Positions 1 through 58,058 of a stretch of 58,058 nt of DNA are shown one piece after another. Location of the stretch: positions 1-58,058 of IMG/VR virus record IMGVR_UViG_3300009169_000026, one strand, 5' to 3'. Made by a program: the position numbers and the translations under genes. The notes under the pieces were generated by a model. That model was not told the origin of the DNA and ran no database searches. It saw only the letters and a list, made by a program, of their open reading frames with translations. Numbering within the stretch: position 1 is the first letter of the stretch; every line of letters begins with the position of its first letter. The DNA comes from a virus.

Positions 1-18
1 CCATTCATTGAAACTCAT
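1..18 (-). CDS. possible 5' end of a gene running off the left edge
   Basis: An ATG lies at 18-16 on the minus strand, preceded by AAGAAGCAGG, which could act as a ribosome binding site. Only about six codons (MSFNEW) are inside the window, so nothing can be said of its function. It follows the cyclotransferase-like gene in the same direction with a 34 nt gap, as expected for the next gene of the operon. Confidence 0.35.
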
Positions 19-52
19 GTGCCTGCTTCTTTCTGGTGAGCAAGTGGAGAAA

Positions 53-529
53 TCAGCGTGCGGGCCAGACCAGGAGCGGCTGGTCATTTGCGCTCCAAGT
101 CGAGGGAACGCAAGGAAACTGTCGGGACACTGGCAGAAACTCATACATCCAGGCCGTGACATGATCCACCAGACCATCCTCGGGGTGAGGATCGAACGGC
201 TCCACAAGAACCTCGCTACGCTTGTAAAGCGTTCCATTGCTCTCAAGACGGTCAAGAGCCTTGAGGGTTGCTGGCGTGACCTCATAAAGCTCGCCACCGA
301 TGGGGCCGAAGACATTGTCCGCACCGGTCTCAGTGAGCGGAGAGGAGCCACGACGAAGGTTGGTTCGATGTACAACACCCGGAAAAGCACGAAGGTCGAA
401 CATGCAGTAATTCTGATCCACTGTCTGTGCCCTGCCGAGAAACTCGGATGCCGTCAGGAGGTGGTGATTGGACCGGCCGATCATCAGGGTGCCGTAGACG
501 AAAACAAGCGTATTTCCATGCGCTGACAT
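53..529 (-). CDS. gamma-glutamylcyclotransferase-like (AIG2/GGCT) protein
   Basis: About 158 residues. The N-terminus carries FVYGTLM, the hallmark glycine loop of the AIG2/GGCT fold (the residues after it usually bind a gamma-glutamyl amide), followed by a typical GGELYEVTP segment and ALDRLES. Known members cyclise gamma-glutamyl amines to 5-oxoproline, so they act against isopeptide or amide conjugates. The ATG at 529 is chosen because AAGGT lies about 8 nt upstream; an in-frame start at 592 would overlap the preceding gene by 35 nt. The gene lies downstream of an amidoligase, a pairing described for phage and bacterial peptide-tagging gene clusters. The substrate is unknown. The fold assignment is fairly sure, the activity is inferred. 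Confidence 0.8.
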   Translation of the reverse strand: MSAHGNTLVFVYGTLMIGRSNHHLLTASEFLGRAQTVDQNYCMFDLRAFPGVVHRTNLRRGSSPLTETGADNVFGPIGGELYEVTPATLKALDRLESNGTLYKRSEVLVEPFDPHPEDGLVDHVTAWMYEFLPVSRQFPCVPSTWSANDQPLLVWPAR

Positions 530-557
530 TGTGGACCTTGTTCGTGAGGTGTCGAAA

Positions 558-797
558 TCAGTTGAGGGTATCGAAAACTGTGACGTAACCATTTCTGATT
601 AGACTGTCGGTGAAGTCAGTTCCGGTACGGGTTGAAACAAAGTCACCCATGGCTCGATAGGCTCGGTCTGCAAACTCTTCCATGTAGTCATCGAGAGACT
701 TGGCGGGAGAGAAGCTGCCAAGCCAGAGACGACTGGCAAATTCCTCGTGAGAGGAAGCTGCGATCGTCACCGTATCAAAGAATCGGTAGAGCTTCAT
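558..797 (-). CDS. hypothetical protein, 79 aa
   Basis: A short soluble protein beginning MKLYRFFDTVTIAASSHEEF, with mixed charge and no membrane segment, signal or motif that I recognise. It sits between the amidoligase and the cyclotransferase-like gene with 32 nt and 28 nt gaps, in the same direction, so it is probably co-transcribed with them from the promoter at 1949-1985. The segment SSHEEFASRLWLGSFSP resembles the short 'input argument' style of small phage proteins rather than an enzyme. Its role could be linked to the amidoligase module, but this rests only on position. Confidence 0.6.
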   Translation of the reverse strand: MKLYRFFDTVTIAASSHEEFASRLWLGSFSPAKSLDDYMEEFADRAYRAMGDFVSTRTGTDFTDSLIRNGYVTVFDTLN

Positions 798-829
798 TTC
801 TCTGTCCTTTTACTTCTTTCTGCCGTCAA

Positions 830-1942
830 TCAGACGGCAAGGTCAGAGGTACGCTCGGCGAAGTAGCTAACCAGCTTGGTGGAAAGGCCGGAGAAGGGAC
901 CGTCGCCGGGGCTCACCTGGAAAGCCGCACGGGGGCCGTACTGACGAACCGGCGGGGCCGCAGGGGTGGGCGTGGTAGAAAACTGACGCTCAAGCTCCAC
1001 GAAGCGGGTATCCGACATGGTCAGCACATAGACGCCATTAAGGCGGCTCTTCTTAATCCGCAGGAACCAACGATTGCGGATCTCGGTCATACAGGCCGGG
1101 ATGGAGGTGGCGGAGTATCCAGAGACGGCGGCGAGGGTGCGAGTCGAGCAGGGGCCCTGGCGCATGGCGGCAACGAGCTTGAAGAGACCACGAGCACGGT
1201 CGTTCACACGACCGACCGGAGAGCGGCCCGCCAGCGTGGCATTGGAGAGGCGCACCCGACGAGGGGCCCTGGCCGTTGCAGCCACGGACACCTCGACAAA
1301 GTTAAGAACGAACAGAACCCAGTTCTCGATCTTCTCAGCATTCACCGTACCGGAGTGCTGGCGAAACTCGATCGTGCCGTGGCGAAGGTAGGCGGCTACG
1401 TTGATCTTGTGATAGCGGGTCGAGATCCGGTTAGCCAGATCGGTCACGCTCTGGGCGGTCGTAAGGTAGTGGCCGAAAGAAGTCTTCCAGTTCGTCATGC
1501 TGTGGCAGAAAATGTTATTATTACCACGGCGAGAGAGAGGCATGAAGGCGTCGATCATGTGCTCGAAAGCCTCATAGCGAGCAACGACAGCCTCGACGTT
1601 TGCGAGGGTGAGATCACGAGCGCCGACGTGGACGTGGAGCCCGCAGGAACGATTGATCGTCGCACCGGCCGCTTCAAGGGCCGTAGCAGCGGCACGGAGA
1701 GCCTTGAGACCACTCTTGCCCTTAAGAATGGGCGAGATCACCTCGACGCCGGGAGAGCCATCGGGACCGGTCACAGACGCATCGCCCGTGATCTTCCAGG
1801 AAGAACGCACTTCATGGTTGTAATATTCCACGTTAGCAACCAGTCCAGCCTCAACAAGGGCCGCTCTGGCTGCATCCTGCGTGATACCGACGCACTCGAT
1901 CTCCACACCGAAGGTCCGCTGGCTCATCTGCTTCGTCCTCAT
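830..1942 (-). CDS. phage amidoligase (Amidoligase_2-like, COOH-NH2 ligase) with C-terminal winged-helix-like region
   Basis: The first ~215 residues match the phage amidoligase family: FGVEIECVG near the N-terminus (acidic metal ligands), CGLHVHVGA around residue 100, and GTIEFRQHSG near residue 195, the conserved Glu-Phe-Arg-x-His. Proteins of this glutamine-synthetase-like fold are predicted to join a carboxyl group to an amine using ATP. After residue ~225 follows a basic stretch and an apparent winged helix (STRTLAAVSGYSATSI as recognition region), unusual for the family and perhaps nucleic-acid binding. ATG 1942 lies 6 nt after a -10 element, which would make the message leaderless; a second ATG at 1927 has AGGA 8-9 nt upstream and is an equally good start. 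The cyclotransferase-like gene downstream could undo the conjugate. Confidence 0.85.
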   Translation of the reverse strand: MRTKQMSQRTFGVEIECVGITQDAARAALVEAGLVANVEYYNHEVRSSWKITGDASVTGPDGSPGVEVISPILKGKSGLKALRAAATALEAAGATINRSCGLHVHVGARDLTLANVEAVVARYEAFEHMIDAFMPLSRRGNNNIFCHSMTNWKTSFGHYLTTAQSVTDLANRISTRYHKINVAAYLRHGTIEFRQHSGTVNAEKIENWVLFVLNFVEVSVAATARAPRRVRLSNATLAGRSPVGRVNDRARGLFKLVAAMRQGPCSTRTLAAVSGYSATSIPACMTEIRNRWFLRIKKSRLNGVYVLTMSDTRFVELERQFSTTPTPAAPPVRQYGPRAAFQVSPGDGPFSGLSTKLVSYFAERTSDLAV

Positions 1943-1948
1943 GTATTA

Positions 1949-1985
1949 ACAATACCATGAAGGGAGGCGAATATAAACCTATTTA
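1949..1985 (-). promoter_or_regulatory. promoter P1 (AAATA-GGTTTA-N19-TATTGT)
   Basis: The minus strand reads AAATAGGTTTA, then 19 bp, then TATTGT (-10 at 1954-1949, GGTTTA at 1979-1974). Read as a sigma70 promoter this is a TTTATA -35 with a 17-bp spacer. It is one of seven copies in this window with identical spacing. It drives the amidoligase operon; the first ATG is 6 nt after the -10. Confidence 0.7.
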
Positions 1986-2030
1986 ATCCCCTTACAAAAT
2001 AAGGGTTTTAAGAGGCGACTTCTAAGGAAA

Positions 2031-2104
2031 CAGGCACACCAAGGACTTGAACCTAGATCAAACCGTTTTGGAGGCGGTTGCTTTGCCAATTAAGCTAGTG
2101 GCCT
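2031..2104 (-). tRNA. tRNA-Trp (CCA)
   Basis: Cloverleaf on the minus strand: acceptor AGGCCAC pairs with GTG(T)GCCT if one U is bulged, D-stem GCTT/AAGC, anticodon loop CTCCAAA giving anticodon CCA, T-loop TTCAAGT. The bulge in the acceptor and an open C-A pair at the base of the anticodon loop are irregular. No CCA end is encoded. Confidence 0.8.
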
Positions 2105-2139
2105 TCATGTATGCTCAACAGAAGGGAGACGAAAAAAGA

Positions 2140-2209
2140 AGCGGGTACAGGAGTTGCACCTGTGATCTCTTGGTTATGAGCCAAGCGGGATACTGCTTCC
2201 CCAACCCGC
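2140..2209 (-). tRNA. tRNA-Met (CAT)
   Basis: Acceptor GCGGGT pairs with ACCCGC, the anticodon stem TTGG/CCAA encloses CTCATAA (anticodon CAT). The G1-C72 pair and the lack of a GGG/CCC anticodon stem fit an elongator rather than an initiator. Lysidine-modified Ile-CAU cannot be excluded. T-loop GTGCAACTC is a little irregular. No CCA is encoded. Confidence 0.8.
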
Positions 2210-2215
2210 AACATT

Positions 2216-2323
2216 GTTTGCCTGGCGTCGCAAAAAAGCGCCAGGGCGACGTGTCCTGTGTAAGAGTCCCTACACGAGGAGATCCGCCAGCTTCAAGCGT
2301 CCTTAAAGCCTATTGTGTCAAAC
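2216..2323 (-). ncRNA. structured RNA element between tRNAs
   Basis: No gene is seen here. The minus strand is closed by GTTTG (2323-2319) pairing with CAAAC (2220-2216). Inside are two strong hairpins: TCCTcGTGTA/TACACAGGA (2280-2252, 8-nt loop) and CCTGGCG/CGCCAGG (2245-2221, loop with six U). The layout recalls a tRNA with closing stem, middle arm and right arm, but there is no recognisable T-loop. It could be a degenerate tRNA or a processing/terminator structure. Confidence 0.4.
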
Positions 2324-2334
2324 GCAAACAGAAA

Positions 2335-2409
2335 TGGTTTCCATGGCAGGCCTTTCACCTGCACCCTCCACCTTCTACGGTGGCGCTCTTGTATTTAAGC
2401 TACACGGAA
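2335..2409 (-). tRNA. irregular tRNA-like gene with encoded CCA and 6-nt anticodon loop
   Basis: The acceptor TTCCGTG/CATGGAA is a full 7 bp, followed by A and an encoded CCA, the only CCA end seen in the array. D-stem GCTT/GAGC is present, but the D-loop lacks GG. The anticodon stem CCACC/GGTGG encloses only six bases (GTAGAA) and the T-stem GCAGG/CCTGC carries an atypical loop TGAAAGG. Opening one pair gives an 8-nt loop; GTA (Tyr) or TAG (Leu) would then be candidate anticodons. It abuts tRNA-Pro with no gap, so it is likely transcribed and processed with it. Confidence 0.55.
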
Positions 2410-2484
2410 TCAGAGTGGCAGGATTTGAACCTGCGTTGGCTCCGCTCCAAACGGAGTGACCTAACCAGACTGGCCCACACTCTG
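2410..2484 (-). tRNA. tRNA-Pro (TGG), first copy
   Basis: Acceptor CAGAGTG/CACTCTG with C1-G72 and A73, as is usual for proline tRNA; D-stem GGCC/GGTC; anticodon stem CTCCG/CGGAG around TTTGGAG (anticodon TGG); T-loop TTCAAAT. It directly follows the irregular tRNA-like gene at 2335-2409. No CCA is encoded. Confidence 0.9.
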
Positions 2485-2510
2485 TAGTATCTGACTAACA
2501 GAAAAGAAAC

Positions 2511-2582
2511 TAGGCTCGATGGGACTTGAACCCACACTTCATCGCTTAAGAGGCGAGGGTGCTACACTGACACTACGAGCCT
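2511..2582 (-). tRNA. tRNA-Lys (CTT)
   Basis: Acceptor AGGCTCG/CGAGCCT is perfect, D-stem GTGT/GCAC, anticodon loop CTCTTAA (anticodon CTT), T-loop TTCAAGT, discriminator A. It is complementary in codon coverage to the tRNA-Lys (TTT) at 11439-11511. Confidence 0.9.
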
Positions 2583-2594
2583 AAATCGGAAAGC

Positions 2595-3104
2595 TTACAG
2601 CTTTCGGTAGATAAAAACATTCCTGGTTCCGGTTAGAGGCCATCTCTCTTCGGTAAACCCTTCGGAAAGACCATGGCGTCTCTCATCAAATTTGAATTCA
2701 CGCTTCTCCAGGAGAAGACCTTGCGTACCAAGGTAGGCAAGTTGCTTTTCTGTTGGAGCACTTGTTATGTCCACGAACACAGAGCCAGACGGCAGGTCAG
2801 CTACCAGACTGTACAGGTCATCATTGACCCATAGCAGGTATACATCGCAAACGGGCAGTTCCATGCCCCTAAGATCGCCACAGATTATGTGTGATCGCCT
2901 GCTGGCGGGTACCTTGCTTGACATTAGCTCAATGCCAACAACCTTGTCAGAAATCCCTAGACACCGAATCTCTTCTAGAAGGTCTCCTGCTCCGCACCCA
3001 ATATCGCAGACTGACTTACCAGTCAGGATATCAGAAAGCGCAGGAACAAGATCCAACGGCGAACGCTCAGGCCACTTCTGTGCAGGATTTTGTTGTGTAG
3101 GCAT
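2595..3104 (-). CDS. class I SAM-dependent methyltransferase
   Basis: 169 residues. Motif I (VCDIGCGAGDLLEEI, residues ~33-47) is the glycine-rich SAM-binding loop of Rossmann methyltransferases, motif II is VVGIEL, and a GDLRGMELP segment follows at the usual post-II position. The strand SGSVFVDIT is the later core strand. The target is not shown by the sequence; no NPPY or SPPF catalytic motif of amino-DNA methylases is present. Its place between two tRNAs makes a tRNA or small RNA base a possible target, but this is only inference. The gene is flanked by tRNA-Lys and tRNA-Pro on the same strand. Confidence 0.8.
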   Translation of the reverse strand: MPTQQNPAQKWPERSPLDLVPALSDILTGKSVCDIGCGAGDLLEEIRCLGISDKVVGIELMSSKVPASRRSHIICGDLRGMELPVCDVYLLWVNDDLYSLVADLPSGSVFVDITSAPTEKQLAYLGTQGLLLEKREFKFDERRHGLSEGFTEERWPLTGTRNVFIYRKL

Positions 3105-3123
3105 TTATCATCCAAAAGGAAAA

Positions 3124-3197
3124 TCGGAGCAGCGGGATTTGAACTCGCAACATCTTGTACCCAAAACAAGTGGTCTACCAGATTGACCTATGCTCCG
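3124..3197 (-). tRNA. tRNA-Pro (TGG), second copy
   Basis: Acceptor CGGAGCA/TGCTCCG, D-stem GGTC/GACC, anticodon stem CTTGT/ACAAG around TTTGGGT (anticodon TGG), T-loop TTCAAAT. C1-G72 and A73 again fit proline. The body differs strongly from the copy at 2410-2484, so this is not a recent duplication. One mismatch lies in the T-stem. Confidence 0.87.
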
Positions 3198-3212
3198 ATA
3201 AGTAGCAAATAT

Positions 3213-3776
3213 TCAGCGGATTCTCTTGCAGATTAGCTCTACCTGCTCGGCAACCGCAGGAACCAAGTTAGCACTCTTCAAAAAAGAAGTTAAACCCATT
3301 CCGTTGTCATATGTGTGAAGGTGCTGTAGGAAGGTTCCTGTAATTTCCGAGGAAAAGTGCTCGGCCAGACACGCATCTCGTACAATACGCTTCATGTCTT
3401 GAAAGTCAAGGATTTCACACGCATAGAAATGCAAGTTTGTGGTTGGACCCTCCCAGGATGCGACATAGTGAATCTTGCGTTCATCACCGTCAGGCCTAAG
3501 AGGCGAGAAGTTAATCTCCTCTTTTAGTTCTCGGAGAAGAGCTTCTTCGGGCGTCTCGCCCTGGTCGATGTGTCCACCCGGAAATCCAATTCTACCATCC
3601 CACCGATTGATCATTAGAACCGTGGGAATGACCGTATTGCATACGATTTTCGGGGTTTCCTTGTAGTGCTCGTACAGCTTGTGTCCACGATGGTAAATTG
3701 CAACGTGGACCGCAGAACGTTTGTTCGGGTTTGCCGAGAATTCTGATGGCAGTTGCTTGAGGTTGACAGTGGACAT
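3213..3776 (-). CDS. Nudix hydrolase
   Basis: 187 residues. A Nudix box runs from residue ~67 to 89: FPGGHIDQGE, then seven residues to RELKEE, the Gx5Ex7REUxEE pattern that binds Mg2+; the usual later glycine is replaced by Asn. Such enzymes cleave nucleoside diphosphates linked to another moiety (NTPs, NAD, ADP-ribose, capped RNA 5' ends). The substrate cannot be read from the sequence. The gene is preceded at 3777-3833 by a purine-rich leader and followed by tRNA-Pro. In phages Nudix enzymes are linked to nucleotide clean-up, NAD metabolism or decapping of RNA. Confidence 0.9.
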   Translation of the reverse strand: MSTVNLKQLPSEFSANPNKRSAVHVAIYHRGHKLYEHYKETPKIVCNTVIPTVLMINRWDGRIGFPGGHIDQGETPEEALLRELKEEINFSPLRPDGDERKIHYVASWEGPTTNLHFYACEILDFQDMKRIVRDACLAEHFSSEITGTFLQHLHTYDNGMGLTSFLKSANLVPAVAEQVELICKRIR

Positions 3777-3833
3777 TGTCTTACTTGCTTTGAGAGAGAG
3801 TGAGTGAGAAGGAAATGAGGCGAATAATAACTA

Positions 3834-3916
3834 TGCCTAGGGTGGGAGTCGAACCCACACGCCCTTGCGGGCACCAGCTTCTGAGGCTGGAGTGTCTGCC
3901 ATTCCACCACCCAGGC
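3834..3916 (-). tRNA. tRNA-Leu (CAG)
   Basis: Class II tRNA. Acceptor GCCTGGG/CCTAGGC, D-arm of leucine type (GTGGAATGGCAGACAC), anticodon stem CCAGC/GCTGG around CTCAGAA (anticodon CAG), long variable arm GCCCGCAAGGGC, T-loop TTCGACT, A73. Confidence 0.93.
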
Positions 3917-3937
3917 AATTGGGAAGAGATAAGAAAA

Positions 3938-4010
3938 CTCCAGAGGTAGGCATCGAACCTACTCGCTCCTGATTAACAGTCAGGCGTCCCTCCAAAGGAA
4001 CCTCTCTGGA
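3938..4010 (-). tRNA. tRNA-Asn (GTT), first copy
   Basis: Acceptor TCCAGAG/CTCTGGA, anticodon stem CCTGA/TCAGG around CTGTTAA (anticodon GTT), T-loop TTCGATG, G73 as usual for Asn. A second, different tRNA-Asn lies at 4346-4417. Confidence 0.92.
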
Positions 4011-4021
4011 ACGAGAGAAAT

Positions 4022-4124
4022 CAACATCGGTGGGACTTAAACCCACAAAATCTCCCGTTCAGCCCTGGTTTGATAGTCCATAAGGCCTACAAGGGAGCAT
4101 GTCTGCCATTTCATCACAAACATC
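4022..4124 (-). tRNA. irregular tRNA-Leu-like gene with a greatly extended anticodon arm
   Basis: The D-arm GTGATGAAATGGCAGACATG closely resembles that of the tRNA-Leu at 3834, and the T-arm GTGGG-TTTAAGT-CCCAC is normal. Between them the stem CTCCC/GGGAG encloses 36 nt instead of 7. Those 36 nt can fold on: internal loop, GCCTT/AGGGC, a 2-nt bulge, GG/CC and an apical loop ACTATCAAA. The ends pair poorly as an acceptor (mostly G-U pairs between GATGTTT and CGATGTT). It may be a degenerate gene, a gene with a 29-nt insertion, or a purposely modified tRNA. No anticodon can be assigned with confidence. Confidence 0.5.
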
Positions 4125-4133
4125 AAAAGAAAG

Positions 4134-4221
4134 TGCCGTGGGGGGAGAGTCGAACTCCCACGGGATTTTACTCCCGCTGGGTTCTTAGCCCAGTGCGTGC
4201 TACCAGTTTCGCCACCTCGGC
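4134..4221 (-). tRNA. tRNA-Leu (AAG)
   Basis: Class II tRNA. Acceptor GCCGAGG/CCACGGC with one A-A mismatch, anticodon stem CTGGG/CCCAG around CTAAGAA, giving anticodon AAG. The variable arm CGGGAGTAAAATCCCG is typical. A34 is rare in bacterial tRNAs outside Arg-ACG and would need deamination to inosine for wider decoding. One extra C lies between the T-stem and the acceptor. Confidence 0.85.
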
Positions 4222-4232
4222 ATAAAGAGAAA

Positions 4233-4318
4233 TGGGGCTGGATGGACTTGAACCACCGACCGTCCCTGGGTAACTCGAGTCCCCAAGGATGCTCTGCAAA
4301 CAACTGAGCTACAGCCCT
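4233..4318 (-). tRNA. irregular tRNA with a 10-step anticodon stem
   Basis: Acceptor (A)GGGCTG/CAGCCC(C), D-stem GCTC/GAGC and T-arm GGTGG-TTCAAGT-CCATC are normal, and the variable loop has 5 nt. The anticodon arm is 10 nt too long: TCCTTGGG (4289-4282) pairs perfectly, with one G-U, with CCCAGGGA (4270-4263); a G-A mismatch and an A-T pair then lead to the 7-nt loop CTCGAGT. The arm is thus extended by exactly five pairs. Read in the usual place the anticodon is CGA, yet the body is class I, not serine-like. Position 1-72 is an A-C mismatch. Confidence 0.65.
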
Positions 4319-4345
4319 TCAAAAGGGAAAGAAAAGAAGAAGAAA

Positions 4346-4417
4346 CTCCTGGGGCTGGGATCGAACCAGCGACCATCCGGTTAACAGCCGGACGCTCTTC
4401 CACTGAGCTACCCAGGA
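4346..4417 (-). tRNA. tRNA-Asn (GTT), second copy
   Basis: Acceptor TCCTGGG/CCCAGGA, D-stem GCTC/GAGC, anticodon stem TCCGG/CCGGA around CTGTTAA (anticodon GTT), T-loop TTCGATC, G73. All arms are regular. Confidence 0.94.
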
Positions 4418-4784
4418 ACAAAGAAGCACTCCCTCGCCTCTCAGTAACCCTTTTTTGAGAAGCGTTGCTGAGAGAGACAGGAGGGAAACACTTCCAAGGA
4501 TTTCATGTGCTATAGGATTCTACCTGAGCTGCGCCTCGTCCCATCCCCACATTACGCAGGGACAGGCCACTCAGGAAAAACAAGCTCTTCTAAGGAGCCC
4601 TGCCGTTTTTTTGTTCTGTTCTTAGGGAACCCTTCCAGGACCCAGCGAGACACGATTAGGCTATAGCCTCCTATAGATACACATGAAGTTTTTTGTGACT
4701 GCCCTGGGGCCCCCGCCCTTGGGGCGGCTGAGACCGGTCTCAAGTCCACTCCACCGTTTACGTCGGCGTAAGGTTCAATCACAA
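4418..4784 (-). other. 367-nt interval in the tRNA island without a convincing gene
   Basis: No tRNA or clear coding region is visible. Structures seen are an 11-bp inverted repeat CTCTCAGTAAC/GTTGCTGAGAG (4438-4475), a short hairpin with loop CTTAGAA followed on the minus strand by TTGTTTTT (about 4600-4577, terminator-like), a 12-nt perfect palindrome GAGACCGGTCTC (4730-4741) and a GC-rich hairpin around 4702-4727. A GTG-initiated reading frame of 76 codons crosses 4782-4552 but has no ribosome binding site and atypical composition. I think this is processed spacer RNA or decayed tRNA sequence. Confidence 0.45.
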
Positions 4785-4858
4785 TGCTGCTGCCAGGAGT
4801 CGAACCTGGGCCATTTAGCTTATCAGGCCAAATAGGTAATACCGTACCGTCCAGCAGC
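4785..4858 (-). tRNA. tRNA-Ile (GAT)
   Basis: Acceptor GCTGCTG/CAGCAGC is perfect, D-stem GGTA/TACC, anticodon stem TTGGC/GCTAA around CTGATAA (anticodon GAT), T-arm CCAGG-TTCGACT-CCTGG, A73. Confidence 0.9.
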
Positions 4859-4874
4859 GTAACACAGAAAATTC

Positions 4875-4946
4875 ACGTTGAAGGGGGATTTGAACCCGCC
4901 ACCTCCATCGCTCCAGGATGGCTCTGCTACTTTACACAATCCAACA
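4875..4946 (-). tRNA. irregular tRNA-like gene, anticodon GGA
   Basis: Acceptor TGTTGGA/TTCAACG pairs with two G-U pairs, the anticodon stem CCATC/GATGG encloses CTGGAGC (anticodon GGA, Ser), and the T-loop is TTCAAAT. It has a 5-nt variable loop, unlike every bacterial serine tRNA, a weak T-stem (one C-C mismatch) and no clear D-stem. A regular class II tRNA-Ser (GGA) exists at 7366-7452, so this copy is redundant for decoding and may be a decaying or specialised RNA. Confidence 0.55.
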
Positions 4947-4960
4947 GAACAATTCTGCTA

Positions 4961-5031
4961 CGGACCCAAGGGGGAACGAACCCCCACCTTCTCCCGTGAC
5001 AGGGGAGTGCTCTACATTAAGCTACGGGTCC
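4961..5031 (-). tRNA. tRNA-Asp (GTC)
   Basis: Acceptor GGACCCG/TGGGTCC, D-stem GCTT/GAGC, anticodon stem CTCCC/GGGAG around CTGTCAC (anticodon GTC), T-arm GGGGG-TTCGTTC-CCCCT, G73 as usual for Asp. Confidence 0.9.
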
Positions 5032-5184
5032 AAGAAATGGACTTGGAAGGAATTTCTAAGCCAAAGAATCGGCCTAGAGAACACCACCAAATCCATAGTT
5101 TGGTTTATTCTATTCTGTTTTCAGAGTGAATGATAGAGAACTGTCCCCTCCCACTTGGGGGCAGGGTATGCAGTTCCTATCAAC

Positions 5185-5256
5185 ATTCTCGTTGGGAGTC
5201 GAACCCAAAATATCAGCTTCGTAGGCTGATGTGATAATCCAGTTTCACCACGAGAA
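5185..5256 (-). tRNA. tRNA-Arg (ACG)
   Basis: Acceptor TTCTCGT/ACGAGAA, D-arm TGAAACTGGATTATCA, anticodon stem TCAGC/GCTGA around CTACGAA (anticodon ACG, normally modified to ICG), T-arm TGGG-TTCGACT-CCCA. This is the first tRNA after promoter P2. The 150 nt between it and tRNA-Asp hold no gene, only a short hairpin at 5141-5164. Confidence 0.92.
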
Positions 5257-5338
5257 CAAAGTTAGACGAAGAAAAAGATGAGGAAGTGAAAATTTCGGGT
5301 CAGAGCGACTCTTCCTGCAATCCCTAAAGGCTACAACC

Positions 5339-5375
5339 ATAGTAGCGTATTGGATAAGTAGTGTTAACCTATTTA
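5339..5375 (-). promoter_or_regulatory. promoter P2 (AAATA-GGTTAA-N19-TACTAT), tRNA cluster promoter
   Basis: GGTTAA at 5369-5364 is followed after exactly 19 bp by TACTAT (5344-5339); AAATA precedes it. Downstream lie tRNA-Arg (5256) and the rest of the tRNA island, so this is the likely promoter of the cluster. A long repeat (5427-5398) lies 22 nt upstream. Confidence 0.7.
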
Positions 5376-5397
5376 TTTTCCCGACTGGCTTCTCTCT

Positions 5398-5427
5398 CTC
5401 TCTAATTGGTAATGTTCCACTAGAATA
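5398..5427 (-). repeat. 30-nt repeat, copy 1 (minus strand)
   Basis: The minus strand reads TATTCTA followed by GTGGAACATTACCAATTAG and a GA-rich tail. The same sequence, with one base fewer, lies on the plus strand at 27761-27791, upstream of the kinase-like gene. Here it lies between the end of the 306-residue gene and promoter P2. It could be a binding site for a phage regulator or polymerase accessory factor. Confidence 0.6.
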
Positions 5428-5448
5428 ACAGAGAACTCCTAGAGAGCA

Positions 5449-6369
5449 TCAAAGCCCACTAAGACCAAGCTTTCGGAGGTCAGCCTTACCCATCTGCTTC
5501 AATTCGTAGCAATACACATCTGCTCCGTAATACCTAGTCAGTTCTCTCACGTAGGGATCCTTCACACCCGGATAGGCGTAAAGATTCTGGCTGGTCAAAG
5601 CCTTTCTCTCATTGGAGAGAGCCCACTGGTACACGTCACTGATGCTTGGCCCCTGCCACACCAGAGCCTTCTTCACCGACTCGGGCCGGGTGTCATAGGG
5701 GTTGTCAATCTGAGGAGGTGCAACGTACTTCCCTTCCGGGATCTTCCTGAGCAGGGCCCAGAACCACGGACCCTCGGGATCCGGCCTGACAGCCCACTTC
5801 ATGGTCTCAACACGAACTTCATAGCTCTTTCGCAGTTCCCTTGCAGCCTTGGCGGGATTGACCCTGACTCGCTGCGGGGCAACACACAGAATTCCGGTGC
5901 GAGGATCGACGTAGAACTTGCGCCACCCACGCTCGCTGAGAATCTTTCGATTCTCATGACTTCGTCCCCTTCCATGAAGGTGGTGAGGGTAGCACATCGA
6001 ACCATCCTCCTCGGAAATGGTAGGATTCACGATGACGTACTGAAACAAGTGCTGATAGACGTGTGCCCCGATAACGGAGGTCTTGGGGCAGGTCCTGACA
6101 ATCTCCGAGTAAACGTCATTCCACTTACGTCCACGAGCGGAGAAGAGAAAGTTCGTGAGAACGGAAAGGTTCTCAGAAAACACCTTGGTCTTTCGAGACA
6201 TTCCGAAAGGGCTGCGCTTGATTCCACGCTTGGCTCCCGGAGCCCAATCCTCATAGTCAGACTGACGTTCATCACGCTGACGAGCCTTTACCAGGCCCTT
6301 GTTTTTCTTGCCGTATCCGTAATCGGATCGCTCGTGCTCACACAGGAGCTTTTTGAAATCGGGTCGCAT
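5449..6369 (-). CDS. conserved phage protein of unknown function, 306 aa
   Basis: Starts MRPDFKKLLCEHER, then a basic region (KARQRDERQ, KRGIKRSPFG), WNDVYSEIVR near residue 85, a histidine-rich PHHLHGRGRSHENR near residue 130 and KFYVDPRTGILC near residue 150. I recall these as features of an uncharacterised family found in many bacteria and phages, but no function is known to me. It is strongly basic and soluble, which may suggest RNA or DNA binding. The ATG is 9 nt after the -10 of promoter P3, so the message would be nearly leaderless; no other in-frame ATG near the N-terminus fits. It is not a recognised enzyme. Confidence 0.75.
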   Translation of the reverse strand: MRPDFKKLLCEHERSDYGYGKKNKGLVKARQRDERQSDYEDWAPGAKRGIKRSPFGMSRKTKVFSENLSVLTNFLFSARGRKWNDVYSEIVRTCPKTSVIGAHVYQHLFQYVIVNPTISEEDGSMCYPHHLHGRGRSHENRKILSERGWRKFYVDPRTGILCVAPQRVRVNPAKAARELRKSYEVRVETMKWAVRPDPEGPWFWALLRKIPEGKYVAPPQIDNPYDTRPESVKKALVWQGPSISDVYQWALSNERKALTSQNLYAYPGVKDPYVRELTRYYGADVYCYELKQMGKADLRKLGLSGL

Positions 6370-6378
6370 GATAGTCTC

Positions 6379-6416
6379 ATTATAGCAGAACTGCCGAGAT
6401 GTTTAAACCAATATTT
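6379..6416 (-). promoter_or_regulatory. promoter P3 (TTGGTTTA-N19-TATAAT)
   Basis: GGTTTA at 6409-6404 and a consensus TATAAT at 6384-6379 are 19 bp apart, with an extended -10 (TGC) in front. The start codon of the 306-residue gene (6369) is 9 nt beyond the -10, which leaves room for a leader of only 0-4 nt. Confidence 0.8.
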
Positions 6417-6433
6417 CTTCGAGCACACTCTGC

Positions 6434-6526
6434 ATTCCGTAAAAGCCCCTGGAAGCGCTTTGAGCCCCAAGGGCTACCCTGGTAGCTACCAACCCCGAAA
6501 CTGGTCAGGTAGGGCTTTTACGGAAT
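6434..6526 (-). ncRNA. long hairpin RNA with 15-bp perfect stem
   Basis: ATTCCGTAAAAGCCC (minus strand, 6526-6512) pairs perfectly with GGGCTTTTACGGAAT (6448-6434) across a 63-nt loop which itself holds AGCCC-TTG-GGGCT and TGGTAGCTACCA. It begins 13 nt after the stop codon of the release factor and ends 18 nt before promoter P3. There is no U-run after it, so it is not a simple terminator. A 16-nt match to one arm occurs in a virion gene at 45933-45948. Confidence 0.6.
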
Positions 6527-6538
6527 CAGGAGAGGCGC

Positions 6539-7223
6539 TTACCAGAGGAGGGAGACCTTGCCCTTGGAGTATTCCTTGAAGGAGCATTCCTTGCCGGTTG
6601 AGTGATGCACGACCTTGCCGTGCTGAACCATGATGGTTCGCACCTTATCGCCTCTCATACCAGACCCGGCCTGTTCCTTACGGACCTTTGACAGGGCAAC
6701 CTGTTTCTTGTCTTTCTCAATTTGCAGAATTCGAGCACGAAGAAGAGACAGGGCGCTTTCCCTGTTCTGCTTCTGGCTTTTGTTGTCTTCTGCCCTTACG
6801 GAGATTCCTGTGGGAATGTGCTTGAGAATGACAGCGGTTTCGGTCTTGTTGCGGTGCTGCCCTCCAGGGCCTGAGCCTCTGGTGAACTGTTCTTCCAAGT
6901 CGGAAGGGTTGATTTTCACCTGGGCTTCGGTTGGCTCTGGAAAGCAGACAACCGTAACCGTAGACGTGTGTACCCTGCCACGCTTCTCGGTAGGGGGAAC
7001 TCTCTGCCAGCGATGACCACCAGCCTCGGAAGCAAACTTCTCTGCTCCCTTACCGGAGATTCTCAGAATGGCAAGACCGGGTGTTTTGTAGATAAGAGCT
7101 AGGTCAAAGACAATCTAGAATGCAGGCCTTTGCATAGATCCCGACCATGTCGTCAAGGATTAGCTTGGCATCGTCTCCGCCCTCGGCGGCTCGAATCTCT
7201 AGAATCATGGCTGTCTGTGACAT
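6539..7223 (-). CDS. minimal class I peptide chain release factor, read by +1 frameshift at CUU-UGA-C
   Basis: The start frame (7223-7104) encodes MSQTAMILEIRAAEGGDDAK, the start of release-factor domain 2, and ends in UGA at 7106-7104. Shifting +1 at CTT (7109-7107) gives a continuous protein of about 227 residues: AGGHRWQRVPPTEKRG (PxT stop-codon motif at ~76-78, as in RF1) and GSGPGGQHRNKTETAV (GGQ at ~120-122, which triggers peptide release). Domain 1 is absent, as in PrfH-type factors. CTTTGAC is exactly the shift heptamer of bacterial prfB, though no SD-like sequence lies just upstream (AAGG is about 17 nt away). A plain frameshift mutation is the alternative. The product would release peptides at UAA/UAG, or rescue stalled ribosomes. 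Confidence 0.85.
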
Positions 7224-7254
7224 AACGATTACCCCTTCAAATAGAAAGTAGGAG

Positions 7255-7346
7255 CGGAAGGCAGAGGACTCGAACCCCAGTCCCGATAAAGGGGCCCATC
7301 TATTTAGCAAACAGAGCCGCCGTCCGATTACGACGATTTACCTTCC
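7255..7346 (-). tRNA. tRNA-Ser (GCT)
   Basis: Class II. Acceptor GGAAGGT/GCCTTCC, anticodon stem TCTGT/ATAGA around TTGCTAA (anticodon GCT), long variable arm with GGGCCCC/GGGAC, T-loop TTCGAGT, G73 as in serine tRNAs. It lies 32 nt upstream of the release factor start. Confidence 0.9.
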
Positions 7347-7365
7347 AAACAGAAACAAAGAAACA

Positions 7366-7452
7366 CGGAGAGCACTGCACTCGAAACAGACCCCCTTGCG
7401 AGGGCGCACAACTTTCCAGGTTGGCCCGGCACGCCTGTCCGGTTTACTCTCC
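7366..7452 (-). tRNA. tRNA-Ser (GGA)
   Basis: Class II. Acceptor GGAGAGT/GCTCTCC, D-arm AAACCGGACAGGCGTGCCGG, anticodon stem CAAC/GTTG around CTGGAAA (anticodon GGA), variable arm GCGCCCTCGCAAGGGGGT, T-loop TTCGAGT, G73. Confidence 0.9.
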
Positions 7453-7457
7453 AAAAC

Positions 7458-7886
7458 CTAATACTTCAAAGTCATCTTACGAAAGGATAGGTTCATGTGT
7501 ATAAGACTTGGTTTCTGCTCACTGTAGTCCAGATCGTCAAATCTCACAAGTTCTGGGCTTACACCCACAAACTCCCACAGGCTTATAACGGTGCCACTCC
7601 TATCAAGTTGCTTGACCCTTGCTTTTAGGTTCTTTCTTTTCATAGCCTTCTTGCAGAAGGTCATGACTCCCTGACTTCCTGACGGAGCAAGGGGATTGTA
7701 CAGCACCACCTCTAGGTTTGTCTTGTAGGTTAGATTTCCTTCTGTACTGACAGATATCTGAGGTAGTCTAACGGCCTTAACGAGAAAGGGCTCTATGTCA
7801 TCCAATTCCAAAATGAAGCGAGAATTAAACTTTGGCTCAAACTTGGTTGGAAGCAACTCAACTGGCTGAAGGGTTTCTGTGATCAT
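7458..7886 (-). CDS. tail tube protein (T4 gp19-like)
   Basis: 142 residues. The order FNSRFILELDDIEPFLVKAV, then LEVVLYNPLAPSGSQGVM, then VISLWEFVGVSPELVRFDDL and a closing LSFRKMTLKY matches the phage tail tube/Hcp-like fold as in T4 gp19: an N-terminal beta strand pair, a loop, and a C-terminal 'W..G..P..V.F.DLDY' segment. Such proteins stack as hexameric rings to form the inner tube through which DNA passes. Its location is odd: it sits alone between tRNA-Ser genes, about 20 kb from the main tail cluster. It ends with TAG. A spike-cap or related tube-initiator protein of the same fold is possible. Confidence 0.75.
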   Translation of the reverse strand: MITETLQPVELLPTKFEPKFNSRFILELDDIEPFLVKAVRLPQISVSTEGNLTYKTNLEVVLYNPLAPSGSQGVMTFCKKAMKRKNLKARVKQLDRSGTVISLWEFVGVSPELVRFDDLDYSEQKPSLIHMNLSFRKMTLKY

Positions 7887-7917
7887 CGACCATAACTAGG
7901 CCGCAGACTTATTTTTG

Positions 7918-8088
7918 CTACCGCTTTTCCTTGGAAGGTTTTTTCTGCCAGTCCTTGGGTATGATCTGTTCTCCGACCGTCCCGATAACGTCAAGAAGAA
8001 AGTAGAGGAAGAACGCCATGGTAATGCTGACTCCCAGGAGAACAGCGATCACGACGAAGAGCACTCCGAACCCGATGTAGTAGAACAT
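7918..8088 (-). CDS. small membrane protein, 56 aa
   Basis: ATG at 8088, TAG at 7918-7920. The sequence begins with a very hydrophobic stretch of about 36 residues (MFYYIGFGVLFVVIAVLLGV onward), enough for one long or two short membrane helices, then a hydrophilic tail ending KDWQKKPSKEKR. No strong ribosome binding site is seen (GAGT at -6). It lies between the tail tube gene and tRNA-Ser (CGA). A role in the envelope, such as lysis control or superinfection exclusion, is possible but not supported by any motif. Confidence 0.6.
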   Translation of the reverse strand: MFYYIGFGVLFVVIAVLLGVSITMAFFLYFLLDVIGTVGEQIIPKDWQKKPSKEKR

Positions 8089-8125
8089 AACTCGTTACTC
8101 ATTCACGCTGAGAAGAAAAGAGAAA

Positions 8126-8214
8126 CGGAAGATAGAGGTCTCGATCCCCATACCATCTAAATGGCACAATCCGCTTTCGAGGCGGTTCCGGCATACCCAT
8201 CCGGTTTATCTTCC
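8126..8214 (-). tRNA. tRNA-Ser (CGA)
   Basis: Class II. Acceptor GGAAGAT/ATCTTCC, D-arm AAACCGGATGGGTATGCCGG, anticodon stem CCGC/GCGG around CTCGAAA (anticodon CGA), long variable arm TGTGCCATTTAGATGGTA, T-loop ATCGAGA, G73. Confidence 0.9.
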
Positions 8215-8277
8215 ACTGTAACGGAAGTTCACTACAAGGATAAATAGTCCCTCAGTCCTTGTCTCTTACAAAGTAAG

Positions 8278-8562
8278 TCAGTCTCCAAAGTCGTGATGAT
8301 ACATAGACCACAGATAGGTTGGGTGCTCATCGCCAGCATCTTCCGCACCAGACGACGAAGAAGCACTGGAACAGGAACACCCCTCGCAGGAGCCGCAATC
8401 CTCGGGGGTAGAGTCCTCTGTCGTCGGCGCAGCGGCAGGCGGGTAGAGTGCCGAGCTATAGGCAGAACAGTGAAAGTTGGAGCATTCCACGTTACCCAAA
8501 AACGAAACATAGCACGGACGTGTTCCGCACCTTGGACAAGCCTCACCTTGAATTTGTTGCAT
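8278..8562 (-). CDS. small zinc-ribbon protein, 94 aa
   Basis: CPRCGTRPCYVSFLGNVECS at residues ~9-28 with a further Cys at NFHC gives a CxxC...C...C pattern typical of zinc ribbons. Then comes an Ala/Pro/Glu/Ser-rich, acidic, low-complexity part with a cysteine cluster (EDCGSCEGCSCSS) that may bind a second metal. It ends in YLWSMYHHDFGD. Ribbons of this kind in phages often contact RNA polymerase, DNA or other proteins. No enzymatic motif is seen. It is preceded by about 550 nt without genes, and its promoter is not obvious. Confidence 0.65.
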   Translation of the reverse strand: MQQIQGEACPRCGTRPCYVSFLGNVECSNFHCSAYSSALYPPAAAPTTEDSTPEDCGSCEGCSCSSASSSSGAEDAGDEHPTYLWSMYHHDFGD

Positions 8563-8594
8563 TTCTACACTTTCTTTCGTGTCTGTAAATTGAA

Positions 8595-8657
8595 GAAGCC
8601 AGGAAGAAAACCACTGTTCCCGGAGATTAGAGGGGAGAGGTCTACCTTCCTGGCTTC
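8595..8657. ncRNA. hairpin with 12-bp perfect stem
   Basis: GAAGCCAGGAAG (8595-8606) and CTTCCTGGCTTC (8646-8657) are perfect inverted repeats separated by 39 nt. It lies just upstream of the zinc-ribbon gene on the minus strand. No T-loop or anticodon arm is visible, so it is not a tRNA. The strand is not certain; neighbouring genes suggest minus. Confidence 0.45.
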
Positions 8658-9111
8658 ATACCCTTGCGGGATTTAGGAACTTGAACAACCATACGGCAAG
8701 ACGAAAAAGATTCTTACAGTACAGGAGCTCAAAACCCAGGGTTCCTAATGGGCCTGGTACCGATTACCCTGGCGGGGGATTATTGACAACCGTTGATATC
8801 GGGGCGAGACCGGATCGGTTGACTGACCTTGGTAGTTTTCATCTACCCATTACTTTTAGTCGTGAAACCAAAAGAGTTGTAAAATAACTCGGCTCATACA
8901 GATTGCTCTGTCCTGACGAGAACGCCACCCTGCCCCCACTATTACTTTTCGGCCTCTGTTTCTTCGTGATGTGAGAGACTACCTCACGCACGAAGCCACT
9001 TCACGACTGGACCATTAGGGGACAGACTCACGCTTCTGCTCTCAGTGGTTAAACCTCGAGTTTTTCTTCATTCCCCACCAATATAAGGGGCAGGGAGCAA
9101 GTAGGAAGCTC
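8658..9111 (-). other. 450-nt gene-free interval with several hairpins
   Basis: No coding region is convincing on either strand. Structures include CAACCG/CGGTTG (8787-8821) with an inner CGG/CCG stem and a 7-nt loop, CCAGG/CCTGG near 8738-8760, and the 96-nt element at 8930-9025. The density of strong stems suggests non-coding RNA or altered tRNA sequence rather than spacer. Confidence 0.45.
8930..9025 (-). ncRNA. tRNA-sized structured RNA with a 12-bp middle arm
   Basis: The ends CTGTCCCC (9025-9018) and GGGGGCAG (8937-8930) form an 8-bp closing stem. In the middle CTTCGTG/CACGAAG plus GTGAG/CTCAC form a 12-bp arm capped by a 7-nt loop (GTAGTCT on the minus strand, 8982-8976). Size and arrangement resemble a tRNA with an elongated anticodon arm, but no D- or T-arm is recognisable, so I do not call it a tRNA. 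Confidence 0.45.
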
Positions 9112-9183
9112 TGGACCGACAGGGGATCGAACCCTGAATTCCTGCGTGCAAGGCAGGTGTGTTCCCATTAGCACTATCGGCCC
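9112..9183 (-). tRNA. tRNA-Ala (TGC)
   Basis: Acceptor GGGCCGA/TCGGTCC with the alanine identity pair G3-U70, anticodon stem CCTGC/GCAGG around CTTGCAC (anticodon TGC), T-arm CAGGG-TTCGATC-CCCTG, A73. It is the first gene after promoter P4. Confidence 0.94.
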
Positions 9184-9223
9184 GTGTATGCGATATCTCG
9201 TTTGAGGAGATAGCACATTTCTA

Positions 9224-9260
9224 ACTATAGCTGACCGTACAAACTTTGTTAATCTATTTT
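9224..9260 (-). promoter_or_regulatory. promoter P4 (AAATA-GATTAA-N19-TATAGT)
   Basis: GATTAA (9254-9249) and TATAGT (9229-9224) are 19 bp apart, preceded by AAAATA. Transcription would start about 9217, 34 nt before tRNA-Ala. This drives tRNA-Ala and the structured RNAs that follow. Confidence 0.7.
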
Positions 9261-9277
9261 GGTGCTAGCCGCCCGGA

Positions 9278-9691
9278 TTAAACCCAATAGGAAGCCAATG
9301 CAAATCCATGCTTTGCATAAAGCGCCTGACCAGCCCTGTTCCAGGGAGCAGCTACCACCTTCGGAATTTCGTTCCGAGCCGCAGAAGACTTCACCCGCTT
9401 CATAAGCTTACTTGCAATGCCACGGCCACGGTGAGGCCTTGCCACATAGCACCCGACCTGCCACGGAGAGGCACCAATCGGAAAACGCTTGCAAATCATG
9501 GCCCATCCAACGATCTGCCCCAGATGCCAAGCCAGAATGTAGATTCCGTCTCGCTTGCAAGAAAGATCATGCAGAAGGGCCGAGCCAATTCCATGGCGTC
9601 CCCAGCCGCCATTAGTTAGAAACCGGAGTCGCTTGACCACGTCAGGCCGAGAAAAAATCTCGTATGCCTCATACTCTCGAATCTGAACCAT
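9278..9691 (-). CDS. GNAT-family N-acetyltransferase
   Basis: 137 residues. VGCYVARPHRGRGIASKLM (residues ~80-98) is motif A of the GNAT fold, with R-G-R-G-I binding the pyrophosphate of acetyl-CoA. GIYILAWHLGQIVGWAMI is the preceding beta hairpin and YAKHGFALAS near the C-terminus is motif B. The enzyme would transfer an acetyl group to an amine; the substrate (protein N-terminus, aminoglycoside, tRNA or small molecule) is not shown. It is the last gene of a run of small genes (11393 to 9278), ending upstream of promoter P4. Confidence 0.85.
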   Translation of the reverse strand: MVQIREYEAYEIFSRPDVVKRLRFLTNGGWGRHGIGSALLHDLSCKRDGIYILAWHLGQIVGWAMICKRFPIGASPWQVGCYVARPHRGRGIASKLMKRVKSSAARNEIPKVVAAPWNRAGQALYAKHGFALASYWV

Positions 9692-9721
9692 TTGCGTATA
9701 CCCCTTTGACTATCTCTGAAA

Positions 9722-10042
9722 TTAGCCAATTGCAAAATTGACGGTGCGGACAAAAGCCTTGGGCGGCTTTACCATTTTCAGCCAGCGGCCCTGAGGCTCA
9801 GACCAGCGAAACCAAGTCTGATTTGCTGGAGAGCAAGTCGAAATGCAGTACATATCGTCAAGCTTTATCTTTTCGATTACTGCATGTGAGTAAAGTCGTT
9901 CCTCGAGACCACCAGCATTTGTCAGAATGATGTGCTCAGCCTTTTCATGGGTGGAGCACAGGACCGGGGTGCGAGTGGCAGTGTTACCGGCCAGGCTCAT
10001 GTAGAGCGTGGTTACTGTGTAGACAAAGTCGGAGTGGCTCAT
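9722..10042 (-). CDS. hypothetical protein, 106 aa
   Basis: The ATG at 10042 overlaps the TGA of the preceding gene (ATGA), which marks translational coupling and fixes the start. The protein begins MSHSDFVYTVTTLYMSLAGN and ends with KMVKPPKAFVRTVNFAIG. It is beta-rich in appearance, with no transmembrane segment and no motif that I know. The pattern of short strands resembles the other small proteins of this region. Confidence 0.65.
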   Translation of the reverse strand: MSHSDFVYTVTTLYMSLAGNTATRTPVLCSTHEKAEHIILTNAGGLEERLYSHAVIEKIKLDDMYCISTCSPANQTWFRWSEPQGRWLKMVKPPKAFVRTVNFAIG

Positions 10043-10260
10043 ATTAAGCCTTTCTCGGCATTTTTTGCCATAGCCATGGCGTATCCACGAGCCTCGTAGT
10101 ACAAGCAAACGAGGTCGTGCAGGTCCCCAACGCTCGTCGGAGAGCCCCAGTGGTGACGGGTCTTGACGTTCAAGAGAAAGACTTTCTGCTCGTCATCAAG
10201 ACCACCGTGCTCCTTGAGCACGAAGTGCGCCATGTCATACGGTGACGTATTCGGAGGCAT
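10039..10260 (-). CDS. hypothetical protein, 73 aa
   Basis: Begins MPPNTSPYDMAHFVLKEHGG. The ATG at 10260 lies 8 nt after the stop of the preceding gene; a GTG at 10308 would extend it by 16 residues into that gene and is less likely. The sequence has a predicted helical middle part (VGDLHDLVCLYYEARGYAMA). It overlaps the next gene by 4 nt. Function is unknown. Confidence 0.6.
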   Translation of the reverse strand: MPPNTSPYDMAHFVLKEHGGLDDEQKVFLLNVKTRHHWGSPTSVGDLHDLVCLYYEARGYAMAMAKNAEKGLI

Positions 10261-10268
10261 TGTATTTA

Positions 10269-10580
10269 TCAGGTTGCGGGCTTGCTGACTGCCCAGTGAG
10301 TAAAGCACACGGTGCTGGGTAGCTGGTACTCTCGAATTAGAGCCTTGGTATCTTCCGGGAAGGCAAGATTCACCATTTCACGAACCTTGTTGCTGAGATC
10401 GGCCATGGCTCGCTGATAGGCCTCAAACCTCTCAATTACCTTTGAGAGCCGGTTAATCTCATCCTGGAGGATAGCCTGTGCTTCAAGGTTGCCCTTAAGG
10501 CTGAAAACCGCAATTTCCAGGGTCATCACCTGGAGCCGGTAATCTGCAAGGAAATCCTGGGCCGTCTGCTCCTTGATCAC
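10269..10580 (-). CDS. hypothetical coiled-coil protein, 103 aa
   Basis: GTG start at 10580 overlaps the TGA of the upstream gene (GTGA). Residues ~15-75 look like a long amphipathic helix (LEIAVFSLKGNLEAQAILQD, then RLSKVIERFEAYQRAMADLS), so a coiled coil or helical bundle is likely. The C-terminal part (QLPSTVCFTHWAVSKPAT) is different. No known family is recognised. It is part of a tightly coupled five-gene run. Confidence 0.6.
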   Translation of the reverse strand: MIKEQTAQDFLADYRLQVMTLEIAVFSLKGNLEAQAILQDEINRLSKVIERFEAYQRAMADLSNKVREMVNLAFPEDTKALIREYQLPSTVCFTHWAVSKPAT

Positions 10581-10816
10581 GGTAGACCTGCTCTCTTTGC
10601 TAGATAGAGTTTACGCCAAACTGTAAGCACCACTCTGTGGCCGAGTCCTAGTCGTGGTTCCGGTCGGCGAGGCCGAGAAATCAGGTTGGTAAATGCGGCT
10701 TTGTTGTGCCAGGGATACGCAGGCGTGCCCTTGTTATAGAACCCAGGCTTGAGCACAAAGCGGAAATACTTCACCTCATTCCGCAAGGTGCTACACAGCT
10801 TGTTCTCACCAGCCAT
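10577..10816 (-). CDS. hypothetical basic protein, 79 aa
   Basis: Begins MAGENKLCSTLRNEVKYFRF and is strongly basic in its second half (ISRPRRPEPRLGLGHRVVL...). The ATG at 10816 lies 11 nt inside the end of the upstream gene. No motif is recognised. The high arginine content might indicate nucleic-acid binding, but this is weak. Confidence 0.55.
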   Translation of the reverse strand: MAGENKLCSTLRNEVKYFRFVLKPGFYNKGTPAYPWHNKAAFTNLISRPRRPEPRLGLGHRVVLTVWRKLYLAKRAGLP

Positions 10817-11063
10817 TGAAGTCTGCCTCGTTCTGAACGAACTGTCGAGTTGAGTAGTGGCCGAGGCTATCCCAGTTTGGGGCCGAACGAAGCCACCGTT
10901 TGCGATCCTCTTCCTGGGCTAGCTCTGCTCTGGCCTTGGAAGTGAAGACACCAATGAATCGGCGCTCACGGTCCCGGTGATTCTCAGTCCAGTAAAGAAC
11001 GAAAAGCTCAGGCTTGGCAACCTCGGGAATGCTTTCGTCGGGAGCATGAATTCCATTTTCCAT
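10806..11063 (-). CDS. hypothetical protein, 85 aa
   Basis: Begins MENGIHAPDESIPEVAKPEL; the core FVLYWTENHRDRERRFIGVF followed by TSKARAELAQ resembles the small 'strand - strand - FxSxxxAE-helix' proteins that are common in phages and bacteria and of unknown function. It overlaps the next gene by 11 nt. There is no signal or membrane segment. Confidence 0.6.
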   Translation of the reverse strand: MENGIHAPDESIPEVAKPELFVLYWTENHRDRERRFIGVFTSKARAELAQEEDRKRWLRSAPNWDSLGHYSTRQFVQNEADFNGW

Positions 11064-11069
11064 CTGCCA

Positions 11070-11393
11070 TCACTCCTTATCGGCCGATCGGCGAGCGTTC
11101 TCGGCATTCATTACTCGAAACACGAACCGGTCGAGCACAGGTCCGAGATCGCTCAGCAGCAGGCTGATGATCTTTGCGAAAGCAGCGAACAGGAAGAGCG
11201 GCCACAGGATTGAGTTGACAACCACTCTCAGGGCGAGGTGGTGCGCTTCAATCTTGGTAATCGGTGGCATCTCCGTGCCGTGGTCCTTGCGGTACTGCCA
11301 GCGGAACAGAAATCGAGTTAGGACCACGGCGATCGGAGGAAAACAGAGGCCGACACCCGCATAGACACCAATCGCTAGCAAAACCGTACTCAT
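11070..11393 (-). CDS. small membrane protein with two membrane helices, 107 aa
   Basis: Residues ~3-30 (STVLLAIGVYAGVGLCFPPI...) and ~58-82 (VVVNSILWPLFLFAAFAKII) are hydrophobic and long enough to span a membrane. The loop between is basic and the C-terminus (NAENARRSADKE) polar. It is the first gene of the 11393-9278 run. Such small inner-membrane proteins in phages often take part in superinfection exclusion or lysis control, but nothing specific is seen. Confidence 0.65.
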   Translation of the reverse strand: MSTVLLAIGVYAGVGLCFPPIAVVLTRFLFRWQYRKDHGTEMPPITKIEAHHLALRVVVNSILWPLFLFAAFAKIISLLLSDLGPVLDRFVFRVMNAENARRSADKE

Positions 11394-11438
11394 CTTTTTA
11401 CCTGCCGAAAAAGGAGGAAGGGATGGATGTACAGAAAA

Positions 11439-11511
11439 TGGGACGTGTGGGGAACGATCCCACGACCGACGGGTTAAAAGCCCGCTGCTCTGCCGACTGA
11501 GCTAACGTCCC
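11439..11511 (-). tRNA. tRNA-Lys (TTT)
   Basis: Acceptor GGGACGT/ACGTCCC, D-stem GCTC/GAGC, anticodon stem GCGGG/CCCGT around CTTTTAA (anticodon TTT), T-arm GTGGG-ATCGTTC-CCCAC, A73. A strong hairpin ATTTGTCAGG/CCTGACAAAT lies just upstream at 11516-11550. Confidence 0.93.
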
Positions 11512-11515
11512 AATA

Positions 11516-11550
11516 TTTGTCAGGTAGGGACCAACCACCCTGACAAATAC
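11516..11550 (-). other. hairpin between two tRNAs
   Basis: ATTTGTCAGG and CCTGACAAAT are perfect inverted repeats (10 bp) around a 15-nt interval. It lies between tRNA-His and tRNA-Lys and lacks a U-run, so it is more likely a processing signal than a terminator. Confidence 0.4.
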
Positions 11551-11573
11551 CGGAGAAAGTCAAAGAAAAGGAT

Positions 11574-11647
11574 TGTGAACGCAGAGGATTGAACTCTGAC
11601 TTGCTGGGTCACGACCAGCCGTGCGGGACCTTTACACCACGCTCACC
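11574..11647 (-). tRNA. tRNA-His (GTG) with G-1
   Basis: Acceptor GTGAGCG/CGTTCAC preceded by G-1, as required for histidyl-tRNA synthetase, though position 73 is A. The anticodon stem GCTGG/CCAGC encloses TCGTGAC, giving anticodon GTG; position 33 is C instead of the near-universal U. D-stem GTGT/GCAC and T-loop TTCAATC are regular. Confidence 0.85.
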
Positions 11648-11655
11648 ACGAGGTA

Positions 11656-11682
11656 AATAGAGTGTGAAAAACTCTATTTTCT
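11656..11682 (-). terminator. possible terminator hairpin
   Basis: AAATAGAGT and ACTCTATTT form a 9-bp A/T-rich hairpin directly after the stop of the 79-residue gene (11705). On the minus strand the 3' side is U-rich only within the stem, so termination is uncertain; a role in processing of tRNA-His is an alternative. Confidence 0.35.
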
Positions 11683-11704
11683 CAGACCTGGGCACCGTTC
11701 TCTA

Positions 11705-11944
11705 TCAGCGAGAGAAGATGACACGTCGGGTCAGGTGGTCATGGCGACGAACACGGCCGAGATCGTCGATCGACTCGACGGTGGTGCGCTTCTGTCGATC
11801 GAGCACCACGTCACCGAACCGACTCGGGCCGATGTTCACAAGCTCGATGGTCGAACTTGCCTCCACGACGAGGAAATAGTCCTCACGACCGAGGGCCGAA
11901 GCAGTGATCACGTCGCCAGTACGAAGGGTCTTGATAGTACGCAT
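11705..11944 (-). CDS. hypothetical small beta-rich protein, 79 aa
   Basis: Begins MRTIKTLRTGDVITASALGR and alternates hydrophobic strands with turns (YFLVVEASSTIELVNIGPS), which suggests a small beta barrel like the other short proteins at 12-16 kb. The C-terminus is basic. It is transcribed from promoter P5, about 100 nt upstream, and has AAGG about 12 nt before the ATG. No function is known. Confidence 0.6.
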   Translation of the reverse strand: MRTIKTLRTGDVITASALGREDYFLVVEASSTIELVNIGPSRFGDVVLDRQKRTTVESIDDLGRVRRHDHLTRRVIFSR

Positions 11945-12048
11945 TGTCTTTTCTACCTTTGGGAACTTTAGAGAGAGGGTTGTTTGTTTATCGGGCCGGG
12001 TCGGAGAACCTCACCGGCTCTGTCTGTCTAGCTCTTGGCTACTTATCT

Positions 12049-12086
12049 AATATAGCATGGTCACGAACCAAAGTAAACCATTATTT
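12049..12086 (-). promoter_or_regulatory. promoter P5 (AAATAATGGTTTA-N19-TATATT)
   Basis: GGTTTA (12079-12074) and TATATT (12054-12049) are 19 bp apart, with AAATAAT in front and TGC before the -10. The gene downstream starts at 11944, so unlike P3, P6 and P7 the message has a leader of about 100 nt. Confidence 0.75.
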
Positions 12087-12100
12087 TCTAAGGGTTTTTG

Positions 12101-12469
12101 CTATGTTTTATCCGTAAATGGTATCACGTTCAACCAAACGTCGATTGGGGCATACAGAACCACGTTATCTACAACGATTTTCAGGTAATAAATCTCACCT
12201 ACCTTTTCCCCTTCATCAACAAGGAGAAACATTGTGTTGGGGGCCAGGATCTTGACCACGGATGGTGTAGAGGGTGCCCCATCAAACACCGCACTTCCAT
12301 ATCTGAGTGCTAGTGACAACTGGCCGCTGTCATATATCTCAATGACCGCTTTACAGGCGTGACTAACGTAGTTCCTGGGAAGCGGTGACACGGGCGGAGA
12401 AAGGAAGCATAGAGCGGCATTGGGACCAAAGCTGTACAGACTTCCAACCTTTATGGGAGGATAGTCCAT
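12101..12469 (-). CDS. small beta-rich protein of a local paralogous family, 122 aa
   Basis: ATG at 12469 is preferred (AGAAG 6 nt upstream); a GTG at 12475 overlapping the ligase stop is an alternative. The pattern KVGSLYSFGPNAALCFLS at the N-terminus and LAPNTMFLLVDEGEKVGEI followed by VVDNVVLYAPIDVWLNVI near the C-terminus recurs in the proteins at 13481, 13797-14134, 15061 and 15558. The fold looks like an SH3-like barrel that ends in a short helix. It ends with TAG. Function unknown. Confidence 0.65.
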   Translation of the reverse strand: MDYPPIKVGSLYSFGPNAALCFLSPPVSPLPRNYVSHACKAVIEIYDSGQLSLALRYGSAVFDGAPSTPSVVKILAPNTMFLLVDEGEKVGEIYYLKIVVDNVVLYAPIDVWLNVIPFTDKT

Positions 12470-12471
12470 GG

Positions 12472-13500
12472 TCACTTCTCAAGGTAACGATTAGAGACGT
12501 ACTTCAAAGCAACACGCCCAATGTCATAGTTGCGTCGCTCGTTTACAACCTTTACCACGACGCCCTCTCGGACGTGGCCCGCACTATTGAAGGTCTCATT
12601 CTGCTCAGCAAGCTCAGCAATAACCTTGGGGTCATTGGGACCAGCATACAGAACGGGAAGGAAGTTCAATCCAGCATAGTCGGGGTGCGAAAACTCCGAA
12701 TTAACGACCCAACGATTATCTCGCAGAATGTCGAAGATTACCACGCCAAACTGGTTGTTGGCCAGACCGTAGTGAAATCCCCGCTGAATCTGGGGTCCGA
12801 ATACCTCGGCATAGAGGACGACACCGGGATGATCCTTGCACCAAGCCTCAAGCCATGGATTCTGCTCATTGGCAGCCCACCACGCATTCTGTTTTACCTC
12901 AATAGGCTCTGCATCCCCAGCAGGAAAAATCATGGAACCAGGACGCATCTTCCACTGCGTCCGGCTGCCGCACCACATTCGATCACCGTGCCAAACGAAG
13001 CGTGCATTGCAACCATGGATCTTAGGAGTAAGGATAATATCCTCGCCATCCTCTAGGATGGAGCGGTACTTCTTCCAATTCTCGAGATCGTACTTTGGGG
13101 CAAGGATCTCAGGACCCTTCTCCGCAAAGGCTCCCTTAACCATTAGCTCCTCTGGAGGCTCGTACCGTGTAACCCCAAGACCCTCAATGACATTGTCTCC
13201 CTCGACAGAGCCGGGGGGAGCGGCAATCAAAAGACCCTGAGAGTAAACTCCACGCAGGCGACGAACGGCAATACGGTGGCGTGGTCGATCCTTTCCTGGC
13301 TTAGCCAGGAAGGAAAACTCCGGTCGGTCTAGAGGGACCTCGTAGTCAGGCTCAATGTAGGCCGCAAGATCACCGACCTTGAAAGAATCCTTTCGGATTG
13401 CACAAATGTATCCCCAAACCGGGATCAACTCAAGGGAGTCGGCATCGGGGTGCGGAGTGATCTCGGTGATCTTAATCACATTAACTGCGTGTGTACTCAT
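12472..13500 (-). CDS. RNA ligase, DRB0094/Rnl5-like
   Basis: 342 residues. The adenylation domain shows motif I TPKIHGCNAR (Lys ~160, which takes the AMP), motif III-like VVLYAEVFGPQ (~227-237), motif IV EGVVVK (~312-317) and motif V VALKYVS (~330-336). The N-terminal ~110 residues form an OB-like domain with ITEITPHPDADSLELIPVWG, as in the Deinococcus DRB0094 ligase (Rnl5), which seals 3'-OH/5'-phosphate nicks. The ATG at 13500 is chosen over upstream non-ATG codons. In a phage with many tRNAs the likely task is resealing RNAs, such as tRNAs cut by host anticodon nucleases. That task is inferred; no polynucleotide kinase is seen in the window. Confidence 0.88.
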   Translation of the reverse strand: MSTHAVNVIKITEITPHPDADSLELIPVWGYICAIRKDSFKVGDLAAYIEPDYEVPLDRPEFSFLAKPGKDRPRHRIAVRRLRGVYSQGLLIAAPPGSVEGDNVIEGLGVTRYEPPEELMVKGAFAEKGPEILAPKYDLENWKKYRSILEDGEDIILTPKIHGCNARFVWHGDRMWCGSRTQWKMRPGSMIFPAGDAEPIEVKQNAWWAANEQNPWLEAWCKDHPGVVLYAEVFGPQIQRGFHYGLANNQFGVVIFDILRDNRWVVNSEFSHPDYAGLNFLPVLYAGPNDPKVIAELAEQNETFNSAGHVREGVVVKVVNERRNYDIGRVALKYVSNRYLEK

Positions 13501-13795
13501 TGGCTTTACTTTCTGCTGGTTTTTCCAGAGTTTCAATCACTCTTACAATGGTGTCGAGGTACCAGACGGGTACCATCCAGACATGGTCTTGAATCAAGAA
13601 CCGGGCTACTGAACAATCAAGAGAGGTGCTGACCACCGTATCAAGATACACGAGAATGGTGCCAGGCTCTAGGACCTTGGGAAGGACACTTCTGTTTCTC
13701 CATTTAGTGCTGTTCAGTGAATCCGGTGACATAGTCACCATCACGGTGCGAGTGACAATATAGGTATCGCCCGGCCTTTTGAAATACGTGTACAT
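13481..13795 (-). CDS. small beta-rich paralogue, 104 aa
   Basis: ATG at 13795 follows the TAA of the preceding coding segment directly (TAAAATG). The C-terminal part VLEPGTILVYLDTVV and WMVPVWYLDTIVRVIE matches the paralogous pattern 'P-x-T-h-h-h-h...h-W/Y-h...Y-h-x-h-h-R-V'. No catalytic residues stand out. It overlaps the RNA ligase start by 20 nt. A small SH3-like binding module is the best guess. Confidence 0.6.
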   Translation of the reverse strand: MYTYFKRPGDTYIVTRTVMVTMSPDSLNSTKWRNRSVLPKVLEPGTILVYLDTVVSTSLDCSVARFLIQDHVWMVPVWYLDTIVRVIETLEKPAESKANEYTRS

Positions 13796-13796
13796 T

Positions 13797-13913
13797 TTAC
13801 TCAAGTCGTTCAACCGAAATCTTCTTGAGCTCTAACCAGCTTGGACAAAGAATCCACCAAACCTTGTCCCCATAAATCACCGAAGCATGAGTGTCTTTTA
13901 CTGCGGCAACCAT
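13797..13913 (-). pseudogene. C-terminal half of a split paralogue (frame -1 relative to its N-terminal half)
   Basis: From the ATG at 13913 this frame encodes MVAAVKDTHASVIYGDKVWW, continuing to SVERLE and TAA. It matches the C-terminal barrel segment of the paralogues (KVWWILCPSWLELKKISVERL against VWMVPVWYLDTIVRV). The frame is open back to about 13945, within the end of the N-terminal half, so a -1 shift in the run CACACCTCCCC (13930-13940) would join the two. Either the gene carries a 1-nt deletion, or it is shifted during translation, or it is a sequencing error. Confidence 0.5.
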
Positions 13914-14134
13914 AAACGGAACGTTGGGGAGGTGTGGCCTATCTTACTGCCCAGATATTCGCTAATCCTAATGACGGCATTGTTGGTAGCGGACGTAGCG
14001 GCGCATACAGCCGGATAAACTCCAGAAGAACCGCTACCCGCCTTAAGGGCGTCGTCATGGCTCTGATACAGAAATATGCAGAAACCGCTGGAGTAAACGC
14101 TCCCAGCCTTTAACTCAAGAGGTTCCTGTTCCAT
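13898..14134 (-). CDS. N-terminal half of a split small beta-rich paralogue, 78 aa as read
   Basis: ATG at 14134 with AGAAGG 5-6 nt upstream. LKAGSVYSSGFCIFLYQSH aligns with KVGSLYSFGPNAALCFLS of the protein at 12101, and AVIRISEYLGSKIG with its middle part. After residue ~62 the reading frame runs into a tail (HTSPTFRLWLPQ) with no counterpart, while the expected C-terminal part is in the -1 frame at 13797-13913. The start lies just downstream of tRNA-Cys. Confidence 0.6.
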   Translation of the reverse strand: MEQEPLELKAGSVYSSGFCIFLYQSHDDALKAGSGSSGVYPAVCAATSATNNAVIRISEYLGSKIGHTSPTFRLWLPQ

Positions 14135-14150
14135 GTTTACCTTCTGACAA

Positions 14151-14223
14151 AGACACCGATAGGATTCGCACCTACATTTTGTGAGGTTGCAGCTCACACC
14201 CTAACTTTTCGAGGCACAGCGTC
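14151..14223 (-). tRNA. tRNA-Cys (GCA)
   Basis: Acceptor GACGCTG/CGGTGTC with two wobble pairs, anticodon stem GTGAG/CTCAC around CTGCAAC (anticodon GCA), T-arm TAGG-TGCGAAT-CCTA with an unusual G at the second loop position, and U73, the cysteine discriminator. Confidence 0.87.
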
Positions 14224-14228
14224 TAATT

Positions 14229-14585
14229 TTACCACGTCGTCGTGCGTCGCCTAAACCTGCGACGCTCATCAGCTTGTTTTGATAGGCTAATTGAAGCACG
14301 CAGCCGAGCGAGGACCCGAGGATCCCTGAGAAAGTGCATTAGGCTGCAATTCCCACGATCTCTGTTGCACTCGAAACAGACAACCAACAGGTTTTCGTTG
14401 CAAGCAGGCCCGCCATAGGACTTTGGAATGATGTGATCGAGCGTGGCTACATTTCCTTCCACCTTCGTCTTGCCATGAACGTGAAGTGTCATGGGGATTC
14501 GGCAATACGCACAGCGCCCGCCAAACTCTTCAAAGGTGCGATGCTTGAAGGGCTGCTTCCTCTGACTATGGTTCTTTGTCCACAT
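14229..14585 (-). CDS. HNH endonuclease
   Basis: 118 residues. GGRCAYCRIP (first CxxC), ATLDHIIPKSYGGPACNENL (the DH of the HNH motif, with Asn) and LLVVCFECNRDRG (second CxxC) make a complete zinc-stapled HNH domain. It would cut DNA, as in homing or packaging-associated nucleases. The N-terminus (MWTKNHSQRKQPFKHRTFEE) and C-terminus (ADERRRFRRRTTTW) are basic. The ATG is 8 nt after the -10 of promoter P6, so the message is nearly leaderless. A free-standing homing enzyme is likely; no intron border is visible nearby. Confidence 0.9.
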   Translation of the reverse strand: MWTKNHSQRKQPFKHRTFEEFGGRCAYCRIPMTLHVHGKTKVEGNVATLDHIIPKSYGGPACNENLLVVCFECNRDRGNCSLMHFLRDPRVLARLRASISLSKQADERRRFRRRTTTW

Positions 14586-14593
14586 ATATCCCT

Positions 14594-14631
14594 AGGATAG
14601 CATGGAACCTGACCGATTTTAACCAATAAAG
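14594..14631 (-). promoter_or_regulatory. promoter P6 (TTTATTGGTTAA-N19-TATCCT)
   Basis: GGTTAA (14624-14619) and TATCCT (14599-14594) are 19 bp apart and TGC precedes the -10. The HNH start codon begins 8 nt beyond the -10. The upstream edge touches the 3' end of tRNA-Gly. Confidence 0.65.
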
Positions 14632-14700
14632 CGAATAGGGAGAGTCGAACTCCCGCCTTCTGAATGGCAATCAGAAATGCCTCCGTAACACCTTATTCGC
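14630..14700 (-). tRNA. tRNA-Gly (GCC)
   Basis: Acceptor GCGAATA/TATTCGC is perfect, anticodon stem TTCTGA/TCAGAA around TTGCCAT (anticodon GCC), T-arm GGGAG-TTCGACT-CTCCC, U73. Confidence 0.93.
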
Positions 14701-14706
14701 ACTAGA

Positions 14707-15045
14707 CTAGACTTCCATATGGCATCTTGCTGGCCATGATGGCTGACAAACTCCCCACCGACAATCAATCTTCCTTGACTCCATCTCCCTCTTTAGGAGC
14801 CTCATATCCCTTTCGTCCAAAAATCCTGTAGAGTACAGAACCTCTCCGGGGATACGGACCTCGATCCTCTCTTCCATAACGCCCATGGCTTCCCTCCTAT
14901 CAAGAAGGAGAAAGGCGCTCTTTACGGAATTGGCTCTATCAATACGTAGGGCATGAAGCTGAATATCTTTCCTGTGTTCTTCATTAAGATAGTCAACAGG
15001 ATAGAGCTCGTCACGCTCAATGTCACTCTTTGTTCTAATGTTCAT
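14707..15045 (-). CDS. hypothetical protein, 112 aa
   Basis: ATG at 15045 preferred; a TTG at 15060 abutting the upstream stop would add five residues. The sequence begins MNIRTKSDIERDELYPVDYL and has helical, charged stretches (EEHRKDIQLHALRIDRANSV; RDMRLLKREMESRK) around a beta segment EERIEVRIPGEVLYSTGFLD. No motif is known to me. It ends with TAG just before tRNA-Gly. Confidence 0.6.
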   Translation of the reverse strand: MNIRTKSDIERDELYPVDYLNEEHRKDIQLHALRIDRANSVKSAFLLLDRREAMGVMEERIEVRIPGEVLYSTGFLDERDMRLLKREMESRKIDCRWGVCQPSWPARCHMEV

Positions 15046-15060
15046 GGGATTCTCTACCAA

Positions 15061-15375
15061 TCAGGTCCAGGTATATTTCCACACAGGACAGCCGAAGTTG
15101 TTATGGGTTCTGACCGACTCCTGCTTCATTCGCCTTACCGAGTCATACATGACCCACACCGAGGCACCATCCTCGGTATCAACAGGAATCCACCAGTTAT
15201 AGTTATCCGACACAGGCCGCCCTGTGAGGGTTAGTTTACCGGCCACATATCGACCGATACTTTTTCTTTCCTGAACGATGCTACCAGGACTAGCCTCATC
15301 ACTGGCAAAACAGGTTTCCAGACGGGGAGTAAACAATTCCCCGTAGACAACTCGAGGCGGCGACGCTTTATTCAT
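15061..15375 (-). CDS. small beta-rich paralogue, 104 aa
   Basis: Begins MNKASPPRVVYGELFTPRLE. The second half GKLTLTGRPVSDNYNWWIPV and DGASVWVMYDSVRRM follows the barrel pattern of its neighbours (a strand with WW, an acidic turn, then a strand and a short helix). TGA overlaps the alternative TTG start of the next gene. Function unknown. Confidence 0.6.
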   Translation of the reverse strand: MNKASPPRVVYGELFTPRLETCFASDEASPGSIVQERKSIGRYVAGKLTLTGRPVSDNYNWWIPVDTEDGASVWVMYDSVRRMKQESVRTHNNFGCPVWKYTWT

Positions 15376-15381
15376 AAGTTC

Positions 15382-15543
15382 CTACAGTCTTCCTTGTTCG
15401 ATGCAGTAGTCATAGACTTCCGTTGTGACGTGCGTTCCACTTTGCGGCTTTACGCCATAGACTCTTTCTTTGTGGGTGGACTGCCTTCCACAGGCAGGGC
15501 AAATGCAGAAGAATGTTATGTACCAGTGTTCTTTGTGTTTCAT
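15382..15543 (-). CDS. small zinc-ribbon-like protein, 53 aa
   Basis: ATG at 15543 with AAGGA 5 nt upstream, a near-ideal ribosome binding site; TAG at 15382-15384. The protein reads MKHKEHWYITFFCICPACGR with a CxCPxC cluster, then HKERVYGVKP, TTEVYDYC and a short tail. This is the shape of a minimal zinc ribbon with one knuckle complete and a lone Cys for the second. It fits exactly into the gap between two other small genes. Confidence 0.6.
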   Translation of the reverse strand: MKHKEHWYITFFCICPACGRQSTHKERVYGVKPQSGTHVTTEVYDYCIEQGRL

Positions 15544-15557
15544 GATATCCTTCCAAT

Positions 15558-15860
15558 TCAACCATTCACTTCACTGGTAACCGCAGTCATGATATTCACA
15601 ACGGGTGTCGTGTCATATCGAATGTTTTCGTAAAACACAACGTAAGGCGTCTTGTTCAGACCTACCTCAACGAAATTGATGCCCTGGACTTTTTTCGGCT
15701 TGGAAAGAATAGTGAGAACCGTTCCATCGGGCGGAATGATGTAGCCATCAAGATGACTTCCGGCTGGGGATGCCAGGACGAGTGCATTGCGGACTTTGTT
15801 TTTCCTGTTTGTTACCTCAACCTTAGTGCCAGCAACAATCAGTGCCTTGGGTGTCGTCAT
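15558..15860 (-). CDS. small beta-rich paralogue, 100 aa
   Basis: Begins MTTPKALIVAGTKVEVTNRK and contains YIIPPDGTVLTILSKPKKVQ, then GINFVEVGLNKTPYVVFYEN, the clearest example in the window of the 'PxGTxLxIxxxxxxxGxxFVxVxxxxxxYVVxYxNI' barrel pattern, similar to SH3-like or KOW-like modules. The ATG at 15860 is followed by normal codon use. It may bind nucleic acid or peptide; nothing more can be said. Confidence 0.62.
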   Translation of the reverse strand: MTTPKALIVAGTKVEVTNRKNKVRNALVLASPAGSHLDGYIIPPDGTVLTILSKPKKVQGINFVEVGLNKTPYVVFYENIRYDTTPVVNIMTAVTSEVNG

Positions 15861-15867
15861 ACTCCCT

Positions 15868-16080
15868 TCATTTCCTTTGACTATCAGGTGGCTCAGTTGA
15901 CACAGTAATATAGAGACGCTTACCTTGAAAAGGGATAGAGTGCAGGCTGTGATTGTGCGACGTGATTTTCACATCAGGCGAACCAACCTCAGATGAGCGG
16001 CTGTTAACGGCCAACTGCAACCACCGCACAAACTCTGTGAACAGTAGCCTGCTGCTCTGTGCCTCTTTTTCTTTAGACAT
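15868..16080 (-). CDS. hypothetical protein, 70 aa
   Basis: ATG at 16080 with AGAGGTG about 8 nt upstream. Sequence MSKEKEAQSSRLLFTEFVRW, then a polar middle and a strand GKRLYITVSTEPPD. A small hairpin CTACC/GGTAG lies just before the ribosome binding site. The function is unknown. It is the first gene after the tmRNA terminator. Confidence 0.6.
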   Translation of the reverse strand: MSKEKEAQSSRLLFTEFVRWLQLAVNSRSSEVGSPDVKITSHNHSLHSIPFQGKRLYITVSTEPPDSQRK

Positions 16081-16136
16081 GAAAGACACCTCTTCTACCG
16101 GAGATGGTAGGCTATGGTTGATTATGCCATAATGGC

Positions 16137-16172
16137 AAAAACAGATAAAGCCCATTGTTCGTGGGCTTTATC
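16137..16172 (-). terminator. rho-independent terminator of the tmRNA
   Basis: On the minus strand GATAAAGCCCA (16172-16162) pairs perfectly with TGGGCTTTATC (16154-16144) around CGAACAA, followed by TGTTTTTGCC. An 11-bp stem plus U-run is a classical intrinsic terminator. It begins 9 nt after the 3' end of tmRNA. Confidence 0.85.
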
Positions 16173-16180
16173 AACAAACT

Positions 16181-16535
16181 TGGACCAGGGGAGAATCGAA
16201 CTCCCGTCCGCAAAAATTAGCTACAGGCGTCTACACATCATAGTCTCTCTTTTGTTTATTCAGCCCGCCTGCTCCGGGAGACAGGATATCGGCAGACCTA
16301 GCTCATTTATCTCGATCTTGGTGCAAGAACCGTGCATTTGCAAGACCCAGCCTGATTTATTACAGTCTTCAAGCCCATTCAGACGGGATTGACTTGGGAC
16401 TGCCTGCTATTCACGCAGCAAGGGCGTAAGTGCTATCGTTTGCGCTTAAAGTTGTCTACTGGCTTTGAGGTGGTTGTAAACTCCCACCGATGTGCAACCC
16501 GTCATTCCTTTCCACGTCGAAACCATGTCTGGCCC
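16181..16535 (-). ncRNA. ssrA: tmRNA (transfer-messenger RNA), tag ANDSTYALAA
   Basis: The 5' end GGGCCAGACATGGTTTCGAC and the 3' end (GGACGGGAG-TTCGATT-CTCCC then CTGGTCC-A) form the tRNA-like half, with acceptor GGGCCAG/CTGGTCC and the G3-U70 pair needed for alanine charging. The message part reads GCA AAC GAT AGC ACT TAC GCC CTT GCT GCG TGA (16442-16410), giving ANDSTYALAA, close to the proteobacterial ANDENYALAA and ending in the ALAA degron. The length is 355 nt, one-piece. No CCA is encoded. tmRNA frees stalled ribosomes and tags the product for proteolysis. Confidence 0.93.
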
Positions 16536-16548
16536 ATGACCTGTGTTA

Positions 16549-16953
16549 TCAGGAAAACACAGGAAAAATTGCATATGAGTTACCATGCTTCTTGAACTTC
16601 CAGTGTCCAAGAACGGTACCGCACACTATTGTCCCCTTTTGCAGAAGCTCGTCCAGGCCAGTCTTGCCCATGTAGTAACGTGCCTCGTTGTCGGTATTCT
16701 CAAGGATGGCCTTGCCGTCCCATGATAGCTTCAAGAACTTTAGGTTCGCCTCAAAGACATCATTCTCTCGCCACTCATACTTGTCGGCCCAGTTTTTGTT
16801 GCCCCTCATCTCCCATGGAGAGATTTGATTTGGCACGCTTTCTGGTGTCAGAGCCCAAGTTGTAAACGGTCCTTGCGTGTTCGACGCCGGGTCTCTTTTG
16901 ACGTATGGGATCTTATAGGCAATCCCTTTTTTGCTTGGGCGAGACTTTCTCAT
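16549..16953 (-). CDS. conserved phage protein of unknown function, 134 aa
   Basis: Begins MRKSRPSKKGIAYKIPYVKR. The second half (FEANLKFLKLSWDGKAILEN, then YYMGKTGLDELLQKGTIVCG and GHWKFKKHGNSYAIFPV) resembles a small protein family that I recall from large phages, built from strands around a 'M-x-x-x-x-L-x-x-L-L' helix. No function is assigned. It lies directly upstream of tmRNA (13 nt), so the two may share a transcript. A perfect 8-bp hairpin TCCTAAGA/TCTTAGGA with a 3-nt loop (16969-16987) precedes its leader. Confidence 0.65.
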   Translation of the reverse strand: MRKSRPSKKGIAYKIPYVKRDPASNTQGPFTTWALTPESVPNQISPWEMRGNKNWADKYEWRENDVFEANLKFLKLSWDGKAILENTDNEARYYMGKTGLDELLQKGTIVCGTVLGHWKFKKHGNSYAIFPVFS

Positions 16954-16998
16954 GTAAGAGGTACTTCTTCCTAAGACTATCTTAGGATAAATACGTCC

Positions 16999-17451
16999 TT
17001 AAAGCGTTTTACCGAAGAAATTCGGAAGATGCACCCCAAACCGCAGGCGCATCCACCTACGGAAGCGACGGTAGGGACGCTTGATAAACCAGAAAAAGTG
17101 GCGCTGGTGGCCGTCCTTCACTACATGACAGCCAGCGCAGAGAGGCTGTATGTTCTCAACGAGATTGGTTCCGCCAGACCCCAGGCTTACCTTATGATCC
17201 ATGGTCAGCTTCTTACGACCAGAGCAGCCGCAGGCGGCGCAGGAATAGTCGTGTCTCTCAAGGCAGGCCAGCCACTCATTCACATAAATTCGTCCAGCAC
17301 CGGGATTCTTCTTCCGAAGCCGACGGTGTCGGTTGTTTGAGCGGACACGCTGACGCTCAGCGTGATAACACGCATGACATATCGTCTCTGGAAAGTTCCC
17401 TGACCGTTTGACGTTTGAAAGCGACAGCAGGCAGAGTCTACACTGACCCAT
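16999..17451 (-). CDS. HNH endonuclease
   Basis: 150 residues from the ATG at 17451, chosen for GAGGAG 6 nt upstream. An N-terminal zinc-like cluster (CRLCLL ... CHACYH) is followed by the HNH domain: CAACGCSGRKKLTMDHKVSL, GGTNLVENIQPLCAGCHVVK. Asp-His and the second CxxC are intact. The C-terminus is very basic and aromatic (FFWFIKRPYRRFRRWMRLRF). It overlaps the deaminase stop by 14 nt. It is similar in kind to many free-standing phage HNH enzymes. Confidence 0.88.
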   Translation of the reverse strand: MGQCRLCLLSLSNVKRSGNFPETICHACYHAERQRVRSNNRHRRLRKKNPGAGRIYVNEWLACLERHDYSCAACGCSGRKKLTMDHKVSLGSGGTNLVENIQPLCAGCHVVKDGHQRHFFWFIKRPYRRFRRWMRLRFGVHLPNFFGKTL

Positions 17452-17911
17452 TGCTCTCCTCGCCATTGGAGGACCGGCGCATCTTATCAAAGACCTTGGC
17501 GGGGTTATGAATCTTCATCTGCCCAAACTCGTCATCCGAGATAGTGTAGATGACATTTCGGATGCCATAGTTGAATAGAACGTGCCTACAGATTTCGCAC
17601 GGGCGAGCCATAGCATAGGACTCGTTAATCTTGCGCTTTCGGGCAACGTACATTTTGCATCCACGCAGGTCAATCTTTCCACGAACCTTGAGGATGGCAT
17701 CCATCTCAGCGTGGGTAGAGAGACACCAGTCCCTCTCACCCCTTGCCATGTCGCCGTAGTGTTCAACAAAAGCATTCGTAGAACGCTTGTTGTATCCCAC
17801 CGAAACAACAGAGCCCCCACGGACAATCAAAGCGCAGAGGTGATACTCAAGCGGATTGTCATAGGTATACTCCTGCGAGTAGTGAAGGGCCATGCGGAGA
17901 AACTTGTGCAT
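17438..17911 (-). CDS. zinc-dependent cytidine/deoxycytidylate deaminase family protein
   Basis: 157 residues. The active site is CLSTHAEMDAI (His ~67, Glu ~69) and ARPCEICRHVL (Cys ~105 and ~108), the HxE...PCxxC zinc site of the deaminase superfamily. LCALIVRGGSVVSVGYNKRS is the preceding core. dCMP deamination to dUMP in nucleotide supply is the usual phage role. A TadA-like tRNA adenosine deaminase is an alternative worth noting because two A34 tRNAs (Leu-AAG, Arg-ACG) are encoded. The ATG is exactly 6 nt after the -10 of promoter P7, so the message is leaderless. Confidence 0.85.
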   Translation of the reverse strand: MHKFLRMALHYSQEYTYDNPLEYHLCALIVRGGSVVSVGYNKRSTNAFVEHYGDMARGERDWCLSTHAEMDAILKVRGKIDLRGCKMYVARKRKINESYAMARPCEICRHVLFNYGIRNVIYTISDDEFGQMKIHNPAKVFDKMRRSSNGEESNGSV

Positions 17912-17917
17912 ACTGCC

Positions 17918-17955
17918 ATTATATCATATTAACCACCAACACTAAACACTTTGTT
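17918..17955 (-). promoter_or_regulatory. promoter P7 (TGTTTA-N19-TATAAT)
   Basis: TGTTTA (17948-17943) and a consensus TATAAT (17923-17918) are 19 bp apart; AAACAAAG precedes. The ATG of the deaminase gene follows the -10 by 6 nt, the normal distance for +1, so translation likely starts on the very first bases of the transcript. Confidence 0.75.
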
Positions 17956-17980
17956 TCAAAGGCAAAACAACTGTTCTTGC

Positions 17981-19723
17981 TCAGTCATCCCCAACCCAGG
18001 AGAACTGTTTCCACCAGTTGGAACGAAAATCCTGACCCACACCACCATGTTTACGCTGCTCTTCTTTCAGAGCATGACTTTGCTGGGTAGCGTATTGCTT
18101 TATGCCGGAAGAGGTCATGATGGGAGGTACAAACTTGGACTCGACGCCAAAGGACGTACCCATCGAGTTCATTTTCTTCTGGCCCATAGAGATGCCCGCA
18201 AGCATCGCAGACGCAACCTCAACACTGTCCCAAGCATTAACTCCCGCTGCTTCATATAGATAGTTGCCAATAGCAAGAGCCATAACCAAGTCATCGTTGT
18301 ACCCTTTCATTGCTTGAGCTCGATTGTTTTTCCAGACGAAAGTCTTGAGTTCGTTAACCAGTCTCATCGAGTAGATTTTGAGTCTCTTGTTGCGGAAAAC
18401 GTTCTCTAGCTTCGCCAACATCTCATCTCGATTTTTTGGGCCGGTCGTAAAACCAGGGATGTCATCCTGAATATCGCTGGTGGTATAGGAGGTATGCATA
18501 CTATTTCTGCCTATACGTTCATAGAACAGATTAGGGTATCCAGATTTCTTGAGGGCGCTCGACGTTAAGAGTCCAAAGGAGTTGAGCTCTGGGCAGAGTA
18601 GGGCCTTGTTGTATCTAAACCCAACGTCAATCATCAGGTTGGCCAGTTCTTCTGGAGGGACCTTGCCCTGGAATTCACAAACTACCTCATCGGCGGTGGT
18701 ATCAACAACGTGAAAGGAAGAGAAGTCTTCAGCGTCGCCTCTGGACACGTCACCAGAAACTAGGTATCGGTGCTCTGACACAACATCCTTCCAAACCCAC
18801 ACCTCTCCTCTAGGCCCATAGGTCATTATCGGGGCCTTGCAGCCCTTCTCTAGCTCTTCCATGGTATCTGCCGAGACGAAGTTGTCGCCAGATGCAGCGA
18901 ACGAGCACAGAAGCTCCTGGGCCACACCTCTTTCGCCTTTGGCTGGAAGGATTTCGGCTCTTTGTGCCTTAAACCACTCCTCGTCCCTTTCGGGGTGTAC
19001 CTGCCATGGCAGTTCAATCCTGTAGAAATTGTTGGTCCCGGTTCCAGGATTTGGATTTCCGATACCGTCTTCCCCTTCCTTGGCTCCAACCCATAGTTTG
19101 TGAAACAGCGTTCCTACACCGGATGGAGAGGAAATTAGGATGGCCGACCCACCCGTTGAAAGTGTTGGCCAGAGGCCAAGCCAAAGGTCGTCTACTCCGT
19201 CAACGTGAGCCGCCTCGTCAATAATCAAAAGAGAAAGAGCTTCTGAACGGCCTGCGTCTGTACCCGTTGGTACGGCCTGCACCTTGGAACCGTTGGAGAA
19301 CTCCAGATATCTTACGGAGCGAGCCTTGATCTGAGGCATGACCAGCCAACGTGGTAGAGAGTCATACATGCCATTGACCTTCTTAATGAAGTTCTTGGCA
19401 ACCTCGAGTCTGGTTGCGATAACCAAAATGTTCTTATCCCGCTGAAAGACGGCCATCCACAGGGAGTAGGCTGCCGACAGAGTGGACAGACCTAACTGCC
19501 TGCTCTTGTTTGTTATAACGAACCTGTGGCCCTGGAAGGCATGAAGGCACCTATCCTGGTATGGGAAGGTTCGGAAGGGTAGAGGGCCTTTTACGGGATG
19601 GGAAATCTTAACGTACTTGGAGATGAAGTAGGCCGCATCCGTGCCGCAGCGCATTATCTCTTTTACCTGGTCTGCCCTACTTGGCACGACGCCTGTAGTC
19701 GTCGGGCGTTTAATCTTAGCCAT
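17981..19723 (-). CDS. terminase large subunit (T4 gp17-like)
   Basis: 580 residues. N-terminal ATPase: Walker A-like TNKSRQLGLST (~71-81), Walker B LLIIDEAAHVDG (~165-176) and SAILISSPSG as the coupling motif. C-terminal RNase H-like nuclease: YLVSGDVSRGDAEDFSSFHV (first Asp), ALLCPELNSFG and NDDLVMALAIGNYLYE (last Asp). It cuts concatemeric DNA and drives it into the prohead. The size and motif spacing agree with T4-like headful terminases. No small subunit is obvious next to it. The ATG at 19723 is preceded by the stop of the neighbouring gene at 8 nt. Confidence 0.96.
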   Translation of the reverse strand: MAKIKRPTTTGVVPSRADQVKEIMRCGTDAAYFISKYVKISHPVKGPLPFRTFPYQDRCLHAFQGHRFVITNKSRQLGLSTLSAAYSLWMAVFQRDKNILVIATRLEVAKNFIKKVNGMYDSLPRWLVMPQIKARSVRYLEFSNGSKVQAVPTGTDAGRSEALSLLIIDEAAHVDGVDDLWLGLWPTLSTGGSAILISSPSGVGTLFHKLWVGAKEGEDGIGNPNPGTGTNNFYRIELPWQVHPERDEEWFKAQRAEILPAKGERGVAQELLCSFAASGDNFVSADTMEELEKGCKAPIMTYGPRGEVWVWKDVVSEHRYLVSGDVSRGDAEDFSSFHVVDTTADEVVCEFQGKVPPEELANLMIDVGFRYNKALLCPELNSFGLLTSSALKKSGYPNLFYERIGRNSMHTSYTTSDIQDDIPGFTTGPKNRDEMLAKLENVFRNKRLKIYSMRLVNELKTFVWKNNRAQAMKGYNDDLVMALAIGNYLYEAAGVNAWDSVEVASAMLAGISMGQKKMNSMGTSFGVESKFVPPIMTSSGIKQYATQQSHALKEEQRKHGGVGQDFRSNWWKQFSWVGDD

Positions 19724-19730
19724 TTGTCGT

Positions 19731-20138
19731 TCACTTAATTTCTATTAGGCACCCAAAGCGGTAATAGGCCTTGCGAGTTCCCTTATATTGCGTGAAAGTA
19801 AGGAATTCAACATCCTCTCCGATGCTCGAATCAACAATCTCAAAGGAGGGAACGTCCTGACCCTTGAAATCGGTCTTGTACTGCTCCTTGATCTTGTCAA
19901 GGGCGGCCTCCAACATGCCAATGGCCTCTTCCTTGTATCGTCTCATCATTTCACGCATCATGGTATCTGAACCAAAGTTCACAATCATCATGTATCGGCA
20001 CTTCAACATCCCGTCATCCAGGATGTCAAACTTAACAGACTGCGTGTTGAATCCTTTGTTCATCGAACCTTCGGAGCCAAAGGTTGTGTTAAGAATTCGA
20101 GAAAGATTCAAGTATCTCTGGTAGTCATTGACAAGCAT
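19731..20138 (-). CDS. conserved hypothetical protein upstream of terminase, 135 aa
   Basis: Begins MLVNDYQRYLNLSRILNTTF. A central helix MMREMMRRYKEEAIGMLEAA is flanked by beta segments (KCRYMMIVNFGSD; EDVEFLTFTQYKGTRKAYYR). It lies 8 nt upstream of terminase and is probably co-transcribed. The position invites the idea of a packaging or virion role, but it is much unlike known small terminases. It ends in TAA. Confidence 0.65.
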   Translation of the reverse strand: MLVNDYQRYLNLSRILNTTFGSEGSMNKGFNTQSVKFDILDDGMLKCRYMMIVNFGSDTMMREMMRRYKEEAIGMLEAALDKIKEQYKTDFKGQDVPSFEIVDSSIGEDVEFLTFTQYKGTRKAYYRFGCLIEIK

Positions 20139-20151
20139 TTACGGCCTCTTC

Positions 20152-20457
20152 TTACTTGAGTTTAAGTATAGGCTTGGCGTACAAAGCTCGTGTTTCAATG
20201 AACTCTTGCCAGAATTCGGTTGTTTTGTCAGGCATTACACCATCAGGCCAGGATACTGACTTGTTGTTTGTCCACCGGTTATCGCAGTGAGCACAAACTC
20301 CATGTTTTCTGTGGGCCAGGGAGTCTTCCAGAGTCTTCATTGGAAACTCACAGCAGCGACAGAATAGTGGAACAATGGAGGAGTGGTCCTTGGGCCTAAT
20401 CAGAAGTATAGCCCCACCAGCAACCAACACAACTTCCTTGCTAAAATAATCTTGCAT
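20152..20457 (-). CDS. small zinc-binding-type protein, 101 aa
   Basis: Begins MQDYFSKEVVLVAGGAILLI. VPLFCRCCEFPM and later HRKHGVCAHCDNRWTNNKSV form two CxxC knuckles about 25 residues apart, as in zinc ribbons that hold RNA or DNA. The C-terminus is helical (TTEFWQEFIETRALYAKPIL). It is in the terminase operon. No enzymatic motif is seen. Confidence 0.65.
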   Translation of the reverse strand: MQDYFSKEVVLVAGGAILLIRPKDHSSIVPLFCRCCEFPMKTLEDSLAHRKHGVCAHCDNRWTNNKSVSWPDGVMPDKTTEFWQEFIETRALYAKPILKLK

Positions 20458-20486
20458 ACAGCAGGTATTCTACTTAAGAAGCCGTA

Positions 20487-20510
20487 AAACGCCAAAAGAA
20501 AACGGCGGGC
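20487..20510 (-). terminator. weak terminator-like hairpin
   Basis: On the minus strand CGCC...GGCG around TTTTCTTTT is followed by TTTTACGG. The stem is short and GC-rich. It lies between the 122-residue gene (20567) and the zinc-type gene (20457), so it may reduce read-through between them. Confidence 0.3.
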
Positions 20511-20566
20511 TCGGCTTTGATTTCGCCGGGACACCGCCGCAGGGGGAGCGTTATTGTCGCTGATTA

Positions 20567-20935
20567 TCAGCGAGCGTTCAAGGTTCGTCCTCGGCGGAGC
20601 GGGGCAGCGGGAGGAGGAGAGTGCTGAATGTCGAGCATAACCTGTCCACACACCTCCTGGACCCTCTGGAAGGAAGGATGGGTGTAGGACTCTGCCATCA
20701 GAGCACCGAGAGTATCGACGTGCCTCTTCTCGGTTACATGACTAAGCTCGGTCAGCACATAGGCAGCATATGCCCAATTTTCATCCGAAAACCCAAGAGA
20801 GACAAGCTCCTGGTAACGATTGATCATTCTCACAACCTGTGAGGCCCGAGCATCAGCGTGCTGCTTCTTTTGCTGTTGAAGCTCTTGGGCGGTCATTGTC
20901 CTGCTGCTGTTGTTGTTGTTTGCACTTGTCTTCAT
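20567..20935 (-). CDS. hypothetical helical protein, 122 aa
   Basis: Starts with an Asn/Ser/Gln-rich segment (MKTSANNNNSSRTMTAQELQ), then long helices (ASQVVRMINRYQELVSLGFS; NWAYAAYVLTELSHVTEKRH), and ends with a Pro/Arg tail PPPAAPLRRGRTLNAR. The helical core suggests an oligomerising protein. A scaffolding or small-terminase-like role is conceivable from size and position 0.8 kb from terminase, but no motif supports it. Confidence 0.6.
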   Translation of the reverse strand: MKTSANNNNSSRTMTAQELQQQKKQHADARASQVVRMINRYQELVSLGFSDENWAYAAYVLTELSHVTEKRHVDTLGALMAESYTHPSFQRVQEVCGQVMLDIQHSPPPAAPLRRGRTLNAR

Positions 20936-20970
20936 TGTCGTTCTCGTCTATCTTTATGAAAGGTGGGTGT

Positions 20971-21696
20971 TCAGAGAGAAATTCCATCTATTTCGACATT
21001 CTCAAATGTCACTTCAATTCCAAGCATGTTGATGTCTGGACGCTTGCAAACGGCAGTGCCAAAGTCTAGTGCCTGAATCCTGGCACCCTCAAACTTCCAA
21101 ACACTGAGCGGCTCCTTGTCTTCCATGGCCGTAGCATGAGCCTTGGCTGCGGATTTCGTTTGTTTCTTTTTGGCAGGGCCCGCCTCTTCTGCATCTTCTT
21201 CCTCAGAAGAGGGCTCGTCTGTCCAGTGCAGTTCCAGTTTGATTGGGCCTTTCTTGGAAGCCTTGTATAGTTGCTTGAAGCAGCCATTGCGGATATTTTC
21301 CGCAGTAACGTTGAGATAAATCATGATGGAGCTTTTCTCGTGAATGGCCTGCTGGTCGTCACGAACCTTCTTCATGATAATCTTCGGAAGCTCCATGCCC
21401 TTGACGGACTCAGCACGAAAGGCATCCGAAAAAAGGGTAAACTTGTCGCTATAGATAAGCGGAGCGGGCGGAGCCTCTGCTCCTGCGGCTGCGCCAAGCT
21501 CGCCCATCATTACCGAGTGCAGTGCTGCCGTTGCAGCCTCCAGGCCAGCCGTGGCATCCTCCGTAACAAGCTCAGCACCGGTTTTTTCGGTCTGGCCGCT
21601 CCTAGCCATTGTCTTGGCTATGGGTGGCTGCTTCTTACGCTCAGGCTTTGCCGTCGTTGTAGTTGTCATGGTAATACGTTCGCCTTTTGTTTGCAT
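20971..21696 (-). CDS. hypothetical protein, 241 aa
   Basis: The first ATG (21696) overlaps the TAA of the SbcDC-like gene by one base; a second in-frame ATG at 21669 is possible. The N-terminal 75 residues are low complexity (TTTTTAKPERKKQPP; AGLEAATAALHSVMMGELGA), the middle has FTLFSDAFRAESVKGMELPK and QAIHEKSSIMIYLNVTAENI, then a Glu-rich linker (EEEDAEEAGPAKKKQ) and a beta C-terminus. It may be a DNA-maintenance partner of the repair gene; nothing specific is recognised. Confidence 0.6.
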   Translation of the reverse strand: MQTKGERITMTTTTTAKPERKKQPPIAKTMARSGQTEKTGAELVTEDATAGLEAATAALHSVMMGELGAAAGAEAPPAPLIYSDKFTLFSDAFRAESVKGMELPKIIMKKVRDDQQAIHEKSSIMIYLNVTAENIRNGCFKQLYKASKKGPIKLELHWTDEPSSEEEDAEEAGPAKKKQTKSAAKAHATAMEDKEPLSVWKFEGARIQALDFGTAVCKRPDINMLGIEVTFENVEIDGISL

Positions 21697-24600
21697 TATG
21701 CTACTTCAACCTTTGATTCCAGCCCATCGTTTTGAATCTCAATGAGTCGGTCAGCTACTTCTTTGATTTGATTGATGTGTGTGATGACCAGTATGGTTTT
21801 GAAATACGACTTGAGAACAGAAAGAAGCTCCATGCACTTGATCGTTGACTCTTCGTCTAGAGCGCCAAACCCTTCGTCAATGATTAGCAGGTCCGACCGA
21901 GCAAGGTTTGAAACGTTTATCAGAGCAACCCTAAGTGCTATTGAGCACATCATCTTTTCCATGCCCGAAGCAAGCTCAATAATGCGTCGGGAGTGCTGAT
22001 CCTCGATATAGACATCCATTACGTTGGATGTTGTATCCGTTTCTAGGGTTACCTTAAAGTCAACAATGGTATCGAGGATTTTAGCCAACTCAAAGTTGAT
22101 AGCAGGCAGTTGGGACTTCAAAATCATAGCAGGTATGCCATTCTTTGAAAATGCCATTTGTATACTCTCAAAAACCTTTAGCTTCTCAAGGTCAGCCCTA
22201 CACTCAGAGCGTTCTTTTGAGAGAAGTTTTAGCTGTTCCGTCTTACCACCGAGCTTCACAAGAAAATCCCTATGCTGCCGCTCCAAGGTCTCAGTGTCAG
22301 AGACAAGCACGTCAAGAAGAAGCTTGTTCTTCTCAACCTCACGACGCTCCTGGGTTGCCAGCTTCTTTGTAATGTCAGCCTGACTTGCCTCCTTTTCGGC
22401 AATTTCACGACGGGCGTCTACAATATCACGTCTAAGGATCTCTATCGTGTTTTTACAGGAAGAGATTGCGGAAGTGTTCTGCGTAGAAGCCCTCTCAAGG
22501 CTCTGGAAGGCCTCCAGGCGCTCGGCTATGCGGTCGTTCAGGTAAGATGAAAGCGTGCCATCCAGAGCCTCCATGGAGGAGGAAAGCTGCTCCACGGTCT
22601 GCTGCTGCTGAGCGATGCGCCTTTTGTCTTCGTGTGAGTCCTTAATGAACTTGCAGGTCGGGAACATATCTCCGCACGGAACCGTCTCTAGCTTTTTAAC
22701 GGACTTCTTCTGGTGCTCGAATAGTGCATTTTCCCTTGCAAAACTCTCTCTCAGAGTTGAGAGGCTTGCCCTTGCCTCTTCCATCTTCGCAAGCTTACCC
22801 TTGAGTTCATCAACGTTAACCTCTCTCTTCTGAGAGAAGAGCTTCTCCTGCTTTGCAAGATTCACCTGGAGCCTGTCCTTCGCCGCCTCCTCATCTAGGA
22901 GGAGTTTGGCTAGCTTCTTCTCCAGTCCCTCCAGAGCCCTTCTCACGGCCAAGAGGTTCTTCGTGGTTACGTCGTCGGACTCTTTATCGTGCTGCATTAT
23001 CCAGAGCTTGAGCTCATCTCGCCTCGTGACATTCTCCACGATTTTCTTATGAAGCTCTTCTGCCTTGGCCTCGATATCGGCTGCCTCGGTAGCGCCCCGA
23101 CGAAGGGCTGCTGTCCAGTCAAAGTTGCTGTACTTCTTTGTCTTGTCATTTAGAAGAGCGAAATCCTCCTTGGCATAGGAGTGAAGCTTTTCAAAAATAT
23201 CCAAGTCAAGGAACCTTGACAGAATTGCCTTTCTCTGACTTGCACCTTCCTCAATGAAACGAGAGATGCCTCCCTGGTTTGAAAGGGCGGTAAGGAGAAA
23301 GTCCTGTGGGGAGCCGATTAGCTTTCGTATTTCCTTGTCCGTGTCATCCCTGCTGATGGCATTCATTTCGTTCAGAACGCCATCTGCCCCAATACGATAC
23401 AGGTTGAGTGCGGTAATCGTCTTGTCCGCATCTTCCTTCTTTGGATTCTTCTTTGGGGTGTTACGAACAGTTTCACGAACAACCAAGTAGTCGTTCCCAC
23501 CAATTGAGAGAGAAACTTTGGCGTTACAGTGGTTCTTGTTTTTGTTAATGATGTGGGCAGCCTTCATTGTCCCACGGTCGGTGGTATTGAACAAGCCGTA
23601 CATCATCGCCCCTACGATGGAGCTCTTACCGGTCTTATTTGGACCGAAAACACCAACGATACCATCCAGGTTTTCAAAGTTGATTGAATTGCCCTCGCCG
23701 TAGCGAAAGACGTTGTCAAACTTCATTCCCCTTAGGGACCAAGTGATATTTCTTGCTACCTGATCTGACTCGTCGCTGTTTAGCTGATCAAGATACCTTT
23801 GTATTGTTGCCTCAGACTGAGCCAGTTGGTTATCAACCAGACTGTAGGTCTCCTTGTTCGAGCGCACATATTCCCTATACAGGGCTGTTAGAGCGGAGGG
23901 ATCGGTACGAAGATTAGTCTTGAGAACCTTCTTACCGTCAGACTCTATGGTTTCCATCTTAGAAACCAAGTCATACTTGAAAAGTACCTCCGACGCCTTG
24001 CGATGCTCTTTTAGCTCGTGAAAAAGCTGCCTTGACTCCACCTGCTGGATGGGGTTGGCCGAGGTGATGCGAAATCTAGCACCTGGGTGTACGAGGCCTC
24101 TTTCCTTGGAAAGGGTTTTGAGTGTGGACGCAACAGAGCCAGCCCAGGGAACGGTAATGAATGGAGCCCGATTCTCAAGCTCCACAAAGGAAACATCCCA
24201 GTCCTTCTGGCTGCGAATGTCCCAAACCAGAAACCCCTTTGTTTCCTGCTCACCAAAGTTCTGCTGTATCAGAGAACCCGGATAACCAATCCAGGGCTTC
24301 TCTTTCCCAAACTTGTCCATCTTGTAAGCTAGGAATTGGTTACGGTGGATATCCCCGAGCAGGGCGAAGTCCATTCCACGGAAGAATGTAACGTCCCTCT
24401 GTGTCTCAGGCAACTTGAAGTTTGCGTCGGTCGAGCACCCCTGAATAGAACCATGAAACAGTGCAATGTTTATTTTGCCCTTGACTGGGGAAATGGTCTT
24501 CCACCCCTCCAAGTCAAAAGGAGAGTAAACGTGCAACATTACATCATCGCCACCGAAAACTCCACCCGCCAACTTAATGTCACCAAGAGGCAGAGTGCCT

Positions 24601-24938
24601 GACTTCTTTAGCAGGTATGAGTTTCTGTGATTGATGGCTTCATGAATTGGAGAAATGATGTCTTGACGGCCTGAGTTCGTCAGGTTTCCATCGTGATTTC
24701 CAAGAATAGAAATTGTCGGAGCAATGTCCGCCAACTCACGAAACATCCAGGAAAGCTTGTCGATAATCTCAGGCGTGATTCCCTGAGTTTTGGTGTGGAA
24801 AGTGTCGCCCGTGTTTATGATCAGGTCTGGCTGGATGCGCCGCTTAAGCATGTCGAATAGACGCTCGAAACTATCCGTGTACTCTTCGTGACGTGCAATA
24901 CCTCGCCAGTGGATATCAGACAGGTGGCAAATCTTCAT
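21696..24938 (-). CDS. fused SbcD-SbcC (Mre11-Rad50) nuclease/ATPase
   Basis: 1080 residues joining both subunits of the Mre11-Rad50 complex (T4 gp47 and gp46). Residues 1-~235: calcineurin-like nuclease with SDIH (8-10), INTGDTFH (~44), LGNHDGN (80-83), ALFHGSI (~162) and LLGDIHRNQF (~195). Residues ~400-1080: Rad50-type ATPase with Walker A FGPNKTGKSS (~431-440), a long coiled coil broken by a hook CGDMFPTC (755-762), a signature-like ASGMEKMMCSIALRVAL, Walker B LLIIDEGFGALDEE and H-loop LVITHINQIKEV. The hook is C-x6-C rather than the usual CxxC. The protein would process DNA ends for recombination-dependent replication. It overlaps the primase stop by 4 nt. Confidence 0.93.
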   Translation of the reverse strand: MKICHLSDIHWRGIARHEEYTDSFERLFDMLKRRIQPDLIINTGDTFHTKTQGITPEIIDKLSWMFRELADIAPTISILGNHDGNLTNSGRQDIISPIHEAINHRNSYLLKKSGTLPLGDIKLAGGVFGGDDVMLHVYSPFDLEGWKTISPVKGKINIALFHGSIQGCSTDANFKLPETQRDVTFFRGMDFALLGDIHRNQFLAYKMDKFGKEKPWIGYPGSLIQQNFGEQETKGFLVWDIRSQKDWDVSFVELENRAPFITVPWAGSVASTLKTLSKERGLVHPGARFRITSANPIQQVESRQLFHELKEHRKASEVLFKYDLVSKMETIESDGKKVLKTNLRTDPSALTALYREYVRSNKETYSLVDNQLAQSEATIQRYLDQLNSDESDQVARNITWSLRGMKFDNVFRYGEGNSINFENLDGIVGVFGPNKTGKSSIVGAMMYGLFNTTDRGTMKAAHIINKNKNHCNAKVSLSIGGNDYLVVRETVRNTPKKNPKKEDADKTITALNLYRIGADGVLNEMNAISRDDTDKEIRKLIGSPQDFLLTALSNQGGISRFIEEGASQRKAILSRFLDLDIFEKLHSYAKEDFALLNDKTKKYSNFDWTAALRRGATEAADIEAKAEELHKKIVENVTRRDELKLWIMQHDKESDDVTTKNLLAVRRALEGLEKKLAKLLLDEEAAKDRLQVNLAKQEKLFSQKREVNVDELKGKLAKMEEARASLSTLRESFARENALFEHQKKSVKKLETVPCGDMFPTCKFIKDSHEDKRRIAQQQQTVEQLSSSMEALDGTLSSYLNDRIAERLEAFQSLERASTQNTSAISSCKNTIEILRRDIVDARREIAEKEASQADITKKLATQERREVEKNKLLLDVLVSDTETLERQHRDFLVKLGGKTEQLKLLSKERSECRADLEKLKVFESIQMAFSKNGIPAMILKSQLPAINFELAKILDTIVDFKVTLETDTTSNVMDVYIEDQHSRRIIELASGMEKMMCSIALRVALINVSNLARSDLLIIDEGFGALDEESTIKCMELLSVLKSYFKTILVITHINQIKEVADRLIEIQNDGLESKVEVA

Positions 24939-25999
24939 TTCTTCCTACTAAACATTCCGGCTACTTTAGCCTTCAAGAGAAAGTTCTTACTATAAGGTAT
25001 AGCATGGTCAAGTATACCGATAAACTCACTTCTCGGCATCTCACCAACGTCCTTATATCCAGTAGGTAATGTAACAATGTTAACCGGAATATCATACTGG
25101 TGCAGTAACTCAGCGATTTTAAGGGTCTTTGTTTGAAACGCATCAGGATCAAGGGCGAGATTTACCTCTGTCCGGTTTTGCAATATCTTTAGAAACAGGC
25201 GGTAGTCCGTTGTCAGGTCAGAGCCAAGCAGACAAGTAGCGTTGGTGTTACACCTAACCAGATCAAATGGCCCTTCAACAATTGTTAGCGGTAGAGACCA
25301 GTCCAACATCAACTCGTTAAAGACAATGTCTTCCCTAGGGACGCTGGCGTTCACATACTTCGGAAACATACCATCTCGAACAGCTCTAGCCACGTAGTAG
25401 TTTAAGTCGCCATTCTCGTCATAGGACGGCATGATGACTCGATGTACTAGGCCAGGGTCTTCTACCGTTAACCCAAACTTCCAGTACGGCGTCCAAACCC
25501 TCCTTCTAAGCAAGGTGGGATGGGAAGCCATTTTTACTGGCGGGTCTCGAGGAATCCTCTTTCTGACGTACCTTATGCACTCGGTTCTGGCCTTAATCTC
25601 GTCTTCAGAGTAAAGGCTTTGGTCATCAACCACGAATAAAGGCCTAAACCCTGTTGGCAGCTTCAGCTTTGTATCAACTGGCGGCTTGCTTTCTTCGTCA
25701 TCTATGTCGTCATAGAGGTAGCCAGCCCCAACGAACGTTCCGAGATATTCAACGAGACGCTCTGTGTGGTTTCTCTTGAGAAGGTCAACTAAGTTCCTAG
25801 ACTTATACCCGCACACCCAGCAGTGGCACATGAAATTGTCAGTGCGAATTACCAGCTTCTTTTTAGAGTAGGTACCAGAATGGCCATCTCTGCAAGCAGG
25901 ACAAACGACGGAAATGTTTAGGCCTTGGTTGGATAGGGTGCCTGTTCCAAACACTGCCTCAATAAAGTCAACTGCTTGACCTTTGGTGTAAATCGGCAT
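24935..25999 (-). CDS. DNA primase (DnaG-type, zinc finger plus Toprim)
   Basis: 354 residues. The N-terminus has a zinc-binding domain VVCPACRDGH...FMCHCWVCGY (Cys 33, 36, 60, 63), as in DnaG and phage primases, and the C-terminal half a Toprim fold: LTIVEGPFDLVRCNTNATCL (Glu of the EGxxD motif), then VNLALDPDAFQTKTLKIAEL (the DxD-like motif) and PTGYKDVGEM. Such enzymes lay down RNA primers for lagging-strand synthesis. It is shorter than bacterial DnaG and lacks a helicase-binding domain. The ATG at 25999 lies in a purine-rich leader without a clear SD. Confidence 0.9.
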   Translation of the reverse strand: MPIYTKGQAVDFIEAVFGTGTLSNQGLNISVVCPACRDGHSGTYSKKKLVIRTDNFMCHCWVCGYKSRNLVDLLKRNHTERLVEYLGTFVGAGYLYDDIDDEESKPPVDTKLKLPTGFRPLFVVDDQSLYSEDEIKARTECIRYVRKRIPRDPPVKMASHPTLLRRRVWTPYWKFGLTVEDPGLVHRVIMPSYDENGDLNYYVARAVRDGMFPKYVNASVPREDIVFNELMLDWSLPLTIVEGPFDLVRCNTNATCLLGSDLTTDYRLFLKILQNRTEVNLALDPDAFQTKTLKIAELLHQYDIPVNIVTLPTGYKDVGEMPRSEFIGILDHAIPYSKNFLLKAKVAGMFSRKK

Positions 26000-26022
26000 G
26001 AAGGCCCGTCTTTCTCTCTCTC

Positions 26023-26691
26023 TCAGCTCTTTTTGGTGGAACGGACCGTGCGGCCCTTGTTGCGTTCGCTAGACGGTGTATCCTTTAGAATTTCTATGAA
26101 GCCCGGACCATGCGAACCATAGGCAGTTGACTTAGACCAGACAAACCAAGCATATTCAATGCTATCAGTACCCTTGCCCGTAAAGGATGGTCGGTTTGGA
26201 AGAACTAGAATCTCTGGGGTATGAGACCGTAGCCAGGAGGAACGCTCCTGTGAGCCAAGAAAGTTAAGGCGAAGTAACATGCAGACGTGCTCCGGCGAGT
26301 ATTCAATGGCCCTCTTCGCAAACTCTAGTGCCTTGTTGAATGGCGGATTTGTAATGATGACATCAGGATCCTTATGCCCAAGGGCTGACGGCAGCATCGG
26401 AAGCGTGCTTGTAAAGTCGCAAGTCACTACTTTCTCTACGTTTGGTATTGCCAGAAGTTCTGGCTCAAACTTTGCCTGTATCTCGGTTGCGATAAACTTG
26501 GGCAAATCATTTACCTTCCAAGAGTTAACTGCCTTAATGATTGCCCCTGAACCGGCTGCTGGCTCAAACCAGAGATGTTCGGGCTCCACATAAACAAGAT
26601 TGGCATCAAGAAAACGATGTACACACCATTCCGGCGTGGGATAGAAGTCGAAGGGGTCTCTAGTTGCAGAATTTTTCTTTGTTTTCGACAC
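26023..26691 (-). CDS. DNA methyltransferase (NPPF-type)
   Basis: 222 residues from the GTG at 26691, chosen because AAGG lies 9 nt upstream (a GTG at 26697 is also possible). Motifs: DPFDFYPTPEWCVHRFL near the N-terminus, LWFEPAAGSGAIIKAVN (motif I, SAM binding, with the FEPxxGxG form), IITNPPFNKALEFAKR (motif IV, catalytic NPPF), and VLPNRPSFTGKGTDSIEYAW. This is an amino-group DNA methylase like the small phage N6-adenine enzymes. It may protect phage DNA from host restriction. It follows the resolvase gene by 11 nt. Confidence 0.85.
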   Translation of the reverse strand: MSKTKKNSATRDPFDFYPTPEWCVHRFLDANLVYVEPEHLWFEPAAGSGAIIKAVNSWKVNDLPKFIATEIQAKFEPELLAIPNVEKVVTCDFTSTLPMLPSALGHKDPDVIITNPPFNKALEFAKRAIEYSPEHVCMLLRLNFLGSQERSSWLRSHTPEILVLPNRPSFTGKGTDSIEYAWFVWSKSTAYGSHGPGFIEILKDTPSSERNKGRTVRSTKKS

Positions 26692-26702
26692 GTTCACTAA
26701 CC

Positions 26703-27395
26703 TTAGACGCCCATCAACTGGCCGCCACGACAAATAACCCAAGAATCAGCCCGGTCCTCATTCACCTTATCATACACGACTTCACCTTTAAATTTGCCCG
26801 ACTTAGCCGTGTGTGTTATCCATGAAAAAGAAGGATTCCGATCCTTTACCGCCTCAAACACCTTGGTCTTGGTGTTTTTTGTCTTGTCCTTGTAATCAAT
26901 CTTGATTGAGAGCTTGGAACGTGCGGAACGGACATTGACCATCTTTGGAACTAGGCCCGTTAGTTGGTAAATCTTGTAGGATAGGATTCCATTGAATCTT
27001 CCAAGGGTCATGATGGTATCCGCAGATGAGAAGCCGGGAGAGAACTTCTTGGCTGCCTCCTCAATGAAGACCTTTCGTACCTTCCAGGTCTTGTCAAACC
27101 ACAGTACACGAAAGTTGTCTGCCTTGCTATACTCATTCTCAAAGTCTGATAGCTTCTGGTGATCGAGCAGAACCAGCTTGCCTGTCTTGACTTCAAGGAC
27201 GCAGATACCAACCACGGCAGTGGAAATGTCAAGACCTATATCAACCTCTAGCCCCGGAGCGGTGACCTCTTTTTGGCCGTCACCTTCTTCTTCTTCTTTT
27301 TTACTGGCAAGAGCCCGTGAACCTTCATCAGTGGAAAGATCATCTTCTCCGTCCAAAACTCGTAGCTTGTTTGTTGTTTTTGTACGCCGCACCAT
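26703..27395 (-). CDS. RuvC-like Holliday junction resolvase (RNase H fold)
   Basis: 230 residues as read. The resolvase core is VDIGLDISTAVVGICVLE (first Asp), KVFIEEAAKKFSPGFSSADT (Glu) and NEDRADSWVICRG (last Asp pair), with GRFNGILSYKIYQLTG as connecting helix. It would cut four-way junctions before packaging. The first ~48 residues are acidic/basic low complexity (KKEEEEGDGQKEV) and overlap the end of the upstream nuclease gene by 148 nt; the true start could lie later at a non-ATG codon. Confidence 0.85.
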   Translation of the reverse strand: MVRRTKTTNKLRVLDGEDDLSTDEGSRALASKKEEEEGDGQKEVTAPGLEVDIGLDISTAVVGICVLEVKTGKLVLLDHQKLSDFENEYSKADNFRVLWFDKTWKVRKVFIEEAAKKFSPGFSSADTIMTLGRFNGILSYKIYQLTGLVPKMVNVRSARSKLSIKIDYKDKTKNTKTKVFEAVKDRNPSFSWITHTAKSGKFKGEVVYDKVNEDRADSWVICRGGQLMGV

Positions 27396-27739
27396 TGTCT
27401 TGCTGCCTCTGCCTTTTTCTTGACAATCAGGTTATTCATCTGATTTTCACGTTTTACCTCGACCAACTTATGCTGACCATCTGCGTATGCGACCAGGAAG
27501 TCGGGGAAGTAGTTTCTTACCTTGCCAGATTTTGTATTTGACGTATACGGGATTCCGAAGGGCTCATAGGCATACTGCACCACCCGAGGGTCTGCGTCGA
27601 GCTGAAGGCAAATAACAAACTCCCAGCCAGACCTGTACTTTATGGGACTCTTACATTTTAAGGAAATGTGAATTCCTGTCTTGTATCTCGACCGACGGCG
27701 TCTCTTCCGTGGAGGTTTGCTTGTTTTTGTTGTGGTCAT
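27248..27739 (-). CDS. TnsA-like / T4 gp4-like head-completion nuclease
   Basis: 163 residues. Core: IKYRSGWEFVICLQLDADPR, then IPYTSNTKSGKVRNYFPDFL and HKLVEVKRENQM. The Glu, the PDF aspartate and the ExK form a PD-(D/E)xK-type active site as in TnsA and the family annotated as phage head completion protein (T4 gp4). Both ends are very basic (TSKPPRKRRRRSRYKTG; KKKKKKVTAKKRSPLRG). Either DNA-end trimming during head completion or general DNA processing is possible. The last 49 codons overlap the next gene in another frame. Confidence 0.8.
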   Translation of the reverse strand: MTTTKTSKPPRKRRRRSRYKTGIHISLKCKSPIKYRSGWEFVICLQLDADPRVVQYAYEPFGIPYTSNTKSGKVRNYFPDFLVAYADGQHKLVEVKRENQMNNLIVKKKAEAARQWCGVQKQQTSYEFWTEKMIFPLMKVHGLLPVKKKKKKVTAKKRSPLRG

Positions 27740-27760
27740 TCTGTAGAGTGCCTTATGAGA

Positions 27761-27791
27761 TATTCAGTGGAACATTACCAATTAGAGAGAG
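27761..27791 (+). repeat. 30-nt repeat, copy 2 (plus strand), likely regulatory
   Basis: TATTCA then GTGGAACATTACCAATTAG and GAGAGAG, 27 of 28 core bases equal to the minus-strand copy at 5398-5427 apart from one inserted base there. It ends 33 nt before the ATG of the only plus-strand gene in this part of the window, with an AT-rich GATATAGTTGAAATACT between. The repeated use upstream of differently oriented transcripts makes a promoter or activator site likely. Confidence 0.6.
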
Positions 27792-27824
27792 GTAGGAGAT
27801 ATAGTTGAAATACTTAACAGGAGT

Positions 27825-28547
27825 ATGAAGCTTTCAAGCCTAATGGTATATCTTTTTGAGGAATGTACTCCACCTACCCCTACAAAGGAACCTGCTCTTG
27901 AAGAGGGCCTTGAAGAGGTTGCTGCCTATCCTGAAGGATTTGACATAAAGACACTGAAGTCCCTTCCTAGCTTTGCTCAAAAGAAGAAGTATGTCATGAA
28001 GTACCTGCCCAAGCTTGGTGCTGGGTCAGCAAGAGTGGTCTTTGCAGCAGATCCCGGAATTGTTCTAAAGGTTGCCAAGAATGCCAAGGGTATTGCTCAG
28101 AACGAAGTCGAGTTTGACGTTTCGCAATATGCAGAGGAATATGGATTTGAGAATTTGATAGCCAGGGTCGTTGACTCCGACCCCGATAACATCTGGCTTG
28201 AATCTGAACGAGCCAGAAAGAGTACGGCTGAGGATTGGAGAAGAATATATGGTGTTCCGAAGAGAGACGCCATGATGCTCATCTACAAGACCACCTGGAC
28301 TCATGATCCGGCACGCCGAGAAGCGGAACTTGCCGATAAGTCTCCTGAGTTCAAAGAGATGATACAGGACATCAAAAACTTCGTAAGCGTGAACCGTATG
28401 GAAATTGGAGACCTGTCACGAACATCCTCCTGGGGTGTCGTCACTCGTGGTGGCAAGGATCACTTGGTGCTAGTAGACTACGGATACAGTACCGAAGTAC
28501 GCAACAAACACTACACCCCAAAGAATCTACCTCGCCAGTGGGGATGA
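27825..28547 (+). CDS. protein-kinase-like protein, 240 aa
   Basis: Plus strand, ATG with AACAGGAGT directly upstream. KLGAGSARVVFAADPGIVLK (~63-82) resembles the kinase glycine-rich loop plus the VxK lysine (Lys ~82), NEVEFDV (~93-99) holds the partner Glu, and DHLVLVDYGYS (~216) takes the place of the Mg-binding DFG as DYG. The catalytic loop seems degenerate (MEIGDLSRTSSWGVV). The gene at 55889-56704 has the same layout. It may phosphorylate or merely bind nucleotide. It converges on the next gene with 5 nt between the stops. Confidence 0.7.
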   Translation: MKLSSLMVYLFEECTPPTPTKEPALEEGLEEVAAYPEGFDIKTLKSLPSFAQKKKYVMKYLPKLGAGSARVVFAADPGIVLKVAKNAKGIAQNEVEFDVSQYAEEYGFENLIARVVDSDPDNIWLESERARKSTAEDWRRIYGVPKRDAMMLIYKTTWTHDPARREAELADKSPEFKEMIQDIKNFVSVNRMEIGDLSRTSSWGVVTRGGKDHLVLVDYGYSTEVRNKHYTPKNLPRQWG

Positions 28548-28552
28548 CCCGC

Positions 28553-30895
28553 TCAGAAGTCCATCTTGATTTTGAAGAGCAGCTTATCGCCGGATCTCTT
28601 TAGGATTGGCTGAGCAACTGCCGTTCTTGCGATAACGTTTAGGTTGTCGTCATGCAGGTTTACATGCGTGATGTAAACATACTTGCTGGTATCTGTGTTG
28701 TTTGCTAGGTCGGCATCAACCGCTCCAGACATGTAGGATGGATTGGACGAGGAGATGAGTTGCATTGGCCGAGCATAGGCATTTACGGTTAGCACATGAA
28801 TGTTCTGCATTCCCTTGAACGTTGCTGTGAAGGATGTCTCCCCGAAGAAATATAGCTGTGGAGATTTGATTAGAACAATCCCCTCGCTATAGAAAATGTT
28901 CCCAACGGAACTCCAGGTTGCGTGCGAGCCGTCTGCGTCTGCCCTGTAAAGATTCCCAAGCCCATCATCCTTTAGCTTGAACCCAAACTTTTCATCAGAG
29001 CCAGAGATGACAGCTTCCTCAAGTTCAAAGGTGCCTGGTTTAATTTGGTTACCATAGAAGAGGTTGGAGATATCGAACAGTACAACCTGGTTGGATGAAC
29101 CGTCCCGTGTTCGGTGATAGATAGCCAGAGAATCTCCAGGGATATCACCAACGCTCCCAGGGGCACTTCCACCGACAAGAGCACTTACAATTGAACCGGT
29201 CTCCTGGATAAGTGTATCGCTGGGGAAGGACTCGGTTATCATGTTTCTAAGGGAAATAACGCCCGGCTCATAGTTCCCAAGGTCATTTGTGAACGATGAC
29301 GTATTCAGGGTTGTCAGCAGGCCGAAGTTCGGAACAAACCTTCCGTTATCACATGGCAAAATGCTGTACAGTCTCTTTAGGTTTGAGCCGGTGTTGTACA
29401 GAATTGTGTTTGCACTAAGTGCTGTTGGGAATGTCGTATCTATTGTTGAGCCGGTTAGATTCCAAAGGCGAGCATATCTTCCTGTTGCAAAATCTCGCAC
29501 ATAGTTTTCGAGGTTGATATAGTGACCACCACACCCAAAGGCCATCTCCTTTGCAAATGGAGTATGTGTCGCCCCGTCCTTTCCGAAAAACGGTGTTACA
29601 GGAATTCCACCTGATGAGCCATAAAACTTCCTCTCAGGGGATTCGTGTGTAAAGAATGGAGGTAGGTAAAACAAAAGCCCGTTACCGGATGCGTTTGCCG
29701 GTCCAGTCTCCTCAAGCCTTGAAATGTCTGAGGTTGTCAGGTACTTTTCGTATAGCTTAAGCTCATGTATTTCGGCATTTAGTGGATGAGAAAAGTCAAA
29801 GGCGCTCGGAGCAAATCCGGTACCTCCATCCATTTCATATAACCCTTCACGCTCCGTAGTGTCGTTGGTGAAAAACTGCGTCAGGGCTGTAGCAATAGAG
29901 TTTTGACCCTCGTAGTAGTTGCCTACACACAGTACGGATGGATCTCCGAAACTCTGATCGCCAACATTCAGACTTGCACTGATGACGAACGTACCCCTCG
30001 GCACGCCATTAACAAGGAATGACCCAGACCCAAAGTTGTAGTTTGTCCCGCCCCACCTGATGGTAACGTGACTCCAGGCATTTATTGGAAGAGCATTGTC
30101 GTCCGAAAAGAACGTCAAATAATTGGTCTGGGTGACAATACTTGGTCGAATGTTTGCAGATGCGGAAAGCTGTAACCCGAGCCGAAACGCATCCGTCTTA
30201 CCCGTCATATCCTTAGAGGAGCCCGAGTGTAGAGTAAGCGCATACGCCCCTGTGAGGTGCAGAATGGTGCCAGCGTTGTACTCTGCGTCTATGGAGTCAA
30301 CGGTGTACTTAGGCTTCACCCAGAAGTCAAACGAGAAGGAGCCGGTAAACCCGTACTGCGTCAAGGAACTTACTGCGCTATTTCTGATGGGGTTTGGGTA
30401 CAACAACACACTTGCTGTGGAGACGTTGCTCGCAGTATAGAAGTTTAGGCAGTTGTAGTTGGTTACGTTAAAGTTTGCCCTTGGGTATATCGTTCTATAG
30501 AACGGCATCAAGGTATCTACAACGGCCGTCTTTCTCAGGCTGTTGGAGTTTAGGCTAAACGGTGGTGTGAAGCGAACAACCTGCTGCTGCTGCTGTTTGC
30601 GAACGCTCGCCTGTTGAGCTGTTACTGCGTCGAGGTAGGCAGACACAACATCGGTCGTGTTGGTGCTCCCTGTAGCTCGCAGAATGTCTCGTCGTAGCTC
30701 ATCCAGGTTTTGGTCAAGATAAAAGCTCGATGAGAAGGAGGATAGGGGGAATATCTCCTTCTCAATACTCGAGCGTCTAGCAAATACATTTACCGAGCCG
30801 GTAACGCCAGAAGAAGAACTTGAAAACGTCCTTGCAGGACTGGTCTCAAGTGTAAAGGTCTCCTGGTCCTCTGCTGTGATTTTCTGAATTGCCAT
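28553..30895 (-). CDS. virion appendage protein with LamG-like domain, 780 aa
   Basis: Residues ~170-400 have the pattern of a concanavalin/LamG jelly roll: FTGSFSFDFWVKPKYTVDSI, YALTLHSGSS, NAWSHVTIRWGG, GSGSFLVNGVPRGTF and NAEIHELKLYEKYLTTSDIS. The N-terminal part has a long helix with a Gln run (VRKQQQQQVV). The end VNLHDDNLNVIARTAVAQPI...LLFKIKMDF is shared with the next protein. It is probably part of the tail or baseplate rim that meets glycans at the host surface. It is the last gene of the minus-strand virion block. Confidence 0.7.
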   Translation of the reverse strand: MAIQKITAEDQETFTLETSPARTFSSSSSGVTGSVNVFARRSSIEKEIFPLSSFSSSFYLDQNLDELRRDILRATGSTNTTDVVSAYLDAVTAQQASVRKQQQQQVVRFTPPFSLNSNSLRKTAVVDTLMPFYRTIYPRANFNVTNYNCLNFYTASNVSTASVLLYPNPIRNSAVSSLTQYGFTGSFSFDFWVKPKYTVDSIDAEYNAGTILHLTGAYALTLHSGSSKDMTGKTDAFRLGLQLSASANIRPSIVTQTNYLTFFSDDNALPINAWSHVTIRWGGTNYNFGSGSFLVNGVPRGTFVISASLNVGDQSFGDPSVLCVGNYYEGQNSIATALTQFFTNDTTEREGLYEMDGGTGFAPSAFDFSHPLNAEIHELKLYEKYLTTSDISRLEETGPANASGNGLLFYLPPFFTHESPERKFYGSSGGIPVTPFFGKDGATHTPFAKEMAFGCGGHYINLENYVRDFATGRYARLWNLTGSTIDTTFPTALSANTILYNTGSNLKRLYSILPCDNGRFVPNFGLLTTLNTSSFTNDLGNYEPGVISLRNMITESFPSDTLIQETGSIVSALVGGSAPGSVGDIPGDSLAIYHRTRDGSSNQVVLFDISNLFYGNQIKPGTFELEEAVISGSDEKFGFKLKDDGLGNLYRADADGSHATWSSVGNIFYSEGIVLIKSPQLYFFGETSFTATFKGMQNIHVLTVNAYARPMQLISSSNPSYMSGAVDADLANNTDTSKYVYITHVNLHDDNLNVIARTAVAQPILKRSGDKLLFKIKMDF

Positions 30896-30934
30896 TGTTG
30901 CATAGTCTAGTGACCGAAAAGGTAGAAACGTGAA

Positions 30935-32110
30935 TCAGTAGTCGAGTCTGATCTTTAGAGTCAAATCTCTTTCGTCATCCTTCAGGACAGGTCGTGATAG
31001 CTTGGCTACCCCGAGAAGGTTGTCGTATGCGTCATACAGGCCCACGCTCGTTACGAACGTAAACGTCCTTTGGGTTTCTTCCTGGCCCTCGTCGATGACG
31101 ACTATTCGGTTATTCCCGTCGATAAACGTTGGGTTTGATGAGTAGTTCGCCTCATCTGCCGCAATACGGCAGAAGTATAGGGTTGAGTTGATGTTCGTAA
31201 CGTTCTGGAAGGTGATAGAGGTCTGGGCCGATGCTGTAAATCTTGTTGAGCAAACGTGGTCCAGGAAGTCGTCTATGGATGCGCTAGTTGCCAAAGCCAT
31301 TATGGAGCCCGAGAAGTTTGGAGCAGTACCAGTAGCCGTGGCAGCACTCTCAATCGAGCCGGTAAGCTTTCTAGCTTGGTCAAGCGACCGTGACATGTCA
31401 AGTACCAATACTCCTCTGTCCAGGAACAGCAGGCCAAGAGGATTTCCAACGTCAGCCGAGTCTACGATGGTGGATACCTGTCCACCGAAAGTGAAGAACT
31501 TGTTTGTACTAGAGTTGATGTCCGTAAGGATAAGCGAGCCAGAGCCGTTCACCGACAAATTCTGGACTTTGTGAGTCGGCGTGGTTATCGCCTGTGCTCC
31601 AGTTGGTATGAGGCGAAGTGCAAACGTTTCTCTCTTTACCTGGTCCCTGGCGAACAGTCTCTTGAAGGAAATGAAGATGGCCTCACGAATCTCGTTCGAT
31701 GTAGAGCCAGACTGTGCTGTGAAGATTTCGTCCTGAGAACCCAGGAGCTGTTGGGCAAATAGTCTGTACACATCCATCTTCTCACGCATCATGAGAGAGG
31801 TGTTCGGGAAGATGTACTTTCCATTGGCATCAATGGTTGGTCCAATGTTCGTAACCGCCGACGAGCCAGTGTGAAAGCCAAACGTGATATCAAACACGGA
31901 GTTGGCAGTCTGAAGAGTGAAGTCCTGGTCAAAGACTGTCTGGAATAGGGATGAAGTTACCCCCGGCCCTACGCCACCAGTTACGAAAACTTGATACTGC
32001 TTCCTGGTAGCAGAGCTGGAAATGTCTGTACCCAGAACGTCAACTAACTGGTTGAGAAACGATTTGGAGGTCTTGATGTCCTCTCCTGAGAATTCCTTAA
32101 AAACTGCCAT
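30935..32110 (-). CDS. virion structural protein, 391 aa
   Basis: Begins MAVFKEFSGEDIKTSKSFLN and contains MMREKMDVYRLFAQQLLGSQ with EAIFISFKRLFARDQVKRET, a helical middle, then beta-rich segments. The end YDAYDNLLGVAKLSRPVLKD...LTLKIRLDY matches the end of the 780-residue protein, a closing module I associate with tail and baseplate proteins of T4-like and marine phages. It lies in the tail operon. The precise place in the particle is unknown. Confidence 0.65.
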   Translation of the reverse strand: MAVFKEFSGEDIKTSKSFLNQLVDVLGTDISSSATRKQYQVFVTGGVGPGVTSSLFQTVFDQDFTLQTANSVFDITFGFHTGSSAVTNIGPTIDANGKYIFPNTSLMMREKMDVYRLFAQQLLGSQDEIFTAQSGSTSNEIREAIFISFKRLFARDQVKRETFALRLIPTGAQAITTPTHKVQNLSVNGSGSLILTDINSSTNKFFTFGGQVSTIVDSADVGNPLGLLFLDRGVLVLDMSRSLDQARKLTGSIESAATATGTAPNFSGSIMALATSASIDDFLDHVCSTRFTASAQTSITFQNVTNINSTLYFCRIAADEANYSSNPTFIDGNNRIVVIDEGQEETQRTFTFVTSVGLYDAYDNLLGVAKLSRPVLKDDERDLTLKIRLDY

Positions 32111-32162
32111 GTTACATTATTCCTTGCTTTTGGGCTTCAATATCCAGACAGACTTATCTCAA

Positions 32163-32876
32163 TCACAGGGTAGAGGAAATTTGAACCTGGAATTCAAGCA
32201 CCGCACCAGACTGAACGCCTGAAATTCTCACGTATGTATTGATCTGACTCTTGTTGTAGGTCGCACCGTAAATCTGAAACTGACTGTCAGAGATTGCCTT
32301 GGTTGCGATTGTGAATGTGATTCTCGAGCCACCCAGGGAAGTCTCACCAGCATCTCTTGTGAGGATGTAGGTGGCCCTCTGCTGTCCATCTATGTTGTCA
32401 GCGGCACTTCCAATAACCTGTAGGAACTGGTTTGATAGCTCAACCACAAATGCCTGATCACGAAGCTCAACATCTATGCTTGCCTCGTTATCAATGCTTT
32501 GAAGCACGGTGATTGTGCGTCTCTTGGTTGTCGTATTGCCAATCGTGAGGATGTTCGTTGTCGAGTCCACGCCCTCACCGGTAAACGTGATATTTGGAAG
32601 ACGGATTAGGTTGGGATTTGAGATGGACACGCAGCGATATTTCTGCGCCAGAGCACCATTGGTAAGTGCCTCAAAGATCGGAGTATTCTTCTCGATCTTT
32701 TCCTTCCCAACGGTTCTACCAAACTTCTTAATGAGCGTGTAGTCAATCTCATCATCAGCTACGGCAAACTTCACCACCGAAAATGACCCATCATTTCTGG
32801 CAATGAACTGTCTACCGGTGTCGGTCAGAACAGCGTCCAGAATGATGTTATTCGTATCTCCTTGAAGGAATCCCAC
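32163..32876 (-). CDS. virion structural protein, 237 aa
   Basis: GTG start with CAGGAGAG about 6 nt upstream. The N-terminus NNIILDAVLTDTGRQFIARN followed by FSVVKFAVADDEIDY is a conserved phage pattern ('LDAxLTxxGRxxLA...'), also seen in the protein at 41379 (VLDTIITQQGRAQISTGKL). The rest is beta-rich. Such proteins are found in baseplate and tail clusters of large myoviruses. Role unknown. Confidence 0.65.
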   Translation of the reverse strand: MGFLQGDTNNIILDAVLTDTGRQFIARNDGSFSVVKFAVADDEIDYTLIKKFGRTVGKEKIEKNTPIFEALTNGALAQKYRCVSISNPNLIRLPNITFTGEGVDSTTNILTIGNTTTKRRTITVLQSIDNEASIDVELRDQAFVVELSNQFLQVIGSAADNIDGQQRATYILTRDAGETSLGGSRITFTIATKAISDSQFQIYGATYNKSQINTYVRISGVQSGAVLEFQVQISSTL

Positions 32877-32958
32877 TATGCACTCTCCTGTAGTAAACCC
32901 ATGTCGAAATATAAGTAGGCGTTACTGTAAAAAACAAAAACCAAGTGACCTGATGCCG

Positions 32959-34749
32959 CTAGGACTTTTTCATGCCGCTCCTGCGGTCAGATAGATGAAT
33001 AGCAACCGAGGACTGCTGCTGTAGATCAACGTTGAGGAGCTGCAAGGTGTACTTTGAACTCTCATCACTTCTGAGCAGGCGTAGGTCATTCTTGTCCCTG
33101 TCAACGATCTTTAGATACTCTGGGTTAAAGACCACTCGCAGCAGTTTAGAGCCTGAAGTGCGAATCGTATCAACAAATGCATCTCTTTGCAGATAGAAAT
33201 TTGGATATGGCTTTGGAGCACCGGCCAAGGATATCAGCGTCTTGTTCAGCTTGTTCTTGTACTTGTCAAAAGATATCTCAAACTGGATGGAGTAGTTGCT
33301 GGTAAACCCATGAGCGTCAACCGAGCAGACTGCATAGATCGCCTTCTCTTCTCTGTTGGTGTCATAGTCTATGTAGTAGTTTTTTGGGGAAGTCATCTTT
33401 TCAATAAGAACCGAATCGACATCCTCATTTGAGTGATTGGGCGTTAGGCTATCATTGAAGTCGAACATTCGGAGCAGGGTAAATGGCTCATCAATGGTCC
33501 TGCGCCGGAAAACCTGAAAGTATTTGATGTCCCTTTGAGGGTTTGGCGGGAACGCCCACAGCAGTCTAGGACGGTCCTTGTCAAAGTCCCAGTCTATTGC
33601 AAGGTCAGCAACCGATGGAGGAGGAATAGACTCGGTGCAGTCAATGATGACTTCCGGGCTGTTTTTGGATGCAACAAGAAACGTTATGGCAATAACGTTG
33701 TTTGTATCCTCATCCTCAGCAGACACCTCTACCAGAACGACGCTTCGTATTGAGTAACCATATCGTCCGCCGTATTTCACCTTAAGGTCGGCAGTGGACG
33801 ATGCCTGCGGTGATTCAACAACTATTGGTTCCCTGGTAATGGGTCCATTATCCGTATACTCTGTCTTGTCGATTATGTAACCCACCACCTGGACAGTTGA
33901 GTCGAACGCACTTGGATCAATGACACGATAGTCAACAATATCCATGATCTCAAAGCTGTACTCGTCTGCGGTGAGAGTTGAAGCCGTTTCCTGCGCTATT
34001 GCTCTCTGCTGGATGACCTCGGCCTGTGGCAGAATGGCCGCAGTCTCGGTATCGAAAATGTTAACCACATTTTCTTTTGTGGTCTTGAGCATTGTTGCCA
34101 AGAGCTTGTTATTTAGCTGCGTACGAGTTCTGATATTCTTGACTCTGCTCAGTACGGTCTGAGTTATCTGATCCTGAGACTGTTCATCAAGAAATTGTAC
34201 GCCATTCCTGTTTAGCCTTGTGAAGTTCTTTGCAAGGAAATCACCAGAGATGTTTTCCGTGGTGTTTCTGTGCAGGTATTTTGAAAGGTCAAGCGGAGAG
34301 CCCGTATACTCTTCCGAGTTGCCATCAAGATCGTCCTTTGCCTCCTCAATGGCCCGCCTTATGAAGTAGGAGATTCTATCGTCTTGTCCCTGATCCTGAA
34401 AAAACACGTTGGTGTAGTTGTCTGTGATGAAGGTCTCTTCGTTGTGGACTTTGGAGATATTAGACGCAATTGAAACACGCCTTGCCATGTCTGGTCGATT
34501 ACCGGCTGGGTTTGGACGCCACTCGAATCTAACGTATCTTGGCGTGAATCGGTTAAAGTTTCGAGAATCAAGGAACCCTGTGTCAAATCTCTCCGCCGCT
34601 CTTTTTTCAATGAAATCTGGCGGTGTGGTACCGGAGTCATTGAGTTCCTCGTCTACGGTAAAAAACTTGTACACGAACTTTGCCGAGAAGTTCTCGACCT
34701 CTGGTGCGTCAACAACCGCAACTCTTTTGGATGGAAGGCTTATTGTCAT
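32959..34749 (-). CDS. virion structural protein with fibronectin-III-like domain, 596 aa
   Basis: Residues ~1-240 are mixed, with an acidic helical part (RAIEEAKDDLDGNSEEYTGS). Around residues 385-490 PSVADLAIDWDFDKDRPRLL, FPPNPQRDIKYFQVFRRRTI and EEKAIYAVCSVDAHGFTSNY follow the fibronectin-III scheme ('P..l...W....~...i..Y.V.r...~.....Y.v.a.d..G'). It ends with TAG. Domains like this decorate tails and may bind the host surface. Confidence 0.65.
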   Translation of the reverse strand: MTISLPSKRVAVVDAPEVENFSAKFVYKFFTVDEELNDSGTTPPDFIEKRAAERFDTGFLDSRNFNRFTPRYVRFEWRPNPAGNRPDMARRVSIASNISKVHNEETFITDNYTNVFFQDQGQDDRISYFIRRAIEEAKDDLDGNSEEYTGSPLDLSKYLHRNTTENISGDFLAKNFTRLNRNGVQFLDEQSQDQITQTVLSRVKNIRTRTQLNNKLLATMLKTTKENVVNIFDTETAAILPQAEVIQQRAIAQETASTLTADEYSFEIMDIVDYRVIDPSAFDSTVQVVGYIIDKTEYTDNGPITREPIVVESPQASSTADLKVKYGGRYGYSIRSVVLVEVSAEDEDTNNVIAITFLVASKNSPEVIIDCTESIPPPSVADLAIDWDFDKDRPRLLWAFPPNPQRDIKYFQVFRRRTIDEPFTLLRMFDFNDSLTPNHSNEDVDSVLIEKMTSPKNYYIDYDTNREEKAIYAVCSVDAHGFTSNYSIQFEISFDKYKNKLNKTLISLAGAPKPYPNFYLQRDAFVDTIRTSGSKLLRVVFNPEYLKIVDRDKNDLRLLRSDESSKYTLQLLNVDLQQQSSVAIHLSDRRSGMKKS

Positions 34750-34769
34750 ATGGTTTTCTTCCTACGAGA

Positions 34770-37700
34770 TCACTCTTTGTCATTTGCGGTTTCGATAGCC
34801 ACGAAGAAGTCATCAAACATCAGATCATTTCTGCCTCTGGCTGTGAGGAAATACCTGTCACCACGACGTGTCACTGCATTCTGAACATAGGACTGATTCC
34901 AGGTATTTCTTCCTGATTCGGTTGACAGGGTCTTGGGAAGGTCAATCTCAAAGTTTTCGACGTTTAAGGGTAGATAGAAGATCCTATCAAACATCTTCGG
35001 TGCCAGCACCCTACTAGTTACTTCTCCTGCGTTAAATGCCATGCTGCCATAGTCAAAAAGCCTAAGGACATCCTTAACGTCTTCAGCTATGCTTTCATTC
35101 GCAAGGAGCTGTTCAATATTTTGATCGGCTGGCAGGTTCGCTCTCCTCACATCACGCAGATATGAGTAAACGATCTGCTGAATCTCAGGAGTTAGACTGC
35201 GGGTTGGAGCTGCCGGTGAACGAAAAACATCCTCAGAAATACGGATACCGGTCATGAAGTTGGTGTATAGGCCAAGCAGATAGCTTCCAATGTGGCTTCT
35301 TATGAGGTTGCTCTTCTCCTCATTCTGTAGGAAGTCATATTTTGGATTTTGATTGATCGAGGCCAGGCCAACTTTCTTTCTGCTTGAAAGCGTCTCCATG
35401 TCGGTGAGTTCTGCTCTGAGCATCATTCTAGAGAAGCTCTCATTTGGCGTTGGGTTGATGCGGTTAATGTCAACCTCCAAAGCAAACAGAGACAGGTCGA
35501 ATAGAAATTTCTGTGGCTTAAAGACTAGATCATCAAATCGAGCATCTCTCTTGTAGACGTTTATGTTGATGACATCAAACTCCTTGTCCTTGAAGGAGTT
35601 TGGGCTTATCTGACCGAGATTAACACGATCTGCTAGCTCCTTAGAGAATCCTGCCGGAACACCAACGCTAAGAATTTTGATTCGGTTGTTGGAGGCGGGC
35701 GAGGCTGTGGTAGTATTCATGTATGGAGCCTCCGCTAGAAAAGAGCGGAGGCAGCGGTACTCCATTGAAGTAACAACGTTGGACACGACTAGGTTGTTGT
35801 AGACGTAGCCCGCAGTCTCTGTGTAGTTCTGGGCACTTGTCTTGCCCTTAATGTCTTCTAGGATATAGGCCGCAGTTCTAACCTGAGATGGGTTCCGTAG
35901 AAGGTTGAGGTTTGAAATGCCACTAGTCCTCAGGAAAGCCTGAAGAGTTGTTTGGTTAAAGACGGTCTGTACTTTTGTGGAACCGTTCTGCATGTAGGTC
36001 CCAATAATCGAAAGAATGTGCAGGAAGTTTGTAATCGCCAGCATCTCACCAGCAATCTTTTTCTTGTTGTCTGCAAGAGAGGCTCTGTGTGGAGCGTACT
36101 TGTCTGTGCTCTTTATGATTTCCTGTAGAAGATCGGTGTTTGTGATCGTCTTCATGATATTCTTCAGGGAGGTGGCCTCGGAAGGGTTTGTGCTGAGGAG
36201 CTCGTTGAAGGACGTGCTATTTTGTAGGAGACTTGCCAGCTCTTTTGTTACCTGGGTAAATGCGGAATTAGAAAATCCAGTTCTGCCTGATGTCGTCGAA
36301 CCTCCAGAAGACACCACTCTACCACCAGCCCCGCCAGATGTTCGTATAATGCCCAGAGCGTCCCTAATGGAGTCGGCGCTTGGCTTTATTGGGTTGGTTA
36401 TGCTTGGTGTTAGCGCCCCAAAGTTGATGGAAGTTCCAACGAGCTGATCAATGGTGGATGAGATAATCTTGTTGCCGCCAGTGTATATGGAGACTAGCGT
36501 CGCAGTCAAGCTGTTTGAACGCTCAAAGTTGGCAAAGGAGTATTTACCAGCATGTGAGGCCACAATCTCGAAAAGCATTAGTAGCTGAGTCGAGGTGCTG
36601 AGGAAGTTGTATCTTGTTCTGTTTGTCCCATCCTGTAGAAGGTGAGCATTAACGCCCTGGAGCTGTGAGGCCTTGTAGAGCTTTGTTGCCAGATCCGCAA
36701 ATTCCTTGATGAAGTTTGGAGAATTCTGCGTGCTAGAGACGACAAGCCTGGATAGCATACTAGCGATGTTTCCACGCTGAATCTGCATGGTCGTTGAGTC
36801 TGTTCTTTTTTCGCCCCCGGTTATACCAACCGCTCCAACCAGCCTTGGGTTGTAACCGGAACCTACAGGCGGCCCGAGCATGGTTGAGCTAGGTATTGGC
36901 CGAACTCTCTGTATTAGGTCGATAGCCCCCAGGATTCTGGAGTAGTCAATGCTTGCCTTCGTTGTTAATGCCGTAATACGCTTCTCTATTGTCTCAGCCA
37001 GTTGATCCAGATATGGGCGAATAACAGCCAGTCCTCTCTTGGGGTCTGGTGCCTGACCAGACGGTACCGAAAGGTGTGATAGTTTGGTTAGGTCCGAAAT
37101 CTCTGTCCTAGCAAGAACATCGAAAATTTCCTTCTGCTCTGTTGTGCTGTTTACAGCCATGCCGTACAGGATGCAGAACTGGAAGAGCATACTCTTCAGT
37201 TGGTTGTCGGTACTAGCTAGCTTGAAGATCGCCGCAATAAGAGCCTGGGAGGCGTTAATGTTAGCCGGGTCCGTGAGTGTGCTGATAGAGTTCTTTGTCG
37301 ATCTCAGTACTGCCTCATTTAGAAGACTTGGCGTAGTAATAGTTGGAAGATTTTTTAGCGAGAGAAGGTTTTCGATTACAGTCCTCGAGTCTTTCACTCG
37401 TGTATTCCAAAGGTTCACGAAACTAACAAAGGGCTCGGTATTCCAGTTGTTACCATTGGTAGACAGAACCGAGTCAACGAAATATGCCGACCCAGGAACG
37501 TAGACGAATTTTTGGTCATCTGAGTCAACGTACTTGCTTTCAAATGGAAGGACACTGGCATTCGGGAGTCCAGGGTCAACAAAGAGTGCTGAGGCCAGAG
37601 ATTCGGCTCCCTTTGGTTTTTCAAAAATGGTGTTCCCAACTTCCCCAATGATGTTGTCGAATGGATTGCCGTTCTCAGCGATACCAAACCCTTGAAGAAG

Positions 37701-38915
37701 CCTCTTGTTTGTCTGGTCGCCAAGACCCCTAGATACCAGGTATTCCTTGCCAAGTAGAGCCGTTAGGATTTTGATCCTTTCGTCTGGATTTGTAGGCAGG
37801 GAGCTGTTGAACTGGTTGAAGAAGTTTAGTTCTGTGGCGTTTACTGGGGAGGTAACAGAGCGCATGTTCGATAGGTCAAAAGTAAACCCATTCGTCAATG
37901 AGTAGGTCTTGTCTATCTTCACGGGACTGTAATCGTTTTCTCTGTCAGGATCCTTTAGGTCTAGAAGGGAGATACTGTAACCCTCAAGCACAGCCCTAAA
38001 ATCAAACAGAAGCTGTAGCAGTATCTTGGTATCAGAAAATGACTCAAACTGCTCCCTTCCATACTGCATCCTCTTTTCAAAGAATTGCTGTAGCGGAAGG
38101 AAGGTTGTGGTGTTATAGAAACTAGCTGGAATCTTCTTGATTTCTAGAGCCTGCTTGATGTTGTCGATGTTCGTAAGGATGTCCTTGAAGTACGACATCT
38201 GATCTTCGATAGCACGAACCTCTTGGGTGTAAAGGTTTCGCACTTCCCTGAATCTGTCTCCTCCAACTGGTGTGGCTGGTATGGAGCGTCCACGAATGGG
38301 CAGCAGAGTAATCTCTGGCGGGCTCGTTCTTCTGACGTTGTCGATTAGCTTGAGAAGAGTTTCCTGGCGCAGATGGCTGGCCTGGTACTGAATGTCAACG
38401 AAGTCTCCTACGTCGTTGTTCTCCCTGTTTCGTGTGCCAACCCTATAGATTGGAGCAAAATCAATGATCGACAGAATCTCTGGGCGGAATACGCTTATAC
38501 CACCGTCCATAATGGGCACAAACTGTCCGTTTGCGATTCGAGTCTGGGCAACTGATAGCATGTCAATGGGATACGTGTCCTTTATCGACAAAACGGCTGG
38601 CTTTAGAAACTTGAGGGCCGGGACGTTCTTCATTGCCTTTGCGTTGTACTTGTTGGCAGCCATAGTCCCAACGCCACCACCTACGGCCAAGCTTCTCAGG
38701 GCATTGTCACCAAGCCGTGGAAGCCCCATGTCAATCGTAGTAGAACCCCCAGTTGAAGTTGATGAGCCAAGAGTAGCAGCTCCTGGGACCGGCGTTGGTG
38801 CACTGGTAGCAGTAGAGCTATCTCTTGATGTGGGAGAGATGGGCTGTATGCTCATGCCACCATTTGCTACGGTGCTCTTACGAACCCCAACTCCAAATAT
38901 ACCGATTCTTGCCAT
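34770..38915 (-). CDS. very large virion structural protein, 1381 aa
   Basis: The N-terminal 75 residues are Ser/Thr/Pro/Gly-rich (SPTSRDSSTATSAPTPVPGA), then come long alternating helical and beta regions, for example RNLYTQEVRAIEDQMSYFKD and FLPLQQFFEKRMQYGREQFE. No domain can be named. Size and position between other tail genes suggest a baseplate or tail-rim scaffold. No transmembrane or muramidase motif is seen, so a tape measure role is not favoured. It overlaps neither neighbour. Confidence 0.6.
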   Translation of the reverse strand: MARIGIFGVGVRKSTVANGGMSIQPISPTSRDSSTATSAPTPVPGAATLGSSTSTGGSTTIDMGLPRLGDNALRSLAVGGGVGTMAANKYNAKAMKNVPALKFLKPAVLSIKDTYPIDMLSVAQTRIANGQFVPIMDGGISVFRPEILSIIDFAPIYRVGTRNRENNDVGDFVDIQYQASHLRQETLLKLIDNVRRTSPPEITLLPIRGRSIPATPVGGDRFREVRNLYTQEVRAIEDQMSYFKDILTNIDNIKQALEIKKIPASFYNTTTFLPLQQFFEKRMQYGREQFESFSDTKILLQLLFDFRAVLEGYSISLLDLKDPDRENDYSPVKIDKTYSLTNGFTFDLSNMRSVTSPVNATELNFFNQFNSSLPTNPDERIKILTALLGKEYLVSRGLGDQTNKRLLQGFGIAENGNPFDNIIGEVGNTIFEKPKGAESLASALFVDPGLPNASVLPFESKYVDSDDQKFVYVPGSAYFVDSVLSTNGNNWNTEPFVSFVNLWNTRVKDSRTVIENLLSLKNLPTITTPSLLNEAVLRSTKNSISTLTDPANINASQALIAAIFKLASTDNQLKSMLFQFCILYGMAVNSTTEQKEIFDVLARTEISDLTKLSHLSVPSGQAPDPKRGLAVIRPYLDQLAETIEKRITALTTKASIDYSRILGAIDLIQRVRPIPSSTMLGPPVGSGYNPRLVGAVGITGGEKRTDSTTMQIQRGNIASMLSRLVVSSTQNSPNFIKEFADLATKLYKASQLQGVNAHLLQDGTNRTRYNFLSTSTQLLMLFEIVASHAGKYSFANFERSNSLTATLVSIYTGGNKIISSTIDQLVGTSINFGALTPSITNPIKPSADSIRDALGIIRTSGGAGGRVVSSGGSTTSGRTGFSNSAFTQVTKELASLLQNSTSFNELLSTNPSEATSLKNIMKTITNTDLLQEIIKSTDKYAPHRASLADNKKKIAGEMLAITNFLHILSIIGTYMQNGSTKVQTVFNQTTLQAFLRTSGISNLNLLRNPSQVRTAAYILEDIKGKTSAQNYTETAGYVYNNLVVSNVVTSMEYRCLRSFLAEAPYMNTTTASPASNNRIKILSVGVPAGFSKELADRVNLGQISPNSFKDKEFDVININVYKRDARFDDLVFKPQKFLFDLSLFALEVDINRINPTPNESFSRMMLRAELTDMETLSSRKKVGLASINQNPKYDFLQNEEKSNLIRSHIGSYLLGLYTNFMTGIRISEDVFRSPAAPTRSLTPEIQQIVYSYLRDVRRANLPADQNIEQLLANESIAEDVKDVLRLFDYGSMAFNAGEVTSRVLAPKMFDRIFYLPLNVENFEIDLPKTLSTESGRNTWNQSYVQNAVTRRGDRYFLTARGRNDLMFDDFFVAIETANDKE

Positions 38916-38927
38916 ATAGTGCTACCC

Positions 38928-41375
38928 TTAAATAACTACCGTGTTTGTTTTCAACTCTGTTCCCCTGCTGTAGTCATAATAGATAGGAACTATGCTGTAA
39001 GTTAGAGCGCCTTTTTCCCCAGCATCTAAATTGTCAAGAAATTCAAAGTAGTTGGAGTTGCTTATGTTGTGAGCGCATCCAACGATCGTCTTCATTCCGA
39101 GTGTCTCGAGCATGATCACAAAATGGTCTACCTTGGCTACGTTGCCAGTGACTTTCCACTGTATCAGGTTAGACTTTTCACGCACCTGAGTTGCTTGCGC
39201 CTCAGAAAGATTTGGCAAAAGACTAGCTAGAGAAACTGTAACGTGCTGAATGTCCGCTACATCACCTAGGGCAAATTGACCGTAGGCATGATTCGCCTTT
39301 AGAGAGGCTTCTGAAACTATCGTCCCCTCTCGGAGAGTAATCGGCTGCCTCCACTTGTAAGGCCTGAGAACGTAGGACTGATTCGAGTTTATGGAAGAGC
39401 TGACAACTCTTTCGAGTTTCGGAAATAGCGTTTCTGGATTGCGGAAGTAGACCTTTACAGTATAACGATACTCGGCCCCTGGATCAAGAGGCTTGATGTT
39501 CTTTGAAATTCCGAAGCCTCGGTCGGAGAACTCCTTGGAGTCTACGATCCCAAAACTTTCAACATCTCCAGATGTAAGGTTGGTTCGAGTAACGCCATAT
39601 GCAAAGAGCCTATTCAACTTCTCCTTGTCGTTGGTTATGTCGGATTGGAACTCTGACAGCAGACCCTGTTCGGAAATGAACTTTCTCACCTGTTCCGATC
39701 CTTGGTTCAAGACATTGAACGTCACCGAAAAAGTAACATCGAGACCCGACGCCTGCTGTATGATCTGCGGCTCTGAAATAACGGCTGTTGCCACATTGCT
39801 CATCGCTGGGCTGAACTCGACAGTTATCTGATTGCTGCCTATGTTAACGTCGCCATCCTTGTAAATCAGCGCAACTCTATAGCTGTAGATATTTCCATGC
39901 TTGACGGAGGTATCGTCCACAATTACGGGAGCCCCGGATCGACCATCCATCAACATCACATCGTTGCCAATGATGCCATATCGTTTCTCGAAGATAGAGA
40001 GGTTCTTTCTTTCCAGTCGGATGGCCGTAACGTTGTTCGGCACATCCTTGATTTCTACAGAGATGCCTGCACTGGTAATTGTGCTTGCCAATGAGACAAA
40101 GTTCTGGCGCATCAACAGCTTGTTGCCTTTCAGCATATTAGTCCTGTTGAAGCTAACAACGGCGCTTGTGAAGATGCTGCTCTGTACGCTTTCATCGGAG
40201 TAGGGTACAAAGCGATAGAGTATTGAATTTATGCTGGCGGCCATGTCCTCAACTCTTTGCGTTGGAGTGTCAGCCGACATTTCGACCTTTCCTACATAAG
40301 AGTAGGCTGCGTCTGTATCGTTACGCCCTGGATTAACGTCCTTTCGGTATATGTTTATCCCGGTTGCGTTCTTGTCCATCTGCTTTACTTCAAAAGCAAC
40401 TCGCCCTGGGCGATTGACAGGCATCGGCTGTACGGATGGTGCTAGAATTGGCATCTTGAGAAGCTGGAAGTTTCGATTGTGATTTACCAGGTTGGAAGAA
40501 ATCTGAATTGGAAATCCCTTGGAGTTTACCAGTTCGTAGGTGACGTAAAATTCGCCATCCGGGAGCGAACCCATTGGTATGTCTACCACCTCTCTTACCT
40601 CAATGAACCCGTCCTCTCGTTCTTCAAAGACGGTCATGAAGTCAGACTTCTTTAGTTCGGCCTGTGAGGTGCTCGTGCTTGTGTTCAGCAGAGATGAAAC
40701 TATCTTACCGTCCGAGCTGGCTCTGTCGCTTTTCTGCGACCGACTGTTTTTTGAGGAGGTGCCATCGTAAGCCTGCCTTGCTGTCCGTATTGTGTTTGTT
40801 TTCTCATTGACGGCACTGGCAGGATCTCTTCTATCAATATAGAGCATGTTTAGTGAGGTAGACTTAGAAGTTTGTTCCGTTCCAGCCTGTTCATCACCAA
40901 CACGATTAAGGTTCGCCTCCAGAATGGGCATGTTGACGTTCTTGTCATCTAGCTCACTAACCGGTTTTGAAACCAAGGTCTTGGTGGTTCTTACCCTAAC
41001 CGTGTCTGCATACTTTGCTCTGCTGAGTTCCCCCGTCATTCCATTGGAAATCCTGGCGCTCATATCTGAAACGTACGTCAGAAGGATATCGGCAGTGGAG
41101 GAGCGGACAATGTCCTTTTGCATCGGTCTTTGACGAAGAATGCCGTCAATAATATCAAAGCCGCCTGCGTTTCCAAAAATCGGCTGAACCTTCTTGATGT
41201 ATGGGCCTTTGGAGATATGCAGCTTCACAAGAAAGGCATTCTCTGCGACAGCCTTGGTTGGATTTGCAAGATATCTGATGTAGTACCGAAACTTACTGTC
41301 GGCCACGGCCTCAAGGGTAGCGAAGTTCTTCGGAATGCTGATAATGTCAGTCTGCTTCTTGATGAATGTCTTCAT
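38928..41375 (-). CDS. virion structural protein with fibronectin-III-like repeats, 815 aa
   Basis: Beta-rich throughout. Segments such as PVNRPGRVAFEVKQMDKNAT GINIYRKD, NVTAIRLERKNLSIFEKRYG and ISYRVALIYKDGDVNIGSNQ-like strands repeat the 'x.v.l....i.....~r...~Y.v..i..dG' layout of fibronectin-III or Ig-like domains, at least three times. The C-terminus SIVPIYYDYSRGTELKTNTV is also of that type. It is an extended fibre-like or baseplate-decorating protein by analogy. Confidence 0.6.
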   Translation of the reverse strand: MKTFIKKQTDIISIPKNFATLEAVADSKFRYYIRYLANPTKAVAENAFLVKLHISKGPYIKKVQPIFGNAGGFDIIDGILRQRPMQKDIVRSSTADILLTYVSDMSARISNGMTGELSRAKYADTVRVRTTKTLVSKPVSELDDKNVNMPILEANLNRVGDEQAGTEQTSKSTSLNMLYIDRRDPASAVNEKTNTIRTARQAYDGTSSKNSRSQKSDRASSDGKIVSSLLNTSTSTSQAELKKSDFMTVFEEREDGFIEVREVVDIPMGSLPDGEFYVTYELVNSKGFPIQISSNLVNHNRNFQLLKMPILAPSVQPMPVNRPGRVAFEVKQMDKNATGINIYRKDVNPGRNDTDAAYSYVGKVEMSADTPTQRVEDMAASINSILYRFVPYSDESVQSSIFTSAVVSFNRTNMLKGNKLLMRQNFVSLASTITSAGISVEIKDVPNNVTAIRLERKNLSIFEKRYGIIGNDVMLMDGRSGAPVIVDDTSVKHGNIYSYRVALIYKDGDVNIGSNQITVEFSPAMSNVATAVISEPQIIQQASGLDVTFSVTFNVLNQGSEQVRKFISEQGLLSEFQSDITNDKEKLNRLFAYGVTRTNLTSGDVESFGIVDSKEFSDRGFGISKNIKPLDPGAEYRYTVKVYFRNPETLFPKLERVVSSSINSNQSYVLRPYKWRQPITLREGTIVSEASLKANHAYGQFALGDVADIQHVTVSLASLLPNLSEAQATQVREKSNLIQWKVTGNVAKVDHFVIMLETLGMKTIVGCAHNISNSNYFEFLDNLDAGEKGALTYSIVPIYYDYSRGTELKTNTVVI

Positions 41376-41378
41376 TTG

Positions 41379-42335
41379 TTAACTCTCAAATATCAGCGTA
41401 AACATGTTGACGTAGGTCGTGCTGCCCATACCATCAAGAAACACTTTCCCAACGTAGAAAACATGACGAATGATCCCGTCTGCGTCTGGTGGAAACTTAC
41501 CAAAGTCGATAACATCAAGCTTTGTCATCTCATTGCCAGAGGACTCAAAGAACTGACCGAGCAAGTTATTGGCCTTGGAGGTTTCCGTAAAACGAACCTT
41601 CTCCTCAAAACCACCAAGCGCACTAGCTGCCAATTCTTGCTGAATGTCAGCATATGAAAGAATCTGCTTCTGGTTTAGGTTCACATAAAGTCCGAGCGGA
41701 GCGCCTCCGGTCTCACCCGTTCTGGGTTTGTTGACAGGCGGCAAGAACTTGAAGTTCGGAATGTGAGAAAGACGCTTATCATAGAATACGCTCTCAACGT
41801 GGTCGATGCTGATTTCTTTGATGTCGTCTGGCCCAATTGGCTTTTCATCGGTTATTGCAAAGGTTGTGTCTGTTGGGCCTATAATGAACTGATCGTATCT
41901 TTCGTCGATTGGGTCGGGACTTGAGAGAATGTACAGCTTCTTGAAGTTATCGACGGTGGTGCTAAGGAGCTTGTCGGAAAGAGATGCAAATTGTGAGCCC
42001 GTCACCGATACACGCTCATCTCTATTTGAGCCAGAAAAAATTTGACCAGCAGCTACCTGCATAACCGTAGAGCCGCTAACAAAATTGCCAAGAAGCCTGC
42101 CGCCATCATCTGCCTCAAAAACAACCATATCCTGAGGAAGGTTGCCTGCTTCAAAGCATAGGCGAGAAGTTGTATCCAGCCCACCAGATACAATGGTATC
42201 AAGCAGGTAAATTGCCCCCATGTCACTGAAAGAGACGTACTCGGCCCTCAGCTTACCTGTGGAGATTTGTGCTCGACCTTGTTGTGTAATGATTGTGTCA
42301 AGTACACGATCCTTACCAGATATGATGCCTGCCAT
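41379..42335 (-). CDS. virion structural protein, 318 aa
   Basis: N-terminus MAGIISGKDRVLDTIITQQG with GKLRAEYVSFSDMGAIYLLD resembles the N-terminus of the protein at 32163. The C-terminus IRHVFYVGKVFLDGMGSTTY...FTLIFES is a closing beta module. I recall this type in tail regions of large myoviruses. The stop is 3 nt before the ATG of the next gene, so the two are coupled. Confidence 0.65.
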   Translation of the reverse strand: MAGIISGKDRVLDTIITQQGRAQISTGKLRAEYVSFSDMGAIYLLDTIVSGGLDTTSRLCFEAGNLPQDMVVFEADDGGRLLGNFVSGSTVMQVAAGQIFSGSNRDERVSVTGSQFASLSDKLLSTTVDNFKKLYILSSPDPIDERYDQFIIGPTDTTFAITDEKPIGPDDIKEISIDHVESVFYDKRLSHIPNFKFLPPVNKPRTGETGGAPLGLYVNLNQKQILSYADIQQELAASALGGFEEKVRFTETSKANNLLGQFFESSGNEMTKLDVIDFGKFPPDADGIIRHVFYVGKVFLDGMGSTTYVNMFTLIFES

Positions 42336-42390
42336 GCGTTACCTTCTGCGAATATGCGTGTATGTCTAAATAGACAGAAGCAGAAATGTA

Positions 42391-43629
42391 CTATTCTGGC
42401 AAAAATTCCGAAGCCGCCCCCGCCCCTCCATCATCAGAGAATGGTTGGCCAGACCTATACTCATAGTCCCAAGCACCGCTATCTCTTGGGTTGTAGCTTG
42501 GATTGGTTGCCGTTAGGTAGTCGATTGTCTGGGCGTGGAAGGCACTTCCGGACACGGCCCTAACCTCAACCGGGGAAGTAACTGTCTTGCCCGTGGTCTG
42601 GTCGAAGAACTTGGTAAACGGCCGCTGTTCCAACATATCACGCATGTGCCCAAAACGATTTAGCCTAAAAACAGCCTTAGAGGTTACTGGGCTGCCGTTG
42701 TAAACACCATATTTCCACCCTTTAAGAATTGGTGCAATTAGAAACCCATAGCTAGAGGCAAGTATGTGAAAATGTCCAGTTGTAACAAGGCCATGATGAC
42801 CATGGCCAATTCCAAAATAACACCTGTTGAGTTGAGCAATACTAGGCCGCCAGCATTCGTCCCTCACCATTATTCCTTGTCCATTCTGTGGGAAGGAATC
42901 CTCGTTCCAGGTGGCAGTTCCAGAAACAAAAGCACCGTCAAACAGTTCTGTAGCTATTGCACCGTTAAGCCCAGGCCACATCTGAATGTTTGATATTTGG
43001 CTTACATTCCTGAATGTGTATTTGGCATCCCCTGTATAAGTGATGAATGGACCATAAATAGAAGTTGAAACTGTCGTTGTTATCGGCGAAAGCGTATTGT
43101 AGGACTGCTGTAGGGATCTAGGAAGATTCCTATAACTACTCTCAAATGGAAATGCGTAGAGCCAGCGGCCATCTGTAAAAATTGTGCCATCAGCAGTTGT
43201 CGCCTGCGTTCCGCTTGCAGCAATATGAATAACCGCAGCACCAGAGGCAGGGACATCCGGGATGTTGAAGTTTGTGCTACCAGAAATAGCTGGCGAAACT
43301 CCAACAGGACTAGCTCCGTTGACAATCGTATACAGAAGTGGGTTAATCATCAAGCTGTCATAGAACAGCTCCCCATCAGATTGCATAGAGAGGATGTTTG
43401 GGTTTCGCCCAAGATAGGAGCCGCTCTTCAAATATAGGGCGGTAGATTGCTGATATATGATTTCCTGTGCATAAAAGGAGCTTGAAACAAGCCCCGTTAT
43501 TTCATCAGCAATTACAGTTCTGTTATAGGCAGATGCAGACGAAAAATAACTTCCGTACATCACCCTGGAATTGTATGATCCAGAGTATGTGGAAAGGTGT
43601 TCTGTCTCAAAAATGTCATACGTTGGCAT
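42391..43629 (-). CDS. virion structural protein, 412 aa
   Basis: Begins MPTYDIFETEHLSTYSGSYN and is rich in Ser/Tyr/Gly. The C-terminal ~130 residues KGWKYGVYNGSPVTSKAVFR, then RFGHMRDMLEQRPFTKFFD and SPVEVRAVSG, look like a conserved phage module ('YGVxNxxPxxxKAVFRxxRFGxxRDMLEQR'). GHGHHGLVTTGHFH may bind metal. It ends with TAG, followed by the palindrome TGTCTAAATAGACA (42363-42376). Probably a tail-associated protein. Confidence 0.6.
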   Translation of the reverse strand: MPTYDIFETEHLSTYSGSYNSRVMYGSYFSSASAYNRTVIADEITGLVSSSFYAQEIIYQQSTALYLKSGSYLGRNPNILSMQSDGELFYDSLMINPLLYTIVNGASPVGVSPAISGSTNFNIPDVPASGAAVIHIAASGTQATTADGTIFTDGRWLYAFPFESSYRNLPRSLQQSYNTLSPITTTVSTSIYGPFITYTGDAKYTFRNVSQISNIQMWPGLNGAIATELFDGAFVSGTATWNEDSFPQNGQGIMVRDECWRPSIAQLNRCYFGIGHGHHGLVTTGHFHILASSYGFLIAPILKGWKYGVYNGSPVTSKAVFRLNRFGHMRDMLEQRPFTKFFDQTTGKTVTSPVEVRAVSGSAFHAQTIDYLTATNPSYNPRDSGAWDYEYRSGQPFSDDGGAGAASEFLPE

Positions 43630-43631
43630 GG

Positions 43632-45452
43632 TTATTCCCCGATCACTTCATGAACCGAATTGGAGGAAAGAAGCTGGTTGGTTGTCTCGTTGACTTCATG
43701 ACCTTCGCTGACATAGCAGCCGTACAGTGTCAGTTTGCACGGCCCCTGCCAGAACGCCATAACGGTTTCAAACTCATTTGCAGCTATGCCCTGTACTGGA
43801 TTTGTAGAAATCGGTAGTTGCCAACCAAGAACCAACTTGTCTGTAGGCAAAAGAATATACGGGTTGACCTTGTACTTTCCTCTGGCGTGAAACATGGAAA
43901 ATTGTAGAGGAGGGGATTGGCTGCCAACCACTGCCTGCTGACCCAGATTTTTACCTCTGGTATAATCACTTAGGAGTCCCCTGGTTGAGGGGCGAAGAAG
44001 GCCCAACCCTGTTCTGTATCCATCGTTTCCAAGAAGCACCTCATCGAAATCGCCCGGTCCATCATAGCGAATTAAGGTCTTGGAAAAGGCCCCTGATACA
44101 GACGCCTCGTACCTGTTTCTCTCGGAAATGTATCCGGCCAGCGGCGAGCACATACTCATAGAAAGGGTTACTCTACCCGTCCAGTTTATTCCAGCATCCC
44201 CTGCCACCGAGCTCGTTATTACAATGTCATTTTCCATTATTGGAAGCTCTAGTCGTGCAGAAGATGATGTTGTGCTCTTGGTATCATAGACAAGCTGGTC
44301 AAAGGCTCCACTGGCAAAAGAGTATATCTGCGAAAAGCCAAGTATGTCCCTGGTGGTCGTGACAAGGGTTGCCTCTGTACTGTTGGCGTTAAGTCTCCGC
44401 CAGCTTGGAACGGATGCTGTTAGAAAGGCAAAATTCCACGCCCCTATGTTTCCTATGTATTTTATCAAATTTAGACTGGCATTACTGCGCTGATTCAGAA
44501 GAAAGCATGTATTGATGGAAGCCGAAATAGTGTTCTTGTACATGCCATCATACAGGGACAAGGTCAGAACTCCAACCTCTGATGAGCCAGTTATCTCAAT
44601 GGTGGCCTTTTCCAAAAGGAAGGGCTGTGTTATGTATCTATCCATCGAGAGCGTCTGCGAACTGGTTGCGTGAAACTTTGGATGATATGGGAAACCAAAG
44701 TCACTGGTCATAAAGCCAGCAGATCTGATATCGACGAAACTTGTGCCTTTTGGAAAGAAGGTGTTTATGAAGCCAATCTGCATGTGCTCAATAGTGTCAG
44801 CCTGATCGGACAGCGAGTTGTACTCATAGCCTAGACCTATGCCCTCCCAGGTTCCCGACTCGAAATTGTAATACAGCATTGGAAAAGAGGTCCCAAAGGC
44901 CTCATTTCCTGCTGTGTTGGCATTGTACGTATAGACACCGGTATCGTTAATGACTCCAATGTCTACCTCTATCTTCTGCTTGCTCCACAGAGGAGTCGAG
45001 AAGCCTTCACCAACCTGAAGTACGGCACTGCCTGTCGTGTAGAATGTGTTGTTGGAGAGGGATGTGGCATCTGCGGCATCCTGCTCACTATCCCTAAATG
45101 GCTTGAGGGCAACGCCCGACAGGAACTGAACATACTGTAGGCCATCCACAATTCCAGAGTTGGTACGCCCCGGAACAATAATGGCCGATGCGGCAGTGGA
45201 GTTGGTGTCTGAGGCTTCTGTGGTGGAAAGCCATGCACTTCCTGATGGAAGGCCTAGGGATGGATGAAAATTATCAACCTCGGAGAAGACGATGACATTC
45301 TGGTCGTCAAACTTAATTGGTTGATTCCCTTGACGCTCATCAGTTGAGAATCGGACAGTCGTTGGGTAGGAGTTTGCTTGAGCATCCTTGTCTCTAAGCT
45401 GAACTCTTCCCGGTAGCGTCCTGACTCTCGTACCCTTTTCTTGTCTTGCCAT
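43632..45452 (-). CDS. virion structural protein, 606 aa
   Basis: ATG at 45452 chosen; a TTG 48 nt upstream overlaps the previous gene. Sequence MARQEKGTRVRTLPGRVQLR, then many beta strands with Ser/Gly/Thr turns and no coiled coil. The TGA/ATG spacing to the next gene is 2 nt. It carries the same Ser-Gly-rich style as the 45482, 46373 and 49774 products, which probably sit together in the particle. No domain is recognised. Confidence 0.6.
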   Translation of the reverse strand: MARQEKGTRVRTLPGRVQLRDKDAQANSYPTTVRFSTDERQGNQPIKFDDQNVIVFSEVDNFHPSLGLPSGSAWLSTTEASDTNSTAASAIIVPGRTNSGIVDGLQYVQFLSGVALKPFRDSEQDAADATSLSNNTFYTTGSAVLQVGEGFSTPLWSKQKIEVDIGVINDTGVYTYNANTAGNEAFGTSFPMLYYNFESGTWEGIGLGYEYNSLSDQADTIEHMQIGFINTFFPKGTSFVDIRSAGFMTSDFGFPYHPKFHATSSQTLSMDRYITQPFLLEKATIEITGSSEVGVLTLSLYDGMYKNTISASINTCFLLNQRSNASLNLIKYIGNIGAWNFAFLTASVPSWRRLNANSTEATLVTTTRDILGFSQIYSFASGAFDQLVYDTKSTTSSSARLELPIMENDIVITSSVAGDAGINWTGRVTLSMSMCSPLAGYISERNRYEASVSGAFSKTLIRYDGPGDFDEVLLGNDGYRTGLGLLRPSTRGLLSDYTRGKNLGQQAVVGSQSPPLQFSMFHARGKYKVNPYILLPTDKLVLGWQLPISTNPVQGIAANEFETVMAFWQGPCKLTLYGCYVSEGHEVNETTNQLLSSNSVHEVIGE

Positions 45453-45481
45453 CTCTGTGTGTCGCCTATTCTTGTTGTCTT

Positions 45482-46366
45482 TTAGGAACCACGAACCCAA
45501 CCACCAAAGGCTATTGAGTCTGTTCCATACCTTCCCATGTCTGGGCCATATAGTGTAGAACCCGCTGCGGCAGATTTCTGAGAATAGGTTCCTCTGATGT
45601 CTTCATCAAGTTCTATACGCAAAGCTTTCAGGGCCGCCGTAAAGGTTGCATCCGGTGATTCGACCTGCGTCACTATTTGTTCGTCGCAGGTATCGTTGAA
45701 AGGCTCACCAAGCCTGTCCACGTAGGATACAAATCCTTCCAGGATAATCTGGTCATCCAAGCTACCATTTCCGTGATATTCCTGGCCCTCGTCGAGGAAA
45801 ACTCGAGGTGTCAGGGGAGGGGAGTAGTCGATGAACTGTAGAACCCTGTTTGTAGCTCCTACGGGGCTGTCAAAGGCGTTTCCATCCTCTAGGGCACCCT
45901 TGGGTGCTCTGGCAGGTCTAGCGCCCTCCTGAGGGCTTTTACGGAATGGGATCGTGAATGGTTCAACGATGGCCTCTTCCTCGCTTTGAGGCCCGTCATT
46001 GAGATATATCGGCATTGGATATGTCTCTGGACTGGTGACGTAGGCTAGATTATCAAACTTAATCACCTGATCGTCAAATATCTTGGTATTCTCGTACTCC
46101 GTCCAGGAGCGTGCCTGCCCATAGGTTCCAATCTTGGCATTGTGCTTTAGGTTGCCGGACCAAAGCTTTGGCTGCATTCCAAGGTATAGCTGGTGAGAGG
46201 TATTGATTTCAACACCCTGCCTGTAGGGATCAATGAGCGTTGTAGCATATCCAGAACCAGATTGCTGAGAAACTGCAACGGTAATAGAAAGCTTGTCTTC
46301 GCCACCATCATCAAATGGAGCGTAGTCAAACCCCGACAATCCTTCGTATTCGTTATAGCTTGCCAT
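45482..46366 (-). CDS. virion structural protein, 294 aa
   Basis: Begins MASYNEYEGLSGFDYAPFDD, acidic, mostly beta, with a proline/arginine stretch EGARPARAPKGALEDG in the middle. Residues IPFRKSPQEG are encoded by the 16-nt sequence that is complementary to the 3' arm of the hairpin RNA at 6434-6526. No known domain. It is located between two long Ser-rich tail proteins. Confidence 0.6.
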   Translation of the reverse strand: MASYNEYEGLSGFDYAPFDDGGEDKLSITVAVSQQSGSGYATTLIDPYRQGVEINTSHQLYLGMQPKLWSGNLKHNAKIGTYGQARSWTEYENTKIFDDQVIKFDNLAYVTSPETYPMPIYLNDGPQSEEEAIVEPFTIPFRKSPQEGARPARAPKGALEDGNAFDSPVGATNRVLQFIDYSPPLTPRVFLDEGQEYHGNGSLDDQIILEGFVSYVDRLGEPFNDTCDEQIVTQVESPDATFTAALKALRIELDEDIRGTYSQKSAAAGSTLYGPDMGRYGTDSIAFGGWVRGS

Positions 46367-46372
46367 GTTGTT

Positions 46373-49300
46373 TTAGTACCTGGAGAACTCACCAACAAAC
46401 AACTGAAGCAGAATGGTATCTCTCAAGCCGCTTCTGTTGCTGTCTCCAAGATAGATATCGCTGAAGAGATATTCCATCTTTGGACGTTCGAGCATGTGAC
46501 TTTCGATGACATAGTTTGTGCCTATGAACTTCGTCTTGCGAGGGATGAGCTGCGCTATGAAGGTCCCGATGTTCGTATCAAACCACTTGTAGAACTCAAA
46601 GAAATTCTTAAGATTGATTTTGTCAGTCAGCCTGTTGAAATAGACGTTTCGCAGATTTTCAAGGTCAGGGTAGTCGCTAGAAAAGACAAGTTCGGGGTTA
46701 CCGATTGCATTGTCCAGGGCATCAAGAGTTGAGAAGATGTTAACCATATCCTGGTTAAGGGCATCGACGATCGAATAGTCGATCGTAAATCTGGCATTGT
46801 CCGTAGGGGACTCGGACTTGCGAAGCTCATGAACCGGTGCAGTCTCTGCCCAGGGAGAGTTGACTACGTTGTCATATTCCTGGAAGGAGCGAATGCGAAC
46901 CTTCTCCGTGGTGCTAGCTTCATCAAACTTTGGAGATATGTAGGTGTAGAAGAATCTCTCGGGCTGAATCACACTGCTTGTTAGTGGGAATCCAGAGCCA
47001 GACATATGCAAGCTGTTTTGAGAGTAGTCAAATAGGAATATACCGCCAGAGGCGTTAGAGGAGGTTGTTTCCTGGTCGGTGGTTACATCCATCCTGAGAC
47101 GCTCCCAAGAGCCTGACTTGTTTGTTACGAAGGAGAAGTTTGTCAAAGGATCCTGAACGCCCTTGGAGCGGAAGTCCCTGACGTGTTCTGGCCACTCTTT
47201 CTCGGTAAGGTCCTTTGACCAAAACCTAAGCTGTGTCACCCTTCCCTCAAAGGCTGTTGTTCTCGCCTCTAGTGATGAGGAAGCGGCTGCGTTTAGCAGA
47301 AAATCCGTTGACACGTTAAGGCTTTGAGAGCCAATGACCAAAAACGCCCCGCTGGAATTTACAGTGCTTTCAACTATGCCCCAAACAGGCTGGCCAGACC
47401 CAGAAAATTCATTGAAGTAGGATGATGTGGAGTGCGACTCAAGAATATCTCCATAGCTAGCCTTGGCTGCTCTCAAGAAGTAGGAAGCCGAAATTCCATT
47501 GCTTGCAGTTAGGGTTGGACTGTCGCTTCGTATGCGTCCTGCCGAAACATACCACTTGTCTCCGTCGAAAAGATCCACGCCCGTAAGAGCCAGGGCGAGG
47601 CTTGGGGAGCTTGCGGAGTTCGCAGGTCTAGTATGTAGTGTAAGGGTTTTTGCACCAGAAACTGCAACCACGTTAAGGGCCAGACCGTTGATGGCCGAGC
47701 TTCCGGTCGTGTGCAGTCGAAACAGGCTCTGTGATGCCCAAACAACGGTCGCTGGAGGAAACCTGTAGGTTCCTTCAATGGTGAAAGAGCCAGAGGTCAA
47801 GTAGTGGTCTGAAGCCGGGCCGCCGCCCCCAGCCAATGGATATCCAGGCTCAACCTTACTTGCCGATAGGAAAGAACCGGTCAGGAGCCCTCCACTGACA
47901 AAGTTCAGCATGGTGGAGATTTCACTTCTGCTATCCCTGGAGAAGTTCAGGGCGTGCTGGGTTGGGCCTCCGTATTCTCGGATTCGGAAGTTGTTGTCGG
48001 GGTCAATGCCGACGGCCCTTATGAAGGTCTTGATGCCGTGCATTGTTCCCTTGGAGCTGACGATATCTCGCAGGTTAACGAGAATCCTTCTCCAAATCTG
48101 GTTCTGTATGTACTGAAGGGTTTGTTGGTTCTTTCCGATACCGTCTTGAATGTTATCGGCATTTAGAAACTGTCCAATGCTGGACCCTACAAAGAGCGGT
48201 GGAAGCTCGATTCCCTGTGACCTGGCAAGCTGCTGAAGGAACTGGTCTGGGATGGTGTCTTCAATGTCATAGTCCACGAAGTTAATGTCTGCAAATGCCT
48301 GAGTGAACAGCTTCATCTCATCAAAGAATTTGGCCCAGGTATAGAGGAGCAGAAGAAGAACCTGTGTCGCTCCTAGCTTTGTTGAACGTGGGTCTGTTCC
48401 GGTAGAAAGCGCAGAAACAATTTCTCCCTCTTCTGTATCAAGAGCGTCTTCTTCCTGGCCTTCAATCAGATAGTGCTTCGGTATCAGTCTGGTAATGATG
48501 TTTGGGTTGGAGGCATCGTAGGAACTTGCCGACACCATTAACTGAGTCCTATATGCCGATACATCAGCATGAGAAGGAAACATGACCGGAGCCATGGCCA
48601 GTGTCTCATATGTCATGGGCGTCTCGCCAGACGCACTCAAAACCTGTCTCACTCCAAGAGTCATGGCAGAAGAAGCAAGTTTGCCGTGTAGCGAATTAGC
48701 AGACGCATCAATGACCAGATTGGAGGAGCTTCCAGAAATTTCATTGAATCTGTAGTACAGCTTGAGGTCGTCAGCAGCGTAGACTTCCTTACGCATACTT
48801 TCCCTAATTTCCTCTGGCTGCCGTATGGAGTGCCATATACGCAACTCATCCAAAGACCCCGACAGGGTATTGTCTGGTGCGAACGACCCAAGAGAACTTC
48901 CAGAGCCTATCAGAAGATCGCCCATTGCCGAAAACGTAGCAAATTCAACAGGCATTGAAGAGGAGGCGAAGTATCGCCCGTTAAGATAGGAGCTTACCTT
49001 GTAGTAGCCTGGGGTTCGATCCCAAATCCACGCAAAGTGGTTCCACTCTCCCTTGAGGAAGGTAGCTGTAAGGTCACTCGTGGAGCTACCAGAAACCAGC
49101 CTAAACGTTGTTGAGCCCGTCACTGCCGAGCCAGTAGATTCCAGCGTTACCATGAAACCCATTGAGCCGCTGTGCTTGTCGAGAATGATCTGGTTGTCGT
49201 TGGTTTGTGATGGTGCGAAGAACCAGTACTCAACCGTCATGGAGGAGTCTTCTGGATTGATTATGGTTGTGCCATCATGCCTTCTGGAAACAGATGGAAA

Positions 49301-49774
49301 AGCCGCACCGGCTATGTCCTTGGTGGTAACATAGGTTCCGCCAAAGGTCTCCCCGGCAGTCCCAGAAAAGAACAGGTACCCCTTATTTTTTGGATAGTTA
49401 TCGAAGACGTATTTCTCATACCCGGTAAGGGAGTCGATATAGGCCTCAACCTCCTTGTTCGTTCCGTCAAATGGAAAGGAGTTTTGAATCTTGTCAAAGG
49501 CTACGTTTACCTTCACCTGAGCAGAGTTAAAGAACGTATGGTTGGCAAACTGACTCCAATCAACATTCAACTGCTGTGTGCTCTTCAGGCCACTTCCGGG
49601 TAGATCATACTTGAAGGAGCCAGTCTCGCCGATGGTTGTATCCAAGTTCACCCCAGCCTGCACCAGGTTGAAAGTCACGGCACCCTGAGATTCGTTGCCA
49701 AGGGAACGAATTACGGATGGTTGAAAAAGTGATGGGACACTTTCCTTAAGGCTCTTTCTGCTATTGAATGTCAT
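46373..49774 (-). CDS. large virion protein with two LamG-like domains, 1133 aa
   Basis: A LamG/concanavalin domain spans about residues 165-345: IINPEDSSMTVEYWFFAPSQ, GFMVTLESTG, KGEWNHFAWIWDRTPGYYKV, SYLNGRYFASS, LSGSLDELRIWHSIRQPEEI and LKLYYRFNE. A second, more divergent one lies at about 670-880 (SGSFTIEGTYRFPPATVVWA ... RVTQLRFWSKDLTEKEWPEH). Between them is a helical segment (LLLLLYTWAKFFDEMKLFTQ...). LamG domains bind sugars, so this is a candidate host-adhesion protein of the tail. The start shares one base with the upstream stop. Confidence 0.75.
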   Translation of the reverse strand: MTFNSRKSLKESVPSLFQPSVIRSLGNESQGAVTFNLVQAGVNLDTTIGETGSFKYDLPGSGLKSTQQLNVDWSQFANHTFFNSAQVKVNVAFDKIQNSFPFDGTNKEVEAYIDSLTGYEKYVFDNYPKNKGYLFFSGTAGETFGGTYVTTKDIAGAAFPSVSRRHDGTTIINPEDSSMTVEYWFFAPSQTNDNQIILDKHSGSMGFMVTLESTGSAVTGSTTFRLVSGSSTSDLTATFLKGEWNHFAWIWDRTPGYYKVSSYLNGRYFASSSMPVEFATFSAMGDLLIGSGSSLGSFAPDNTLSGSLDELRIWHSIRQPEEIRESMRKEVYAADDLKLYYRFNEISGSSSNLVIDASANSLHGKLASSAMTLGVRQVLSASGETPMTYETLAMAPVMFPSHADVSAYRTQLMVSASSYDASNPNIITRLIPKHYLIEGQEEDALDTEEGEIVSALSTGTDPRSTKLGATQVLLLLLYTWAKFFDEMKLFTQAFADINFVDYDIEDTIPDQFLQQLARSQGIELPPLFVGSSIGQFLNADNIQDGIGKNQQTLQYIQNQIWRRILVNLRDIVSSKGTMHGIKTFIRAVGIDPDNNFRIREYGGPTQHALNFSRDSRSEISTMLNFVSGGLLTGSFLSASKVEPGYPLAGGGGPASDHYLTSGSFTIEGTYRFPPATVVWASQSLFRLHTTGSSAINGLALNVVAVSGAKTLTLHTRPANSASSPSLALALTGVDLFDGDKWYVSAGRIRSDSPTLTASNGISASYFLRAAKASYGDILESHSTSSYFNEFSGSGQPVWGIVESTVNSSGAFLVIGSQSLNVSTDFLLNAAASSSLEARTTAFEGRVTQLRFWSKDLTEKEWPEHVRDFRSKGVQDPLTNFSFVTNKSGSWERLRMDVTTDQETTSSNASGGIFLFDYSQNSLHMSGSGFPLTSSVIQPERFFYTYISPKFDEASTTEKVRIRSFQEYDNVVNSPWAETAPVHELRKSESPTDNARFTIDYSIVDALNQDMVNIFSTLDALDNAIGNPELVFSSDYPDLENLRNVYFNRLTDKINLKNFFEFYKWFDTNIGTFIAQLIPRKTKFIGTNYVIESHMLERPKMEYLFSDIYLGDSNRSGLRDTILLQLFVGEFSRY

Positions 49775-51360
49775 CAGGGCGTTACCTTGAATCTGAACCC
49801 GGCATTGCTAATGTGATAGTCCTGCTCGTTTTCAGTTATCATCAACTCAAATTCGTACACTTCGTTTGGATCTAGGTCAGACATGTAGAAGTCAAAGTAC
49901 ATTCCGTCTGCATCGGTAGAGCACAGGGTAGCCTCGGAGTCAAATGGAATAACCACATCCCTGGAAAAGGCCTTTAGAACTCGCCACTTTAGGTTTGTTA
50001 GAATCACCGACCTTGAAGCTGTCATTGTCCTGTACGGCTGCTGATCGGCGTCATAGTCCTGGACAAAGATTCTCAGTCTTGCGGTTTCCGAGTTCACATA
50101 CGTCTGCTTCAAGTTTGTTATGTTTGCCAACCAGTTTCTGTTGGCAACATTTGAAGAGATGGCTAGTGGCTTTCTAAACGTATACAGGCCACGAGCAAAC
50201 TGGTAGGAAAGGTCGGAGGAAAGAACTTCAAACCTAAACTGCTGAGAAAGAGCCCCGGTAAGGAAGTTGCTGACTGTGACGTTTGTAACAAGATTTATGT
50301 CTACGCTGGATGTGTAGATGCCAGTTTGACTGAGCCCATTCAGGACAAACTGAGACACATCAAAAGACTGTGTGATGACGTAGAGGCTTCTAGTCATGTG
50401 GTTGATGCTAGCGGAGTGAGATACGCTCCATGAGTTTGTCATGTGAGAAATACTCTTGGAGGCTATTAGGTGGAGGACGGCACAATTGGAACCCGTAACG
50501 GTTGAGGAACCGCTAACAAAGTTTGTCCGGGAGCCGTTCACTGTGTTGTAGAAGAAAAGCTGCTGTGCAGAGTTGAATTCCAGGTCACCAGAATCATCCT
50601 GAATGGAATCGTTGTACTTCACGATCAGCTTTGGGTGCAGTTCCTTGTTGGTGGTATGCCTTGACCCAAATCTTTTGACGAACCGAGTGGTGCTATCAAG
50701 CTCCTCGCCGTCTGAGAAGGAAAGTCTCCAGCCGTGGTTTGGTATCAGGCCAGCGAGGGTTGCGCTAGCAAGAGTCGTAACATCCACAAAAAGGTTTTCG
50801 TCGCCTCTCGTGAAAAACTGAGAGACGGTAAGATCCACAAGGCCAGACCCGAGATTTCCAGAGGTAATGATATCCAGGGTTGGATCACCGAGACTACCTG
50901 AGGTGCTAGCGCCCTGACTTGTCCATGTTTCCACAACGCCAGAAGAAATTGAGGAAGTGGAAAAGTTGCAAGCGTCTAGGTCCCTGAAGGATATAACATC
51001 ATAGCCTCGACCCTCACTCCACGATCTAGAGATGGGAGCGAGACGCAACGTAAAATTGGATGGCGTTGTCTGTCCACCATAGACATCCTTCAACTGAAGA
51101 TAGCACTTGAAAGACGGGTCTGACAGGTTTACCTTGCTGGCAGTTAGAGCAGCCAGAGGAGCCATGTCGAACTGTAGAAGGACTCTGGATTTCTCAAAAA
51201 CACCCGACAGGGAGGCTGTTGCGGAAATGAATGTTTCGTTGTACAGTTTGAACAGATCCAAGGTTCCAGCCTGCCCAACATTCGCATTAAGCGCCCGCTC
51301 TCCGGCAACAAATTTGTCGGTTATGTAAGTGTCCTTGCTGGCTGTCAGTAGTCTATACAT
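49774..51360 (-). CDS. virion protein with DNRLRE-like beta domain, 528 aa
   Basis: The N-terminus SKDTYITDKFVAGERALNAN, NVGQAGTLDLF and RVLLQFDMAPLAAL, then FTLRLAPISRSWSEGRGYDV, follows the DNRLRE/TGF-propeptide-like scheme of bacterial surface proteins ('D.yi......~N.G....l..g.....~s.l.FDl..l'). The remainder is beta-rich. It probably adds a domain to the tail surface. Ends with the GV-like overlap TGA/ATG to the next gene. Confidence 0.62.
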   Translation of the reverse strand: MYRLLTASKDTYITDKFVAGERALNANVGQAGTLDLFKLYNETFISATASLSGVFEKSRVLLQFDMAPLAALTASKVNLSDPSFKCYLQLKDVYGGQTTPSNFTLRLAPISRSWSEGRGYDVISFRDLDACNFSTSSISSGVVETWTSQGASTSGSLGDPTLDIITSGNLGSGLVDLTVSQFFTRGDENLFVDVTTLASATLAGLIPNHGWRLSFSDGEELDSTTRFVKRFGSRHTTNKELHPKLIVKYNDSIQDDSGDLEFNSAQQLFFYNTVNGSRTNFVSGSSTVTGSNCAVLHLIASKSISHMTNSWSVSHSASINHMTRSLYVITQSFDVSQFVLNGLSQTGIYTSSVDINLVTNVTVSNFLTGALSQQFRFEVLSSDLSYQFARGLYTFRKPLAISSNVANRNWLANITNLKQTYVNSETARLRIFVQDYDADQQPYRTMTASRSVILTNLKWRVLKAFSRDVVIPFDSEATLCSTDADGMYFDFYMSDLDPNEVYEFELMITENEQDYHISNAGFRFKVTP

Positions 51361-51391
51361 GTTGTCTTTGTTTCTTCAGAAGGTAGAGCAC

Positions 51392-53233
51392 TTAAACGGC
51401 AGTGCCAATGATGTCATTGTCCTTGAACTTGATCTCAAATACCGACCCTGGAGGTCCAAATAGAATTCCACGAAAGGTATTAGCAGGGATGTCATACTGC
51501 TCGGTACTGTAGCTTCTATTGCTGTTGTTTCCATACACGTTCTGTAGGCTTACGGAGACAACCGAAATAACACCCTGGGTGTTGTAGATTATGTTCTGTA
51601 TGTCTGCAAGTACGATCGGCTGGTCAATCTCGAAGTTCTTAACGTCAAAGTAGCTCTTGAGCTTCTGTAGTACGTTGCGTAGCACAAGCTGCCTATTCTG
51701 CATTGGATCTGTGACTATCTGAAACTGGACTTTAAGGTTGATTATTCTAGCGTCCAGAATGTCGATAGCGTCGGATATCATCCGGTATTGATTCAGATAG
51801 GAAGCAAGGTTCTTCTTGAGAGTGTCGGGCGCAATCACCAACTGGCTCTGTGCATTTCTACACACAACAAACAACTGTGAAGCCATTGGGTTGTTGGGGT
51901 TTGTCTGTAGGCTGGCCCTGTAAACACGTCCAAAGTTTGAAGGAAGGGTGTAAATGCGTGCCAGCAAATCCTCTTTTGAGGCAATGCGATTTTGAGCACC
52001 TGCAAATGCTGGTATCTTGGCCTTAAGCTGCTGAACCGTTGGAGCGTCCTCACCACCAGCAGCCCTTTTTTCGTTGACAACATCCAGCGAGTTGCGAACA
52101 AACTGCGCCACGGCTGAGGTTGGGTTATTTGGAAAGGATAGGTCTAGTACCGTTATGCTCCTAATGCTTCGTGGTTCAACGTTGTGCGACAACCCGCCAC
52201 CATAGCGGTACGTTACCGATACGCTGGTATTCGGGGCCAAGACGCCAAAGGTCGTGGTCTGTAGAAGGTTGCCAGGGTTTAAGGTAAACCTGGACAGCAC
52301 TTTCTTTCCGTACAGCGGCAGAGCAAACTCGCTGGGATCTGGAATGGCATCGTCGTTCAAGGTCTCTGCACTTCCACCGCCGAACGTCAGCGTTGTTAGC
52401 TTGGTATTTAGGCTTGTGTCTGTGATGAAACGATATGGAGCTGGTATTGGCACCAGATTCTCACTGACCATCTGATGGTCGGGAGCAATGTTTGTTACTG
52501 CCTTATAGACCGTATCTTGCGTGAGATAGTCAACCCGATGATATTCGTTTCCTACCGTATCCGTTACTCGTGTAACCTCTGTAACGTTCTCATTCGACAG
52601 GGTAAACTTCTTGAATGCCTTAAACGTTCCAACAGAAAATGATTCCGTAGCCCTAAAACCGGATATGCACACCCCGTTCAAAGACATAATGAAATTCGTT
52701 GGGTTGTTGTTCTGGTCACGGCTGCCAACGGTTATCGTGGCCTCCAGATCACCGTCACCATTTGTCCTTGTAAAGTCCAGGTTTTCGGTTAGCTGAAACT
52801 CTGTCCCGTTCTGGGCTTTCACAACCGTGCCCTCATAGATCATTGGCATTGCCGTTGGATCGGGTACTGGAGGGGAGGAGCCGGAAGCGGGAATCTTGAC
52901 GTAGAATGTGCAGTCAACAACTGCTGGTGCAGCTCCAACGATTGGAACACCAGCCTTCTTGAGATGCCTCTCGATGTTGTTGCTCTCGGTCGCCGTGTCA
53001 GGGAAGTTTTCGTGAAATTGATGGTCTAGGTAGAAAGACTGCACGTCGCCGACGTAGGCGGCCAAGTCCAAAAGCAACCCGCCAAGTCCAGCCTCCGAAA
53101 AGTCCTTTATCTGATCAGGGAAGTAAGTACGAGCATACTCTAGGAGGTCTGCCCTTAGCGCATTGAAATCCTTGTTAAGGTACTTGCGCTCCTTGATTGT
53201 TTTGAGGACCTGTTTTTTGCTATCTGTTGCCAT
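51392..53233 (-). CDS. baseplate wedge protein (T4 gp6 / Baseplate_J-like)
   Basis: 613 residues. The N-terminus KTIKERKYLNKDFNALRADL, YARTYFPDQIKDFSEAGLGG and LLLDLAAYVGDVQSFYLDHQ is the typical gp6 opening ('Y..~...DFSE...G.mLlel.AYvGD.LsfY.d'). The central SVTYRYGGGLSHNVEPRSI and later LPSNFGRVYRASL are gp6/J-like. gp6 forms the inner ring of the baseplate. It is followed upstream by gp25-like in the usual order. Confidence 0.88.
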   Translation of the reverse strand: MATDSKKQVLKTIKERKYLNKDFNALRADLLEYARTYFPDQIKDFSEAGLGGLLLDLAAYVGDVQSFYLDHQFHENFPDTATESNNIERHLKKAGVPIVGAAPAVVDCTFYVKIPASGSSPPVPDPTAMPMIYEGTVVKAQNGTEFQLTENLDFTRTNGDGDLEATITVGSRDQNNNPTNFIMSLNGVCISGFRATESFSVGTFKAFKKFTLSNENVTEVTRVTDTVGNEYHRVDYLTQDTVYKAVTNIAPDHQMVSENLVPIPAPYRFITDTSLNTKLTTLTFGGGSAETLNDDAIPDPSEFALPLYGKKVLSRFTLNPGNLLQTTTFGVLAPNTSVSVTYRYGGGLSHNVEPRSIRSITVLDLSFPNNPTSAVAQFVRNSLDVVNEKRAAGGEDAPTVQQLKAKIPAFAGAQNRIASKEDLLARIYTLPSNFGRVYRASLQTNPNNPMASQLFVVCRNAQSQLVIAPDTLKKNLASYLNQYRMISDAIDILDARIINLKVQFQIVTDPMQNRQLVLRNVLQKLKSYFDVKNFEIDQPIVLADIQNIIYNTQGVISVVSVSLQNVYGNNSNRSYSTEQYDIPANTFRGILFGPPGSVFEIKFKDNDIIGTAV

Positions 53234-53249
53234 GTTTAGTTGAATACCC

Positions 53250-53735
53250 TTAGATCACGAATAGTGTCATTTCCAAGATTTGTTCGGTTAGCTTTAGAGC
53301 CGGGACAGAGTAAAGCAGTGTAATTTTTATCCTACCAGTAAATACGTTCTCGTAATAGTTTGGGGAGGAGTCGTAGCCTATCATCGTAATGAAAGGCAAA
53401 TACTTGGATACTGCCGAGTTGATTCTTTGCATCACCTCTTGGTCAAAGTTGTCCTTGCTTGACCACTCCGTAAGCAAAGGACGTATGTTGGCCCCAAAGT
53501 CATATAGCCCCAGACGCTCGCCGTGATTTGTGAGAACTAGATTTCTCAGGTTGTCTGCCACCTGATCCTTCAGGGAAAAATGCATGGCAAAGACACTGTT
53601 CCCTGTTTCGTCGATTTCAAGCGGAGTCTTAATGCCTATTGGAACTGGAACAGCTCTTAGTTGACGAGCGGCCGTCCTGTCAACGTCCTTAACTCCCACA
53701 TCCTTAAAGCTAAGCATTGTATTCTTGGCTACCAT
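53250..53735 (-). CDS. baseplate wedge protein (T4 gp25-like)
   Basis: 161 residues. IKTPLEIDETGNSVFAMHFS, VADNLRNLVLTNHGERLGLY and DFGANIRPLL are the signature of the GPW/gp25 family, a small baseplate wedge protein next to gp6 and the sheath. The C-terminal strand pairs (GRIKITLLYSVPAL) are also typical. The start MVAKNTMLSF is 3 nt from the conserved position. Gene order gp6-gp25 is as in T4-like clusters, read on the minus strand. Confidence 0.9.
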   Translation of the reverse strand: MVAKNTMLSFKDVGVKDVDRTAARQLRAVPVPIGIKTPLEIDETGNSVFAMHFSLKDQVADNLRNLVLTNHGERLGLYDFGANIRPLLTEWSSKDNFDQEVMQRINSAVSKYLPFITMIGYDSSPNYYENVFTGRIKITLLYSVPALKLTEQILEMTLFVI

Positions 53736-53759
53736 CTACACCCTCGCCTGTTCTAAGTA

Positions 53760-54110
53760 TCAGCCTAAACGTGGTTTGAAATTTGCTAGAATACTTGGAT
53801 TTTGAACTGTCGCTGGCAAGGTCTCCGAATCAATGTGTGGACGGTACGTTAGAATTATGTTTGGATTGACAGTGATAGGTTTTCCATCCTCGTCCACGCC
53901 TGTATACGCCCCAGGAAATGTTAGCGATACCCATAACCTGGTCATCTCCTCCTCAACATGCCTGTCAATGGCCCTTGCAAGTCCATCGGCCATCCGATTT
54001 ATTTGCTCATTTGGGTCGGTGCTGCTGTCATTTCCAGCATTTGCTTCACCGTTCTTCTTTTCTTCAAGAAAAACCTGCCTAATTTCTTCTCTGAGATTCA
54101 TCCTCGACAT
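53760..54110 (-). CDS. hypothetical baseplate-operon protein, 116 aa
   Basis: ATG at 54110 with GGAGAA 5 nt upstream, one base after the stop of the spike-like gene. The N-terminus is helical and acidic (MSRMNLREEIRQVFLEEKKN) and the middle is DPNEQINRMADGLARAIDRH followed by beta strands. The 'I..mA..La.AId.~.....' helix is common in small phage structural proteins. It sits between gp25-like and gp5-like genes, so it is likely a small baseplate or spike accessory. Confidence 0.6.
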   Translation of the reverse strand: MSRMNLREEIRQVFLEEKKNGEANAGNDSSTDPNEQINRMADGLARAIDRHVEEEMTRLWVSLTFPGAYTGVDEDGKPITVNPNIILTYRPHIDSETLPATVQNPSILANFKPRLG

Positions 54111-54111
54111 A

Positions 54112-55812
54112 TTATTCTCCAAAAATCTTCTTTGAGGCAGCATCGTCAGGCTTGACGGTGTCTACCAAGTTCTTAACAGATTCTACCTTCAGAACTGTTT
54201 CAATGTTAGCCTGAATACCAGCCTGTATTAGAACGGGCATCGTGGACCACGGCACAGCCGTCGCAGATGAAAAGGCTGTTCTGTATGTCTCGGTGACGGA
54301 CTGAAGCTGGTCAGCCAGTTCCTTTATCTGCTTTTTCAACTCGTCAATGTGCGCCTTGTAGTAAGTGTATCTAATGTACGGCTCTTTCTCATCTTCTCCC
54401 CTACCGAGGATAATCCTCTTGGCCTCCTGCTGTAGGTCACCGTTTTCATCCATGTAAATGTAGGCAAGAGTCCCGTTGGACGTTTGTGCATCATTTGGAG
54501 ATGTTGCACTACTTGGCGTCCCGCCTCTTTCGGAAGTTGCCTTTGCTCCTTCACGGATTATCAGAACTGTTCCGTTTATCTGGGAGTCTTCGTCCATCCT
54601 TCCAATGAGACGAACATGATCAGCCTTTCCAACAACATAGGAACGGCCATAGGCACCATTCTCCGGTGGTTGTACCACCGGAATAGCCTCGGAAGGATAC
54701 TCAAGACCAACATCACCTACTCGTACCAGTCGATAGTTCTCGTCAACCCTACTCTGCTGTACCACATAGACTCGAGCAGCATCATATACCGGATCTGGAT
54801 CGCCCTCCCTAGGGTTGGCCAAGTTCTCACGGGCGCTCCTGTATGGATTCTTGTCGGTCTCCCTGCTATTTCTTGTATTCGTTGTAACGAGCGGAGAAGT
54901 GCTTGACTCCTGCGGTGGGTTGGCAGACGTAGAGCCCCCTCTAGGGCTCTCTCCGGGCTCTGGAAAGTACCTTCCACGACCGGCAACAATGTCGATGGCA
55001 CCAGCCTGCCTAGGAGCATTTCTCGCTCTGGCAATGTCAACTGGAGAATCCTGTAGGGCTCCCGAAATGGGTCCGTTCCTATCTTCTCCTATCATTATCA
55101 GGGCGTTGTTTGCGCCCTGCAAGACGAACTCCTGGGGCCTCTTTTTCCAGCGGGGCACAGGTTCGGGCGTTATGTATCTTCCAGCCTTTGAGGACTCAAA
55201 GATTGTCTGGTAGGGATTTTCTCCCATACTTCCAGATGGCTGTATCGTGAGGCTGTCTGCCGTGTTTCCACCATTCTGAAATCCAACGACAGGAGGTGAG
55301 GAGCTTCTCTTTGAGGTTTGTTCGGTAGAAAAGTTAGAAGGGTTTGATGTTGGGTCAAATCTTCTGTCATAGTGAGTGTAGTTTGGGTCTTCAACGGTCT
55401 GCTCACTATGAATTCGTGACAGCCAATAGCCTACCTTGGCCCCAGTGTTGGAGTAGTCCTCATAGAAAACGATAACCTGCTCTCCTGGCTGCACAGGTAA
55501 CATGATGTGAGACGACATCATTGGAAACAGTATTGTGTGAGCGGTGGGCCCTATTCCGCCCTGGTTGCTGACAATTCTGGCAATAACAGAACCAACTGGC
55601 ATCATGTCTACCAGCTCGGGATTGTCCACGAGACTGGCTACCTCATTCAGATATTCTTCACTCAGAAGAGAAGTGTCCATGATGACATCCACCACAACGG
55701 CCCTCTGAAAGGCCGGTCCCTCGCCCTGAGTAGCGAGCTGGCGAAACTGTCCTTCATTGGTTTGTCCAGCTTTGCCGAAGCGACGTGTAACTGTGGTTGT
55801 TATTCGGGCCAT
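54112..55812 (-). CDS. baseplate hub/spike protein with OB-fold (gp5-like)
   Basis: 566 residues. MMPVGSVIARIVSNQGGIGP, then TILFPMMSSHIMLPVQPGEQ and VIVFYEDYSNTGAKVGYWLS is the OB-fold of gp5/VgrG-like hub proteins ('G.v.~R......~.~.~~P~~..~.~pvkpGE~V~v~...'). No lysozyme domain is visible. The C-terminus has a coiled coil (HIDELKKQIKELADQLQSVT). An 8-bp hairpin TGAGATAG/CTATCTCA lies immediately before the ATG. Confidence 0.72.
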   Translation of the reverse strand: MARITTTVTRRFGKAGQTNEGQFRQLATQGEGPAFQRAVVVDVIMDTSLLSEEYLNEVASLVDNPELVDMMPVGSVIARIVSNQGGIGPTAHTILFPMMSSHIMLPVQPGEQVIVFYEDYSNTGAKVGYWLSRIHSEQTVEDPNYTHYDRRFDPTSNPSNFSTEQTSKRSSSPPVVGFQNGGNTADSLTIQPSGSMGENPYQTIFESSKAGRYITPEPVPRWKKRPQEFVLQGANNALIMIGEDRNGPISGALQDSPVDIARARNAPRQAGAIDIVAGRGRYFPEPGESPRGGSTSANPPQESSTSPLVTTNTRNSRETDKNPYRSARENLANPREGDPDPVYDAARVYVVQQSRVDENYRLVRVGDVGLEYPSEAIPVVQPPENGAYGRSYVVGKADHVRLIGRMDEDSQINGTVLIIREGAKATSERGGTPSSATSPNDAQTSNGTLAYIYMDENGDLQQEAKRIILGRGEDEKEPYIRYTYYKAHIDELKKQIKELADQLQSVTETYRTAFSSATAVPWSTMPVLIQAGIQANIETVLKVESVKNLVDTVKPDDAASKKIFGE

Positions 55813-55888
55813 ATGAGATAGGTATATTCTATCTCACATTGTGAAACTTGGCTCTGTCAAACCTGGACCTCAGGCATGGGAGGCGTCT

Positions 55889-56704
55889 TTAGTTTGGTCT
55901 GCGTGCTCGTCGATATCTCTTGTTTGGGATGTGGTCTCGGTCTACATCCCAAAAAGAGTTGGCTGTGCCGCTACCTGAGTAAAACCGACCTACAGCTTGA
56001 TCATTATAGCCATAGTCCAGAATGACAATCCTTCCATCTGCTGTCTTACCAAAATGCTCTGCTCGATAAATGATGTCGGTAATGTCAAACCCGAAACTCA
56101 TTTGCATTTCTCGAATGCCGGTTATGAGCTTTTCACACAATGGCCTGTTGAAGCTTTCAAGCGCCTTCCTTGCCATTATACGCCAACTATTTCCGGTGTA
56201 GGCACCATAACTGTCTTGAAGATGCTCTACGGCCTCATCAAAACTTAAGCCACTATCTAGTGTGTACTTAAGAAGCTGTGCAAACGTAGCGTTTGGCAGT
56301 CCTGTTACTGAGTTCACATCAGACTTATCGCCGTCGAGTGGCTTGACAAGCTCTGAGATAATCCAACAATAACCCTCGTCGGCATCAAACACCTTGGCAA
56401 CAACGGGCTTGGTGTGTGGGTTGGTGGAAACGTCTACCTCGGTCTCATTCTGCACTATTCCAGCATCAATCATATCGTAGGCAATTTTCAGTACCTTGCC
56501 AGAAGATAGGGCATAGACAATTCTCGAGGACCCTTGACCCAACCTCTTGAGGTGTTCATGGGCATATTCCATCATCGTGTCTGGATGCGTTAGGGTTTTG
56601 AAGTAGTTCAGGTCAAACCCGCCACGCAGAGCTTCCGTCTGAAGCTCTTCCTCAACGAGACTCTCTATTAGAGAAAGCAAATGTCTATCTGCTGAAGACA
56701 CCAT
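55889..56704 (-). CDS. protein-kinase-like protein, 271 aa
   Basis: KRLGQGSSRIVYALSSGKVL and K73 IAYD follow the kinase glycine-loop-plus-lysine layout, then VQNETEVDVS and AKVFDADEGYCWIISELVKP (hinge-like), and near the C-terminus DGRIVILDYGYN replaces DFG. The HRD loop reads MQMSFGFDITDIIYRAEHFG, with an Asp in the right place but no Asn. Similar to the plus-strand gene at 27825. In large phages such proteins often lie beside structural genes; function unproven. Confidence 0.7.
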   Translation of the reverse strand: MVSSADRHLLSLIESLVEEELQTEALRGGFDLNYFKTLTHPDTMMEYAHEHLKRLGQGSSRIVYALSSGKVLKIAYDMIDAGIVQNETEVDVSTNPHTKPVVAKVFDADEGYCWIISELVKPLDGDKSDVNSVTGLPNATFAQLLKYTLDSGLSFDEAVEHLQDSYGAYTGNSWRIMARKALESFNRPLCEKLITGIREMQMSFGFDITDIIYRAEHFGKTADGRIVILDYGYNDQAVGRFYSGSGTANSFWDVDRDHIPNKRYRRARRPN

Positions 56705-56707
56705 GGC

Positions 56708-57190
56708 TCAATGTCCATTTCCGGTTGTCTTTTGGATGCGGTCATACATGTCTTCCTCCGTGAAGGTTTCTTCAACCTGGTCCTCGGTTGCATTAGACAC
56801 AAGCTCCGCAAGCTTAAGAATCTGGTCATTTGCCTTGGACATGCGCTCCATGTATCTTGAGAGATTTTGTCCATGAATAGCATGTTCGCTTGGATTGGAG
56901 TGCACGAAGGCATAGAGGTCTGACCACATGACATAGGCGTTCTTGCGGTCCTGAACGGCGTTCTCATAGATTTGCTTCCACAGCGCCTTCTGTTTATCCT
57001 CAATTGAGGAGATGCTCGCCAGGAGCCCGGAGAAGTCCTCTAGCTGTTGATTGATCTTGTCATCCAGGCCATCAATGTCAACAGGTTTGAAAGTAGCCCT
57101 GTCAGAAGATAGGGTTGGTTCGTCGTCTGGCAACTGCGGCGGAAAGGAAGGTAGCTGCTGTTGGTATGGTTTTGTTTTCTTTGTTGCCAT
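56708..57190 (-). CDS. conserved hypothetical, possible small terminase-like or virion protein, 160 aa
   Basis: Begins MATKKTKPYQQQLPSFPPQL. The second half is helical: KALWKQIYENAVQDRKNAYV, MWSDLYAFVHSNPSEHAIHG, RYMERMSKANDQILKLAELV, ending TTGNGH. I recall 'aY.~~.dLy......~.~H...g..~~kYlERm.KAndQllKLaeLv' from phage genes near packaging clusters, so a small-terminase-like role is possible. Its ATG (57190) faces the divergent plus-strand gene with 15 nt between. Confidence 0.6.
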   Translation of the reverse strand: MATKKTKPYQQQLPSFPPQLPDDEPTLSSDRATFKPVDIDGLDDKINQQLEDFSGLLASISSIEDKQKALWKQIYENAVQDRKNAYVMWSDLYAFVHSNPSEHAIHGQNLSRYMERMSKANDQILKLAELVSNATEDQVEETFTEEDMYDRIQKTTGNGH

Positions 57191-57205
57191 CACACTCTAA
57201 TTAGT

Positions 57206-57673
57206 ATGGATATGCCACAAGTCTACATCCACCTCACAGACAAAGAGGGAGCCCTGGGGATACAAAAATCAGGGAAACTCTGGGCGAGTTCATTCGTTGA
57301 AGGCGTGTATGCCATCCCTGTCGGCGGGCGCTTTGTTCCTGGCGTTCAAATGACAAAACTTGGTCGGGCAAAGTCAAGGCTGGTGGCGGTCTATTTTATC
57401 ACGCCAGAACTGCCAGACTATTGCGTCCCTGAGGAGTGCGTTTGGAAACAAGAGGAAATTCCTGTTGTCGTTACCAAAATCACAAATGCCGTCAGAGCCC
57501 GTGAAGACCTTGACGGCAGCATACCCACCCTAAACCCTGATCAGTGGAATGAGCGGCTTTTAATAAAGACCAAGGAGATACCTGACCCATCCAACCCACC
57601 TGACTTTCTCATTGACGAAATGAAGGCCTTGGTTGAGTCTCTTGTGGAAAATGCCCTTTTGGGATTGTCTTAG
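57206..57673 (+). CDS. conserved phage protein upstream of amber stop, 155 aa
   Basis: Plus strand. MDMPQVYIHLTDKEGALGIQ opens a phage family that I recall ('vYIHLT.keaa..I..sGkL..ss...GVyAvp.Gg.fvpGvQ.T.LGRAk.R..aV.F.t'), often next to packaging or head genes. The histidine after YI and LWASSFVEGVYAIPVGGRFV are its core. Whether it is an ADP-ribosyltransferase-like fold is open. The ATG at 57206 is chosen; a Met at 57212 is also possible. It ends with TAG (57671-57673), in frame with the coding-like sequence that follows. Confidence 0.65.
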   Translation: MDMPQVYIHLTDKEGALGIQKSGKLWASSFVEGVYAIPVGGRFVPGVQMTKLGRAKSRLVAVYFITPELPDYCVPEECVWKQEEIPVVVTKITNAVRAREDLDGSIPTLNPDQWNERLLIKTKEIPDPSNPPDFLIDEMKALVESLVENALLGLS

Positions 57674-58058
57674 GAGCTTGAGGAGGCGGCACGGAGCCCC
57701 GAGCACGCTGCCCAAGCCAATTTAGCCCTATATGGCACCTTTTTGGGGGATCGAATTTCCCTTTATCTCTTTGACAAGAACAAGCTAACAACATTCGTTG
57801 AGCTGCGAGACCTTCTTCGAGAATCCAATGCAGAGTTCAGCAAGAGACTTCCCGAGGTCTTGCCTCCCGACATGGTAGGAAAAATAACAACCTCTGACCA
57901 AGTTAAAGCCTATGCTGAGCAGCTTTTGGGAGAGATTCTGATGGGTTCCATTGCGGCGTCAGAGGCCTTTGAAAAAACACCTGACGGTGACAGGGTTTGG
58001 AGGATAACACAGTCCTCTGCCGAAAAGGGCTTTGGACCCCTCATGTATGAAGCCGTTA
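57674..58058 (+). CDS. coding continuation after in-frame TAG, partial at right edge
   Basis: The frame of the previous gene stays open beyond TAG to the end of the window, giving ELEEAARSPEHAAQANLALY, GTFLGDRISLYLFDKNKLTT, FVELRDLLRESNAEFSKRLP and a C-terminus with RITQSSAEKGFGPLMYEAV. Composition and codon use are fully protein-like and no ATG occurs until 57872. There is no ribosome binding site with a start codon near the TAG. Either the upstream gene is read through, a nonsense mutation split one gene, or the second gene uses a rare start such as TTG at 57743. Confidence 0.6.

Follow-up and report, generated by a model that had tools for sequence, protein, structure and literature searches.

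Bacterial Y RNAs of the YrlA type carry a tRNA-like domain; the accessible part of PMC7790460 describes a Ro60-Y RNA-rtcBA operon and proposes YrlA as a competitive inhibitor of an anticodon nuclease. Y RNAs are also reported in mycobacteriophages, as far as the accessible part of PMC12282133 goes. Phage tRNAs with nuclease-evading changes in the anticodon loop are still meant to decode, according to the available sections of PMC10264068, and where group I or archaeal introns interrupt tRNA genes, the anticodon arm carries extra sequence. The tRNA-like gene described here (the element) is like YrlA in having a tRNA-like body on which something else stands in for an anticodon arm, like the nuclease-evading tRNAs in its altered anticodon region, and like the interrupted genes in its extra anticodon-arm sequence. 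It differs from the tRNAs in those sections of PMC10264068 in that the arm itself, rather than the loop, is rebuilt. In the literature searched, which left most subscription journals and nearly all preprints outside, we found no account that treats phage tRNAs with enlarged arms as a class.

The window, i.e. the whole stretch of DNA that was analysed, comprises 58,058 bases and is the entire virus record. The element lies on its minus strand and matches the Rfam tRNA family RF00005 along the full model (1-71) with 40.5 bits, against a gathering threshold of 29. The initial annotation had called a tRNA at this locus, which is confirmed, and the tRNA identity of the element is far beyond chance. 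Its minus-strand sequence, 5' to 3', is AGGGCTG-TA-GCTC-AGTTGTTTGCA-GAGC-A-TCCTTGGGGACTCGAGTTACCCAGGGA-CGGTC-GGTGG-TTCAAGT-CCATC-CAGCCCC-A. The coordinates of its parts, and of other features of the record, are collected in the table.

Table. Coordinates and basis of the element, its parts and other features in the window.
Feature	Position	Strand	Basis
tRNA-like gene with 27-nt anticodon arm (the element)	4233..4318	-	Rfam RF00005, 40.5 bits; no ARAGORN call
Acceptor stem, 5' strand AGGGCTG; partner 4234-4240; 1-72 is A.C	4312..4318	-	Sequence
D-arm GCTC / AGTTGTTTGCA / GAGC; 4-bp stem, loop without G19	4291..4309	-	Sequence
Enlarged anticodon arm, 27 nt; 8-bp stem (4282-4289 with 4263-4270), 11-nt loop GACTCGAGTTA	4263..4289	-	Sequence; folding; excision test
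T-arm GGTGG / TTCAAGT / CCATC; 5/5 paired	4241..4257	-	Sequence
Acceptor stem, 3' strand CAGCCCC; A73 at 4233; CCA not encoded	4234..4240	-	Sequence
tRNA array containing the element; 13 Rfam tRNA matches above cut-off	2032..5258	-	Rfam
Second long-anticodon-arm tRNA-like gene; arm 46 nt by manual parse	4027..4128	-	Rfam, 22.7 bits over 4027-4119
ATP-dependent RNA ligase, possible tRNA repair	12472..13536	-	Pfam RNA_ligase PF09414; nearest solved relative Naegleria gruberi RNA ligase

The element shares with canonical class I tRNAs the acceptor, D and T arms, a variable loop of 5 nt (CGGTC), U8, A14, G15, C48 and the T-loop consensus. It is unlike them in its long anticodon arm without a canonical anticodon loop, and where canonical tRNAs have G18-G19 and a standard 1-72 pair it has GU and A.C. 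This A1.C72 is the only non-standard pair among the 24 stem pairs (acceptor 7, D 4, arm 8, T 5); the T-stem, the D-stem and the base stem of the anticodon arm are free of mismatches. The D-arm, T-arm and variable loop had been annotated as normal. This holds for the T-arm, the variable loop and the fully paired D-stem (4/4), but not for the D-loop, in which G19 is missing. The same GU is found in otherwise regular tRNAs of the array at 2138 (Met), 2510 (Lys) and 4960 (Asp), so the missing G19 is not specific to the element.

The anticodon arm, counted after base 26 (4289-4263), exceeds the 17 nt of a canonical tRNA by 10 nt, just as had been annotated. The annotated stem of 8 bp, TCCTTGGG/CCCAGGGA with one G.U, is contiguous and certain. 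Five extra pairs had been proposed, of which three (GGG/CCC) are certain and two are not preferred by folding. In place of the proposed G-A and A-T pairs on a 7-nt loop CUCGAGU, the minimum free energy fold continues the 8-bp stem with one bulged A and then with G.U, A-U and C-G (pair probabilities 0.64-0.79) on a UCGA tetraloop. A canonical tRNA has a 17-nt arm with a 7-nt loop, U33 and R37; with its 27-nt arm and preferred UCGA tetraloop the element departs from this, and the earlier suggestion that it cannot decode is well supported.

Chance levels were calculated conditional on the inherited 5-bp stem. Three or more pairs beyond this stem occur in 7.1% of composition shuffles when wobble pairs are allowed, in 2.4% when only Watson-Crick pairs are counted, and in 5.3% of uniform random sequences; 3.1% of inner shuffles equal the folding energy of the arm. 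The regular extension beyond 5 bp is no more than suggestive. Since three extra pairs arise by chance at a level of 2-7%, the structure alone is weak evidence.

For the excision test, a contiguous stretch of 10 nt was removed at each of the 18 possible positions of the arm, and a product was considered canonical if it had at least 4 pairs, Y32, U33 and R37. No position (0/18) leaves a canonical arm. Three products bear U33, and all of them have the loop GTTACCC with C37. In the control, 25 archaeal arms with interruptions, the same procedure restored a canonical arm in every case; 20 of these arms are archaeal by title and five (L355, L356, L362, L386, L389) are assumed to be archaeal from their sequence. 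That no 10-nt excision restores a canonical loop in the element counts against an intron and also against a single simple insertion.

Similar genes were collected from IMG/VR with a pattern in which the T-arm comes too late after a class I D-arm; it matched at least 120 stretches, and no frequency can be derived from it. Among the matches listed, 92 of 121 occurrences have an acceptor stem with at least 6/7 and a T-stem with at least 4/5 positions paired; the 29 occurrences below these thresholds and five duplicate cores were left out. Of the resulting 87 distinct cores among the matches listed, 52 have a long arm whose base stem is paired, 20 are unclassed and 15 are class II or resemble class II. 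The listed long-arm phage genes have intact acceptor, D and T arms and anticodon arms of 24-54 nt. The window element has the features by which this set is defined, namely a class I tRNA body, an anticodon arm longer than 17 nt and a normal variable loop.

Two genes (L041 and L046), class II or chimeric, were excluded from the counts over 70 elements and from the excision counts. Among the long-armed or unclassed elements listed, C48, which was not part of the search pattern, is present in 68/70, and the acceptor stem is fully paired (7/7) in 57/70; N73 varies, and 13 of the 70 encode CCA. U33 is found in 15/52 of the long-armed elements listed, which is background level, and excision gives a canonical arm in 11/50, against 7.4 expected from shuffles. 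The low U33 count and the near-shuffle level of excision indicate that most of the listed long-arm genes are neither decoding tRNAs nor intron carriers. At least 8 contiguous outer pairs, as in the element, are found in 2/52 listed long arms. Three long-arm or unclassed tRNA-like genes (L096, L130, L132) lie on contigs that have related ORFs in common, with lengths of about 722, 301 and 221-231 aa; we take these to resemble the early region of transposable phages.

In two small phage families the arm motif, in the loop, is kept while the acceptor stem changes on both sides: TTTGCG in L047/L076/L125/L145 and GGTRAAGGRCCAAA in L074/L146/L151. Excision restores a canonical arm in one of their seven members (L047). 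As judged from such sequence comparison, the two families give good evidence for the maintenance of some long-arm genes as RNAs, and no proof for the window element. GenBank searches with four long-arm elements gave no full-length informative match.

The element itself has no counterpart in the collections searched. An exact-pattern scan for its arm gave 0 matches, no DNA relative was found in the phage collection at megablast sensitivity, and a pattern of its T-arm and acceptor stem matched only two other tRNA or tRNA-like genes on unrelated contigs. Protein queries were used for finding relatives of the phage. The protein at 5449-6369 led to 2 distant contigs; the Nudix protein and the amidoligase gave no close relatives. 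The terminase gave 19 loci, and the seven nearest complete relatives are 73-78% identical. Five of the terminase relatives (L023-L027) have the order of the amidoligase region in common with the window. The relatives have fewer tRNAs than the window phage, and no homologue of the element was seen in the regions read. One of them has a tRNA-Arg(UCU)-like gene in which the D-arm is reduced and the variable region holds a hairpin (L027:14916-14995, minus strand, 32.3 bits).

Within the 20 records searched, the only long-arm tRNA is a tRNA-Asn(GUU) split between U35 and U36 by 48 extra nt (L023:7791-7911 and L024:7608-7728), with no Rfam intron match. The tRNA-Asn(GUU) of L026 (7862-8060) has a group I intron at this same site, and the tRNA-Asn genes of L025 and L028 have no insert there.

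Rfam counts 18 tRNA genes on the window and ARAGORN 16; both also report a tmRNA. Some neighbours of the element in the array are irregular. The second long-arm gene, 4027-4128 (minus strand), is Tyr- or Leu-like with a short variable loop, and a 29-nt excision would yield the canonical loop TTGTAAC with anticodon GUA. The gene at 4875-4946 reaches 22.3 bits with Rfam. At 2338-2410 (minus strand), absent from the Rfam output, there is a tRNA-like sequence with a 6-nt anticodon loop, a short D-loop and the T-loop TGAAAGG. The RNA ligase of the record is consistent with tRNA repair and with tRNA damage during infection.

We regard it as an even call that the element is an RNA of tRNA shape which has lost its decoding function, and this is the reading we favour. 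The acceptor, D and T arms together with C48 would maintain an L-shaped upper body, on which the anticodon arm would have been rebuilt into a longer hairpin without a usable anticodon. The RNA would probably be co-transcribed with the tRNA array and processed like a tRNA, by RNase P and CCA addition. Its putative role, close to the decoy suggested in the initial annotation, would be to occupy or divert a host tRNA-binding factor; candidates are anticodon nucleases and other defence enzymes directed at tRNAs, which would recognise the tRNA body and find no normal loop to cut. The sequence, the fold class and the failure of excision are observed on the element itself, and similar genes are widespread in phages. 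A decaying tRNA gene is the main alternative, possible if somewhat doubtful: a copy in a relaxed array would have gained bases in the anticodon arm and lost its function with the other arms still present. Relaxation fits A1.C72 and the missing G19, although the latter recurs in regular tRNAs of the array, and the irregular neighbours (4027-4128, 4875-4946, 2338-2410), the chance level of the extra pairs and the lack of a conserved homologue in the searches by arm pattern and by DNA in the phage collection point the same way. Decay would however need more than one step in the arm, because no single 10-nt excision gives a canonical loop, and the D-stem, T-stem and base stem have all remained without mismatch. 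The initial annotation had argued for a structured change rather than decay; the excision result, the many long-arm phage genes and the families with compensatory stems speak for that view, and the points just listed in favour of decay speak against it.

The remaining explanations are weaker than either the non-decoding RNA or decay. It is improbable that the element is a precursor tRNA with a tiny intron, from which removal of about 10 nt would give a normal anticodon loop. Interrupted tRNAs do occur in relatives (the tRNA-Asn of L023/L024 with 48 nt and that of L026 with its group I intron), and the neighbour at 4027-4128 can be restored by removal of 29 nt; in the element, however, every excision fails to give Y32, U33 and R37, the best product being GTTACCC with C37. 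No intron family, including group I, is matched by Rfam in the window, and no RtcB is present in the record. On the excision test the intron reading is rejected for the element only, not for L023/L024 or 4027-4128. Very improbable is a Y RNA of YrlA type, a partner of Ro60/Rsr in which another module replaces the anticodon arm of a tRNA-like domain. The element's arm is far shorter than that of YrlA and has no recognised Ro-binding module. Rfam RF02553 has no match at gathering in the window, nor at E up to 5 in 4015-4340. A TROVE domain is absent from the 58-kb record (possibly a genome fragment), from 9 records of relatives and from 68/70 of the listed long-arm phage records; in the other two it lies about 35 and 22 kb from their own long-arm genes. 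The element was not filed as a Y RNA, even though YrlA has a tRNA-like domain (accessible part of PMC7790460), mycobacteriophages are reported to have Y RNAs (accessible part of PMC12282133) and a long-arm tRNA-like gene adjoins rtcB in Chryseobacterium. A sequencing or assembly error is a slimmer chance again: the record is a single metagenomic contig of an unisolated virus, but the extra bases form a paired GC-rich stem without homopolymer run or tandem repeat, and similar genes occur in many independent contigs. Hardly credible is a decoding tRNA whose long arm is still ribosome-competent and reads with CGA of the loop CTCGAGT. Such a 7-nt loop would, if formed, have U33 and G37, yet it is not the preferred fold, the arm is about five base pairs too long, and CGA denotes serine where the variable loop is short.

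The element may thus do a job other than codon reading, and its interest rests mainly on the wider set. We tentatively suggest, at somewhat under even confidence, that tRNA-shaped RNAs with other hairpins in place of the anticodon arm are carried by many unrelated phages. On this view they are tRNA mimics that do not decode and form a dispersed class; selection would keep their tRNA body, and their targets would be host proteins that bind tRNA or defences directed at tRNA. The window element would be a short-armed member within a tRNA array. It has long been asked why phages carry tRNAs. Genes with a tRNA body that are unable to decode would exclude codon supply as the reason for those genes, and they would make a testable case that phages use the tRNA shape itself, for example against tRNA-cutting defences. 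Long-arm genes are easily overlooked, because ARAGORN omits the element and, for many of the other genes, leaves the anticodon unassigned or in doubt; on 52 loci of the set it reported no other gene in 30 and one or more other genes in 22.

Of 128 occurrences in the genome collection, 43 have paired ends, and 35 of these are long-armed, mostly archaeal introns. A Chryseobacterium family (L299, L306, L341, L347 and L387, the last placed there by similarity) has a conserved tRNA-like gene whose anticodon arm measures about 52-55 nt. This gene lies upstream of an ORF of 583 aa and, in the 4/5 loci that extend so far, just downstream of the RtcB gene. This neighbourhood recalls the Ro60-Y RNA-rtcBA operon, as presented in the accessible part of PMC7790460. 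The 583-aa ORF has no Pfam or NCBIfam match, TROVE included, and no significant solved relative (best E 0.027); its predicted model, with a mean pLDDT of 35, is too poor for use. A TROVE/Ro60-like identity of this ORF is unsupported.

Two further observations concern RNA genes of the record. A probable tRNA-Ser(GCU) at 7255-7340 (minus strand), overlooked by ARAGORN and at the Rfam gathering threshold, immediately precedes a short ORF that resembles the start of a release factor. The phage tmRNA (16180-16535, minus strand) has the tag GSPKSIPSEWA according to ARAGORN. In relatives of the phage ARAGORN gives ANDSSYALAA or ANDNSYALAA, so the position of the tag may be miscalled.

As a control of specificity, a pattern for inserts in the D-loop was used; it gave at least 121 occurrences, from which no rate can be derived. 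Among the matches listed, 61/121 occurrences have paired ends, and 27/121 combine a D-loop insert with a normal anticodon arm. The anticodon arm as the sole variable site of phage tRNAs was therefore rejected. D-loop inserts in genes with normal anticodon arms imply that inserts may reflect a general tolerance of phage tRNAs rather than mark a dedicated class. Three phage tRNA-like genes (L160, L161, L212) have a long D-loop insert together with a short anticodon arm and a loop of tetraloop size.

What the first reader, a model, noticed from the sequence alone, without database searches (positions are those of the whole stretch)
6539..7223. RF2-type programmed +1 frameshift (CUU UGA C) in a PxT release factor
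The minus strand reads GAT TGT CTT TGA CCT at 7115-7101, and a +1 shift at CTT joins two halves of a release factor. The heptamer is that of bacterial prfB, where RF2 shortage favours the shift. Here the motif is PPT (RF1-like, UAA/UAG), so the in-frame UGA would sense host RF2, not the phage's own product. The phage factor would be made when host RF2 is low, a cross-regulation I do not know from other phages. No SD-like element sits just upstream.
Basis: partly seen in the sequence, partly recalled or inferred. Interest (0 to 1): 0.85.

Follow-up and report, generated by a model that had tools for sequence, protein, structure and literature searches.

The report
Release factor gene with stop-codon switch
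A phage gene for a protein that ends translation is itself cut in two by a stop codon that ribosomes must slip past; nearly all of its relatives, in other phages and in myxobacteria, keep such a stop, so it looks like a built-in switch that makes the protein when normal termination is failing.

Summary
On the minus strand ATG 7223 opens a 39-codon frame ending CTT TGA C (7109-7103). A +1 shift at CTT joins it to 188 further codons: a 227-aa RF1-like factor with PPT and GGQ motifs but no domain 1.

It is not an error or a lone case. Of 111 distinct relatives (phages up to 635 kb, Myxococcota, other bacteria), 95 need the same +1 shift. All 95 have CTT before the stop: TGA 73, TAG 19, TAA 3. 82 carry a Shine-Dalgarno-like stretch just upstream, spaced as in bacterial prfB; the window gene is one of 13 without it. 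15 others keep an in-frame stop (readthrough needed); one is uninterrupted. The family is a clade apart from RF1, RF2 and PrfH, and coexists with them in Nannocystis.

I favour a termination-failure switch for a back-up release factor. The conserved bypass is well supported; the sensing and the product's activity are inferred. I found no published description in the literature available to me.

The parts
7232..7237 (-). Ribosome-binding site AAGGGG, 8 nt before the ATG
   Evidence: read directly from sequence
7104..7223 (-). N-half in frame 0: 39 codons and TGA; start of domain 2 of a class-I release factor (EIRAAEGGDDA)
   Evidence: prfA/PCRF match E 1e-4 and 6e-4
7103..7109 (-). Shift site CTT TGA C; +1 slip of the CUU tRNA onto UUU, next codon GAC 7105-7103
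   Evidence: among 95 shifted family members (this gene included) 92 have it at this position and three about 33 nt downstream
6539..7105 (-). C-half in the +1 frame: 188 codons and TAA; rest of domain 2, GGQ domain 3, domain 4
6989..6997 (-). PPT, the RF1-type stop-codon recognition motif (PxT)
6857..6865 (-). GGQ, peptidyl-tRNA hydrolysis motif, invariant in 46 aligned relatives
7256..7346 (-). tRNA-Ser(GCT)-like gene directly upstream (context)
   Evidence: sequence; only a sub-threshold class-II tRNA match in Rfam
4133..4221 (-). tRNA-Leu with anticodon AAG; would read the CUU of the shift site (context)
   Evidence: loop read
16180..16535 (-). tmRNA (context: second ribosome-rescue gene of this phage)

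Best explanation
The gene encodes a compact, domain-1-less RF1-like release factor of a family distinct from RF1, RF2, PrfH and ArfB. Its synthesis is gated by a stop codon kept near codon 40. SHOWN by comparison: both halves are under purifying selection, CTT-stop is kept, and an SD-like element is kept in most members. INFERRED: when a host release factor acts quickly at that stop, a useless 39-aa peptide is released. When termination is slow (RF shortage, RF inactivation or damaged ribosomes), the peptidyl-tRNA on CUU slips to UUU, as in prfB, and the full factor is made to restore termination. The stop is UGA or UAG far more often than UAA, so the gate watches one host factor at a time, but which one varies between lineages. 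In the window gene it is RF2 (UGA). In a side lineage the same gate works by reading through an in-frame UGA, with no frame change.
For: 95 of 111 distinct members need +1; all have CTT before the stop; none of them needs -1 (one gene, L177, lay in the third frame and was set aside). The query A1 used only sequence downstream of the usual shift site, so members were not picked for having it. SD-like 4-mer within 11 nt upstream: 82/95 against 12.9% at other in-frame sites; 5-mer 61% against 3.4%. At codon -3, Arg is AGG in 49/52 (9.7% of Arg codons elsewhere); at codon -4, Arg is CGG in 69/80 (18%), so the nucleotides are selected beyond the protein. C follows the stop in 70/95. TAA is 3/95 at the site against 27% of nearby gene ends in the UGA-type phages. 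Five Nannocystis species keep the gene in a conserved 12.5-kb chromosomal block, with dN/dS about 0-0.05 (N-half) and 0.13-0.22 (C-half). Stop identity changed at least 18 times among the shifted genes, yet a stop always remains. L046, L170 and L178 have the shift about 33 nt downstream, where sister genes carry the in-frame UGA. A Variovorax megaplasmid (4 records) and a Rhizobium leguminosarum plasmid carry the family with a single in-frame TGA.
Against: No expression, proteomic or reporter data. The window gene lacks the SD-like element, so its shift may be weak. If the product reads UAG/UAA, the 19 UAG and 3 UAA members would be self-regulating rather than cross-regulating, so one sensing logic may not fit all. 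The stop choice does not follow local stop usage. One phage gene (L120) and the divergent L048/L049 lack any interruption.
Confidence: 0.75

Rival explanations
1. One reading: dedicated cross-regulation. The UGA senses host RF2 only, and the RF1-like product never feeds back on its own gene.
For: Window: PPT with UGA. Family: 73 of 95 UGA, most of them PPT-type. Members with an S-first motif, RF2-like, use UAG/UAA more often (6 of 9 against 16 of 84; Fisher p 0.005), as if each factor avoids the stop it reads.
Against: Phylogenetically independent pairs do not make that association significant (median p 0.25). 16 P-type factors use UAG/UAA. The window's own group (L003, L009, L128) uses UAA/UAG.
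Confidence: 0.25
2. Constitutive recoding: the stop is only a pausing device that sets a fixed shift rate, without sensing.
For: Stop identity drifts freely and does not track local stop usage.
Against: UAA is strongly depleted (3/95), and a stop is almost always present, although a gene with no interruption is possible (L120).
Confidence: 0.2
3. Rescue of damaged ribosomes: termination fails because the decoding centre is cut or modified by toxins or phage defence, and the factor is specialised for such ribosomes, like PrfH.
For: PrfH also lacks domain 1 (PMC1586002) and its operon protects E. coli from colicin E3 (PMC9223846). The phage gene sits with tRNA arrays and tmRNA, suggesting a translation-repair kit. 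A failed-termination gate would suit this role.
Against: No RtcB beside it; in Nannocystis and Minicystis a PrfH-like gene beside RtcB is a separate locus. Its sequence is far closer to RF1 than to PrfH.
Confidence: 0.2
4. Sequencing error or decayed pseudogene.
For: A single-base shift looks like an indel.
Against: The same +1 at the same codon in about 90 genes from independent assemblies, including complete genomes such as Minicystis rosea; purifying selection on both sides.
Confidence: 0.02
5. Two separate proteins by reinitiation or translational coupling.
For: Short overlap of the two frames. RefSeq annotates the Variovorax gene as two CDSs.
Against: No start codon near the joint in the window (first is GTG 187 nt downstream); only 4 of 92 members have an ATG within 24 nt. 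The split cuts domain 2.
Confidence: 0.03

Closest known systems
Programmed +1 frameshift of bacterial prfB (RF2)
   Same: CTT-stop, usually TGA, C after it, SD-like element 3 nt before CTT, product is a release factor (PMC12421855).
   Different: Product is RF1-like and lacks domain 1; the site lies in domain 2, not at codon 26 in domain 1, so it arose separately or was moved. TAG occurs in 19 of 95, never in 8,164 prfB genomes; the stop and the product's predicted specificity usually do not match.
RF1 (prfA)
   Same: Closest sequence family (prfA profile 200 bits; PDB RF1 chains best), PxT and GGQ.
   Different: No domain 1; about 225 aa; separate clade; RF1 genes are not known to use programmed frameshifting (PMC12421855, PMC5009743).
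PrfH (RF-H) of RtcB2-PrfH operons
   Same: Lacks domain 1, similar length, accessory factor.
   Different: Different clade, not beside RtcB, coexists with a PrfH-like gene in the same genomes; PrfH genes are not described as frameshifted.
Giant amoeba virus release factor gene (readthrough and frameshift)
   Same: A viral release-factor gene whose expression needs recoding (PMC5009743; PMC3521657 on giant-virus termination).
   Different: Eukaryotic-type factor and host; unrelated protein fold (own knowledge for the fold).

Membership tests
prfB-type autoregulatory frameshift | CTT followed by a stop at the joint of two frames, +1 | tested here: met
   Window and 95/95 shifted family members
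prfB-type autoregulatory frameshift | SD-like purine run 3 nt before CTT | tested here: not met
   Absent in the window gene; present in 82/95 of the family
prfB-type autoregulatory frameshift | Stop is one that the product reads (autoregulation) | tested here: inconclusive
   PPT motif predicts UAA/UAG while the stop is UGA; specificity not measured
prfB-type autoregulatory frameshift | Gene encodes RF2 (SPF motif, domain 1) | tested here: not met
   RF1-like, no domain 1
RF1 (prfA) | Score above the TIGR00019 cut-off, with domain 1 | tested here: not met
   200.6 against 423 bits; starts at profile position 112
RF1 (prfA) | PxT and GGQ motifs | tested here: met
PrfH | Score above the TIGR03072 cut-off | tested here: not met
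   80.6 against 166.7 bits; separate clade
PrfH | Neighbouring RtcB | tested here: not met
   In the bacterial genomes searched no RtcB lies beside this gene; an RF-1-domain gene beside RtcB is elsewhere. The window's own neighbours were not searched for RtcB
ArfB/ICT1-like rescue factors | Only a GGQ domain plus basic tail, no codon-recognition domain | tested here: not met
   PCRF (domain 2) match and PPT
Functional class-I release factor | Stop-dependent peptide release | not testable with these tools
   Needs an in vitro release assay

The most novel reading that the evidence does not exclude
A further family of bacterial and phage class-I release factors whose synthesis almost always requires a ribosome to ignore a stop codon. 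Lineages swap both the stop (UGA, UAG, rarely UAA) and the way past it (+1 slip or in-frame readthrough), so the gene acts as a general termination-failure switch that phages carry to keep translation ending properly during infection.
Probability: 0.5. Interest if true: 0.92.

Novelty: new variant of a known kind. Interest (0 to 1): 0.84.

Why it matters
Programmed frameshifting in bacterial release factor genes has been held to be special to prfB, with TAG never found at the site (PMC12421855). A 2016 review stated that release-factor genes with an in-frame UGA and no frame change, or an RF1 counterpart with UAG, were unknown (PMC5009743). Here are RF1-like genes with UAG and UAA shift sites, and relatives with in-frame UGA, in phages and in cultured bacteria. 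If the factor is made when termination fails, it is a direct handle on what limits termination during infection by large phages, and an independent test of why RF genes are recoded. It also means gene callers split or miss this gene: RefSeq lists the Variovorax copy as two genes.

Tried and rejected
(1) Sequencing error: rejected by conservation. (2) PrfH or ArfB membership: rejected. (3) TGA reassigned as a sense codon in the in-frame-stop group: ribonucleotide reductase genes in four such records show no inner stop, TGA ends neighbouring genes in several, and cultured Variovorax and Rhizobium show the same; not excluded for every short fragment. The window itself uses TGA as a normal stop (27 of 55 ORFs). 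(4) Shift stop follows genome stop usage: no. (5) Recognition motif predicts the shift stop: p 0.005 raw, not significant with independent pairs. (6) Two separately initiated proteins: rejected. (8) One search used a wrong end coordinate and is void; one search replaces it. (9) DNA search of the phage collection gave only a short match in the upstream tRNA-like gene to Xanthomonas phage X1. (10) Many 'phage' hits look like bacterial contamination (host prfA/prfB) and were used only as outgroups.

Full report
WHAT IS THERE. The window is a 58-kb IMG/VR virus fragment of a contractile-tailed phage, with a terminase large subunit at 17981-19723 and a baseplate protein at 51392-53233, 16 ARAGORN tRNA genes and a tmRNA. 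On the minus strand, just after two class-II tRNA-like genes, lies the gene in question. ATG 7223-7221 follows AAGGGG. Frame 0 runs 39 codons to CTT TGA C (7109-7103). The +1 frame carries 188 more codons to TAA 6541-6539. The joined 227-aa protein is a class-I release factor without domain 1: PCRF plus RF-1 domains, best NCBIfam match prfA at 200.6 bits over residues 4-210, best solved structures RF1, with PPT and GGQ. Each half alone resembles the matching part of RF1, so the +1 joint is required by homology. The C-frame has no start codon between its opening and 187 nt after the TGA.

NOT A LONE CASE. Three scans of viral contigs and one of bacterial genomes gave 111 distinct genes, the window's included, in which both the N-motif (EGG..A) and the GGHRWQ/GGQ parts could be found. 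95 have the halves in frames that need +1. One further gene (L177) lay in the third frame and was set aside. In all 95 the first stop of the N-frame is preceded by CTT: CTT TGA 73, CTT TAG 19, CTT TAA 3. Fifteen are in one frame but hold an in-frame stop; one (L120) is uninterrupted. The divergent L048/L049, outside this set, also read through without a stop. The alignment used as query covered only sequence downstream of the usual site, so sampling did not select for the shift. Duplicates were removed only when identical, so near-copies remain and the p-values are nominal.

SIGNAL CONTENT. CTT is 13% of Leu codons elsewhere in these genes but 95/95 at the site. Upstream, 82/95 have an SD-like 4-mer in the 11 nt before CTT, against 12.9% at other in-frame positions; 5-mers 58/95 against 3.4%. 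The usual form is CGG AGG NNN CTT. The Arg codons there are AGG 49/52 and CGG 69/80, although AGG and CGG are 9.7% and 18% of Arg codons elsewhere. This is selection on nucleotides, not only on Arg-Arg. The spacing (3 nt to CTT) and the C after the stop (70/95) are those described for prfB (PMC12421855). The window gene lacks the SD-like stretch, together with 12 others. Three genes (L046, L170, L178) have the CTT TGA site about 33 nt further downstream, again after a G-rich run.

IN-FRAME STOP GROUP. In sister genes of those three, a single TGA (TAG in L032), most often followed by CT, stands in frame at that downstream place. A ribonucleotide reductase gene in four in-frame-stop records (L124, L238, L030, L051) has no inner stop, so TGA is not generally a sense codon there. 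Cultured bacteria show the same: a Variovorax megaplasmid (hits in four strains) has ...AKG-TGA-LNLEV... and RefSeq lists it as two genes, 'hypothetical protein' and 'peptide chain release factor-like protein'; R. leguminosarum pRlX5 has one in-frame TGA.

PLACE AMONG RELEASE FACTORS. In a FastTree phylogeny the family is one clade (support 100), apart from RF1 (95), RF2 (98) and PrfH. The five Nannocystis genomes and Minicystis hold five RF-1-domain genes each; by length and neighbours these fit RF1, RF2, this family, PrfH beside RtcB, and ArfB. Nineteen of twenty large phage records hold exactly one such gene, this one. In Nannocystis the gene lies in a conserved 12.5-kb chromosomal block in five species, with dN/dS well below 1 on both sides of the joint. 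So the family is not only a phage gene. Myxococcal and phage copies are interleaved on the tree, which suggests exchange, though many of its deep forks are weakly supported.

WHAT THE STOP TELLS. The stop changed identity at least 18 times. The window's own group (weakly supported) holds UGA (window), UAG (L009, L128) and UAA (L003). UAA, read by both host factors, is 3/95 at the site but 27% of nearby gene ends in the UGA-type phages. The stop choice is unrelated to local stop usage. Factors whose motif starts with S use UAG/UAA more often than P-types (p 0.005), but not significantly with phylogenetically independent pairs. I read this as a gate that needs slow termination by a single host factor, without a fixed rule as to which.

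MECHANISM. Shown by comparison: conserved bypass of a stop, with prfB-like signals. Established for prfB and transferred: CUU-tRNA slips to UUU while the A site waits for a release factor. Inferred: the product restores termination or rescues stalled ribosomes. Not shown: that the window gene, which lacks the SD-like element, shifts efficiently; the specificity of the PPT factor.

LITERATURE. Programmed frameshifting was reported for prfB and not prfA, with TAG never seen among 8,164 prfB genomes (PMC12421855). A review called RF genes with an in-frame UGA read in one frame, and an RF1/UAG counterpart, unknown, apart from a giant amoeba virus gene (PMC5009743). PRFect noted that all RECODE CUU-stop sites are prfB (PMC10885494). 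Searches for phage release-factor recoding found nothing. The library lacks preprints and many subscription papers, so priority is not proven.

Noticed in passing
window 7452-7367 (-) and 7346-7256 (-): Two class-II tRNA-like genes (anticodons GGA and GCT, Ser) directly upstream of the release factor; not called by ARAGORN and below Rfam cut-off.
   Followed up: partly
window 4133-4221 (-): tRNA-Leu with anticodon AAG, unusual for bacteria, which usually read CUU with GAG (own knowledge); it would decode the CUU of the shift site and pair well with UUU after the slip. It may offset the missing SD-like element.
   Followed up: no
L013 4221-4579; L003, L012, L023, L036, L041, L044: In relatives the release factor gene often lies inside tRNA arrays, and in L013 right after a tmRNA gene.
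   Followed up: partly
L024, L124, L238, L174: Two in-frame TGA codons about eight codons apart at fixed places in the same release factor family, including a 635-kb phage (LR745206) and a Bacteroidetes MAG contig.
   Followed up: partly
L250 2965-3669 (Variovorax megaplasmid): RefSeq splits one release factor gene with an in-frame TGA into a hypothetical protein and a release factor-like protein.
   Followed up: yes
L182: Armatimonadetes member reads ...RRL-TGA-LEQ in a single frame at the usual shift position, perhaps a shift site converted to readthrough.
   Followed up: no
phages collection, records such as OR846590, CAKLQH020000004: Several 'phage' records hold host prfA/prfB beside housekeeping genes and look like bacterial contamination.
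   Followed up: no
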